Source: Pleodorina starrii (Eukaryota > Chlorophyta > Chlorophyceae > Chlamydomonadales > Volvocaceae). From it: a stretch of 64,000 nucleotides of DNA. The DNA lies in assembly GCA_030267565.1 (NCBI GenBank), contig BRXU01000016.1:1630501-1694500 (forward strand). Reading direction: 5' to 3'. Positions 1 to 64,000 of the stretch are shown here, one piece after another. The translations under genes and the position numbers were made by a program. Position 1 is the stretch's first letter, and every line of letters starts with the position of its first letter. The notes beneath the pieces are model-generated. The model had not been told where the DNA came from, made no database searches, and saw only the letters and a list, made by a program, of their open reading frames with translations.

Positions 1-363
1 TTCGTGGATACCCAACCCCGCCCGGTCAATCGCGGCGGCACGCCGGGACGGTCACAAATTAAGGTATGTATCTCGCGGAATTGTGTGGCCCGGCGTGACA
101 GTTCGACCGCGGCTGGTGTCGGAACACTGTGTGTTTGGAAGTTGGACCAGGGACTTAAGTGACCGCCACCAGCGCAACAAACCCACGTTAAAATGTGTAT
201 CTAGGAAGCTGTTCACATAATACGACCCAAGTCGCCTCCGAGCAAGTCCGACCCGGTATCCCCACCCTCGCCGCCATCCGGGGGACGTCGGAGCCGGTAC
301 CCCGCCTAGCCCCTTATCCTTAACCCATCTCCTCACACACACCTCCCCCATGCCGCCCGCCAG

Positions 364-2911
364 TCCCAAGACCCTCGATGGCCACACGGCGGCGGGGAGC
401 AGCTGACGGAGCGGCGCGCGTGGAGCCTCCTGGCGGCGGCACTGGTGCTGCTCCTCGGGGGCGCGTACCTGGTGCGCGGCAACCACTACGCTCACCTCCA
501 TCGCCAAATCCAGGATGCCTACGCCCAATGTGCGTAGGAACACGCCGTTCCTTACATGGAGCGGTCGGACCGGTTACTGGCGTGTTGCGGGAGTCCGTGG
601 GGGGCGTGTAGCGAGGCCCGTCCATCGATATTGGCGACCGGCGTGGTGCTCGTCGTAAGTCGGAGACCGCTGGGCTGTTGTGAGCCCAGCCCAGCGCCCG
701 GCCCGGCCTTTAAGTTACGTTTCTTCACTTGATTTGCCACCGGGCGTTGCTGCCTGCTCGCGCGGTCTGCGGTGGTCCCTGCCTCCTTTTCTCCCTCCCT
801 CCTCCTTCCAGACATGCAGGACTGGGAGCGGGAGGTGCGGGCTGCCTTCGCCGCCACCAGCTGGGAGCTTCACGTGCAGGGCCGCGACCAGCCGCTGCCG
901 TTGAAGCTGCGGTCCATGCCGGCCAAGCGCGCGCTGGCTCCGAAACCAACCGCCGCCTCCTCTACGTCCACCTCCACCTCGACCGCCACATCCCCTGCCA
1001 CCTCTGGGGAGGGCATCTTAGATGATGACAGCCAGGACGCACCCAGCGACGGCTCCGAAGCCACTGGCACCGAGGAGCGGGAGCGGGAGCAGCAGGGGCA
1101 GCCGCGACGGCGGCGGCGAGCTGCCGCGCGCCCCACGCCGCTGCTTGAGTTTCGGCTGGAGGGGCTGATGGAGGCACTGCACCCGGCGCATGTGCCGCCG
1201 GCGGACCGGCACACGGCGGGCCACAGCCGGCTGTGGAGACCCGTGGTTCCGGAGCTGCGGCGGCCGGTGGCCATGTGGCTGCGCGCCAACGACACGCGCA
1301 CGGGCGCGGTGTCGGTGGTGGAGCTGGGGGCGGTGGCGTTTGTGCGTGAAACCACCGTGCCGGCAGGTGCGGGCCCGGGCGCGAGGGTGAGGCGGGGCGG
1401 GGCGCAGTGGCCGTGTACCGGTCCTGAGATCACTGTCGCACTACAAGCCTTAGACAGGGCCAAGAAGCCTACAGACCCGCACTGTGACGTTACTTCCGTA
1501 CATCACGTCACTTGCATGGCCAGCTGCTGGCCCGTTGGCTCTGCCCTTCTAGGGTCTGGAGCCCACACTAACAGTCACACACGTCACCTCACGCGATTCT
1601 TCCCTCGCAGGCGGCCAGGGCCGCTGCGTGCACGAGGAGAGCGGCGTGTGGCAGCAGGACGGCACCTGCTCCGTGCACGAGTACCTGTGGGGCCTGTGCG
1701 TCAAGGTGTCGCGGGGGGGCGGTGCCGGAGGCAGCGCGGCGGCGGCCTTCGTGGCGGACAATTCCACGGGCGGCGGCCCCGGCTGCGGGCCGGAGTGGCG
1801 CTGGCAGCTGGGCCAGTGGCGGCGGCTGGACGAGCGGCGCCACAGCGTGCACGGCCGGATGTACCTGCCCAACTCGGCGCGCAACTCCACGATCGTGACC
1901 GTCAGGTGCGGCTTGCGACTCTAGGGAGGCTCTGGGGGCAGCGGAGCTGGGGCCGAAAACGATGTTGCGGCGCCTTGCCCCTGCTTGGGCGGCTGGCGCG
2001 CACCATGGCCGGGCCGGGCAACGACGCCCTCGCGCCGTCGTCGGTCTGGCGTGGCGCGGATGCGCGCCAATCACCTGGACATTCCCTCATTCGCTCCGAC
2101 CCCAACCCCGCCCTGGTCAGGCACGCCCGCGACCCCGACATTCTGGAGAGTGACCTGGTGCGGAGGCTGGCACCCAACGTGGAGCAGCAGATCCTGATGC
2201 ACGCAGTGGGTGAGTGGGGGCGGATGGGGGGTGAGGACACCGGGGAAAGCCAGCGAGGGGCGATGACGGTAAGCGTGCAACGCGCGGGCAACGCCGCAAC
2301 GCGAAGCCGAAGACTGGGCGAAGCCAGTGGCTGCTACGGTGTGAGGAGGTCGGGTGGTAGCGACATATGCGCAGGATGGAGGCGCTTGGCTCCCGGCGCC
2401 TGGGGCGGTGCTTTGCCTCTCCAGGAAGTTTAATCTTTTTTCCTAACCGCCACCCTGGTGGTGGAGGGGGGCCTCACCACGGCTGCGCTTGGCAGCCGCG
2501 CGGCGCACGTGCCCGCTTAGGACCGCGGTATACGGCTGTATGCCGAGCCATGCCGGAGCCATCGCTAGCCCTGTGATAACGATTGACTTTTCAGTGTCAG
2601 GAAGGAACGCCAAGGTCAGGGAGCATCTTTCCTTTCGACGTCAACTTGCTTGTGGCTGGGCCCGCTGTGGCGCTGCGTGCTTGGCTGCAGGCCTGGCGAT
2701 GTGCTTCTTGGGGCTGGTGCTGCTGCTGTCGGTCGGGGCGTTCGCGGCGCCCGCGCTGGCGCGCCGGGCGGCGGCCACCTGGGGCGCGCTGCGCGGCCGA
2801 CGGCCCAAGCGGCCCCGCCGCGGGCGAGAGGACGGCGACTGCTTTGGCTTGGGCGGCAGTGCCGCGGGGACGGACGCAGGGGCGAGGACAAGGCGCAATG
2901 ACGCGCCGTGA
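364..2911 (+). CDS. two-pass membrane protein with Cys-containing lumenal/extracellular domain, 5' end unresolved
   Basis: Exons chain in frame at (364)-529, 812-1366, 1611-1905, 2121-2209 and 2691-2911 (stop TGA), all GT-AG. The first exon encodes a hydrophobic segment (SLLAAALVLLLGGAYLV) near the N terminus. The last exon encodes a second one (LAMCFLGLVLLLSVGAF) followed by a basic tail (RGRRPKRPRRGR). Between them lie about 300 residues with a Ser/Thr-rich acidic stretch, then a conserved-looking block with spaced cysteines (GRCVHEE, GTCSVHEYLWGLCVKV, GPGC) and several N-glycosylation sequons, ending in VRHARDPDILES. This suggests a type of two-pass endomembrane or surface protein with a large lumenal loop. 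No in-frame ATG lies between the stop at 307 and the first membrane segment, so the start is upstream: a good donor (AAG/GTATGT) near 72 suggests an earlier exon, and the first exon's left edge (acceptor cag at 361-363) is a guess. I do not recognise the family. Confidence 0.6.
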
Positions 2912-3172
2912 CGGCTTTTTTTCGAAGCGGATGAGGGCCCTTGGTGGCATGTTGCCATGATTGCGGGTTTCGGGGCTTCTGGGACCGCACGGCCGCTTCT
3001 CGCGGTCGTCTGGACGACGACTAGAGGAAGGCCACGCGGCAATCGACCCCCACCCATCCCACCCACCCGGCCTCGTTATTTCATTCATTCCTTCATTCTT
3101 GGGAGGCCCGGTGCCCAGGTGCGTGACTGTACGATAGCCATGACGCGTGACTGTCCGGTAGTACCAGTACTT

Positions 3173-3244
3173 AGGTGTACCGTAACGATTTTGTTATGAA
3201 GCGAAACGAGGTGTACCGTAACGATTTTGTTATGAAGCGAAACG
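3173..3244 (+). repeat. perfect 36-bp tandem duplication
   Basis: Two adjacent identical 36-bp units begin AGGTGTACCGTAACG and end in GAAGCGAAACG. Just upstream, GCGTGACTGT occurs twice (3121 and 3145) with similar flanks, so the area has undergone more than one local duplication. It lies downstream of the membrane-protein gene and has no coding context. Confidence 0.9.
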
Positions 3245-3759
3245 GAAGGTCCGCGGTGCCCCTTGCGTTCCGCTCCGCCCTTGCGGGCCTGTGATCGCCC
3301 GCGTGCCGTGCCGGCGGTGCCTAGGTGTTGCGACCCACTTCGTCCGAGAGCGTCGCACGCTGCGGTAGTCTTGACCTGACCTGACCAGCTCGTCAGGCCT
3401 GATCAGGCAATGCACCGATTCCGCGATGTACTCCTGCCCCTCTCCTGCACATCCCCTCGCTTTCTTCGCTGCGGTTCGTATTTGCATCTTTGCAATCCCA
3501 TACACCATCGCCATGGGTCGCCAGCTTGCTTACAAGTTGTCGCGCACGCGCACGCCAATGCTGTTCGACGACACTGTGCCGGGCGCCTAAGGAGCTGCAT
3601 CCCACATCTCTGCGGAAACAGTATTACTACCGGTAGCCGTAAGAGTCGGCGCTCTGATCATATGGCGTCATATCGAGCGGAGGCCTTCGCGGCCGCGCCC
3701 CTTTTTCCCTTTTCGACGGCTGCTCAGCACGCCTTAGCACGCCAACCTCATTACCGCGG

Positions 3760-3764
3760 TTACA
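3760..3764 (-). promoter_or_regulatory. probable polyadenylation signal of the reductoisomerase gene
   Basis: TGTAA on the minus strand, the usual green-algal nuclear poly(A) signal, lies about 620 nt downstream of the stop codon. I see no closer copy. It is assigned by position and motif only. Confidence 0.4.
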
Positions 3765-4384
3765 AGACGGGGGCCCCAGGCAAGGGGAGGCAGATCCAGG
3801 CCAAAATTCTCCCGGCCCCACGCCGGCCGCCAGCACACTACAGATGCTACAAGGCGCACCACAGCTGCGCTTCACCAAACCTCATAGCTGCCGCTACTCG
3901 GCCACGTCCCACTTTGCGAATTGCAGACGTCAGATGACGCCACGCCGCAGTCTACACGCATCACCAGAAGGCCGCCGCCACCCCAACACACACGCACACA
4001 AACACCCGGCGTTCTCGACTCGGGCCACGTAGCCCCAACGGGAATTGGCTGGCGGCCGGCCGCGCCCGCCGCTCTTGAGCACTTCATCGGCGGCCGCGCC
4101 ACACCCAACCTGCCGACGCCAGGCCCCGACGGTGCCACCGCCCTCTCCCCGGCGGCATCCTGGCACGCCGCCCACGCACGCACACGAGAGTACACACATG
4201 CGTGCAGACACGAGGCGAGGCGACGAAACGATGCGCGCGCGCCGCACGTAGCGCCCTTGGTTCCGACCGAGAGGGACCCGTGCTGCTGCTGCTGCTGCCG
4301 CTGCTGCCCGCATATTCCGATGTCCGCAGTGAAGCCGTCGGATCGCATCGAGGGAGGCCGAGTCAAGAGCCCATTCCGGCCGCT

Positions 4385-8948
<4,564 letters not shown>

Positions 8949-10123
8949 CTACACCGTCTTCACCGTGTCCTTTGCAGGCGCCCTGCAACCAGGGCTTACC
9001 ATATGGCACAGACACGGCCAGTTCGCCAGTAAGATTTTCGCACGCATCATTGGCAACAGGGAGTCCAAATCATTGGAGATAGGCCAATCAGCGAGAATTT
9101 TCATGTTTCGCCCCGGGACGCAGCGGTCTGCGAGCCCTGTCAGCGATGTGGCCAGTTCATGCACGTTGCCACACACGTTACCCGGCCGGTGCTGTCGTTC
9201 ACCGGATGTGGGCTAACTGGTGCATTTGGGTGAAGCTCCTCTGTCCCTGGAAACGAGACCACCTCCCGCGCAGTCAACGGGCGTGCCCGGTGGCTCCGAC
9301 CGGGCGTGCTTCTTTGTTAAATGGGCCAACCATCTGCACTTCCCACTCACGCCCGATATGGCTTCGGCTCTCGGAGATTCGGACGTCTGTTTCCATGCCA
9401 AACCCTGTAACGTGCGCGTCCAAGGTGCGGTAGGTGTGCATGTCGACAGACACCGGTTCGCGAGCCTATGCCCGGCGCGCCCGAACCCGCCGCGAACCGA
9501 ACGCCGCCTGTCCTGCTGGATGGTCTACGTGACATCCGCTGAGGGTGCTTCGGTGTACTACGGCGGCGGCCGGCGGATGGGCGCGTCGTGCACGAGGAGC
9601 GGCAGCGGCCGTCGAGCGGGGTGGCGCAGCCGCAGGCCAGAAGCCGGACGTACTGCCCGTACATGTGCCAGACGTTTCGATGAGCCACAGAGCCAGCGCT
9701 TCCGCCAGCTTTCCGCCGGTCTACTGGCGGGGGCACGACCATCTGGGTCCAGAGATAGTCGGAGGGCGGATGAGGATGCGATGAAGAAGCAGCGACCCTG
9801 CCTTTCGGCCGTTTCGTTGCCGTTTTGCGGTGGACCCAAAAGGATCACCTACCGGTGCATCCGCCTGCTGTGCCGGTCGGGCGAGCGCAGGGCCGCCGGT
9901 TGCGCGATGGCCGATGGTCGGAACGCGCAGGGCCCTGGCAGGGCAAAAGATCTTTAAAAATTTCATCGCAGGAAGTTACGATCGCAGGAAGTGAACCTGC
10001 TTCATGTTCACACTAGGCTGCAAACAGTCATGCATTGTTTCTGTCGTGCGAGTGTTTCTTGACCAAGCGAAGCGTAAAAGTCCTAAGATTTTCTGCGGAT
10101 TCGGGGCTCTTCGGAGTGCCGTG

Positions 10124-10159
10124 GCACGTCGCGGCCGTACTGTGTACGGCCGCACGTGG
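10124..10159. repeat. strong hairpin (inverted repeat)
   Basis: GCGGCCGTAC, a 3-nt loop TGT, then GTACGGCCGC form a perfect 10-bp stem at 10131-10153. Five more pairs (GCACGT side against ACGTG) follow after one bulged base. It is not in a recognised gene. Confidence 0.85.
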
Positions 10160-11885
10160 CTCTTGCGTCGCGGCAAGCCGCAGAGCTGGTTGATTTGAGT
10201 TTGCGTAGCTACGACAGAGTGCTGCCTTGAAGGGTTGGTCCGCAGACCCGTACAAATCGCTCCGGGGTAGGGTGTCCTCACCCGGCCCTACCCACTCACA
10301 ACGGCGACCTGTCCCTTCCTTGCAGATGCTCCTTCGTAACGAAGACTAAGCACGAAAGCGCGCAGTGCACAATTCGACTTCCTCTGCGAAACCGGGAGTA
10401 CGTGTGCTCGCGTGTTGCGACAGATGCTCTGGTGCAGTTATGTGACGTTAAGGCCGCGCTGAAGTTCACGCCGCCGCTAAGCCTTCAAAACGCCGTTGCT
10501 GCCGCAGCTCAGCCCAAACAGGCTACGGCGGCACTCAACTTGGGGCAGTGGGGTGGCGCACTCGCGGGAGTGGGCTTTTCGGGGGCAAACCCAGTCGCCG
10601 TCACCATCGGTACCTAACGAGCGAACCCGGGTGTCCGCACGCCAAGTGCAGTGCGAGCAGTGCGAGCCACCGCCGTATTTGCATGACCGCCGCGCCTCGC
10701 GCATATCACAGATCAGATTTCACGGAAAGGGTCTGATGGAGGGGGGAGGTGCGTCCATCCCGGAACGATTGCACACTGTCGACGGCTTGCACGTGCGAAG
10801 GGCAGGTGGTCGTTGAAGGTCGGTCGGTTGGGGTTCGCTCGTGCTGCGCTTCAGCCTAGTGACCGTTGCAGCCCGTAGACTGCCGTAGGTAAAATGTGGC
10901 CAGGAATACTATTTCTCATCACTCACATAGGTCTTGCATCGGCGGCGGAAAATAATTTCGGTCAGTATTTGCGACATAGCCACTTGTACAATGATGGCGC
11001 TTTGGTGATCACACAGTCTCTGCATGAATTATAATGAGCTTTATTTTGGCAACTTTTTGGAATGGAAGGGCTTACGGGTTATGCGGCAAGCCTGGCCCTG
11101 CCTGGCGGTCTCAGCCGTCCGTGCCCCTTCGCGGGCCTGAGCGCAGGCAGCAGCGCAGGATATACACACGTGCCATATTGCAAGCACATATGTTCTATAA
11201 TATCTGGCCGACTTCAAAATCGATTAAACCAGCCTGTAAGCCCAGGGCGTGGAGAACACGGCAGCGGTTTCCCCAGGTTGCCCGGGGGTCCGCAGCCATT
11301 GAGCTGGCTATTCGTCTACGACAGATTTATGATACGGCGAGCATTGGGATTCAAAATACCGCATGGCAAAACTGAATTGGCAAGCCGTTACCGCGATGCT
11401 CTCCGATGAGGTCCGTTGCGCCGCAGCGTCGAGTCCCGCGGGGCTATCGTCTACTAGTCGACAACCCCAAAGCCCCACGAATTGGTAGCAAAGCGGAAAG
11501 ATCGGTCATGTTAGTATGGCGGTACGGGAAACATGCCCCTCTCCATACAGGGTTGCCATGCACCGGGTTGCGCGACCAAAGCCGGAATCGCCTGAAATCA
11601 GCCTCCGAGATGGTGCTCATCTGATGCTCCATGGCACAGCGTTTACGGTTCAAACTGTCTGTAATGTCTGTGTTACGCTGATTCTTTGCACGTTATCTCT
11701 TTCCTCGCAGGTGTTCTCATGCTTACAACCGGTTGGGCTTCAGAGCTTCGTCTTCAGCAGGCACTTATCGTTGGGGTTCGATGCCGCTTTGCTAGGAGCC
11801 TAGCAAAAGATTGCCAATGCTATGTGCTTGGTGTCGTCCCTTTGGCTACCCTTTGGTCTCTGTCGGCGACCTCTGACGTCCACTC

Positions 11886-11910
11886 CAGCCGGACACATCG
11901 CGTCCGGCTG
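11886..11910. repeat. hairpin with 9-bp perfect stem
   Basis: CAGCCGGAC at 11886-11894 pairs with GTCCGGCTG at 11902-11910 around a 7-nt loop. An AT-rich patch with the quasi-palindrome TTGTCA/TGACAA (11931-11948) follows. Confidence 0.85.
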
Positions 11911-12093
11911 AACATTCTGAGTGTTTATATTTGTCAAAATTATGACAATGGTAAAATATTTACTATATTTTGACTTATTTTGGAATATTAATTATCGTGC
12001 CTGTGTTCTACAGGTGTATGCACACGTAGCTGCAACTGGCTCTGGAGTCCCTGCGCACGCAATACCTAATGCCTTCAGCAATTGCTTAAATTT

Positions 12094-12121
12094 TGTCTTG
12101 TGTCAAAAATATCACAAGACA
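12094..12121. repeat. hairpin with 9-bp perfect stem
   Basis: TGTCTTGTG at 12094-12102 pairs with CACAAGACA at 12113-12121 around a 10-nt A/T-rich loop. It is one of the strong hairpins in the gene-poor stretch. Confidence 0.85.
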
Positions 12122-13026
12122 CAAGTCCATGTGCGGCGTGCTTTGAAAGCAACGGGCTAATTAGTTTCGACCGACGCAATCGCGGCAACCGGGTGCAACT
12201 TAGCATGAGTGAAATTAGAAGCTATTGGATTGGAGACAGAATTATGTGTTTGCGGGCCGTCCCCGAGCCCGTCGGCACCGACCAAAGTGCCACCGATTGC
12301 CTCCGGGGCCTGTTACCCGTACCGACCAGGATGACTGAAAACAAGCACAGGCCCTGCGGGCTGCTATTGTACATAAATCACTTCAAGCCTATGAATGCGT
12401 TGTGCGATATCGGAAATCTACACGTCGTATAGCTTCACAGACTGAAAGCCACGGTCACTCTACCACCAACACTCTCGCAGTATAGCCGAGCCAATAGGTG
12501 AAAATCCTGATATTCCTTGATCTCGTTGCAAACGCAGCAGAACGGTGTCAGGACCTATTAGCAGCCTCAACGCCGTCCAAGCGCCAAAGTGTACCAGTAG
12601 TACTGGAACAGGTCGTGGTAAGCACTAAGCCAAGATGGCGACCTATACTTGATTATGAGCAACTCTGGAGACTCGCAGTCCATGGCTAACACGGGGACCC
12701 GATGAGGTCCCGATCGTCGCTACCAGGAAAGCCAGTTCTGCCCCGGCTTCCCCTACGTGGCTTGCAGGCCATTTCCAGGATAAAAGAATTCGGTCTTGTA
12801 ATACCAGCCTCGTGCATTTTTCTTGCTTTAGGTAAGTTGAATGCTGCACTTGAGCTTGCTCGCGTTGATTCCCTTCATCGGCAAACCGCCATTAATATTT
12901 AGGTCAAATTTTTGGGCGTCGCGCAGGTGCCTGCCGAGCTATGCTGCCAACGCTTCTTGAACCTTGACCGCCGGGCCCGCTCTACACTGAGCGCCAAAGT
13001 GTTCAACTAATATCAACTTATTCCAG

Positions 13027-16000
13027 ATGGATATTGTTTTAAGACGTTGCAGTCCTCCGACAAAGCAGCCGGCACAACGCGGCCGGGGCAATACTCTCGC
13101 CATGGCCGAGACGTCATCGCGCTCGGCCGAGGCGGCCCTGGAGCCGGACGCCAGCCCCCACGACATGGTCCGAAACGGGGAAGGGTCACAGCAGGGTAAA
13201 GACCATCAGGCTCAGGACCTTCCGCACAGGTCCGGCGAAGCACCCGCATCCGGCTCCGGCAAGCAGCGACAGCTGGCGGCAACCGATCCCAAGTGGCCAA
13301 ACCCGAGCGGCGCACGCGAGGGTTCTGCCATTCAGGCGGAGCAGCAGCTGCTGCAGCATCCCGCTGGGGATCAGGACGATGACGTCGATGGCGAGGACCG
13401 GCCTGACGGCAGCCCGGGCAGCCTTGAGTGGCTGCTTCGATACTCGGACCTGCGCAACGTGAGCCGAATACAGCAGGAGCTGCTGAACCAGCAGCAACGC
13501 CAGCAGCAACAACAGCAACAACAACAGCAGCGACAGCAGCAGCAGCACAGGGGGCGAAACGGACTCGGCGCAGAGCAGGAGTCCGGCATCCCTGCCGAAG
13601 CAGCCCCCGTCGGCGGACCGCCGCCCTCCTCATCCTTGCCCGAGCCGCCTGCTGCCGCTCCCGCCCCCGAACAGCAGCAGCAGGGCGGGCCGGCCGGCGG
13701 CGGGCCACAAGACGGGCCGCAGCGCGGGGGCACCAACGGTGCTCTCGGCAAGGAGCCGACGCCGGCACCAGTGCCAGCAGGCAGAACGGCGTTGGGCTCG
13801 CCGCAGCCATTAAAGGTGATCACGCAGCACCAGCCGCAGCTGCTGCGCCAGGCGCGGGCCACCAAAACCCCGTCAATCGGCGCCGAGGCCCGCAAAGCGG
13901 CGACCGCAGGCGTCGGGCCGACGCAGCTGCAGCAGCAGCAGGAGGGCGGCGGGGGGGCAGGCGAGCGGCGCGGGGCGGGCGCCGGGGCCGGCGGCGGCGG
14001 ACGCGCCCGGCTCGCCGGACGGGACAAGGCGGGCGAGCGGCCGCAGGGCGGCGGCGGCGGCGCTGCGGGCACGATCCGCCGCGGCCGCCAGTCTACGGAG
14101 GACGAGCTGCTGTTTGCGGCGAATGCGCTGGAGCTGCTGGCGAACAGCGGACCCGGAGCGACGGGGCCGGCGTCCGGCGCCGGAGGGCTGGGCGCCCCGA
14201 CGGCGTCAGCATCACAGGGTCCTTCAGCAGGTGCGGCGAGTGCTGAGGATGCGAGTGGAGTGGGCTGTTGTGTGTGCGCTTTGCGCATGCTTTGCGTGAG
14301 CTCTGTGGCTTCCGGGGGCACGCGGGTTGCTGAGGGCATGCGTCGGGCGGTATCTGCGTGTCGGGAGAAGTCGTGGTGCGTGGAGCTAGTACGTTGCCCT
14401 GTCCGCCGCATTGTAGACTTTGTAGTACCTCTCCGGGTGCCCCTCCGAAACCAGAAGCATGGGCAGCAGGGCCGCCCTCCATCCAGACCGCGCGGCCGGC
14501 CGGCCGGCCGGCGGGCGCAAAGTACCTCTCGTGCTGCGATGCGCTGCTCTGGTCTCAATTGGCTGCCTGGCGGGTTGCTGGCACGAGGCTTTACTAGGCA
14601 GCACGGCCTCTGGTGTGACCTCATAAATGCTAGGGGCCGCAGGAGGCAGCAGGACGCATGTGAGGTGTGCTATGCCGGCGGTGGCGCCTTCCAGACCCGG
14701 TCTTGCACAGCCCAGGGACCTCACTGCCCAGGGACCACGGGCTGTGGGATCGGGACTTAGGGCACGGGGCGCCGAGCCGGTCGCCGGCTGCGCGCCTGGT
14801 AATGGAGAATTTGGATCTGATCTAATCTGATCTGATGTGGGTCGGCAGCGGCGCCGCAAGGGAGCTCGTCCGGGACGGCCGCCTGGATCGGGCGGTGGAG
14901 TGCGTCCGGAGCGACCCGGCACCGAGACCGGGTCACGCTTCCTGAAGTGCCTCCCTCGGCCAGGTGCTGGCGCCGCTGCCCGTGTAGCCTGGCGCGCCGC
15001 CGCTGCCTTTCATTCAAAGGGAAACGAAGCGGAACCGGTACCCCTATCGGAAGCACCTCACTCTCGATCCTTCGGGTCTGGGAAATCTCACCGCTTTGGC
15101 TTTCGCTATGGACGCACCCGTTCACACCCGTTCGCGACGTGTCGCTGCTCCGCAGGTTTCGGCGGTGGTGCCGGCAGCCGCCGCGACGTAACCACCAGCG
15201 GCCGAGCTGGCGGCGCCGCCGCCGCCGGGGCAGCCGCTCGCGGCGAGCCGTCGGTGTCCGGGAGGGCCGCCGGCGGAAGGGGCCCAATGGGCGGCGGCGG
15301 CGGCAGCGGCCGACGCCGCGGCGGCGGCGGCGGCCGGGGTATGCGGGTTGGCGGCACAGGCCCCCGCATTATCCGGGGGACCGTGCCCGACCCAGATCTT
15401 GACGACGGCGACGAAGGCGGCGGCCGTGCCGCGGCGGGCACCACAGACAGCCCCGGCGGCGACAGCCGCGGCCGGCCGCGCGCAGGCCCTGGCGGCGGCG
15501 TCAGGTACCGCCCCGGCGCGGGCCGGTACGACGGCGAGGAGGGCGGCGGCGGTGGCTCTGGCTCGGACGGCGAGGAGCGCCGCCGCTATGCCATGTACGG
15601 TGCGCCGTACAACGACATGCCGGACGACGAGGCCATGTTTGGGCCGGTGCCGCGGCGGCCGCGCATGTCGGTGATGTGCGCACCGACGCTGTACGAGGAG
15701 ATTGTGGCGACGAACTCGCCGGACCTGCCGGTGCAGGTGCTGCTGCTGTCGTCTGGACAGCTGCAGCGGTTGGTGGAGCGGCAGCAGCAGATGCGCGTGG
15801 CGGCGGACGCGGCGGCGGTGGCCGCGGCTCGGCATCAGCGTCTGCTGCAGAAGCAGGTATCCCACCAGCAGCACCAGCACCAGCACCAGCGAGCGCGGCA
15901 GCTGCAGCAGCAGCAGCAATTTGCCGTGGCGGCAGTGGCGGCGGCGCAGCAGCACCAGGGCGGCGGCGGCGGCGGCGTGCTGCCGTTCGGGTCGGTCGGG

Positions 16001-18480
16001 GGCTTCGGCGCGCAGGTGCTTAATCAGGAGATCCTCCGGCGCGCGATTCTCGTGCAGCAGCAGCAGCGGCAGCAGCAGCAGCAGCAGCACGGCGACTGGG
16101 AGGCGATGGGGGATGACGGGCGCTACGGCGGCCCCGGCGCCGAGCCGCCGCGACGCGGCCCGGCGGGCGGCGGCGGCGGGCACCCGGCGGCGCCGCGGGG
16201 GCCGCCGCTGCAGCAGCAGCGCCAGTCGGGCGGCGATTGGCAGCAGGAGGAGGACCACCCGGGGCTGCACGACTACGACGGACTGGAGGGCACGGAGGAT
16301 CTGCCGCCGCTGCGGCACACGCCGCCGCCGTACGGCAGGACGTATGAGGAGGCATCGGCGGCGGCGGCCGCCGCCGCCGCCGCGGCGCAGCAGCAACAGC
16401 AACAGCAGCAGGCGCTGGGTTCGCTGGTCTTGCGGCTCGGCGGCTTTGGTCGTGACGGCGGTGGGCCGCAGCTGCCCCTGCATGTGCTGGGCAGCTTGCA
16501 CCAACAGCTGCCGCCGCTGCAGCTGCACCCGCGGCATTCCCACCCCCACCCGGACTTCCCACCACCACCACCGCCGGGTGACGGCTTGGGAGAGGTGGGG
16601 CGGGCGGGCCATGCGGTGTCGTGACCGGGCGGGGCTTTTCGGGGGAGGGACTTCAGGGACAACATCACGCATCTCTTTGCCCTCTGTTGAATGCATCGCC
16701 GCCTGGACTGAGGGTCGCTCTCCGAAGGCTGTTGTTGGTCCTGTCCTGTTGGGTCCGCTTGTCCGCTTGTGGCGCTGACGCCCCGGGTTCATGGGGCTTT
16801 TGTTCGGTCCCTGTTCGGTCCCTGTTCGGTCTCGTGTTCTCACCCCGGGCCAGGGCGCCGGCGGGAGGAGGGCCTGCCCGCGCGGTCCGACAGGGCTGGC
16901 GGGAAGGACATGCCACAGGACATGCCGCGTGCTCGTCCCCGGTCCCCGCGTCCTCGTCCCCGGTCCCCGGTCCTGACCTCTCTTTGCTCTCGTTGTCCCG
17001 GATTGCTGGATATCACCTCATGCCTCCGCTCGGCCACGATTTTGCACACGACACGATCCGATGCACGATGCGTTCGATACACCGTGCGCCCGAATGATCT
17101 CGTGTCGTCCGCTGCTTTCCCTCTCCCCGCAGGGCCAACCAGCTCCCAAGCGCCGCGGGCGGCCCCCCAAGCTCAGGTCGCAGGGCCCGGACTTCCTACA
17201 GCCCCCGGGCAGCGCATCCGCCTCCCAATTCTTCGACGGCGGAAGCGGCGGCGCGAAGCGATCCCTGTCTCCGGCGGACGGCCGCGGCTCCATGCCGTAC
17301 ACCTCCGGCGGCGGAGGCGGCGGCGGCGGTAGCGGTCGCGCGAGCCAGCAGCAGATCCCATACGGGTACGACAACGGCGGCGCGGATCTGGATCTTACCG
17401 ACGATCCGGTCATTGGGCCGCCGCTGTCGTACGACGGAGGCGGCCAGCGGGCGCTGCGGGGTGGGCGGGAAGACGGAGCGGACGTTGCGCTCGGGCCGGG
17501 TAAGCCGGGAGGAAAATGGCGGGCACAGGGCGCGTGTGTGGGCAGCGCGAATGTGAAGGGATGGCGCGTGTTGCGGAGCTGGCAGCGGCAGCAGCGGCTG
17601 TGCGTGCGGATTTCCATTCCCGGTAGCTTCCACCGCACTGCACTGCACGCACCGCCGGCCGCCCGTGATTGCGTGTTGCCGCCCCGGTGCTCCTCCGTCC
17701 CCCCCGATTGGTGGTGGTGCAGGTCGAGCGCCATCAGGGCCCAGAGTCGGCAGCGGCGGCGGCGGTGGCTCAGCCGGCGGCGGCGGCTTAGCCGGCGGCT
17801 CCGCTGGTGCTGTCCGGCATCGGCCCAGCGGGAGCCTGCAGCAGGGCAGGCCGTCGTTCGGAAACGCGCCGGACAGCGACCTGGAAGTGGATGTGGAGGA
17901 GCTCCCGCCGCCGCCGCAGCAGCAGCAGCCAGCCACCGCCCGGGCCGCTGACGGCGCGGGGTGGCAAGGGTCAGGCCGCGGCGGCGCCGCCGGGCCGTAC
18001 GGTGGCCGCCACAGCTGGCAGGGCGGGCCCTTCGACGAGGCCGACGACGTTGACGGCGGGCCGTACGCCGACCAAGGCCAGTACCGGTCGTCGTACGACC
18101 GTCCGGAGCCCTCTGGCGGCGGCGCCGCCGCCGCCGCCGCCGTCCCCAGCAAGCGTCAGCGGTTGGCGGATGGGGCGCCGCCGCTCAACGGCCGCAGCGG
18201 CGGTCGCGGCCGCGGTCGCGGCCGCCACACCAGCCCCGGCGGCGGCATGGGCCCCGGGGAGCCTGGCGGCCGCGGCGGCAGCGGCGGCGGCGGCGCGCCC
18301 GGTTCGGGGGCCGCGGCGCTGCGGCCGCCGCCGTCGCAGCAGGAGTTGGCCGCCTATGAGCCGGTGGTGGAGATACGGGACGTGGAGGAGGAGGACGGGG
18401 GGCGGTCGCTGTCGCTGTCGTTCCTTCACAGCACGCTGGGTACCTTTGCGGGTAGCCTGAAGCTGATAACGGCGGAGTAG
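13027..18480 (+). CDS. large low-complexity AT-hook protein, putative nuclear DNA-binding
   Basis: Exons 13027-14230, 15156-16594, 17133-17499 and 17627-18480 (stop TAG) chain in frame to about 1,287 residues. The only recognisable motif is an AT-hook, PKRRGRPPK (about residues 886-894, core RGRP), opening exon 3; AT-hooks bind the minor groove of AT-rich DNA. The rest is mostly disordered: polyQ runs (about 155-175 and several in exon 2), polyG and polyA runs, His/Gln patches and acidic stretches. Less biased islands are SLEWLLRYSDLRNVSRIQQEL, STEDELLFAANALELLA, MCAPTLYEEIVATNSPDLPVQVLLLSSGQLQRL and the C-terminal AAYEPVVEIRDVEEED. A role in chromatin or transcription is inference. The first ATG directly follows an acceptor-like TTCCAG, so a 5'UTR intron is possible; an alternative start is ATG 13102. 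The exon 2 donor (GAG/GTGGGG) is weak but is the only one found in phase. Confidence 0.7.
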
Positions 18481-19154
18481 GAGGAGGAGGAGGAGTAGGG
18501 GCAGTAGGAGGAGTAGGGGCAGGCGAGAGAGCGTCAGGCGTTTCCCTTCCCCGCGGTCCGCCGTCTCCTCTCTTCCTCTCTCTCTCTACCTCTACCTCTC
18601 CCTGCCTTTTTGATAACCCGTCAGGGGACGCTTGGGGCGGCGAACCGGGCCGGCCCGGGGCGGGAAGTTGGTGGTGGCGGTGGTGGTGTGATCTGCGTGT
18701 GGGCAGCGGGGCGGGTGTTGGGGCGGGCGGGCGCTTGTCCCTTGACGCCATTGCACCACTGCGTCTGTCACTGCGTCTGTCACTGCTGATTGGCAGACCT
18801 ATCGCCTGTTGGGGCTGTCGTACCCCTTCCCCCGCCGGCGGACGCGGTGTCGATTGGGAGTTGGAGGTGCTGGAGCTGCGGTGGCGGCGGCGGCGGCGGA
18901 AGCGGACAGGGTCTGCGCGCTGCGCCCGGTGGCCGGCGGCGGCAGCCGCGCTGAGAGGAATGGGGTTGGGTTTTAGGGCTTTCAGGGCCTGGCGCTGGGG
19001 CGCGGCGGTTCCGGAGGCAGAACGGAGGGGAGCCGGCAGCGGCGGGGCGCCGTCGGAGTCGCGCCCGACGACAATGAACGAGCTTAGGGTGGCCAGGGGG
19101 GCTGAGGGTCGGGAGTCCTCCACTCGGCTGGTCCTCTTGATTCTCTCGGCTCCC

Positions 19155-19199
19155 GGTTTGTTACCCCCGGTACCCCCGAGGGTTTGTTACCCCCGGTAC
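19155..19199 (+). repeat. direct repeat, period 26 bp
   Basis: GGTTTGTTACCCCCGGTAC occurs at 19155-19173 and again at 19181-19199. A second short direct repeat (AGTCCGAGCCCTGCCG) follows near 19311 and 19331. Both lie in the 3' flank of the AT-hook gene. Confidence 0.85.
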
Positions 19200-21043
19200 T
19201 TTCAGCATTACGATTCGGCCTCTCGCCCTGTTGAAGAGGGGTTTGCTGAAGAGGAGTGTGAGGGGCGGGGTGAAGAGGGTTGGGTTTCAGCTGGGAGGGA
19301 GGGAGGGAGCAGTCCGAGCCCTGCCGCTCCAGTCCGAGCCCTGCCGAGTCTTCGGCGGTGGCGGTGGCGGTGCTGCTGCTGCTGCTGCTGCGCACGAGTA
19401 GGTTGGCACTCCCTTTTACATGTACGGTACCTTCACTTGTTGTCAGTCAAACGCCCCTTGTCAAATGTCCTGAAAACAAACAGAAACGCAGTGAGGAAAT
19501 GCGCTGCAAAAGCTTGTCTGCGTGGTGATGTGGCCGGTGCTGTCTCTGCCCCTGGGCGCGGCGGCGAGGGGCGCAGAGGGTGGTGGGGTAGCGCACCGGC
19601 GTGCTGTAGTGCCCGACGGGGCGCGGGGGGGAGCCCTCCGGGTTGTCTTGAAGGTAGGAAGCTAGAAACGTGTCTTGCTCCCGGAGGAGTCATGTGCTGT
19701 GTGTGAGTGTGTGTGTGTATAAGAGGGGTGGCCAGCGCCGGCGACGATCCCCTCCCGGTGCTCCTCAATTGTGGGTGTCGCCGGCGGGCGCGTAGCCGAG
19801 GGACAGCTCGCGGGGGGTGCGAGGCTGCCGTTGCAGCGACTTTTGAGCTTTGGGAGCCTCGGTGGGGTGGGCTGATGGACAAACGGTGGGGTGCGAGGAA
19901 TGGACAAACGGGGCGGGGCAAGGCTGCATTGAGCTGGGTGGGCGGTGAGCGGAGGGGAGTGAAAAGCTAGGTAGGGAAAAGCCGATGTGGACGCCTCGGT
20001 TCGACACCGCAAGGGAGAGGGCCGGGCCGGGCCGGGGGTTTTTAGGGTTTTAGGGTCAGTTGGGAGAGTGTGGGGGCGGGGGCGACCGGGCCAGGTCTGG
20101 TCCTGTGAAATTTGGCGAGTATGGAACAACACCGTGCCTTGTGTGTTGTGTATGTGTGTGGGGGGTGTGGGGCTGCATTGTGTTGCATCCAACAACAGTT
20201 CATAGGGTTGGGTGGGTTGGGTGGGCTTTGGGGGACGGGGAACAACACTGTGCGTTGCGTGCCCGCGTCTGGCTGGCTAACTGGCTGGCTGGCTGGGTGT
20301 GTTGCGGTGAAGAGGGGGGGGAGGGGCTGCCCGCCGATAAGGTGCTCGCGCAGCACCTAGGGAGGCTCCGAATCCTGCCTGATGTGTACGACCGGGGTGC
20401 CTAGCGCCTCGTAATTTATTAGCGTGTATCGGTACCAGGTAGTAGGGTTGGCCTTTCGTGTTCCAGGCCAATGCCCCCTAACCACTCGCAGACCAATGCA
20501 CCAATCGCCAACGGCCAACTGGCACATTTTGCAGCTGCTTCCAGTATTCCCTCGCCCCCCGACCACGCAGCCGACCAATCGCCAGTAGACACGAAGGTAA
20601 CGAAATTGCGAGGACCCGAATCCGCGCCGCCCGCAGCCGACCCTTGGCCACGGGCCACGGGCTCCTTCCCAGTCCTGTCCATCGGTGTCGCCATCTCGCC
20701 AGGACCTCTCCGACTGCAGAAGCCTTCACACGCACCTCCGAGAAGCCCGCCGTGGCAACCCCCACCGTCCCCAATCGCCCCCAATCGCCGGCTTTCTCTC
20801 TCTTCCTGGCAGCTCGCGGTCTTACGTGCAGGCTGCCCGCACCGCCCCCCGGCCGTCGTTGCAACCATCGGCCAATCCTCACCCTCCCCCATCAAAACCC
20901 TGAACAGCAGACGCCGGCGGCCTCCCACCCCCCCTCTTCGCGCCCTCTTCCCTCTCCGCCCGCCGTTCGCAGCAAGTTGCGCAACCAAACCCAACCGAGA
21001 ACCAGCCCAACCCCCCCCCTCAGCCACCGCGCATTATACAAAA

Positions 21044-21048
21044 TTACA
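21044..21048 (-). promoter_or_regulatory. probable polyadenylation signal of the NAD+ synthetase gene
   Basis: TGTAA on the minus strand lies about 220 nt after the stop codon, within an AT-richer patch (ATTATACAAAATTACAG on the plus strand). Motif and distance fit algal nuclear genes. Confidence 0.5.
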
Positions 21049-21266
21049 GATGCTCCCTTCACCGCCGTCGCCAGCTCCCTCCCTGGGCCCTCGGTCGGTC
21101 GGCCCTCGCGTGCATAAACCGCAACCACAACCTTACCGGCGCCTGAACTGCGCTGTGGCGCGTCGCGCGTGTATCTCCAAACGCACGCACCACCCCAGCG
21201 GCGCGAACCCTTCCTTGCTGGCTGGCTGGCTGGCTTGCCTGCCTGCTTGCTTGCTTCCGGAGGGAA

Positions 21267-24200
21267 TCAGGTCGCGGCCTTGGCCTCCGCCGCCACCGCC
21301 TCCGCCGCCGCCGCGTCGCGCGCCGCCAGCTCATCGATGCGCTTGAACTGCCAGGGCCACCTAGAGGGTGCCGTGCGGTGACGTGCCGTGCAATGCAGTG
21401 CCGTGCAAGGAAAGAGGGGGGGGAGCGGGAGCCGGGAGAAATCAAGGCGGGCGTTCTGGCCCTTTCCCGCACCGCGTTCACGTTCGCGTTCGCGTTCGGA
21501 TCGCGGCGGGATCAGATTTAGTGGCCCACCGAGCGCAGCCCCGCGGCTTCGGACTGCGGACAATAAGGCTGGGAGGGGTACTCGGTGTGGTGGGAGGGGT
21601 GCTCGGTGCGCGAGGGATGGCTGTTGACAACCGAGGGCCTTATTCCCATATTTTCATTTCTTCCTGCAGAACCCCTGCTCGTAGATGGTCAAGTCAACTT
21701 ACCGCACGTTGTAGAGGAACTGGCGGTGGTCGTACCGGTTGTCGTCCGGCGAGTACGACTCCATGTGGTACGACGGAGTCAGTACGGTGGCCTTGTGGCG
21801 GTTGATGGAGTAGAACCGGAAAAAGTCCTTGACCTGCCACCCCCCGGGGGCGGTGACAGAAGCGGCTTTAGGGCAAAGGACCCACGAGCCGTACGGTGCA
21901 CGGCATCACGGCACAGCAGCGTGCAAGCCCAGTACTTGCTTGCGCCCTCCCCCGCGAAGGCCCGCGAAGCGACTGACAAGTTGAGTGGCAAACAAACAAA
22001 ACTTAAGCAAACAAACTGATAACAACGATAACAACCGCTACGAGTCCTGAATTACTGGATCAGACCGGAATTCAGGGGCAGCTACGGCCCCTGGTGACGT
22101 GCAAGGAGGCAACCTTGCAGATTCGTTAGTTGGTTGCATGGTTAGTTGGAGGTTGGTTGGTTGGTTAGTTCGTTACCTTGGTGGCGATGGCCGCCGGCGC
22201 CAGTCGGCCCCGCCACATTGCCGCACAAGCGTTGTACATCGCCACTGGACCCGCGCGAGCCACCTTGCGCAGCCTGCCGTACAGCGACAGCTCAGCGTAC
22301 GTCATGCCCATGTCGATCTCGTCCAGCTGTACGACAAGCCGCCGCCGCCGCGAATGCCCGAATGGCGGCGGCGATGGCGGCGGCGAAGTGGCGGCGGCGA
22401 TACATGCGTTGATGACAATTGACAAAAGCGACGGCGGTGGCGGCGTCAGAGGCGGTGATGGAGGTCGAGTGGCGACTCAGGCGACGCGATGCGGTCCGGG
22501 TGCTGGTGAGGATGAAGGGAAGGAATACGGTGGGCGGCAGTCTCCGCCTCTTCCTTTCCCCTTCCCTGGACTCTTTCCCCCCCTTTTGCCAAGGCCAAAA
22601 CTACGGTACCTTCCCTTCCCTTCCCCTCCCTTCCCTTTCCTTGCCTTTACGCCAGGTTTCGTCCCCCCTGCCCGCCCCCCCCCCTCGCCCCCTCCCCGCC
22701 CCCCCAACCTGCGGCTGCTGGCCCTCGATCAGCGGTTCGAGCTCAGCGGTGGGCGGCGCCGCCTCCACCTGCGATGATACCGGCAGTACGGCAGTACATC
22801 ATCTTGTCGTACGGCGGCGAGGACGCTATGACGCACGCTATGGCGCGATGACGCGATGCGGCACGCGGCGGCGCGGAGCTGTTTGTGAGAGGTCGACCTG
22901 GACGAGCAACGCAGGGAGCGACGCGGGAGGCGGTGCCGTGCTGTCGTACTGTCGTACCTCGGCCAGTACGGGGTAGCCCAGGTTGGTTGCGGCCCACTGC
23001 AGGAAGGAGCGGAGGTCCTACGTGAGGGGGGGGAGGGGGGAGAGGGGGAAGGGGAAAGGGGGGAGGGGGGCTGGGTACGGTTAGGGTTTGTGCCCGGCGA
23101 AGGCCTCGGGTTGAGTTTGGCCACTGGATAGAAAGAGGACAGAGGACACGCCAGCAAAGGTCAAGGGAGGGACTTGCGGAGGAACGGGAGCTCTATTGCG
23201 GCTCCGACCGCCTGACAAAAGCCCACTCCCCCGCCCACCTCTGCCGTACACCTCCCAAACCCTCATTCCCACATCCACACACACCCGCCCCTCCGTCCCT
23301 CCCTCCCTCCCTCCCTCCCTCCCTCCGCCCACCGACCGTCTTGCTGATGGATCCGATCGGGTTGATGTCGGCGGACGAGCAGTCGTACTTTGTCAGGTAG
23401 CCTGCGCGTGAGCGTGCCGTGTGTACAGGTACACGGTACACGGCAGGTACACGGCAAGTTACGGCAGCAAACACATCACGTTGCCCACTCGCCCGCCCGC
23501 GGTTTCACCTTCATTTAAACCCATTTCCGCAAGACGGTGACAGACGAGGCGGGACGAACAACACCCACACCCGCACCCTCACCCGCACCCCCACCCTCAC
23601 CAAACCTCGACAAAGCACCCACCCCACCCCACCCCGCCCCACCCCCACCCCCGTTTTAATTACCCCACCCCACCCCACCCCACCCCACCCACCACGAACA
23701 GTGTAAGACAGAGACTTCGGACGAGGTATCTATCCACCATCACAACCACCACAACCACCACAACCAACCCACACCCCTCCCCCCTCCCCTCCCTCACCCC
23801 TCAGGCACTCGTCCACGTTAGCCGAGCCCAGCACCAGCAGCCACCCGGACCCTCCCCGGTGAGGCACCCCCCGGGCCCAGGGCAGCAGCTGGGCGAGCAG
23901 GAAGGCCAGGACCATGCGCAGACGGGCCTGAATGTTCTGTGGGTGTGGGTACGGGGGGCAGGGGGAAGGAGGGAGGGAGGGAGATAAGAACAATACGGCA
24001 GCGGAGGGGCGTAGGCGACCGAGTGCGGGTGGAGGGGCAGGGGCAGAGGAAGTAACACCTTCCCCCCCCCCCCCCGAACCCACACAAACACACACATACA
24101 CACACACGCTCACCTGCAGCGCGAGGTTCTCGGCGGTGCTGCCCCCGTGCGCCTTGAAGGCCGGTCTGCGGCCGCCCGTCACCGCCGCCGCAAACAGCCC

Positions 24201-27200
24201 CACCACCGCCTCCACCACCGAGTCGATGGAGAGGGACAGGTGGTAGGCCCCCACCTGCTCACACAGCAGCCGGGCGCTGGGGAGGGGGAGGGAGGGGGGC
24301 GGGTGTGTGTGTGGAGGTGTGGGTGGAGGTGTGGGTGGAGGTCTGGGTACCATCATTCAAGCCCTGAAAAACCCTATAAAACCCGCCTAATACCGGTACC
24401 CCCACCAAATCCCCGCACTGCCCCCCTCCCTGTAGCTCCCGCCCTAAAACCCCTAAAACCCCTAAAACCCGCCTCACCGCTCCCGTGTCTCCCTGGAGCT
24501 GTTGACGGTGCCCATGTAGACGCAGCTCAGCAGTCGACCCGCCAGCTCCCGGGCGTCTGAGGGCAACTGGTCGGGAGCGTAGCCGGCCACGCGGCGCACG
24601 TCGGAGATGACCCGCGGGTCACCCGCCGCCACCGCCGCCACCACAAGCTGCGCACCCGGGACCAGACAAACACGGACGGGGGGGGGAAAGGGGTCAGGGA
24701 GTGATATGCTCCTTTATATAACAATGGGTCGGGTGGGGTGGAGACGCGGCGCAAGGCAAGGGGAGGGGGGGTCGCGGAGGCGGGGGGGGTTTAGGGAAGG
24801 GAAGGAAAGGCGCGCAGCAGAGTGACTAGGGTTGTGAATTAAGATTTACGGTTTTACGAATTTAAGAAATTAAGATTACTTAATTACATAATTAAGGTTG
24901 GCCCCGGCTTAAATTTAAGGAATTAAGGCTCGCCTTATTAAGCCTCCTCTGGAGGACCAAAAACCTTAAAAGTGTAACGGACCCATGGGTCTTACAAGTC
25001 CCGCCGGTCTCCCAACCGGGGTTCCGCGGAGTTGCGACGCGGCAAGACAGCCTCCAGCAGCGTGGTCCCCTTTTGCATGTGATGTTGCCGGCCCTTGACA
25101 GTGGGTGGCGTTGCTACATCAACGCCGCCATATGCGCCGGTGTTGATAGTCTTGCCCGCGTCAGCCATTGATTTGAATTGGAAAGACAGTTGTCGCTGTT
25201 TGAGCTTTATACGTGCTGAGGCGGTGTCCTAGAAATAAGTATGTATAGAAAATACCATAGAAACCTCGAAAATGCAGGAAAAACGTTGAAAATCCACGTT
25301 CGTACACGTGTACGGAAAGCTTAAATTAAGGTTCCAGGTTTGGGGCCCCACTGACCTTAAATTAAGCCTATTTACTTAATTACAGAATTAAGCTTACTTA
25401 ATTACACATGCCAAAACCAAATTAAGCTTAAATTCACAACCCTAAGAGTGACGCAGGCGAAGGGGGAGGAGAGGAGGAGCGGCAGGGAGGAACAGAGAGG
25501 TGAGGTTGAAATGAGGGAGCGGCGGCGGCGCGGAAGTGGAGCACGCACTCCCCCACTCAGACGCCCGCCCTTTGCCCCTCATGCCCTTGCTGCCCTTAAC
25601 TGCTCGGCAGCCCCCACCCCCCACCCCCCCACACCCCCCACCTGGCACATGGCCCCCACAATCGCCGCCACTGAGGAGCTGTCCGCGCCCCCACTGAGGG
25701 GGATGAGGAAGCCGGAGGCGCCGCAGCGGCGGAGGTAGTCCCACAGCCAGCAGGCGGGGCCGTACGCAATCTCCTCCTCGGGAAGAAGAACCTGCGGGGG
25801 AGGTGGTGGGGGGAGTGAGGAGCGTGGAGGGAGGGGCGTGGGGGGAGGGGCGTGGAGGGTGGGCGGATGGGGTGTTCAAAAGCACGAGGGCGACGAAGGG
25901 GCCGGTGAGGGAGGCCGTGGAGGGAGGTGTTGGGCAGGGCATGGTAGCAAGGGCGGCCTCTGCCCCGTCAGCATGTGTACGGCAACATGTGTACGGCAAC
26001 GACCCGTGGCCCTGCATTCCCCTCTTGAGGAGAAGGGCGCTGGGGCCCTCAAAACCCTGCCACCCCGCCCACCCCCACTCCCCCCGCGGCGGCGGCTGAG
26101 GGAGCCCTGTCAGCACATTGGCTGACCCTGCCTTGCCTTGGGCGTTATCGGCCGGGAGGGGTACAGCGGCCGTGCCGCCGCCGCCGCCGCGGGGCCGTCC
26201 GCTGCCGCCGCTGCCGCCGCTGCCGCCGCCGCCGCCGCCGCCGCCGCTCCGCCGCACAGTCTGAAGTCCAGCTCCACCAGTGCGGGTGAGACCATGGCGC
26301 TGGCCTGCTCTCGGAGGCTGGAGATGGAGCATCTGGCGGGTGACCGTTGGCAGGTGACCGTTGTCCAACCGTTGGAAGTTGGACGTTAAGAGGAGGCCGG
26401 CGGTTTTGACAGTGCATATATGTAACAAATATTTATATATATATGTATGTAACATGTATATTTAACACTTGTACATGCAGGTACATATTTTACCGCAATA
26501 ATAACTTTTGTGGTCTTGGTTTTGGTTTTGGACGAGCCATCTTTGGATATGCGAGGCGTCGCGTGCTGCGCCCGTCGCCAGTGCTGACGCCATTGCCAGC
26601 ACAATGGCACAGTCCCCCTCCCGACAGGGTACCGGTGCACAACTTTCGTTTACAACCGTTTGCAACGGTAGTACGACACAACCTACCTGTACGACACGAC
26701 CTCATCCAGATCCACCGTCGCCGTCACCACCTCCACCTCCGCCAGCCCGAACTGCCCCCCCTGCGCCACCAGCGCCCCGTTGACCGCCACGCAGGCGCAA
26801 CCGTCGAAGTACAGCCGCCCGCCATCGCAGCCGCGCTGGTTGGCGTACAGGTACACACCGCCCGCCTTTCCTCGGGAAAGGGAATGAGAGAGAGAGAGAG
26901 GGGTTTGAGGGTTTAGGAATTTGCGAAAAGCGAAATGAGATTGACATGGTTGGAGAGTTGAGAGTAACATGCGTCGTTCGATGCCAACGGGACGAGCAGA
27001 GAATTTCTTGCCCCCCCCCCCCCAACCCCGTATACACACACCCGCACACACCCACCCGCACACACACACACCCGCACCCACACACACACCCGCACACACA
27101 CCCCACACACACCCGCACCCCACCCACCCCCCCAGCTACCTTTGCCGTGGCCCCCTTGATAAGGTCCAGCCGCTGGTCCAGTTTCCTCAGCTGGTGGTGA

Positions 27201-29454
27201 CTGCCGGATCCGTTGGAGATGACCTCCACCCCCGCCAGGGCCAGGTCGATGTGGGGGGCCTGAGGGGTGAACAGCTCCTCACACGTCTCGGCTGCGGGGA
27301 GGTGGGGATGGAGGGAGGGGAGGAGGGAGGGGGCGGGGAAGGCGGAGGGCATGATGGGCCAGGGCGGAGGGCGGAGGGCTGGGGGCGGGTGAGGCGGCCA
27401 CCAGGGCGGGGCCCCGCTGGTGGCCCGCGCACTCACCCGCCCCGACACTCTTCCCTCCGCCTCCCTCCCTCCCTCCCTCCCTCCCTCCCACCCACCCACC
27501 CACCCACCCTCCCACCCACCCACCCACCCACCCACCCACCCACCCACCCACCCACCCACCCACCCACCCACCCACCCACCCACCCACCCACCCACCCGCC
27601 CACCCACCCACCTGCCAGCAGCGCGTCTCGCAGCTTCAGAACCGCATCACCGAACGGAACTTCCGCCGGCACCACATCCCCCTGCTCGTCACCACCGCCA
27701 CCGACACCACCGCCTCTCCTGCCGCCCTTGCCCTTGCCCTTGCCGCCACCCTCTTCCCCCTCCGCAACCGCATCCTCCTCCTCCTCCGCAGCGGCCGCCG
27801 CCTCCCGCCTGGCCTCCCTCGCCGCCACAGCCCTCGCCACCACATCTGGCAGGCGGTGTGGCTCCACTCGGCCCCGGTGCTTCCAGGTGGCGAAGTAGCT
27901 GCGGAGGGGGGGGCGAGGGAGGAGGAGGAGGGGAGGAGGTGGGGAAGTGGGGAGGTGGGGAAGAAGAGGAGGGGAAGAGGAGGAGGGGAAGAAGAGGTGG
28001 GGAAGAGGAGGAGGGGAAGAGGAGGAGGGGAAGAAGAGGTGGGGAAGAGGAGGAGGGGAAGAGGAGGAGGGGAAGAAGAGGTGGGGAAGAGGAGGAGGGG
28101 AAGAGGAGGAGGGGAAGAAAAGGAGGGGAAGAAGAGGAGGAGGGGAAGAGGAGGACGGGAAGCGGAAGAGGGGAAGAGTATGACAAAAAAGGGCGCGAGA
28201 GAGGGAGGGAGGGCTACCGGTAGTCACCCAGCCACCCACTCACTTCCCCCAGCCGCTCCCCCATCCTCACAACCACCCAGCCACCCACCGCGTCTCCCGG
28301 TAGTTGCCGTCATTGGCCAGGTGCAGTTTGGGCCTTATGAGCAGCACCCGGCCGTCAAGCAGAAACACGCGGCAGTTGTACATGACGCCTGAGCGGGTGG
28401 GTAGGTGGGTGGGTGGGTGAGGGAGTGAGGCGGTTAACAAAGGCGGCTGATGCGGCGCCCTGCCCTGCCCGCACACACATCTCCCCCCCCATCACCCCCC
28501 AACACACAAATCCACACATACATACACATACACGCTCCCCGGGTGCTTACCCCGGTGTATAACGGGCATTCCCACATCCACCAACAGCCCCCGGGTCAGA
28601 TCCTCCGGGTCGGATAACAGATCCTGGGGGGGCGGGGACAGGGGAGGGAAGGAGAGGGAAGGAGAGGGAAGGAGAGGGAAGGGGAGGGAAGGGGGGAGAG
28701 GGGTAGAGACGTCGAGTGTAACAGCCCAGAGGGAGGGGAGGGGAGGGCGCACCAGGCAAGGACAAACCGTAAACACCCAAAACACGAACAAAAACGCCGG
28801 CTCCGGCCTATACGTGGATACCCCTCCCCCCCTGGATACCTGAATCCCCCCCTGGATACCTCCCCACCTCCCCCTTCCCTTTCCCCCATACACACACCCC
28901 GCCACACCCCCCCCCGCCACACACACACGTACAGCCCTCACCGCCACTGCCTCCCAGGAGTGCGTCACTGTGTCTAGCTCCAGAAAGTGGTCCTCGCAGC
29001 CGTAACCGGGGACCTCCAGCTCGGGACCCACCTGCGAAGGAAGCGGCAGGCGGGGAGCCGGCAGGCGGGGAGACGGACCCGTGGGTCGGCGTGACCCGTG
29101 GGTCGGCAGCAGCGGAGGCGGCTGGGGCGATGTCGGCGATGGCCGAGAAGCGATTTCCCGGGGAAATCCAGAACACACTCGGGGTGTTGGGGTGGCGGTG
29201 GCGCGCTGGGCAGACGGGCAGGCGGATGGCTTACGGCTTATGGCTTGTGGTGGGCATTGCGGGGCCCCCAGGGGGGGGATTGCGGGACCCGGGGGCGGGG
29301 GCGAGGGGGGGTGCCCGCACTCACTCACCCGGTAGGTGGCTCCCCGGGCGCGGGCCTGGCGGATGGATTCCTTGATGCGCCCCAGGTTGCCCTCAAAGTC
29401 CATGGACCATTGGTTGAGGTTGCAGGTGGCCAGAGTGGCGAGACGGCGGACCAT
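21267..29454 (-). CDS. NADSYN: glutamine-dependent NAD+ synthetase
   Basis: Last step of NAD+ synthesis: ATP-dependent amidation of nicotinate adenine dinucleotide with ammonia from glutamine. Eighteen exons (minus): 29454-29329, 29031-28942, 28623-28551, 28388-28289, 27898-27612, 27291-27140, 26865-26687, 26332-26137, 25791-25642, 24647-24478, 24276-24114, 23936-23798, 23401-23337, 23017-22958, 22768-22709, 22326-22177, 21833-21703, 21360-21267; 794 residues. The N-terminal nitrilase/glutaminase domain has its triad Glu in [10 protein letters not shown], Lys117 in [10 protein letters not shown] and Cys229 in AETCEELF. The C-terminal synthetase has the P-loop LSGGADSSS (about 433-441), then [27 protein letters not shown] and [17 protein letters not shown] charged Gly/Lys/Glu insertion of about 50 residues separates Lys117 and Cys229. 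Exon 8 appears to end at a GC donor (AAG/GCAAGG). Intron 9 carries a transposon. The gene diverges from the aspartyl aminopeptidase. Confidence 0.96.
24442..24470 (-). repeat. telomere-like interstitial repeat in intron 10 of NAD+ synthetase
   Basis: Three units of CCCTAAAAC (TTTTAGGGG-type on the coding strand) abut the donor of the intron. They resemble the green-algal telomere repeat TTTTAGGG with one extra G. Confidence 0.8.
24827..25444. mobile_element. hAT-like non-autonomous transposon (MITE) in intron 9 of NAD+ synthetase
   Basis: A 618-bp element is bounded by terminal inverted repeats: TAGGGTTGTGAATTAAG at the left end and, read from the right end inward, TAGGGTTGTGAATTTAAG. It is flanked by a perfect 8-bp target duplication AGAGTGAC (24819-24826 and 25445-25452). 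An 8-bp duplication with this kind of TIR is characteristic of the hAT superfamily. The ends are strikingly AT-rich against the GC-rich surroundings and carry subterminal copies of TTACTTAATTACA(T/G)AATTAAG (24876-24896 and 25372-25392), themselves palindromic. No transposase frame fits inside, so it would need a partner in trans. The perfect duplication suggests recent insertion; the intron still has intact splice sites. Confidence 0.9.
26395..26530. other. AT-rich patch in intron 7 of NAD+ synthetase
   Basis: About 100 bp around 26410-26510 is rich in ATATAT and GTAACA/TGTATA strings, in contrast to the rest of the intron. I found no terminal inverted repeats or target duplication, so the origin is unknown. 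Next to it, GTGACCGTTG is duplicated at 26340-26349 and 26355-26364. Confidence 0.5.
27487..27611 (-). repeat. (GTGG)n microsatellite starting at the donor of intron 5
   Basis: On the coding strand the intron starts GTGGGTGGGTGGG and continues as about 30 near-perfect tetranucleotide units. The repeat begins at the splice donor itself, after GCAG. On the plus strand it reads CCCA repeats. Confidence 0.95.
27905..28165. repeat. homopurine 14-bp minisatellite in intron 4 of NAD+ synthetase
   Basis: The plus strand is almost purely A/G for about 260 bp. Units of 14 bp, AAGA(G/A)GAGG(A/T)GGGG, are arranged in triplets (type A, A, B), giving a 42-bp higher-order period that recurs three times around 27990-28120. 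On the transcribed sense (minus) strand it is an expanded polypyrimidine tract just upstream of the exon 5 acceptor. Confidence 0.9.
28797..28823 (+). repeat. dispersed intronic repeat, copy A
   Basis: It contains CTCCGGCCTATACGTGGATA, shared with copies at 52331-52380 and (inverted) 53902-53950 in introns of the cyclase gene. This copy is in intron 2 of the NAD+ synthetase gene. The window itself opens with a similar TTCGTGGATACCC. Confidence 0.75.
29073..29108. repeat. twofold GACCCGTGGGTC motif in intron 1 of NAD+ synthetase
   Basis: GACCCGTGGGTCGGC occurs twice in a row, separated by a few bases. GACCC(N2)GGGTC is a near-perfect inverted repeat. The same motif is tripled at 63168-63222 in another gene's intron. 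Confidence 0.8.
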
Positions 29455-30173
29455 CTTGGCGGGGCAGGGGTGTGTGTGTGTGTGCGGGTGTGTGTGCGGG
29501 GGAGGGGGGCGATGGGGTGCTGCGGGGGTTTGCGTGGCTTGTTGCGGGGAGGAATACGGAGGGTTACGGAGAGGCGGGGGTTGGAGGATTGCCCAAAGGG
29601 TTGGTTGCTGGAGCTGAAGTGCGGAGCTTGGGGCGCGGCGGAGTGGGAGGAGGGGGATACCGTAACGGCACGGGCCGGCTGCTGCTCCTGCTGTGGCTGC
29701 TGCGGCTGCTGATGATGATGCTGATGTTGTCCGGGGGTTCCGGGGCGGCGGAAAGGCGGTGCCGGCGTTCCGGTGCGCGACGGTGCTTTCCACGGCAGTG
29801 TACACCTATTGAGCGTTGATGAAAGTTGTTGCTGTTGTTGTCCTCAGGCCGGGTGGGGCGAGGAGCGTGTGTCGTCGGTGTCGGCCTTGCGACGGAACCA
29901 ATTGGGCACGAAATTGAAAGTGGTGATCTGGGCTTGGCCAACTTGCTTTGGGTGAAAATCAGATGGGAGCAATGCGATGATAACAAGGCAAGGCGCACGA
30001 GTTCTGTACGCCACAGAACAGCAACATGATGACGGACTGACGCATGATGTTGTTTCCACGACCCAAACATTTTCCCATCGCACAACCGATCACTTGCTCT
30101 ATCCAAAAGGTAAAGCAAGATATTTTATAGCTTGATCCTTGCACGGTGATAATTAAACCCTTGTTCAGAACGA
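29455..30173. promoter_or_regulatory. shared 5' region of two divergent genes
   Basis: 719 bp separate the start codons of the NAD+ synthetase (minus) and aspartyl aminopeptidase (plus) genes, so both promoters and 5'UTRs must lie here. The left half is GT/GC-rich with CTG/GAT triplet runs near 29680-29725; the right half from about 29880 is less GC-rich. I see no clear TATA box. Confidence 0.55.
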
Positions 30174-33100
30174 ATGCTCGCGGCTCGTGCGGGCCGCTCG
30201 CTTGCGTCCGCCAGCAGTCGCCGTTTCGCTGGTGCTTCACGCATCAGCATAATGTCTAAACGCCAAAAGACGTCGTCCGGTAGCGCACCCACCACGGCCG
30301 AGGCCACTGCAAGCCATGAAGCCGCTCGCGCGCTGCACGAGCGCGGCAAGGAGCACGCCCAGAAGCTGCTGTCCTTCATCAATTACGCCTGGACACCGTT
30401 TCATGCCGTGGAGGAGGCCTCGCGGAGGCTCATCGCCGCTGGTTTCACGCCCATCTCCGAGCGCGAACCCTGGTACGCAAGAGACCGACCCGTTTGGGCT
30501 GCCGCCATCTACTCCGTTTACCCGCTCTTCCAAATCCTGGTTGGGCGCTTTGTGGCCTCAAGCATGCGCAGGCAGCTCCCGGGGGAGGGAAGGGGGGTTG
30601 GGAACCGTCGGCGCTCGCTACCCCAGTGCTTGGCCGGCTGTGGTGTGCCGTTCGGCGCTCACCGGTCAAGCGCGACCCACATGACGACCCAAATGCCAAC
30701 CCACATCAACCCACCACCCGCCGAGTCAGTGCTGCGCACCTCGCAGCCTCAGTGCTGCCACATCCACTCCACTGAACTCCCGACACCGTAAGACACACCG
30801 AAGGGCACCCTAGCACGCAGCGACGCAAAAGGACGGCCATGAAGCCCATGATTGACTGAGCTTCACTCGCCCTCCCCCTCCCCCGCGTGTCCCTTCCCCC
30901 CGTGTGCCCCTCCCCCTCCCCGGCTGCTGCTGCTGCTGCTGCTGCTGGTGGCCTGCAGGTCGGTTCAGCCTGGTGGGCGTTACTTCTTCACTCGCAACAT
31001 GTCCACCATTGTGGCCTTCGCAGTGGGGGCCAAGTTCCAGCCGGGTGGGTGGGGGTGGGTGGGTGGGTGGGTGGGTGGGTGGGTGGGTGGGGGGGTGGGT
31101 GGGTGGGTGGGGGGGGGGGTGGATGGTAGTTTGAATGGGGTGCGCGGCTGCGTGGCTGCATGCATGCCCGGGGGAGGGGAGGAGGGGGCTGTGTTGGAGG
31201 AGGGCACATAGGGCGGAGTCCCGGGGGCGGGATGGGGTTCGGAGGAGTTGCACCGTCTGGGTCTGTGTTGGGCTGTGGCCTGAATGGGGGTTGGGGTTGG
31301 GGTGGAGGTTGGAGGGAGGCAGTGGGACGAGGAGGACAAAGGTGGGGTGAGCCGTTCCGAGTGCGTCTGTGGGTGGGTGGGTCGGTGGGTCCCAGCCCAG
31401 CCTCGCACCTCACCCCGCCTCTTACTAGCTGCCGTACAACCTTGCCCCGCGTTCTTCGCAACCTGTCATGTCCTAAGCAGGCAGCGGCTTCTACATGGTG
31501 GGGGCGCACACCGACTCGCCCTGCCTCAAGCTCAAGCCCGTGTCCAGCTCCTCGAAGAGCGGCTACAACATGGTACGGCAGCAGTACAGCCGTACAGCAG
31601 TCCCGTGTGCAGCGCCGGGTCCATCTATCGCTAGTCGCCCACCGGTATACTCATCGTGTCGTCGGATCCAACCAACCAACCAACCAACTAACTAATTAAC
31701 CAGCCTCAGAACAGCAAAGGCCGTAAGGACCCTCGCGCCCAAACACACACCGGTGTTACCACTACCCCTTCCTCGCCTCCCCCAACCCCTCCCCCGCCTT
31801 GCCTCCATCTCCTTCGCTCCCCTCCCTCCTGCCTTGCCACCATCCTCCCCTGTCCTCCAGATCAACGTGGAGACGTACGGCGGCGGCCTGTGGTACACCT
31901 GGTACGACAGGGACCTGGGCCTCGCTGGCCGAGTGCTGCTGCGCGAGGACGGAGCTGCTGCTGCTGCGGGTGGTGGTGGTGGCGGCAGTATGAAGCACCG
32001 GCTGGTGAAGATCGATCGGCCGCTGCTCCGAATTCCCATGCTGGTGGGTGGGTGGCTGGGTGGGTGGGTAGGTGGCTGGGTAGGTGGCTGGGTGGGTGGG
32101 TAGGTGGCTGGGTAGGTGGCTGGGTGGGTGGGTAGGTGGCTGGGTAGGTGGCTGGGTGGGTGGGTGGGTGGTTTTAAGTGATACCGCAGCGGAGACGGAG
32201 ACGGCGTTAGCGAACGGACCCAGAACCCAGTAATACTTACCGAACATACCTGTAACCTTACCGACCTGAAAATACGCTGCGACCGCGTCGCCGCCAGACC
32301 AACCCAGACGGACGATTACACGCGACAGCACAAGAACGGCACGAACGCCCGGACAGAACAACCCAACATATTGTAGACTCACCTGCGCTCAATGGAGGAA
32401 GCGAAGCGGGAAGATTTCGAAGGAAAAAGGGCGTGAGTAACGGCAATGGGCAACGGCAATGGCAGCGAAGGAAGGAGCGAGCAGGCAGGCAAGCAAGGCA
32501 ATACACACATAAACCCACGAAGGAGCTGGGGCGGCGACGCGGCGCAAAAGAGGGCAGGAAGGGGCGGCGGGGCAGAGAAGAAAGGGATACGGATGGGCAA
32601 AACGTACGACGGCAAGGAGGCGAAATGCAGAGGAGAAAGGGCAAAGGAAAAGAGAATGGCAAGGAGAACGGCAAAGGGGAGGAGAACAGCAGAAGGAAGA
32701 CGAGGCTGGGAGGGACGGAAGGCGGGGCGGGGCGGGGCGAGAGGGCACGAGGGCAAGAGCAAGGACGAGGAGAAGGGGAGAACGACGGCAGGGCGGAGGC
32801 AGCGGTGGGTGGGTGGGTGGGTGGGTGGGTGGGTGGACGCTCCCCCTCATCAACCCCCCCCTCCCCTTCCCCTCCCCCTCCTCCCCTCAGGCCATCCACC
32901 TTCAACGCGACATCCACACCGCCGGCTTCAAACCCAACCTCCAGACCAACTTCGCGCCCATGCTCGCCACAGCCGTCAAGACCCAGCTCTTGGCCGACGG
33001 CGCCACCGCAGCGGCGCCCCCGCCGGCCGCCGCCGCCGCCGCCGCGTCCTCGTCCTCGTCCTCCAGCGGCAACAAGCACTCTACACTGCTGCTGTCGCTG

Positions 33101-36100
33101 CTGGCTTCGGAGCTGGGCTGCCGGCCGGAGGCGATTGTGGACTTTGAGTTGCACGTGTGCGACACGCAGCCTGGCGTGCTGGGCGGCGCGCACGGCGAGT
33201 TTGTGTTCGCGGGGCGGCTGGACAACCTGGCCATGTCGTACGTGGCGCTGCAGGTACGGCATTGTACTACCACGGCGCCGGAGTACGGAGCCGGTGGCAC
33301 GCCCGCAGACGTCCCCCGGCCTGCCCATCTGCCCTCCCTCCCTCTGCAACTCGCCACCCCGCCCTGGCACTCATCCGCACACCCACCCACCCACCCCCAA
33401 CCCAACCCCAACACACACACACACACACACCCCCAACCCAACCCCAACACACACACACACCGCCCTACTACAGTAGGCTTTTGATCAGCTTCGGTCAACG
33501 CCTACTGCCTCTTCGGATAGTCATACTTTTAACCCCCCACACTCCCTCCCCCCCCCCTACACATACACACCCCGCCCGCAGGCCCTGATCGACTCTTGCC
33601 CCGACTCCGGCTCCCTGGCTGACGAGACGGGGGTGCGAGCCATCGCTCTGTTCGACCACGAGGAGGTCGGCAGCGACAGCGCGCAGGTGGGGACTGGACT
33701 GAGGAGGGGGCGGGGCTTGGGGGGGGGGGGTCGGTGGGTCGCAGTACGGGTGGGTTGGTAGTAAAGAATATGTACGGGGCAATAGCGAATAGCGCTTGAC
33801 GCCCCGACGCCGCCGTGCCCCAGCTGTTCCGCACGTTCTTTGCCCCTCCTCCCGGCTCCTGACTCACCACCCGACTTGGCCCTCCCTTCGCCTTCCCTGG
33901 ACTCGCCAACTCGCCCAACCCGCCAAAGGGCGCCGGTGGGCCGGTGATGCGCGACACGATCACGCGGGTGGCTGCGGCCCTGGCTGGGGGCCAGGAGGTG
34001 AGACAGGAGGAGGGCGGGGTGGGGTGTTTGGGGGCGGGGTGTTGGGGGGGGGGGAATGAGAGTGAGTGAGTGAATGGGTGTGAGGGAAATGTAGGGTACA
34101 AGGGGGAGAATGGGGTTGAGCAGGTGCTGTTTTCTTAGGAGGGGCGGAAGGGTGGAAGGGAGGAAGGGTGCCGGAGAGAGGGAGGGACAGGCACCGAGGG
34201 CGCCCCGGCCCCCCTCCGGGTGGTTGGTCGCCTTAGGGTTTACTCCGCCTCCTGGGTTCTCGTGTTCGCCCCAACACCACCCCCCCAAACCCCAAACCCC
34301 ACCGCTATGCACGCACGCACGCACGCACGCACGCGGGCAGGGCGCCGTGGAGCGCACCCTCCGCAACTCCTTCCTGGTCAGTGCCGATATGGCGCATGCG
34401 CTGCACCCCAACTACCCGGACAAGGTACGACACCCGTGTGTGTGTGTTTGTGTGTGGGGGGGGCTGGGGGGGGCACCCAAACGTCGAACAGCGCTCAAAG
34501 GTCATACCTGTGCGCGTGTGTGTGTATGTTCGCGGGGGCTTTGTCCTCCGGGCCGCCGTAGGCCGCACCCATTTCGCCCGGCGGGTCGTCAACCCCCCTC
34601 CCCCCCTGGACCGTACGGCTCTCCGTGCGTGTGCGTGTGCCTCACCTACCTCGACACCGCCTCGCCTCCCTTTGTCGTTTGTCCCTATCTGTCGTCAACC
34701 GTCAACCGCTCCCAACCGCTCCATTCGGCTCCAACCGTCCGTCCGTCTGCAGCACGACCCCGACCACCAGCCCCGCATGCACGGGGGCCTGGTCCTCAAA
34801 CACAACCACAACCAGAGATACGCCACCAATGCAGTCAGCGCGACGCTCTTCAGGTATTGGGGGTGGGGTTGGGGGTGGGTGGGAGTTGTGGGTGGGTGCA
34901 CGTTACTAGAAAACACATGTGTGCGCATGTGCGTGGGCGTGGGCATGTGTGTGCGTGGGCGCATGCGTGTGTCACACTCGCGCGAGCATTGCCTCGCCCC
35001 TGATTGCTCGCCCCGCCCCCTCCCCCCCCCCGATTTGATGGTGATGATGCTGATGGCACCCCCACCCCCCACTGCGCCCTGCGTCTCTCTGGGCCACTGT
35101 GCGCCTCCCTTCCGCTCCCGTCTGTCCTTTCCACTCCGCTCACACACCTCCCCCCCGCCTTTCCGCCTCTCTACCTTTCAACCTTTCCACCCCCGCGCCT
35201 CTCCACCTCCCCTCCACCTCTTCTCCACCTTTCCCCCCCCCCCCCCCCCCGCGCCTCTCCACCCCTCCAGGGAGGTGGCCCGGCGCCGCGGCATCCCCTG
35301 TCAGGAGTTCTCGGTGCGCAACGACATGCCATGTGGATCCACCATAGGGCCCATCCTGTCGTCCAACCTGGGGTGCCGTACAGTGGATTGCGGCATCGCG
35401 CAGCTGTCCATGCACAGCATCCGAGAGCAGGTGGGCCACCACTCCACCCCCCTCCCTGGAGCGGGAGGGGGGAGGCGGGAAGGCGGGAGCGGGAGCGGGA
35501 TGGGAAAGGCGGGGAGGGGGGAGGGGGGGAAGGTAAGAAGATACCGCAGCATTGGGACGGAGGCGACGTTTGCGAATCCGGACCCTGCAATGCTGACCGG
35601 CTACCGCTGACCGCAATGATAGCGAGTATCGGGAGTGGGGGGAGTGGGGGTGGGTGGAGAAGGGGTGTGCGTGTGTTCATGTGCGTGAATTCGTGTGCGC
35701 GTGTGTGTGTTTGCACGTGTGTGTTGATCTTTGGCGGGAGGGAGGGAGATAGTGGGGGGAGTGGCGGTGGGTGAAAAGTGCGAGCCGCAGCCAACGGGGT
35801 AACGGAGGGGATTGGGGGACGGGACAGTGGCGAGCTGATGGATGGATGAGAAACAACCTCTTATCATTTCCTGGCCTGGCGTGGTGATGTTGATGGTGTT
35901 GGGGTTTGTGCATATGTCCACACATCCGCAGTACCGGTGGTACGACACGCACGACGTGTACCGTGTCAACCACTGAACTCCTGATTATGGACTGTACTGC
36001 AGTGCGGTACGGACGACGTGGCGCTCGCGTACGACCACTTCCTCGCCTTCTTCCGGGAGGTGAGCGGCGGCCCTGCCCCAGGCGACCGGCGGGCGGCGAG

Positions 36101-36520
36101 GGATGGGGGTGGCGGGAAGCGGCCCAAGGCCCACCTATCTCCACCTCACCACAGAAACATCCCCCCCCCGACACGCGTGCAGCTGCTTTTGACGCGTATG
36201 TCTGTGTGTATGTGAATGTGTGTATGCCGTACATCATCGTCCCAAACGCCAGGCGCCGTGCTGTGTCTGTGTGTGTTTGTGCGCGCCAGCACTTACCACC
36301 ATACGCTCACCCACGCGCATCCTCCCACTTCCCACTTCCCCGCTTTCCCCCACACGCGCTCAACCCCCCCTGCAAATTCACACTTCAACCCCCCCCCCCC
36401 CACACACACGCCCCCCCCCTGCAGTTCTCCAAGCTGGACGCCAGCCTGGATGTGGACTCGCTGCCGCCCCCCAGCATCGCCGGCAGCATCCAGGACGCAC
36501 CCTGCTGCCACATGCACTGA
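30174..36520 (+). CDS. DNPEP: aspartyl aminopeptidase (peptidase family M18)
   Basis: Zinc metallopeptidase that removes N-terminal Asp or Glu from peptides. Exons: 30174-30472, 30959-31044, 31481-31572, 31861-32043, 32891-33253, 33582-33686, 33929-33997, 34341-34424, 34753-34853, 35271-35430, 36003-36059, 36425-36520; all phases agree, 564 residues. Metal and catalytic residues of M18 are visible: His138 in GAHTDSP, Asp331 in GRLDNLA, Glu368-Glu369 in DHEEVGS, Asp415 in [11 protein letters not shown] and His509 in SMHSIRE. Also typical are [25 protein letters not shown] and CGSTIGPI. An Ala/Ser-rich insertion follows KTQLL. The first 26 residues before Met27 ([20 protein letters not shown]) look like an organelle presequence; starting at Met27 (ATG 30252) would give a cytosolic form. 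It is divergent from the NAD+ synthetase gene. Confidence 0.96.
31045..31120 (+). repeat. (GTGG)n microsatellite starting at the donor of intron 2 of aspartyl aminopeptidase
   Basis: The intron opens GTGGGTGGGGGTGGGTGGG and continues as GTGG/GGGT units for about 75 bp. The repeat starts exactly at the 5' splice site. Confidence 0.9.
32044..32172 (+). repeat. GTGGGTGG(C/T)TGG minisatellite starting at the donor of intron 4 of aspartyl aminopeptidase
   Basis: Beginning at the 5' splice site, about 130 bp of degenerate GTGGGTGG/GTAGGTGGCTGG units follow. A second GTGG run sits near the other end of the same intron (32803-32834). Confidence 0.9.
32174..32226 (+). repeat. dispersed intronic repeat GATACCGCAGC family, copy 1
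   Basis: It begins GATACCGCAGC and contains GGCGTTAGCGAACGGACCC. A related copy lies at 35539-35608 in another intron of the same gene, and a weaker one at 55697-55752 in the cyclase gene. Confidence 0.6.
35539..35608 (+). repeat. dispersed intronic repeat GATACCGCAGC family, copy 2
   Basis: It begins GATACCGCAGC and contains GACGTTTGCGAATCCGGACCC, aligning with the copy at 32174 over about 45 bp with a few substitutions and short indels. It lies in intron 10 of aspartyl aminopeptidase. Confidence 0.6.
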
Positions 36521-38403
36521 CAGAGCGACTCACTGACTGACTGACTGGCTCACGGACTGACTGACCGACTGACTGACTGACACGGGAGGGAGTAGTGGGG
36601 CCGTGTTCGATAGTTTGCTACAACGATCGGTTGCTACAACGGCTGTGTGTTGGGGAGGAGGGTAGAGGGGGGAGAGGAGGGCGGCGCCGCAGATGCGCGG
36701 GTTCGGAACACCGGATGCTGGATTGACCCGTGAGTCATCCATCCATCCATCCATCCATCCATCCATCCATCCATCCATCCATCCAACCGCTGCGTTGCAA
36801 GACCCAAATTCCGGAGGTACCGTGCGGTGAAGTGCCGTGCCGTGTGCCTCGGAAAGTGCATGGCCGCCGCCGCTGGCTGGCTGGCGTACTGGCTGGTGGG
36901 CTGGGCTGCATGATTCTCCGACCTTGTTGTCACTTTGATCGCTGCGTCGGAGCTCGTCGGAGCTCGGGGTGGCGGCGAAAAGGAGGAGGGAGCAGGGAGG
37001 AGGCTTCAGATGCGGCCAGGGGATGGCGGGCCAGTGGGGGACCCAGTGGGGGGAAAGGGGTGATTGGGGCTCCTTCACGGGTGCGGGCGCCGAGGAGAGC
37101 GCCGAGGTATGAACGACCCGGAGCTTGCGCTGTTCTGCTTGCACGTTTCTGCTGGTATGATCGAAGATGGGAGGATTGGTGATACGTATGTACGTTCGTA
37201 CAGTGGTGATGGTGGTGGTGGCTGATTGGGGAAGTGACCAGCGATCCGGGGGAAGATGGGTGGGGTCGTGCGCCGGAGCGACGGATGGGGGCGTCGGGGC
37301 GGGGGCCTCCCTGGACGATTGTTTTGGCGGGGGAGTGAGGGAGTGTGTGAGTGGGTGAGGGGAGGAGGGAGGTGGATTGGCGGTGGTCCTGTGCGGGGCG
37401 CGGCGAGTGTGCGTGTGTAATCAACGGTTCATTGGTGCATGGCTCGATGCTTCTATTTCCTGATATCTGGACCATTGCTGATGTGTTTACGCTGATCACA
37501 CATAAGCGGCGTTTGAGCGCACGTCCTTTGGCCTGGGTCCGGGCACAGTGCCCGGCAGGTCCAAGGGAAATGGGATGTACATGGGCTTACGGTAATTAGG
37601 CTTGCGCGCTTCGTGCCGTGACAGTATTGGCCCCATGTAGCAGATTGCCTCCTTCAACGGCTTCCTGTGAGTCAGGATTTACGGGCGTACATGGGCAGGC
37701 ATGGGCTTCGGCAGCTTCGACCTGCCCGCACCTTGCCGTCAACAGCTCATCAGTCCCTTGCTTCCAACAGCGAGCATGCAAACCTATTTGCCGACCTGCC
37801 TTTGCGGTTCGTGCCAAACATCATGTGATGCCGCTTCCGCGCTGTTCGCCTGCGGCTTTCGGAGGCCTGCACGCGCTTAAGCGCTAGTCTTGTTGGTTCG
37901 AAACCTTTGTCCAGCAGGACCATGGTGTTACAGAGGGTACATGTACTATGGAGTCACAATTGTGCGACACCTTGCGACAATTCGATTCATAACCATACAG
38001 GCGCCGTACAAACGGTGCCTGCAGCACGCGTAGCACACCCATGTCACTCCCTAAGGCCCCATCATCGCGGCGTTCACTGCAACGCCTTCGATGAATAGTT
38101 GGTTACAATACTTGACAGAGGTTGTTCTGATCCCCGACTAGCGATTTTTGAACAAGTGAAAAATCAATGCGGTCTGGACTCAAACCATCTGCCTTCGCTT
38201 TGCTTCTGGCATTTTCCTGTAGGCTTTTTCAGTACAGGTCTCTGCGTGAAATTTCACCTCTTTCCTCGCGGTCGTGATTTACTTCAACAAGGCAACGCGC
38301 TCAGTGCCTGCACCTTCAGCGTAGAGCGTCAAGTTGGCACAACTGACATGCCTTAGCATGCCGGGAATGCTTGTTGGGCCTGGTTGGGAGGCGGCCCTTC
38401 AAA
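36521..38403. other. intergenic region between two genes on the plus strand
   Basis: This stretch holds the 3' flank of the aspartyl aminopeptidase gene (with a GACT-rich run just after the stop, a CATC/ATCC microsatellite at 36736-36785 and a probable poly(A) signal at 37416) and the 5' flank of the SUMO protease gene. From about 37430 the composition is less GC-rich. GGTTCGAAACC at 37893-37903 resembles a tRNA B-box but no tRNA fold was found. No gene is seen. Confidence 0.55.
37416..37420 (+). promoter_or_regulatory. probable polyadenylation signal of aspartyl aminopeptidase
   Basis: TGTAA about 900 nt after the stop codon, where GC content drops. It is the first plus-strand copy I find downstream of the gene. 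Confidence 0.35.
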
Positions 38404-41400
38404 ATGGACCTGACTACTTTTCAGCCAACGTCTGAACATCCTGAGTGCGTTAAAAAGGTTTTTGAGGCATCCGTTGATGCGTTATCCACCGACAGACCGC
38501 ACAAGAAATTGCCCCCGGCGGAGTTGCTAGACAAGTTCAAGAAGTCCCTCAACTCCTTGCGGGAATTGCGCAAAAACAGCAATGGCGTTCCACCCGACAA
38601 GATGGAAATTCAACTTAGTCTCTTGGCGACCGAGATACGATTGCGCCAGCTCGACGGGCCCCAGGTGTGTATGGGAACAACGATGGGGTTTCCCGGTGGT
38701 ACAATAGCGCAGCCTGCACACACGGGGAGCCCCCTGGCAATGGCATACGTAAGGAAAATCTTTGTGGATGCACGTAGGTGAAGCAGAATGAAGGCGTGTC
38801 TTGCGAACACGCGCCCAACGTCCCCGGAGGACCTGCTCCAGGCGCAGTCCAAACCGTGGGCGGAGCTGCCCCGGATGCAGTTCACGCCTCTGGCAGAGCT
38901 GCTCCACAGGAGCCGTTGCCGGGAGCATCCGGATTCGTGCTGCCGGGAGCGCAAGAAGCGCGGTTTGTCCGTGCGGGAACACAGGTGCGAGCAGCACGGT
39001 ATTGGCACTCCGCGCTTGCTTGCATCGGGACTTGCTTGCGTTGAGGCTGATCGCCACCCATGACATGACATCGTCTTTCTCGTAGGGACGGACCCAGGGC
39101 TCACGGCAGCTGCAAGGTAATGCTGCAATTGGTTGGTGTTGGCACATACCAGGGGATTGCACCCGCTGTGATTGCACCCGTCGTTTGCCACGTTTGCCTC
39201 CCACGTCGTTTGCCGCTCAGTATATACATGCTCGCCAGCGAAACATCGTACCCCTGCAGACTTATCGTAAATACTCAAGAGGTGTCTTGAGGAAGAGTGT
39301 CACTCGTGACAGCCGCAGCAACGAACTCCAGCTGCAGGCGTCAGCCTTTCGATATTGCAAAATAATGAGTTCCCTTCAGAGTATGGGGGCCGCGAGAACC
39401 TTTCAGAGTATGGGGACCGCGAGAACATGTTCCAGCGGGGAGCTTAGCCCAGGCCCTAGGGTTGCAATCATCAGCGAGATGCCAGTGTCCCTTCCGGGCG
39501 CAGTGCAAGGGGCGTGTGCAGCGTGGGCGTGCAACTCACTAATAAGTGCCTGTCTTGGTGGGTCGAAACATCCGGCGTGTTGCTCAAGCAGGCGCGCAGA
39601 AGCAACAGCTGCCATTCCAGCGGGTGGACACCCAGGCGGCAGTGCGGGCGGCAGGTGGGTGTCCGGTTTTGTGGGTCAGGGTCCGTAGTCCTAAGCTGCG
39701 CCTGCTTTCAGGACTACTGTGCAGACACGCCAGCCATTGGTGCGTATCCTTTGCATCTGCACGCAAGTTGTCCTCCCAGGTAAATGCAGCGCACGTGAAG
39801 TGATTAGCAACTGTGCGCCCTCCCCGTGCGGGGTGCAGGTGCAGGGGCGAGCCGGGCTGCGGCGGGGCCGAGCATGGAGAGGCCACAAGCGCAGAAGCAA
39901 CAGAAGACGCAGGCTGGGGCCGAGGGATTGCATCAACTGACGGTGGGTGTTGCTTTGGGCTTCCAATCATTAGGGGGTGACAAACAATGGTTACATAACA
40001 GCGGAAGATGGTCTTTTGTCCCAACGCTGCGTGTGCCTTCACCCTCGACACCTCTCCTCTTTTGCACTGTTGCCCCGGATGAACCCAATGATGGGGACAC
40101 AGGTGCCCAGGGTGAAGGCAACTGCAGCCGGCGCGGCTGCTGGTCCGCCCGGAAGGCCAATACCTCGGTATTTCCCGGCGGACAACTTCTACGGAGGCAG
40201 AGGCGGCGCTGGCGGCGGTGGCCCCCTGACACGCAACGCAGACGCCGCTGCTAAAAGCGCCGCGCAGCAGCAGCTGAATCTGAGCCAGGTCGCCAAAACC
40301 AGGCGGGGGCAGCAATTTCCGCAGCTGCAGGAGGACCCGGGCCCCAAGCGGTTGACCTCCGATGCAGACAATGAGAACTCGCAGCTGTTGGGACCGCGGC
40401 CGCGGGCAGCAGGCGGGGCGAGGCAACGGCGCCGGCACTCAGCGCCGGTTGAGCCGGAGGACAAGGCACGTGTCGTGCTCGCGGGCTTGGTCTCCTGCCG
40501 GTAGCTGCACTGCGGGGGCTCGAGTTTCGGACCTGGGAGTGGGTACCGAGCACGGCTGCGAAGCCCCGAATAGTTATAGGGCTGATACTAAGCCAGGCGG
40601 CCAGGCGATGCCGTTCTAACGGCACCGTTTGATGACGTGACGCTCAGCCTGTCAGTCGCCGATTTCATCAGCAGTTGCATGTTTCCTCCGCAGGCCGTCG
40701 TGGAGACCACTCTTGTTACGATAATCCGATGGACCTGCGAATCTAGCAGATGTTGGATACCTGTGGAGCGACCGGCCGCTGCTGCACGTATGTCTGTGAC
40801 CTGGTCGTGGCGATGTTCGTGTTGGCAAGCCGCTTCCCCTCGCACGCTTCCCGCCCCTTCTCGCAGGAGCCCATTGACCTGGCGGACAGCAGCGATGACG
40901 AGGCCGGTGCCGGGCCAGACGCCGATGCCGGGCAGCGAGCGAAGACAGGTAGCAGGGCTGGGCCAGGCCCGTCCGCAGCAGCAGCACGGCCGGTAACGCG
41001 GCAGTCCGCGGCCGGCCCGGTGACACGGCAGAATTCCCGCGACTTCCAGAGCCTGGCCGTCCGGCTGGCGGGCGTGAAGTGCTGCTACCCGCCCGAGGGT
41101 GGCAAGCACAGCGTGGAAGTTGCCGCGGAGGACCTGGCGCGGCTGGAGAAGGGCGAGTTCCTGAACGACACGTGCATCGACTTCTACATCAAGTACGTAC
41201 TGTTTTTTTTGCGATGGCGATACCGTACCAGGCTGCAGACGCTTGAGATGCACAGACCGCTCCCTTGACACACGCAAGGACCGCAGGCTCATAGGCGTAA
41301 AATAATAACCTCTTCAGTTCCTGGGATGGCGGGCTGGGGCTGCCGTTTGGCATTGAGTTCGGAGGAAGCGAAGGGATTTTAGAAAGGAATCGCAGGCAAA

Positions 41401-44400
41401 ATTATTGTGCATTGTGCAGATGCAAAGTCACGTGTTGCCGTTGGCCAGCCATGCAGGCGCGCTTGGACGTGAGCACTACTGGTGCATCAGTGCAAACAAT
41501 GGCTGGTCTTAGGGTGCCCTGCGGGGGAGGGGGAGAGAACGCAGGAACCGACCGGGCAGCGCCTTACGCTCTGCGCGACTTTCTGTCCCCCTTTCTGCGG
41601 CTGTGCACCGCAATGGCCGCGTCGGCTCTTCCCCTGCCTCCCCGCGGGTGGCCTCCAGGCACATCCAGCACAACCTGCCGAAGGAGCTGCAGGCGCGGTA
41701 CCATTTCTTCAACTCGTTCTTTCTCAAGAAGCTGCAGGAGAAGGCGCCCTCCAAGGGCGGCACCAGGTGCTCCAAGGCGGAGATGGTTCGCCAGAACCAC
41801 GAGCGAGTCAAGAAGTGGACTAAGGTGGGTACCTGGGCATGCCCCCGGCGCGGGCCTTGCGCGGGCGCAGAGGCCGGTCTGGCAAGGACCTTATCTGTGC
41901 GTGGGTGTCAATAGTCAATGCATATGCGTGAGCGATGTCGGCCTGGTGTGGCCAAGCGGTGAATTCGCCCATGTGGGGAGGCAGAGGAGTCTGCGACGCG
42001 CCTGGACCGCGCCGCTTGCCGCGGCATTACAGCTGAATGCTTCGGGGTGATTTCGCATGATAGCTTTATGCTTCGGCCGCGGTGATGTTCTTCGGGCCGT
42101 GCAACGGCAACGCCCCTAACGCCGTCCCCTCGCCTCCGTCCCTCGACATCTTCATGACATCCCCCCCCCCGCACCGTCGCTCGCCCCCCGCTACACGCGC
42201 GCCGCATCGCGCAACTCGCAACTCGCTCGCGGCCGCTCCTGGACTCGTCGCCCTACAGCACGTGGATATCTTCTCCAAGGACTACATCTTCGTACCTATC
42301 CACGGCTACCTGCACTGGTCGCTGGTGCTCATCTGCCACCCGGGCAACGTGGTGAACGAGGTGCCGGCCTACATTGCGCCGGGGGGCGCGGACGGCACGG
42401 CGGCGCGACCCGGGGCTGCGGGCGGCGGCGCGCCGCTGCTGCTGCACTTGGACTCGCTCGACGGTAAGCCAGCTAAGGGAGCCAGAAGCTTAGAAGTAAT
42501 GTTGCTCTGCAGCGGTTGGCATTGATGGCGTCGCGAAATAGGCGGCCGCAGGACCGACCTGTAGCGGCGCCGCGTGCATGGCGCAATGTTTTTCGCTCGC
42601 GCTACCTTCCGACCCTGGCAAGTGCCAGCTCTTGACCAGCTCCAGGGAGCTGTTCCCGGTCATTCTGCGGGGCGGTTTGCGCTCGTGCGTAAATTGGTTG
42701 TCGCCCGTATGCTGCCCCGACGAACATGGCCCTTGTAGGCAACCACGCGCCGCGTGAGATCTTTGATGCGCTCCGGGGCTACCTTGAGCACGAGTGGGCG
42801 CAGAAGGCGGCCGAGGACACGCAGGACTCGGTGCCTCGGCGCTGGGCGGAGCGCTGGCGGGCTGCCGGCCAGGAGCCGCCGCGCGTGCACTTCGGCGTGG
42901 ACACGCTGCACGGGCTGAGCATGGCGGCGCGGCTGCCCAAGCAAGACAACCACACGGACTGCGGCTTGTTTCTGCTGTCGTACATGGACTTCTTCGTCGC
43001 CGCCAGCCCGCGGTGCATCGTGTTGAACGGCGCGAGCAAGGCGAACAGTGAGTGCCGAACGGGGATTTGATGTGTCCCAATGCTGGGTGTGTTTCGTTAC
43101 GTGCCGCTGACTGCTGGCCTGCTCGGCTTGGCTGTCTCCCAGCTTCTTACGGAGCGCCAACACGCCGAGGATTCGCCCAGGCCCAGGCCCAGGCTGAGGC
43201 CTATTGGTATTTGGTAATCCCCGCGCTACCCCTTGTTGGGCCTAGCGAGCTCAGCCTCGTCGCCATCTGCCCTCCACTGCCGTCACACGCGGGTCAAGGC
43301 ATCGTCGCCTCCGCTGCAGTGGAGAACCCGTGTGGTGCCGACTCTCCATCGCATGTTCGTGCCTCCCTACTTTCGTCCTCAAGCCGCCGCACTACCTGGC
43401 ACTCGCTCTCTGCGCCTCCGCCTGGCTCTCCCATCGCCCGCATCTGCAATGACACGCCCGCCCCCGGGGGCCCCACCTGCGCCTGCGCCGCCGCAGACGT
43501 CTACCCGCTGGACCCGGAGTCGGGCGCCGCTGACTCGAAGACGCTGATGCAGAAGGACTGGTTCAAGAAGTGCAACGCCGCCCGGCTGCGTGACCACCTG
43601 CGCGCGCTCATCTGCGGCTACATGCTGGAGCGCATGCCGCCGGAGGACGAGCGGCGCGGCGCGGCGCAGTGCGTCGTGGACGACTACGACAAGAGGCCCT
43701 GCAAGTGGGTTGGGTTGGGTTGGGTTGGGTACGGTGGGGACTGGGCAGGGGTGAGGCAGTCTCTTAGGTGCCACGCCGGCGCCGGGAGACGCATAATATG
43801 GTCCCGCGTGCGAGTCCTGGCCAGCCACATACGCGCCCACCTGTGGGCTCAGGCCGCCACCATTAGACACGCGCGGCCGGCTGATCCCCGCGCGTTGCCG
43901 TTTAGCCCTGTTAGCGCATGCGGTTATCGCCCGCCTGTCCTCGCCATTTGTCCCGGCTTTTGCTGCAGGTTGGGGGAGCGCTATCTGGCGCCGGCAGTGT
44001 ACCTCAAGTACGTGACGGAGCAGCCCCTGGAGCCCGAGCCGCCCGACGAGGACGTCATCTCCAGCGGCTCGGCCGGCGAGGTGCGCCCTTTGAAGGGGTT
44101 GCGGTTGCGGGTTGTCGAGAAGGCTGTGGGTGGTCGTTTACGGGCGAGATGCGTGCGTGTGTGAAGGTTTGCCGGAAGCTGAGCAAAAGAAGCGCAGAAC
44201 ACAGAAAACGAACTACAACAACGTGTGCGCAGTCGTTCTGCGTGTTCTTGTTCCCGCGTTCACGGATGATGCCCTCAGCGCTTCCGCGCGACCAGCGAGC
44301 CCCGCAGCACCCGCAGGCATCCGTCCTTGGCCTTCGCGCCAGGGCGCGTCGGATTGCATGCTTGCCTTGTGGTACGTGTTGAGCGGGTCGGCGTTTTGGG

Positions 44401-46946
44401 TGGGCTGACGTGTCCGCGCGCTGCCCTGCGTGCGCAGGAACACATCGAGGACGCCAAAGACGTGCTCCAGAGCCGCCGCGTGACGCGGGCGGCCGTCAAG
44501 CAGAAGGGCATCGAGCTGACCGGGGCGATCCCGTTCAAGGCGGCTGCCAACAAGCGGCGCAAGGTGAGAGCTGCGCCCAAGCGGGGTGCCTGATTGGTTT
44601 GGTGGCTTTGGCGCGGGCCCGAAAGCCACAGCGTCCGTGTCGGTGCTGCCCCTTCACAGCTGCAAAGACGTTCGGTGATAATAATAAGGTCCTTTCCGGC
44701 ATTCCGTATCCCGCGCAGGTCCAGGAGACCGCTGCTGGAGACGCTGGACACGCGTCTCAATCCGCCGGAGGCAACAATGAGTCGGTCGTCGACCTCTCGA
44801 GCCCGGACAAGGCCGCGAACGCCTCCCAGCTGGCCGAGCAGCCAGCGGCGGGGACGACCGACGGGGCCGCGGAGGGCGAGGTGCCACCCAGCGGCGGCGG
44901 CGGCAGCGGAGAGCGGGGAGCCCTGGGCGACGAGGACGATGGCGATGAGGTGGAGGTGTTGGACTCGGATTCTTTGCCGATCGCCCAGCTGGGTGCGGAG
45001 CCGTCGCAGGAGGCGCTCCAGGTGGCGGCAAGCGGCGGCGGCGGCAAGGATGGGTGAGTTGGTTGTTTACTCCTGGTTGGCTTCCGATTCTGTACCATGC
45101 AAGGCGGATCCGAGGCGTGGGGTGCTTCACGTTCCTGCCGAGTGCTCCGCAATACCGGTATACTCCCCCTTGCGCGCGCGCCTTAGTGAAGTAGGAACAT
45201 TAGGGTTTGCTGCGCTGGGGTTTTGCTGTTTCCTGAGGGATGTAAACCCAGCACTGCCTCGTACATGCTTTGTGCTGCAGCGCACCAGAGCGTCAAGCGG
45301 CAGCTGATCTGTGCTTTCGTTAACCGCAAGCCCCTTTATTCGGGTATCACCGTGGTACAGGACGAACGGGCCCCCGCCCAAGCGGCGCAAGCTCGAGGCG
45401 ATGAAGGCAACTGCCCTAGCAGTGCAAGGTGCGGCGTGACCATTATCTTTACGGAGTGACCTGGCCTTGGATCAGGTTAGGTGTTGGCAACGCAGCACAT
45501 TTCTGTTGGCATGGCCGTCCGTCACTGGCGTGTTTGCGCGAGGCACTCCGCTGCTGAGGGTCTGAGGAGATGTAATCCAGATACTGACCCTCATCGCGCC
45601 GTCATGTGCCAAACCAACGTTAAGGATCCCAGCCCTGCAGCTGTAGCTGCTTCCCTGCGATAACGCTTACCCGCCAGGCTCCTGCGGTTGGAATTAGGCG
45701 GCTGCTAAACCCTTGTCTGTCTAGCCTGTACGGCTAGCAACCGGTGTGAAAACCGGTTTCCCTGGTAATCATCGCATCCTAAACCCTACCTGATTTGCCC
45801 TACCCCCTTCCCTACCTGATTTGCACGGGTTTCGCAGACGCAGCTGCCGATAAGGTGGTCGTCGACGAGGTCCCCAGCGACGAGCACCAGGCGGCGGCGG
45901 GCGTCCCTGGAGAGGGGGCAGCAGCTACCGAGGGGGAGGACGGTGACGCCGACGGCTACGAGCCGGGCAAGCAGGCGCGCCACCGGCAGCGGAGGCGGAG
46001 GCGGAAGACGAGGCGCGATGTAGAGGAGGAAGGTCAGGAACCCATTGCGCTGGACGTGGACGGCAGTGATTCCGGCGAAGAGGAGAAGACGGCGGCGCCA
46101 GCTGAAAATTCCAACCCCGCGCCGCAGTCGTCCCAGGAGGACCCGGAGACGCTGCCGGGGCGCCGGCGCGCGGCGGCCGCCTCGCGCCAGGCGCCGCCTG
46201 ATGCAGTGGCGGCGGAGGGAGGAGTCTCGGCGGCCGGCTCTGGCCAAGCTGGCCGTGAGGGCGCCATGACCGGGCGTGTGGCTAGGCCTTCTGCGGGCAG
46301 GCTCTGCCGCAAGACCAAGAGGGCTGGTGGTGGGGCATGCGCTGGTGCTGCGTCCAGCGGGGGCGGTCCGGCTGAGGGGGCGGGCGCAGAGATGGATCCG
46401 GAGCAGGCGCCGCATGTGATCGCGAGTGCGGCGGCCAACGCGCCGGAGCCGTCACACAGCGGCGATGGCGCCGCGGCGCCGAGCGGCGCGGCCGTGGCAG
46501 GCCAGCACGACCTCCTCGGGAGCCCGCAGGCAGCCTTGAGCCATGACATGGAGCCGCCTCTGGACGGCTTTGTCCCCGGAGAGATTGTCGACGAAGACGC
46601 TGATGGCGACGCCGACGCAAATCCGCCGTGGGTATCCGATCGTGCGGAAAAGCTGCGCGCCGAGGCGGGTGACTTCTACGAGTTCCGGGCCAGCGACGAC
46701 GAGCAGGACGACGACTTTGTCAGCAGTGGCGACGAGGAGCGGTTGACGTCACATGTGGGGACAGGAGGCTCGGGGCGGCGGCAGCAGCGGCAGCAGCAGC
46801 AGGAGCCTTCTGGGCATCCAGCAGGCCGCCACTCGCCACAGCCGCCCGCCGCCAGCACGGCGGTGGGGCCGACCACTGACGCACATGGGACATCCCAGAC
46901 ACGGAACGGCGTACCGCCCCTCCTGGCCCGGGTTGGGTGCGGCTGA
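38404..46946 (+). CDS. ULP/SENP-type SUMO protease (peptidase C48) with long acidic tail
   Basis: Cysteine protease that matures SUMO or removes it from proteins, probably nuclear. Exons: 38404-38664, 38778-38984, 39086-39116, 39589-39654, 39839-39942, 40103-40465, 40867-41192, 41659-41824, 42259-42463, 42739-43047, 43497-43704, 43969-44080, 44438-44563, 44719-45053, 45361-45428, 45838-46946; every phase fits, about 1,331 residues. The catalytic domain (about 430-720) has FLNDTCIDFYIK, FFNSFFLKKL, the catalytic His527 in YLHWSL, Asp573 in LHLDSL, Gln645 in PKQDN and Cys651 in HTDCGLFLLSY. LNDxxIDFYIK and the split domain point to the ULP2/SENP6-7 branch. A short exon encodes an NLS-like PPPKRRKLEAMK. 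The tail is acidic, Ala/Gly-rich and has another basic run (RQRRRRRKTRR). N-terminal exons 2-6 are low complexity and less certain; exon 6 seems to use a GC donor (AAG/GCACGT). Confidence 0.88.
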
Positions 46947-49655
46947 GGCCGGGTCCGCCGCCCGAAGGCGTTGATCTGGGGACGCCGAGAGGCGTAAGCT
47001 GCGGTTGCTTCAGACAGATGGGCAGGATGGCGGCAGCTGGAGACATATATGGGTTCACGCTGTGTTGGCTTCCCTACGTTTTTGCATGCATTGCCCTTCC
47101 GGCGTATCGCTCCAGTATGTATTTATCGCCCGTCTGCGTATTTCATCGCGCTAACAGAGGCGGCCGTGTCAAGAGCCTAACTTGAACGGGGTGTGCAACC
47201 GAGGCTCAACAAGCTAGGATTGCGAGGCAGCTGCTTCGGCTCGTAGGGTAGGGGTTTCGCTGAGTACATGACTGGGGTGGGGGTTGAGCACGGACGGACT
47301 GCAGCAGGGGCTGCGGCATCACCACTCTTCCCCAGTGGAATGACCGTATTGGCTGTTCGGGACGGTCTCGGTTCTCTTAAGAGCCGGGGTTCAGGAGTTA
47401 CGAGGTTCTGCTTGGTGCCTCACCGCCGCGTACCGTATTCACAGGTGATACGCCGAATCGCGTTGCGGATGGGCGCTGCATGCAGGCGCGAGCAGGTCAG
47501 GCACCCCGCGGCATGCTGCACACCTGTGCCCGCACTGCTTTCCTGCCACACCGTTGTCCAAGTGGCATGTAACCACTCTACCACTGAGACGTCAGACTGG
47601 CTGTGTACACGCCGTCAGACTAGGGGTTTGCACCACACCGCCCGAGTGCCACACGCGCCACGCGCTCATCTGCCAGTGCGCGCATCCAATCAGCACAGCT
47701 TGGCGCTACACCATCCAGTGCCTTGGCCCGCCGTCACCAATAACAGGGCCACACGGGCAACAACTCCGTCAAGGCGACACCATCCTTGCAATCCCTCGCT
47801 GCACCACGCCACATTGCTCCTGGGAGTTTCCCCCTTGGTGGCCCGCCCGCCAAGAGCCCCCTCGTGCAGCACACACGCCGCACGGTTTTTTTGTTTAAGG
47901 GTGCTGAAGGCCTGCCCCAGTCAGGCGCTTCTGAGGGCATTTTCCAACGTCGGTAGGTCCGGACGCACGCGGGCACACGCGAGCAGGCACGCAGCTGGCG
48001 TGCTGCCTGTGTTGCGCGTGTGTCAAGCCTTCCCCCACCTGCCGACCGCAGCCCTGCCCCGGCGGCATCATCGGTGGAACGACGACGGGAAAACAGAGAC
48101 ACGGGCCTCGAGAAAGGGCTTAAGGGTTGGGGGACGGGGGCATCCCGCTCCGTCGGACCGCCAGGGACGGGGAACAAAGTCACACTGTCAACAAACCAGA
48201 CCAGTAGCCACGATGAGTTGCATAACAGGCGCCGCTCTACACCCCGGATGCCGTAAAGTAATGATAGGCCCCAAGACTGTGCAACCACGGCCACCCACCG
48301 CGGAGCCACTGAACAGGCGTTAGGGTTTGAAGTACCGTAGCTGGGAGTTAAATATCAACGTCCACGAAATGGCCATTGGCGCATCTGAAGGGGAAAATTG
48401 TAGCGCAAAGTAGTGCTGAACAGTGTCATACCGAAGTGTCGTTCAGCGTAGGTACGACATGAGCATGGCATGTGCTCGTACCTACCCAAAGCCTCCGGCC
48501 CCGGACGCCCCGATCCTTAAAAGCACCCCAGGCGCCCGCCACGTGCCCCCCCTGCCCGGACGACCCCCGACCCCGCACCGGATACACCTCCCTCTCAAGA
48601 ATGAATCCGCGTTGTGGACACTGACCGACCAGCGAGCGGCAAAATCGCAGTTCTAGCAACAGCAGAGCAAAGTTCGAATACGACCGCACTGACATGTACG
48701 GAAACCGAGGCGACAGGATACCTATAGCCTGCCTGCCTTCTATACGCGCACGAACGCGCGCGTGCATGTGTGCATGCACGGGCCCCCCTGTTCTCTTCTC
48801 CCCCCTTGGGGCTTCAGCCCCAAGCTGCGCCCGCCCCCTACAAACGATTGGCCACGCGCGCGCGTGGGATCCCTTGACGCCCGCCCCATACCCATACCGA
48901 TATCAGTGAAGACCTGCATCCGGTCACCTCGCCCGCAAGCCGTCCGCATTCTGACCGCCTCTCCCCCGCGCGCACACACACCCACAGCTGCAAGCTCTGG
49001 GCCCGCCGGCTGGCCGCAGCGCATCCCATCCGCCCGCCTGTAACCGCGGCGGCACGGCGGGGTCCCGCCTGCGCGATATGGGTGCGTGTGTGTCAACATG
49101 ATCCTCTCAAAAGTAGAGCCGCGCCTCGCTCGCTGAACAGCTATAGCCAGGGCTCAGGCTTCGCCAGACACATACAACACGCATCTCAACACGCGCGCAC
49201 AACAACGCACACGCACACGCGCGCGCCTCAACGCCTGCACACACGCGCGCCAAATTGCCTGCACACGCTCTCCCCTCGCATGTAGCCACACACACACACA
49301 CACGCTCGCGCGCGCACTTTCGCCTCTCCTTGTGGCGGCTGGCACCAGCCTCTTTTGTCTCTCCCTCCCTCCTTCCCTCCCGCTGCAAAAGACTTCCCGC
49401 TCCCACACCGCCTCCTGCCTCTGCTTCATGCATCTCCCTCCTCGCACCTCGCTTCCTGCAGCACACGTTAGCACCCAAGCTTTCCTGTGCCACCACCACC
49501 TCCACCACCAACACCAACACCTCCCACCACCACCACCGGAAACCTCCCAGACGCCGGCCAGCCCCCGGATTCGTAGCTACCGGCCTCATGAACCAGCAGA
49601 GAAACGGTCGCCTCCTCCAGCCCCAGGTCCCCGCCAGGGGGGCGATGCGTCGGCC
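46947..49655. other. intergenic region between convergent genes
   Basis: 2.7 kb of 3' flank shared by the SUMO protease (plus) and cyclase (minus) genes. It has a probable plus-strand poly(A) signal at 47568-47572 and CA/CG-rich simple sequence at 49165-49320. A 351-residue plus frame at 47268-48323 shows no recognisable feature. I find no clear minus-strand TGTAA for the cyclase. Confidence 0.55.
47568..47572 (+). promoter_or_regulatory. probable polyadenylation signal of the SUMO protease gene
   Basis: TGTAA within GGCATGTAACCAC, about 620 nt after the stop codon. Assigned by motif and distance. Confidence 0.4.
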
Positions 49656-52600
49656 TCAGAGGCCGTTGAGAGACTGCACCGCGCGGTCATGCATCGGCAG
49701 CACCACCACCACCTCGTCAATCAGGCCAGTCCCCGCACGGACCTGCTCCGCCTTTCCGCAGCCGCCGCCGCCAAGGCCACCACCACCACCGCCAGCAGCA
49801 GCAGCAGCAGCAGGCGGCTCGTCGTGCGGGGTCGCGCCGGCCGGGCCGCCGCTGACGCGTGTCGCCGCCGCAAACGCCGCCAGCGCCAGGCGCCGCAGCT
49901 GTACGGAAATGACGGGCTGGCCCTCCGACAGTCCTTTCAGGCGGAAAAGCCCCAGATCGTGCACCTGTACGACATCCGGTACGGCGTGAATCGATGCCGC
50001 CAGGCCGCGCCCGCCGGCGCTCGCCAGGCCAGCCCACATGTCCAGAGGCCAGCCCGCCGCCGCCGCCGCCGCCGCCGCCCGGGGAGGCGACAACGCGGCA
50101 GGGGAGCCCAGCGGCGGCGGCAGCGGCGGCAGGACTGGAGGTGCCAGCGGCAGCGGCGCCGCCGCCGCCCTGAGCGCCGTCAGCATGGGCCCAAGCGACG
50201 GTGAGGTTCTGCACACGAGGGTGGGCTGCTCCATGCCCGTCGATGAGCCCTCCACCATCCCGGTCCCCGTCTCGGGCCGCATCCCGGAGCCAGTGCCCGT
50301 CGGCGCAGCCCACTCGGGCCCCGGTCCCGGTCCCGGTCCCGGGCTGTGCAAGACGGTGTCAATGGCGCAGCCGCCGGTGGCGGCGGCGGCGGCGGCGGCG
50401 GCGCTGCCGCCGCCAGCCACAGCCCAGATCGCTTGCTCGTCCATGCTGTCCGACGTCAGGGCCGCAACACACTCCTCCAGCGGCGACAGAGGCCGCGCTG
50501 ACGGAGCACACGCCGCGGGCTTGTGAGACGCCGGCGGCGGCGGCGGCGGCGGTGCTGGCGGCTCCGCTTGTCCCTCCGCGGCTGCCGCGGGCCCTCCGCC
50601 GGGCGGCTCCCCTCCAGCCGCCGCCGCCACGACGCCACTGCTGCGCCGGGTGTCATGGCCGCCGCCGCCGCTGCCGCCGCCGCCCGGCGGCGTCGCCGGC
50701 TGCCTGTCGTACGGCTGCTGCTGATGATGATGAGAATGAGACGGCGGCAGCAGCAGCGGTGGCGGCGGCGGCGGCGGAGGTAAGTTGCCGATCGAGGCGA
50801 CGATTCGGGGCGGCGGTGGCGGCGGCAGCACCGCCGCAACCGCCGCCATCGCCGCGGGCCACGGCGGGTCACTGGCTCGGCTGATCAAAGGAGGTCTCGG
50901 CGGCGGCGGGGGCGGACCTCCGGGTCGGCCGGCGGCGACGGCGGGGGCTGGCGGCGGCGACGGCAGCGCCGTAAGCAGCGACAGCGGCGGAGGCTGCGCG
51001 CCACCGCCGCCGCCGCAATGGACGGTGTTATTGCTGCTGTCGCCGCCGTTGGGCGGCACGATCTGCAGCTGCGGAGAGGAACGCAGTCGCCCGGTCACTG
51101 TGACCAACGCCGGCACAGCAGCAGCAGCCGTCGCCGCCGCCGCCGCCGGAAAGCCCACACTCGTGGCGGCGACGGTGCCTGCTGCTGCTGCTGGGGCGGC
51201 GGCGGCGGCTGCCGCTGCTGGGGCTGGGGCCATCAGCGCGGGACTCAGGCCCGGGGAGGCCGAGGCCGTGTCGCTGGTTTCCGTGTGCCGCAGCGGAATG
51301 TTGGGCCGGGGGTATCCGGGGCCGTCTGCAGGCAGGGGGCAGGGGGCAGCGGCAGCGGCAGCAGCGGCAAGCAGAAATGGCGCCATCAGCGGCAGCCCAA
51401 GGCAACAACAGCTGGCGCCGCGATGACGGTCGCGGTCGGAACAGGTACCAGCGGTTTCGGAGCGGGATACCGCTGGTGGGTGGGTGGGTGGGTGGGTGGG
51501 TGGGTGGGTGGGTGGGTGGGGTACCGTAGTTGCCCAACCCCCTCCAGATGGACTCAGCCTCGGATGCCGTGGCCGCCCCCCCGCCCCTCCCCCACCCACG
51601 AAGACGAACATGAGCCCCCTCTGGGTGGGTGGGTGGGTGGGTGGGGTGGCAGCCCCCGCCCATACACACCCACCCGCCCCTGCGGCCCCCTGCCCATCCA
51701 CCCCCCAACCCCCCCGACCCTCCACGCCCTCTCTCTCGCCACCCACGCCCCCGTAAGCTCGCTTCCGTGCAATCGCGCACATCTACCTCCCACAGCCCTC
51801 CCCTCCGCCCCCCCTCAACCCCCTTCCCCCACGCACCCGCGCGCCAGGGCGAGCCTGGCAGTGCCGATGAGGACTTGGACTTGGAGGCAGCCCCCGCCCC
51901 CGCCCCCGCCAGCTGGCGCCACTCCTTGAGCACCTCGAGGCCGGCGGGCTTGTCCAGGAGCGTCTTTGCGGGAGGAGGTGGGGAGGAGGGCGGGGGGGCG
52001 GGGGGGCAGGGGATGAGGGGAGGGAAAGCGAGCGAGGTGAGGCGAGGGGAGTGCGCCGCAGTGCGGTGCGGTGTGATGCGGTGCGCCGGCGACGGTGGCC
52101 GCATCCTGGCAAGGCCTCATGCAACCGCGCATGAGCCGCCCACGAGCCAGGCGGAGCAGCCCCCCCCCTTCCCTCCTTCCCTCACATTCCCCAGCCCCGC
52201 CGCTTGGCCTTCTCCCCGGTCCTCCCTCCCTCCCTCCAGCCCCCACCGGCCCCTCCAACCCGCAACGCCAACCACCAACCAAAGGACGACTCACGAGAAG
52301 CCCCCCCTCCCTGCCGTAGACGAGACGGCCTTCTTTCGTTACTTTTACCGTTCACGGGCTCCGGCCTATACGTGGATAACCCCCTCCCCCCCGCCCCCCA
52401 TTCACTCTCTCACCTGTCCCGCCTTTGCCCCCGCCATGAGTCTGGCCGCTCGGTTGACCAGCGCGCCAAAGTAGTCGGCCCGTCCCGTGGTGGCGTGTGG
52501 CACCACAGACAGCGGCACTCCGGTGAAGATGCCCACCTTGGCGCGGAAGCCCCTGAGGGAGAGGGAGGAGGGACAGCGACAGGGAGCGGGACAGGGCGGG

Positions 52601-55365
52601 GGAGGGGAGCGGTGACGAGGCAGGGCGGGGCGGGATGGCGGGTGAGGGGCCGGGTGAGGGGCCGGGAGGGGGAGGGAGGCTTTGGAGGGGGGCTGCAGGC
52701 CGGGGGGCATCCGATGAAGCCACCATCCAGCCCCCCTCCACCCCTCTTCCAACCCACCCCCCGCACCCCCCGCACCCCACCCCAACCAAACACCACACCC
52801 CGCCGTTTGGGCCTGCTTTTCTATACCCCTCCCCGCCCGAGCCCCCCCCCACCACCACCCCCACCTACCCGCCGTTTCATACTCATTACCCAACCCAACC
52901 CAACCCAGACCCATCACCCACGCTCCAAATCGCCCTCTAAACCGCCCCCGTGTCGCCCCCCAAACAGCCCCCCCCCCAGGCCCCCCCCCACCTGAGCAGC
53001 GGCCGCCCGTCCTCCGCCAGCAGCTGTCTGCCCTCCGGCCTCTCCTCCAACAAATCAGTCGGCCAGTCCGCGTGCAGCAGCCACTCGTGCAGCGCCAGAC
53101 CCGCCTCCGCAGCGACCCGTGGGCCACTGACCGCCACCATGAACGTACATTCGTACTCCTGGCACTCGTACAGGCCGTACACCTGCAGTATCTCTCGTAC
53201 GGCAGCGCAGAAGACGGCGCCGCTGCGCTCCGCCACCGCGGGGCTGGCGTTGGATACGGCCGAGTAGCCGGCGGGTTGGATGAACATGAGGGACAGGCGC
53301 GGGAAGGAGGGCGCCTGGCGGGGCGCGCAGGGCAGCAGGGCCTGTGGGAGGGAGGGAAGGGAGCGAAGGGAGGGAGGGAGGGAGGAAGGTGGAGAGGGTT
53401 TTAGCAAGCAGTCCAAAAGAACAGGTGGGGATGGGGGCTGGTGATGAGCACGAAACCGCAGTGATGGGGAGGGGGGTAATTAGAATGGCCCGGGGCGAGG
53501 GAATGCAACGCAGTTACCTGGGGGGCAGGTGGGCGAGGGGGTAGGGGGAGGGGGGGGTCGCACTGCCACTCTCACTGTCACCCTGGGTTTGGGCTGCTGC
53601 CCTGACGAGACCCACAATCCTCCGCTCCGCCACCCGCTGACCCTGCCCCACAAACCCACAACCCCACATTCCCCGCAAACACAAACCCTAAACCCCTAAA
53701 ACAAACCTAAACCCCTGCACCCTCCCCACCCCTACCCCTTACCCCTTCTCCCACCTGCGCTGCCCCCGGCGCGTCAAAGAAGCCGGGTGAGATCTGCGCC
53801 TGCGACTTGAGTGGCGGGTGGCAGGCGGCCCGGTGCTTCAGATGCGCGGGAACGATCTGGATCACCTGCGAGGGGGCGGGGAGGGGGGGGGGCGGAGGGA
53901 GGTTAATCAACGTATAGGCCGGAGCCCGTGAACGGTAACGTATCAGAAGAAGGGGGGGAGCCGCGGTGGAGGAGGACGGGGGAGAGAGGCGCGGGCGGGG
54001 GCGGGGGCAGCGGCCCGGTCTGTCCGCATCCGCGCAGACCCCGTCAGAACCGGACCCGCCACAACCCGACCAGAAACAACTTCCGCGGGTCCAGCCTTGC
54101 GTGCCGTACCTGCACCCCGTCGTACAGATCTCCGTACGCGGGTCCCAGGGCGGAGATCTTGAGCCGGTGAACACCCATATCGATGACCATCAGGGAGTGG
54201 CTGGCGCCGCCGCGACCACCCGCCGCCGCGACGGAGTCGGCGGCGGCGGCGGCGGAGCCGCCGCCGCCGCCGCGGCCACCTTCATCCGCCGTGGAGGAGG
54301 GCGTGGCGGCGGCGGCACCGCCGCCGCCGCGGGCGCCGCCGCCGCCGGCGGCGGTGGGGGCGCCGGCCCCTCCCTCCTTGGGGGCACCGGCGACGGACGC
54401 CAGCGGCCCACCCCGGAATCGCAGTCTGGAGAGGCTGCGTACGGACATGTCGGCGGCGGCGGCGATGGCGGCGGCGGCGGCGGAGGAAGGCAGGCGCGCG
54501 GCGCGGCGCGCGGAGACGCTGCGGAGGGGGGGGGGCAAAGCAAGGGGGAGGGGGAGGGGGCCGGACCCGGGCCGATGGGTGGGAAGCCGGGCGCAGGGCG
54601 CAGGGCTTCACAAGACACGACCGTTCTTCCCCCTTCCCCCTCCCTCCCCCGCAAACACGCCATTGGGACAGTGCACCCGGCCCTCCCTCCCTCCCACCCG
54701 CCCACCCTCCCGCCCCTATCGCTCCCTCCCACCCTCCCTCCTCCCTCTCCCTCGGCGAGTGCGACCCCACCCAGCCTCTACCACCCTCCCTCCCCCGCCG
54801 CGCTCTCGCAATCCCGCACCCCTTGATGAAGGCCCGCTTGGTCCCCCGCGTTGAATCCGCGCGCGACGCGACAGACGCGCCGCGCGGCGTCTCCGCGCCC
54901 GACCCCGCCGCCGTCACCGCCGCCGCCGGCGGCGTGACAGAAACCGCCACGGTGCCGCCACAATCTGCATCGGGAGCCGCCGCTGCCGTTGTCGTCGTCG
55001 CCGCCGCCGGTTCAGATTCCGATGCCGCCGCCGGCGGCGGCGGCGGCGGCTCCGCTGCCGTCGCGGCCGCCGCCGTCGCGGCCGCCGGCATCGGGGCGGT
55101 GGCGGCGGCGGCGGAGCCGGCGTCGACGCCACCACTGCCTCCCCCGGCGGCGGCGGCGGCGCCGCCGCCGCGACTGGCGGCGGCGCGGCTCTCCGCTCCG
55201 TCGCCCCGCTCCGACGTGCCCCGGATGATGCGGCGGCTGCGACCCAAAAGCTCCAGGCCTTGTCGTACACTGGAGGAAGGCAACCGGTGCAGCAGATCTA
55301 CCAGGAGGCCCCGCTGGGTGCCGCTGCCGCCGCCGCCGGCACTGCGGGGGGAGCTGGTGCGGGCC

Positions 55366-55411
<46 letters not shown>

Positions 55412-58353
55412 GGAGCTGCTGAGTGGAGGATCGGGACTGGGAGCGCGGGGAGGAGCCGGCGTGTGTGTTTGTGTCGGTGCGCTGAAGGGGGGAGGCGGAG
55501 GGTGTGGGGGTGCTGGCTCGCCGGTCGGCGACGGAGAGGGGGCTGCCGCTGCCACCGCCGCCGCCGCTGCCGCCGCTGCCGCCGCCACCGCCGCCGTCGC
55601 CGTCATCCCACTCGACGCCGTGCGCCTGTTTGAATACGGAGGGGGCGGGCAGGGGCGGGCAGGGGCGGGCAGGGGCGGGTAAGAAAGGAGGCTGCTGTTC
55701 CCGCAGCGAAGGAACGGAGGCAGTGCGTTAGCGAGGAGCGGATCCCCGGGTTGGGAGAAAGACGGGCAGTCTCCGGATTGCGAAGAGACGAAAAAGGAGG
55801 CGGCCGACTTTGATGAAAGACACCGGGGGTTGCGGACGGATGGCTGGCTGGTTGGCTGGGCGGCTGGCTGGCTGGCTGGGTGGGCGCGCAAGCGGGCGGG
55901 TGAGCATGGTGAGGGCGTGAGTGGCGCACTATCCCCCTCGCGGCTTCCCCATCCCGCCTCCATTTCCCCTTCCAGCCCCCCCCACCCCACCCCCAGCCCA
56001 CCCCCTTTCACGCTTCCCCCTCCCTCCCCCGCCCCAGAGCCCACATTCGAAAGGTCCATCGCCTCCTTCGCCGCTCGGTTCGCGTGAGAGCCCATCGCCT
56101 GCAGTCCCATTGTGGAGCGGAGAGCCAGCAGCCGGGGCCCGACACTGGCGCCGGAGGAAGCCCCGGCGGCGGCGGCGGCGGTGGCGGGGGTGCCCCCGAA
56201 GCCGGCGGCGCCGCCGGCGGCGGCGGCCGCCGCCGCCAGCAACGCCGCCACCGTGGCTGCGTCGCCGACGGACATGCAGCCAATGGAGGCGTTTGCGTTG
56301 GTGGCGTCCAGGTGGAATCGCATGGAGGGGCGGGTGAAGGGGAGGTGCGGGAGGGCGGCGCGGGAGCGGTCGTGCATGTCCAGTCCTGCGTTGCGGTGGG
56401 GTGGGGGGCGGGGGACGGGGGGCGGGAGAGAGGAAGAATGGAGGATGTGTGTGTGTGGGGGGGGGGCGGGGGAAGGGGCGGGCGCGGAGTGAGAGGGGAG
56501 TGTGGAGAAATATAGATACACACATGCACACACATGTACAGACATGCGCACATGTTTTACCTCATACACACGCACACCCCAAAATGCCGTACCTCCCAGG
56601 CCGTCCTGCTCGCCGTACATGTCCGACACCTCCGGCTCGCTGCGCCGCCAGCCCGATTCCAAGCTGCCCGCCAGTCGAGGGTCCAGAGACGACCCCAAAG
56701 CACCCGCCGCCGCCGCGAGCCCCTCAGAGGTGGCGGCGGCGGCGGCGCCGCCGCCGCCGAGCCCATAGCCGTACACGCCACGGTACAGGTCTACCTCCGC
56801 CGAGCTGCCGGCTGCTGCTGCAGCGGCGGCGGCAGCGCCGCCGCCGTACCCCGGCTGCGGCGGCTCCGCCGCGGCGCCGGACGCCGTCGCCATGCCAAGC
56901 GACGTCAGCGCCGCAGCGAGGACGTGGGGCGGCGGCGGCGCCGGCAGCTGGTAATGGTTCGAGTGTTGCTGGTAGTGGGGGAGGTGCGGGTGGGTCTGCT
57001 GGTGTTGCTGCTGCTGGTGGTGATGGTGATGGTGGTATTGGTACTGGTGTTGGTGCTGATGAGGGTGGGGCCGCTGGCGGTCCACCCCTCCTGTGGTGGA
57101 GCGAACCCACTGCAGAGAAGCGGTGGTGAGCGCCGCCGCAGCGGTGGCGGCGGCGGCGGCGCCGCCAGCCCAGCCCGCCGCCGCATCTCCGCCGCCGCCG
57201 CCGCCGCTGCCGTCGGGGTGCGTCACTGAGCCGGTGCTGGGGTTCGACATGAACGCGGTGACGTGGACCGGATGTACGACAGTCAACGGCGGGCTGGAGG
57301 CTTCCGCGCCGACGGCGGCGGCGGTCAGCAAGAGCTCGTCCTCCCGCTGCCCGCGCGCCGCCGCGGGTACGGCAGTCGTACCCTCCGGCCACGTGGGTGG
57401 CAGGGGGAGGTGGCCGCCGGAGTGCGCGGCCGCCGGCCGCGTCGCGCTGTACGGCACGGGCTGCTGCTGCTGCTGCTGTGGTTGTTGTTGTGGCATGGGA
57501 GAAGGCGGCGATCGCGGCCGAAGCGGCGGTTGCTGCTGTTGGTGCGGGTTGTGTAAGTACGTAGGTGTAGGTGGGTGTAGGTTGCCCGCCCGGAGTGATC
57601 CCGACCTCTTGGCCAACAGGAGGGCGTCGCTGCCGCCGCCGCAGCGCCCGCCGCCGGCGCTGCCGCCGGTGCTGCTTCCGCCGGCCTCCGCGGCGCTGCC
57701 AAACGCGCCGGCCGCCGCCGCCGCCGCCGCCGCCGCCATCGCCGCCGCCGCCGTGCCGGCTAGCGGCGACGGCGGCGACCCCACAACCTCCCCCGGCGGA
57801 CGGCTCGCCGTCGACATGCTCGCGAGGCGATGGAGCGGCGGGTTGTGGTGAATGTTATGGTGGCTAAGGTGGGCGTGGTGGTGGTGCTGCGGTTGCTGCG
57901 ATTGCTGCGACGTAAGGAGCCCGCCGCTGCCGCCGCCGCCGCCGCCGCCACCGGCGGCGCCGCCGGGGCCAGGGCCGAGGCCGTTGCAGGCCGCCGCGGG
58001 CACTTGCGGGGCGCGCAGCGAAGGCGCGGCCCCCGCCAGGACTTCCAGCTGGAAGACGGCAGCGGCGGCGGCTGTGGCGGCAGGCGCAAAGGCGGAGGTG
58101 GTTTCGGAGCCCGCCCCCGCCGCCGCCGCCGCCGGAGGCGGCGGCGGCGGCAGCAACGGCGGCGGCGCGGGGTCCGGCGGCAATCGCCTCGGCGAGCCAC
58201 CGCCATCACCCTTCCAAGGGCTGCCGCGTTCCTCACCCTCCCACTGCCCGTCGCCGTCGCCGTCGCCGTCGCCCTCAGTGGCCTCCGCCACGGGCCCGGG
58301 GGGCAGACGCAGCATGTGGCTCGGCGCAGCGCCGCTGTCGCCGCCGCCATGGG

Positions 58354-58384
<31 letters not shown>

Positions 58385-58888
58385 CATCGCCGCCGCCGCC
58401 GTCGCGGCGGAGGCCGGCAGGCCGGATGACGCCGGCAGCAGCACCAGCAGGTTTTGGTTGCTGGCCTGACGGGGCCCCAAGGACTGGCCCGGCGGCGCCG
58501 CTGCGGCCTGGCCGAACATCAGCGCGTTGGCGGCGGTGCCGGCGGCGGTGACGGTGGAGGCGCTGGCGAGAAGGTCTGCAGGGGCCAAAGTGGTTGTGGT
58601 GGTTGTAGTGGTTGGGATGGTTGTGATGGCGGTAATGGTGGTTGTGGTGGTTGTGATTGTGGTTGTGTGGCTGTGTGGCCCAGTCCTAGCCCCAGCCCCA
58701 TCACGGCACTCGCACATCAAGCCTTCCTGCCGCCACCCGCTCATCCGCCCCCACACCAAACCCCATCAGCCGCCCTGCACCCACCCCCGGATGCCAGCAG
58801 GTGGCGGTATGTGCTGCTGAGGCTGGGAGGGGACCCCGGAACCGCCACCGGCTCCAGCTGCAAAGGTGCGACCCCCGCAGGATGCCGA

Positions 58889-58922
<34 letters not shown>

Positions 58923-61900
58923 AGTGGTGGTGGTGGTGATGGTGGTGGTGATGGTGATGTTGGGGGAGGGGGTGATGCGATACGGTCTGGCCGGCCGGCG
59001 GCCCGCCTCCGCCGCCGGAGGCGCCTGAGACACCGGAGGTGCCGTCGCCGTTGCCCCTGAAGAGCGAGTGGAAGGAAAAGGTCTCGTTCGCGTGCGCCGC
59101 CGCCACGCGCGCAATTGCGGCCGCCGCCGCCGCCGCCGTCCCTGCTGAAGCGGCAGCCGCGGCTGGCGAACCCGGCTGCCCCTGCACCGACTGGCCCGAA
59201 CGCAGCACAGCTTCCAGCTGAAGCCCGCCGCCGCCGCCGCCGCTGCAGCCGCTGCCGCCACCCTGCGACGACAGGCCGCCGGACCGCAGGGCGGCCTCCG
59301 ACGGCAGCGGCGTCAGCCGTCGGGTCAGGTGCCCCGACGGCGGGCTGCGCTCCAGGGCGGGCGTCTGACCCGCCGCGACCGAGCCGCCGGCGATGAGGAG
59401 CCCCGTCGGCAGCGCCTGGCTGTACGACGCGCCGTGCACCGACGCGCCTGAGAACGCGGCTCCGGAGCATGAGCCTGCCGCCGCCGCCTCCCAGGCGCTT
59501 CGGGAGATCAAGGCCAGGCCCGCGGGTTGCGGCATCGGCCCGCTGACGCGGCCGCCGGCGGCGGCGCCCGGGAACGCGGGGCGAGAGCTCAGGCCCGCCA
59601 GCGGCGGCGGCGGCGGCGCGTGGGCAAAGTTCGTGGTTGAGACCTGCTTTGACGGCGGGGCGCTATGGAAGCTGTCTCGCTGCATCAGCAGCGCCGCCGA
59701 CTGGCCGCGGCGGACGTTGCCGTAGCGGCGCGGCGGCCGGGCGGCGGCGGCGGCGGCGGCGGCAGCCGCCGCCGCAGCCGCCAGCCCCGCCCCCGGCGGC
59801 GCCGTCGCCGGCTTCGGCAGCTTGTCGCTGGTAAAGTGATCGGTGGGGGGCGGCGGCGGCGCGCCGTCGGTACTCCTGAGGGTTACGAGCCGTGCCGGCC
59901 GGGCGGAGGGCGCGGGGTGTACCGGCTGTAGCACCTGTAGCGGCGGCTGTAGCTGCTGCTGTAGCACCTGTAGCGGGACCGGCAGCGGCAGCGGCTGCGA
60001 GAAGTCGAGCTGCGGCTGGGTGGGCGGCGGCGGCGGCGGCAGCGGCGGGGACGAGGGCGGGCCGACGGCGGTGGCGGACGACGCGGAGGCGAGTACGGGA
60101 GGTGGTGGGGTGTCGTACGGTTGTACGGCCGAGAAACTCTCTTCCTCCAGGTACTGCAGTCGCAGGAGGTCTGGAGAAAGGGGCGCGGGCGCGGACGTGA
60201 CGGCGCGAGGGGAAGCGGGGGAAGCGAGGGTACCGGTAGATGGGATGGGGGGGTGGGGGTGCTTCTCAGGGCAGCGGGGAGGAGTGAAGTGAGACAAGAG
60301 TAGTAGGAGAGCGACAAGGCTCGCGGGGGATGCACCCGCACGCGCACACACACACACGCCCATGCCCACGCCCACGCCGCCCATCCGCGCCGCTCCCTCC
60401 CTCCCCATCTCCTCCGCTCCCTCCCCTCCCCTCCCTCCCTTGTCCCTACCCGCCAGCTCCTGCACCTCGCTCTCCTCCACATCCAGCTCCTCAAACTTGT
60501 TGTGGATGCCCTTGAACGTCACCGGCTCCAACAACACCTGCCCGCCGCTGCCCAGCTCCGCGATACCCGTCGCCAGCCGCAGTACGGCACCCGTGTACTG
60601 CACGCGCCGCGTCACCGGGTGCTCCCGTACCGCCGACGGCACCCCCGTCGCGATGCCCATGCGCACCGACAGCCCCTTGAACAGCACCAGCAGCGACGCC
60701 GCCTCGGCGTCGCCGCCGCCGCCGCCGCCAGGCGCCGCCGCCGCCGCGATGGGCACCAGCGGTCTGGGCCTGCACAGCGGGTGCTCCAGCAGCAGTGGCG
60801 GCCAGTCCAGTTTGAGCAGTGCGGACTGCAGCAGCAGAGACCAGCGGACGGCGTCCACCGGGTCGTGGAAGGCCACCAGGAAGGCGTCGCCCTCGGTCGT
60901 GACCTGGACGACCCACGGATCGGTGGGTTTTAGGGTTTCAGCGTTTTTAGGGTTTTGGGTTTAGGGTGACCTGAACGACAGTCGTTGGTTGGTTTCGCCA
61001 CTGGTGTGGGTTTGGTTAACGGCGATTGGCTGATGGGCGTTGGGTGATTAGGCGGGTTGTGCGGGTTCGGTATATTGGGCGGGTTGGGTGGGGGTGGGGT
61101 TGCGCGGCCTGCTCGCCCCACGGCGTATGGCGGGGCCCTGGCGCGGCGAGAGCAGGGAGGACGGCGGGAGCCGTCGTGTGCGCGTGGGCGTGTGCGGCTA
61201 GACGCGTGGCAGGTGCAGAGAGCGCAGGTGCATGTTCACGGGGCGGCGAACGCGGCAGTCGCGGGCCGCGGAGGGTGGCGGCGCCATGGGGCCGCTTGCA
61301 CCGCGAGTGACAGCCAGCTGGGACAGCCGAATCAATCTTTAGTTCCCTATATGGGGGCTGACAGCCGCAGCGACGACCAATGCAGCCGCAGACGCAGACG
61401 CCTCAGCGATGGCTGCGGCAGAAGCCGCAGAAGCCGCAGCCGCATGGCCCCCTGCCCCGAGCCCCGCACCTCGTATCCGCAGCAGGCGGCCAGCGTCAGT
61501 CGCATCAGGCGGTCGTGCAGCGCCAGGGCGGCGTTCATGACGTCCGGCTGCCACTCCCACAGCTCGGTGCTGCCCTCCACATCTGCCGCCGCGTCGAGCG
61601 CGGAGGGGAGGAAAAGGAAAAGGAAAAGGTGCGGGTGAAGATGGGCGACACCGGGGGTGGAACCCGGGGGCGAGGGGACGGGGCGGGACGGGACGGACGC
61701 GGGGGAGAGGGCGGGGGCAGAGGGGCCGAAGGGAGGAGGTCAGAAGTCAGAAGTCGGCGGCGGCGGCGGCGGCGGCGCACGGGCGGCGCGGCACATGGCT
61801 GGTGGACTGGGGCGGGGGCGGGACGGGACTCGCCAGCCACTCTCCTCTCCTCTCCGCCCGCCTGACCGCGCACCGGACTGCCTCGATGCTCCAATGCTGC

Positions 61901-64000
61901 TGCGCCACTACTGCTACTACTGCTGCTGCTGCTGCTACTAATACTGGGGTTCCGTGCTTCTCCTTGCCTTTCCTTGCCTGCCACTGAGATGTCCCGCCCC
62001 GCCCTCCCTCGCCCGCACAACCCCACTCCCCCCCCACCACCTACCCACCCCCGCCTACCTGTCGCCACGAGCGTCACCTCGGGTCCAAACAGCTCCGGTG
62101 CCAAGCCTGCGGGGTCGGGGCCGGGTCCAGGTGTGCGGGCGGGCCGGCGGGCGTGGAGGGAGAAATACGGACCGCAGTCATGGAAGCGAGGCGACGGAGG
62201 CTGGATTTGAACGGCCCCGCAGGCACCCGGCTGGCCAGACCCCGCTGCGTTCACAGCCTCCGCCCCGCCCCCCATTTCCCGCCCTTGAATGCACGCACGT
62301 ACGTGCAGCCCCCGCCCCGTCCCGCCCCGCTCGGCCGATCATACAGCCATACCGCCAGGGCGCGTCTGCACGGGCTTACGGAGGACCGCGCCCCTGGCCG
62401 AGCGACGCAGCCCCGTTGCAGCGCCAGCCACGCAAGGGCACATGCGTACCTGCACACACGCGCGCACGCACGCACGGGCCTTTGACCCACGCACCCCACC
62501 CCCACGCCCACGGGAGCGCACGCCGTCTCCGTCCCTTCGCTGCGGTAAATACATTTTTTACACCACGCCCCCGGCCCCAGCAGGCCTCACCCGGTGGCCT
62601 CGCGCGCTTCGCCTCAAACAGGTTGCCCCCCGGCGGCGCGTTCTTCCGCGACCCCGCCCCCACCCCCGCCAGCGCCGACAGATCTTCCGACATCCGGAAG
62701 TTGCGTCCGGGCGGCGCGCCGCAGGCGCTGTGCGGCCGCCCAGCAGCGGCGGCGCCGCCGCTGCCGCCGCCGCCACCGACGCCGCCGCTGGCGGTGTGGC
62801 GACTGCGTTCCTCCCACTGCAGCGAGTGCTGGCTGCCGCCGCCGCCGCCGTCCCGGAACCAGTCCCGCAGTACGGACCGCCAGCCCGCCGCCGCCGCCGA
62901 GGTGGCGGCGCCGCCGCCGCTGGACGTGCACCAGTGGTGGTTGTGGTGGCGGTAGTGGTAGGAGTGGCGGGACGAGTCCTCGGCGCCGCTGCGTGACTTG
63001 GTTGCCGCCGCCGCCGCCGCGGCGGCGGCGGCAGCGGCGCGGCGGCGGCGCAGCTCCCTGCGCATGCAGCATGTGGCAATGGCCAATGAGGAGAGCAGCG
63101 CGCCGGCTGCGGCGACGCCGATGACGATGCCGGCCAAGGCGCCCGCGGAGAGGGAGACCTGCGGGCGCAGACCCGTGGGTCCATGGGTGCAGACCCGTGG
63201 GTCAGAAGATGCAGACCCGTGGGTCCAAGGATGGGTGGATGGGCGCGACGGCGCCGGCGGGCAGGCGGGGCGGGGCGTATCCTAGGAAAGTACAGTACTA
63301 CGAGGACTTGGGCGGCGCTGGTTCGCTGGAAGATGGTGGGCTGGCTGGACGGGTCATAGGCTCATCTCATAGCCCCCCCGGTGAGAGTGGAGGTTTCGAA
63401 CCCAGGGACAGGAACCACAAGACGAAGAACGACGGCGGCGGCGGCGACAGAGGCGACGAAGGCGGCGAACGGTGGGGTGCGCGCCCCACCACCGCAACCG
63501 CAGCCGCCAACCTCCACCCGACGCGCCGAACCCCCACCAGCCACCACAGACGCCCCTGTCCCACCCCACCCCACCCCACCCCAGACCCCACCTCGCTGCG
63601 TCGTGCGTCGGCAGCTGTCGCCTCCGCCTCCGCCGCCGCCACCGCACTCGCCGCTGCACAGGTCGCCAGGATACGTGGCGCACTGCCAGCGGCGGCGGCG
63701 GCGAGCGTCAGCGCCGGCGGCCCCGTCGCCGCCGGCTCGCCGCTGGGCAGCCGCAGGCAGACGCAGTCCTGGAAGCGCCAAAAGGCCGGGTCGGCGAGCA
63801 CGACGGCGGCGCCCGGCGGCGCAAGCTGTACGAGCGCCGCCGAGTACGGCAACACTTCCGCCTGTAAGGCGTCGGCGGCGCCGGTGTCGGCGAGGAAGGG
63901 AACGCTGGCGGCGGCGGCGGTGATGGTGTTGTTGGCGGTGCCGCTGAGGTCCGCGGAGCGGTACAGCAGCGCGGGGCAGGAGTACAGTGCCCCTGCCGGC
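49656..64000 (-). CDS. receptor-type class III nucleotide cyclase with two cyclase domains (5' end beyond window)
   Basis: Makes a cyclic nucleotide from ATP or GTP at a membrane. Exons (minus): >64000-63592, 63158-62591, 62106-62059, 61582-61470, 60903-60450, 60170-58785, 58575-56593, 56385-56045, 55625-54820, 54518-54110, 53865-53755, 53341-52992, 52552-52414, 51963-51837, 51472-49656; all phases agree, over 3,000 residues in the window. Order: end of an extracellular domain (with FQDCVCLRLPSG), one membrane segment (AGALAGIVIGVAAAGALLS) followed by a basic stretch, cyclase domain C1, a linker of about 1,600 residues rich in Ala, Gly, Gln, His and Pro, the C1 tail, then cyclase domain C2 with a further insertion and tail. 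C1 keeps the metal Asp residues and C2 the Asn/Arg pair. The N-terminal ligand-binding part is outside. Whether it makes cAMP or cGMP cannot be told. Confidence 0.88.
51475..51522. repeat. GTGG/CCAC microsatellite abutting the last acceptor of the cyclase gene
   Basis: The plus strand reads GGTGGGTGGG repeats; on the sense strand CCCACCCACC runs directly into the CCACCAG acceptor of the last exon. A second short run lies at 51625-51644 in the same intron. Confidence 0.9.
51837..53341 (-). other. cyclase domain C2 (Asn/Arg half of the predicted active site)
   Basis: Encoded by exons 53341-52992, 52552-52414 and 51963-51837. LSLMFIQPAGYSAVS and YECQEYECTFMVAV align with the two metal-site motifs of C1 but have Gln and Cys in place of the Asp residues. 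VGIFTGVPLSVV and GRADYFGALVNRAARLM keep the Asp of the base-binding pair and the Asn and Arg of the transition-state pair. The closing strand (HDLGLFRLKGL) lies near 49940, after an insertion of about 500 residues. Confidence 0.85.
52331..52380 (+). repeat. dispersed intronic repeat, copy B
   Basis: Contains TTACCGTTCACGGGCTCCGG followed by CCTATACGTGGATA. It aligns over about 50 bp with the inverted copy at 53902-53950 and over about 25 bp with 28797-28823. It lies in an intron of the cyclase gene. Confidence 0.8.
53685..53716. repeat. telomere-like sequence in a cyclase intron
   Basis: AAACCCTAAACCCCTAAAAC followed by AAACCTAAACCCCT: degenerate CCCTAAA/CCCCTAAAA units next to the acceptor region of the intron. 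Confidence 0.7.
53902..53950 (-). repeat. dispersed intronic repeat, copy C (inverted)
   Basis: Read on the minus strand: GATACGTTACCGTTCACGGG, then CTCCGGCCTATACGTTGATTAA. It matches copy B with small differences and lies in opposite orientation in a neighbouring intron of the cyclase gene. Confidence 0.8.
55697..55752 (+). repeat. possible diverged GATACCGCAGC-family copy in a cyclase intron
   Basis: CCCGCAGCGAAGGAACGGAGGC and GCGTTAGCGAGGAGCGGATCC resemble the copy at 32174. Similarity is limited and hand-aligned. Confidence 0.4.
60450..62106 (-). other. cyclase domain C1 (metal-binding half of the predicted active site)
   Basis: Encoded by exons 62106-62059, 61582-61470 and 60903-60450. 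It carries VTLVATDVEGSTELWEW (first metal Asp), YEVTTEGDAFLVAF (second metal Asp), VRMGIATGVPSAV and YTGAVLRLATGIAELGSGGQ. In the last motif, where active class III domains have VNxAxR, Arg and Gly replace the Asn and Arg. The domain is interrupted after HNKFEELDVEE; its final strand (MVIDMGVHRLK) follows only at 54202-54110. Confidence 0.85.
60928..60967 (+). repeat. telomere-like repeat in a cyclase intron
   Basis: GGTTTTAGGGTTTCAGCG, then TTTTTAGGGTTTTGGGTTTAGGG: four degenerate TTTTAGGG units just beyond the exon starting at 60903, on the intron side of its acceptor. Confidence 0.75.
63168..63222. repeat. three GCAGACCCGTGGGTC units in a cyclase intron
   Basis: The 15-bp unit containing GACCCGTGGGTC occurs three times with 8-10 bp spacers, immediately upstream (sense strand) of the exon encoding the membrane segment. 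Confidence 0.85.

What the first reader, a model, noticed from the sequence alone, without database searches (positions are those of the whole stretch)
51837..62106. Two cyclase domains with complementary, individually incomplete active sites in one chain
Hand alignment of the two domains within this protein shows a clean split. C1 has both metal-binding Asp (TDVEGST and EGDAF) but has Arg and Gly where the transition-state Asn and Arg should be (GAVLRLATG), and Gln at the base-binding Asp position. C2 has Gln and Cys at the metal positions (FIQPAGYS, EYECTF) but keeps Asp, Asn and Arg (ADYFGALVNRAAR). In mammalian membrane adenylyl cyclases the same division of labour between C1 and C2 forms one active and one vestigial site. 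Finding it in a single-span receptor cyclase of an alga implies intramolecular pairing of two adjacent domains, which could be convergent. Whether this is already described for volvocine cyclases I cannot tell.
Basis: partly seen in the sequence, partly recalled or inferred. Interest (0 to 1): 0.82.

Follow-up and report, generated by a model that had tools for sequence, protein, structure and literature searches.

The report
Algal receptor with split cyclase pair
A green-alga cell-surface receptor carries two cyclic-nucleotide-making domains that are each missing half of the catalytic residues and together make up one set; the same split is conserved in many algal relatives, so it is an old design like the one in animal adenylyl cyclases but apparently evolved separately.

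Summary
In the spliced minus-strand gene, C1 keeps both metal Asp and has Gln/Arg/Gly at the base-Asp/Asn/Arg positions; C2 has Gln/Cys at the metal positions and keeps Asp/Asn/Arg. The gene is longer than stated: ectodomain reaching beyond the window, one hydrophobic span (by eye), C1 split by a giant low-complexity insert, C2, and a C2 tail near 49.9 kb. Orthologues from Chlamydomonas reinhardtii to Gonium, Astrephomene and Volvox show the same split. Among 62 tandem relatives with all positions resolved (window included), C1 has both Asp in 62, C2 has no metal Asp in 61, and all four conditions hold in 49; none is reversed. The composite site is conserved, the other site mostly free to vary; in 11 of 62 C2 has lost Asn and/or Arg. 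A tree rejects shared C1/C2 ancestry with mammalian membrane cyclases; sAC was not tested. Pairing, cis or trans, activity and substrate are unknown; two AlphaFold2 models did not dock C1 on C2. I class it as a new variant of a known kind: a pseudoheterodimeric class III cyclase on a single-span receptor.

The parts
63745..63999 (-). Membrane-proximal part of the ectodomain (PAGALYSCPALLYR...FWRFQDCVCLR); the ectodomain continues beyond the window to about 66.85 kb
   Evidence: tblastn of V. africanus P0123/P0124 and, in part, C. reinhardtii P0125
63072..63152 (-). Single transmembrane span (LSAGALAGIVIGVAAAGALLSSLAIAT)
   Evidence: read by eye from the open frame; no TM predictor was run
62059..62106 (-). 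C1 exon 1, ends in the first base of the first metal-Asp codon
   Evidence: GT/AG borders and frame
61470..61582 (-). C1 exon 2: (T)DVEGST, first metal Asp
60451..60903 (-). C1 exon 3: TTEGDAF (second metal Asp; Thr at Lys position) and VQYTGAVLRLATG (Gln/Arg/Gly for Asp/Asn/Arg); low end approximate
54203..60450 (-). Giant low-complexity insert between C1 core and C1 tail (exons and introns; borders not determined)
56048..56137 (-). Conserved island in the insert (GPRLLALRSTMGLQAMGSHANRAAKE...), 83% to C. reinhardtii over 30 residues
54110..54202 (-). C1 tail, exon A (SHSLMVIDMGVHRLKISALGPAYGDLYDGVQ); high end from the similarity only
   Evidence: 97% to V. africanus P0124; donor site; in AF2 models of relatives the counterpart lies within the range matched by C1
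53755..53865 (-). C1 tail, exon B / C1-C2 linker (VIQIVPAHLKHR...SPGFFDAPGAAQ)
52992..53341 (-). C2 exon 1: FIQPAGYS and YECQEYECTF (Gln and Cys at the metal positions, Gln at Lys)
52414..52552 (-). C2 exon 2: ADYFGALVNRAAR (Asp, Asn, Arg kept); 100% to V. africanus P0123/P0124 over 48 residues
51910..51963 (-). C2 exon 3 (TLLDKPAGLEVLKEWRQL...), low end not determined
49899..50036 (-).
   Evidence: 72% to P0124, E 1.7e-14
49659..49748 (-). Conserved C-terminal end
   Evidence: 73% to P0123, E 1.5e-8; not matched by P0124 or P0125

Best explanation
A single-span receptor of a volvocine alga whose cytoplasmic side holds a tandem class III cyclase pair working as a pseudoheterodimer. C1 brings the two metal-binding Asp, C2 brings the base-pocket Asp (with Gln in place of Lys) and the transition-state Asn and Arg, so a C1-C2 interface yields one catalytic site and one dead site. 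Shown here: the residues, their conservation with most of the other site free to vary, purifying selection, the width of the family, and separate ancestry from mammalian membrane cyclases. Inferred: that C1 and C2 pair within one chain, that the site is active, that the ectodomain gates it, and that the dead site may serve as a regulatory pocket, as in the animal enzymes. Substrate (ATP or GTP) is open.
For: Residue alignments to GRESAG4.1/4.3 and exon joins. Orthologues and paralogues: C1 residues agree in 10 of 10 copies where C1 is visible (window, two own paralogues, P0001 without its first Asp position, P0004, P0121-P0125); C2 has Gln at the first metal position and QDNR in 11 of 11 copies where C2 is visible (window, two own paralogues, P0001-P0003, P0121-P0125), with Cys at the second metal position in 10 and Asn in 1. 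Family: of 62 tandem proteins with all 12 positions resolved (window included), C1 has both Asp in 62, C2 has neither in 61, C1 has neither Asn nor Arg in 60, C2 has both in 51, all four in 49, reversed in 0. Composite-site string DD+QDNR in 44 of 62, while the other site has 44 different strings in 62; thinned to 60% identity: DD+QDNR in 21 of 33, other site 33 strings in 33, all four conditions in 25 of 33. Column entropy (33 representatives): C1 Asp positions 0 and 0; C1 Lys, base-Asp and Asn positions 2.74, 2.55, 3.36 against a C1 mean of 1.88; C2 first metal position 3.34, C2 base-Asp, Asn, Arg 1.22, 1.03, 0.78 against a C2 mean of 2.10. C1 and C2 largely fall apart in a tree built without the key columns. 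Transcript-derived open frames in the family hold both domains in one chain (P0055, P0061, P0064). dN/dS.
Against: No expression, activity or complex data exist here. Two AlphaFold2 models of whole relatives fold both domains well but do not place them as in AC9 or AC5 (318-339 residues aligned at rmsd 15.3-17.1 A by VIA-align) or sAC (23-24 A by Foldseek, second model); the alignments were shallow (38 and 56 rows). In 11 of 62 relatives C2 has lost Asn and/or Arg although C1 keeps both Asp, and P0031, left out of the 62, has no C2 Asn either, so a catalytic reading does not fit all relatives. Not every position of the 'other' site is free: the C2 second metal position is Gly in 58 of 62 and the C1 Arg position is Ala in 42 of 62, entropies 0.78 and 1.59. 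The base Lys is Gln in C2. V. reticuliferus and Gonium gene models (P0002-P0004) hold only one of the two domains, while the V. carteri, V. africanus, Astrephomene and C. reinhardtii models hold both; these are gene predictions as far as I can tell.
Confidence: 0.72

Rival explanations
1. The pairing is in trans: two receptor chains come together and C1 of each pairs with C2 of the other, giving two composite sites per dimer. The complementary losses then also stop C1-C1 and C2-C2 homodimers from being active.
For: Single-span receptor cyclases of trypanosomes act through dimerisation of their catalytic domains (PMC6027212, passages). AF2 models without in-chain docking do not favour cis, though they do not show trans either.
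Against: The stretch between the C1 tail and C2 is short and conserved in the orthologues that show it (SPGFFDAP...), which would suit in-chain pairing; sAC and membrane cyclases with C1 and C2 in one chain pair intramolecularly (PMC9452739, passages).
Confidence: 0.25
2. The pair is a pseudoenzyme: a folded, non-catalytic scaffold or nucleotide sensor.
For: The base Lys is lost from both domains; 11 of 62 relatives lack Asn and/or Arg of C2.
Against: The two Asp of C1 do not vary in 62 of 62 and the C2 Asn and Arg are kept in 51 of 62 while most of the other site drifts: a scaffold has no reason to keep exactly one composite site.
Confidence: 0.15
3. The split descends from the same C1/C2 duplication as mammalian membrane adenylyl cyclases, so it is not convergent.
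For: Same orientation of the losses.
Against: AC5 C1 and AC2/AC5 C2 form one group (support 100/100); holding algal C1 with AC5 C1, or algal C2 with AC2/AC5 C2, is rejected (p-AU 4.4e-5 and 7.8e-5). 35 rows, 155 columns; sAC and protist membrane guanylyl cyclases not included.
Confidence: 0.05
4. C1 and C2 are in separate genes or alternative transcripts and were read as one chain.
For: Gene models P0002-P0004 hold one domain each.
Against: Colinear hits of single V. africanus and C. reinhardtii models over the locus; transcript-derived relatives with both domains (P0055, P0061, P0064).
Confidence: 0.08

Closest known systems
Trypanosoma brucei receptor-type adenylyl cyclases GRESAG4.1/4.3 (1fx2, 1fx4)
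   Different: One complete catalytic domain per chain that dimerises (PMC6027212, passages); here two domains per chain, each incomplete.
Mammalian membrane adenylyl cyclases (AC2, AC5, AC9)
   Same: Each catalytic domain lacks residues that the other supplies; one active and one non-functional site (PMC2576301, passages); C1 keeps the metal Asp, C2 keeps Asn/Arg (read by eye from the letters).
   Different: Two six-helix membrane halves instead of one span; separate ancestry of the C1/C2 split; both mammalian domains keep a Lys and an Asp at the base positions (by eye), here Thr/Gln in C1 and Gln/Asp in C2.
Soluble adenylyl cyclase sAC (ADCY10)
   Same: C1 and C2 in one chain, one catalytic and one degenerate site that binds the activator bicarbonate (PMC9452739, passages); Foldseek aligns 604-653 columns of the second model with sAC entries, presumably both domains.
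   Different: No receptor part; domain placement in the algal model does not match (rmsd 23-24 A); residue-level comparison not run.
Protist 12-span guanylyl cyclases with two cyclase domains (Dictyostelium GCA, Plasmodium, Paramecium, Tetrahymena)
   Same: Two cyclase domains in one chain (PMC1435932, passage).
   Different: Membrane topology; not compared by sequence here.

Membership tests
Class III nucleotide cyclases (PF00211) | C1 matches the family over its cut-off | tested here: met
   31.6 bits against 21.9
Class III nucleotide cyclases (PF00211) | C2 matches the family | tested here: inconclusive
   21.3 bits against a cut-off of 21.9 for C2 without its tail; but E 8e-10 to 1fx2, and C2 of relatives has the class III fold
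Homodimeric class III cyclases | Each domain holds a complete set of metal Asp, base residues, Asn and Arg | tested here: not met
   C1 DD/TQRG, C2 QC/QDNR
Pseudoheterodimeric class III cyclases (by mechanism) | Two homologous domains with complementary losses, one composite site | tested here: met
Pseudoheterodimeric class III cyclases (by mechanism) | C1-C2 pairing in a head-to-tail dimer | tested here: inconclusive
   AF2 single-chain models of two relatives did not dock the domains
Pseudoheterodimeric class III cyclases (by mechanism) | Cyclase activity of the pair | not testable with these tools
   needs a bench assay
Mammalian-type membrane adenylyl cyclases | Two six-helix membrane halves | tested here: inconclusive
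   one hydrophobic span seen by eye and low-complexity sequence between C1 and C2; no TM predictor was run
Mammalian-type membrane adenylyl cyclases | C1 and C2 descend from the same C1/C2 duplication | tested here: not met
   p-AU 4.4e-5 and 7.8e-5
Trypanosome receptor-type adenylyl cyclases | One catalytic domain with complete residues | tested here: not met
   1fx4 row DD/KDNR against DD/TQRG and QC/QDNR
Soluble adenylyl cyclase (sAC) | C1 and C2 share ancestry with sAC C1 and C2 | not tested
   sAC letters were not used
Leucine-rich-repeat receptors (ectodomain) | LRR or LRR N-terminal cap over the Pfam cut-off | tested here: inconclusive
   LRRNT_2 15.5 bits (P0125) and 10.5 bits (P0124) against 20.7, orthologues only; no LRR in P0124/P0125 at E 0.01, LRR over cut-off in the more distant relative P0012
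Algal tandem cyclase family as defined in this report | C1 with both Asp, C2 without metal Asp and with QDNR, C1 tail VIDMG.H, linker SPGFFDAP | tested here: met

The most novel reading that the evidence does not exclude
A separate origin of single-chain pseudoheterodimeric cyclases, spread through green algae and some other protists and mounted on single-span receptors (some relatives with leucine-rich repeats), with an altered base pocket (Gln/Asp) and a free second pocket that could take a regulator: a receptor cyclase that would not need receptor dimerisation to be active.
Probability: 0.35. Interest if true: 0.68.

Novelty: new variant of a known kind. Interest (0 to 1): 0.52.

Why it matters
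[quoted passage not shown] open-licence papers only). If right, these algae reached by themselves the arrangement of the animal membrane cyclases: give up one of two sites. That offers an independent replicate for asking why the second site is given up and whether it becomes a regulatory pocket. It would also put a cyclase behind cell-surface receptors of chlorophyte algae, in a gene that can be knocked out in Chlamydomonas (Cre10.g451250).

Tried and rejected
Shifted-residue explanation: rejected by the alignments to 1fx2/1fx4. Recent decay of one gene: rejected by conservation in orthologues and paralogues and by dN/dS. Common C1/C2 ancestry with mammalian membrane cyclases: rejected at 155 columns; sAC and protist 12-span guanylyl cyclases were not put in that tree. 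AF2 docking as a test of pairing led nowhere. Leucine-rich ectodomain: Pfam support in orthologues stays below the cut-off. Rows left out of the counts: of 122 rows (the 120 listed of 254 relatives found, the window pair, 1fx4), 76 had two domains, 40 one, 6 more; 14 of the 76 had unresolved positions and were dropped, leaving 62. Of those 14, 12 fit at the positions visible (in P0039, P0041 and P0063 C2 Asn/Arg are not visible), P0077 has Asn at the C1 Asn position, and P0090 lacks C2 Asn/Arg. Of the 6 'more' rows, P0031 is a two-domain protein with two stray short hits, and its C2 has Arg but no Asn. P0121-P0127 were tabulated apart. All relatives were collected by likeness to this window's pair, so the counts describe that family, not all algal cyclases; the 62 hold near-copies, hence the thinned count of 33. 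Literature: searched an open-licence library; I saw no paper on tandem receptor cyclases of green algae, which is no proof that none exists. One search (Gln in a base pocket) gave 0 papers, so nothing found here bears on the substrate.

Full report
What was claimed.

The window lies in a 136-Mb genome of 95 contigs whose closest named relatives for this gene are volvocine algae. Exons with GT/AG borders join in frame. Against the trypanosome enzymes, C1 (E 1.3e-21 to 1fx4) keeps both metal Asp and has Thr for Lys, Gln for the base Asp, Arg for Asn and Gly for Arg. C2 (E 8e-10 to 1fx2) has Gln and Cys for the metal Asp, Gln for Lys, and keeps Asp, Asn and Arg. Pfam Guanylate_cyc scores 31.6 bits for C1 (cut-off 21.9) and 21.3 for C2 without its tail.

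Extent and anatomy. V. africanus models P0123 and P0124 hit the locus in order from 66854, beyond the window, down to 49659 and 49899; C. reinhardtii P0125 does so from 63819 to 49899, with one extra cross-hit of its C2 on C1. Order: an ectodomain (a signal peptide may be seen, by eye; the orthologues' N-termini resemble the cap of leucine-rich-repeat receptors, but LRRNT_2 scores only 15.5 and 10.5 bits against 20.7, and no LRR is found in P0124/P0125 at E 0.01, whereas the more distant Volvox relative P0012 has LRRs); one hydrophobic span at 63072-63152 (by eye); the C1 core in three exons; a giant low-complexity insert; a C1 tail (VIDMGVHRLK...); a conserved linker (SPGFFDAPGAAQ); C2 in three exons; and a C2 tail near 49.9-50.04 kb. 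In AF2 models of relatives single cyclase domains match from C1 across to the counterpart of the tail (about 316-756 in P0007, 399-698 in P0015; first and last aligned residues), with much of the stretch between at pLDDT under 50 (516-701 in P0007; 594-645 in P0015), so the insert seems to interrupt C1.

Orthologues and selection. V. carteri VOLCADRAFT_100489 (P0001), V. reticuliferus P0002/P0003, Gonium P0004, V. africanus P0121/P0123/P0124, Astrephomene P0122 and C. reinhardtii CHLRE_10g451250v5 (P0125), and two paralogues on contig C8 of the own genome. C1 residues agree in 10 of 10 visible copies (first Asp not covered in P0001); C2 has Gln at the first metal position and QDNR in 11 of 11, with Cys at the second metal position in 10 and Asn in C. 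reinhardtii. Against the two paralogues dN/dS is 0.28 and 0.32 for C1 exon 3 and 0.20 and 0.20 for C2 (Nei-Gojobori, dS 0.25-0.49 for the two long exons; 90-137 codons for these).

The family. Of 254 relatives the 120 listed were examined, with the window and 1fx4. 76 of 122 rows have two domains; 62 of these, the window among them, have all 12 positions resolved. C1 has both Asp in 62 of 62; C2 has neither in 61; C1 has neither Asn nor Arg in 60; C2 has both in 51; all four in 49; the reverse arrangement in 0. 34 of 40 single-domain rows (fungal cyclases and 1fx4 among them) have the full DDKDNR set. The composite site reads DD+QDNR in 44 of 62, while the other site shows 44 different strings; after thinning to 60% identity, 21 of 33 and 33 different strings in 33, with all four conditions in 25 of 33. 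That asymmetry is what one functional and one released site predict. It is not complete: at the released site the C2 second metal position is Gly in 58 of 62 and the C1 Arg position Ala in 42 of 62, so those two are conserved in their changed state; this window's Cys there is the only Cys among the 62. Also against a uniform catalytic reading: 11 of 62 lack Asn and/or Arg of C2. Named relatives include Trebouxia, Tetradesmus, Myrmecia, Raphidocelis, Symbiochloris, Scenedesmus, Apatococcus, Pedinophyceae, Volvox, Gonium, Chlamydomonas, the dinoflagellate Effrenium voratum, Capsaspora, and models labelled Mesvir1 and Ulvmu1 (taken as Mesostigma and Ulva).

Origin. In a quick tree of 137 domains without the six key columns, C1-type and C2-type rows need 3 and 4 label changes against about 44 and 46 in shuffles (starred branches force 2 each); 51 of 134 inner branches are open, and Capsaspora's two domains group with each other. 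With AC5 C1 and AC2/AC5 C2 added (35 rows, 155 columns) the three mammalian domains group together (100/100), algal C1 (91/85) and C2 (100/100) are separate groups, and uniting C1 with C1 or C2 with C2 is rejected (p-AU 4.4e-5 and 7.8e-5). So the split appears older than the algal lineages sampled and separate from that of the mammalian membrane enzymes. sAC was not in the tree.

How it most likely works. By analogy with mammalian cyclases, where each domain lacks residues supplied by the other (PMC2576301, passages), and with sAC, where C1 and C2 of one chain form a catalytic site and a degenerate site that binds bicarbonate (PMC9452739, passages), the C1-C2 interface should make one site. 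Trypanosome receptor cyclases instead need two catalytic domains of two chains to come together (PMC6027212, passages). A tandem pair would free the receptor from that need, or, if pairing is in trans, would enforce C1-C2 contacts between two chains. Gln/Asp in the C2 base pocket is usual in this family (46 of 62) and its substrate is unknown.

What is known. Tandem cyclase domains are described for membrane adenylyl cyclases, sAC and 12-span protist guanylyl cyclases (PMC9552081, abstract and passages; PMC9452739, passages; PMC1435932, passages). I saw no paper on single-span tandem receptor cyclases of algae. The identifier Cre10.g451250 was found in one held paper, as an entry in a table of genes differentially expressed in sak1 (PMC4067076, passages), annotated there as cyclase plus 3-5 exonuclease; a 3'-5' exonuclease-like frame also lies upstream of this gene here (L022, 21.3 bits, below the cut-off of 23.6), so that annotation may be a fusion of neighbours. 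That Cre10.g451250 and CHLRE_10g451250v5 are the same gene I take from the names.

Verdict. Real, conserved, and mechanistically telling, but a variant of a known arrangement rather than a new one. Interest 0.52; the bolder reading (separate origin of a split cyclase on a single-span receptor, with a free regulatory pocket) 0.35 likely, worth 0.68 if true.

Noticed in passing
window 56048-56137 (minus strand): A conserved island (GPRLLALRS.M.LQA.GS.ANRAAKE) inside the otherwise poorly conserved insert, found in V. africanus P0123/P0124 and C. reinhardtii P0125; possible docking or helix motif.
   Followed up: partly
window 52348-52373 (+) and 53910-53935 (-): A 26-base sequence occurs twice in opposite orientation in two introns of this gene (0 expected in shuffles); perhaps ends of small mobile elements.
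   Followed up: no
window 60928-60955 and 20040-20050: TTTTAGGGTTT repeats (telomere-like, recalled) in the intron before C1 exon 3 and once elsewhere in the window.
   Followed up: no
G000 contig C8 1151879-1165536 and 1182448-1195491 (L024-L028, L036-L040): Two neighbouring paralogues of the gene with the same residue split.
   Followed up: partly
proteins P0073-P0075, P0080, P0083, P0126, P0127: Proteins with three cyclase-like domains in a row: first with both Asp, middle degenerate, last with Lys or Gln plus Asp-Asn-Arg.
   Followed up: no
proteins P0036-P0038, P0030: Tandem relatives in which C1 keeps both Asp but C2 has lost base-Asp, Asn and Arg: possible pseudoenzymes or partners of another chain.
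   Followed up: no
L022:145-1185 (upstream of the window): 3'-5' exonuclease-like frame (below the Pfam cut-off) upstream of the cyclase gene; a published table annotates C. reinhardtii Cre10.g451250 as cyclase and 3-5 exonuclease together, suggesting conserved neighbours.
   Followed up: partly
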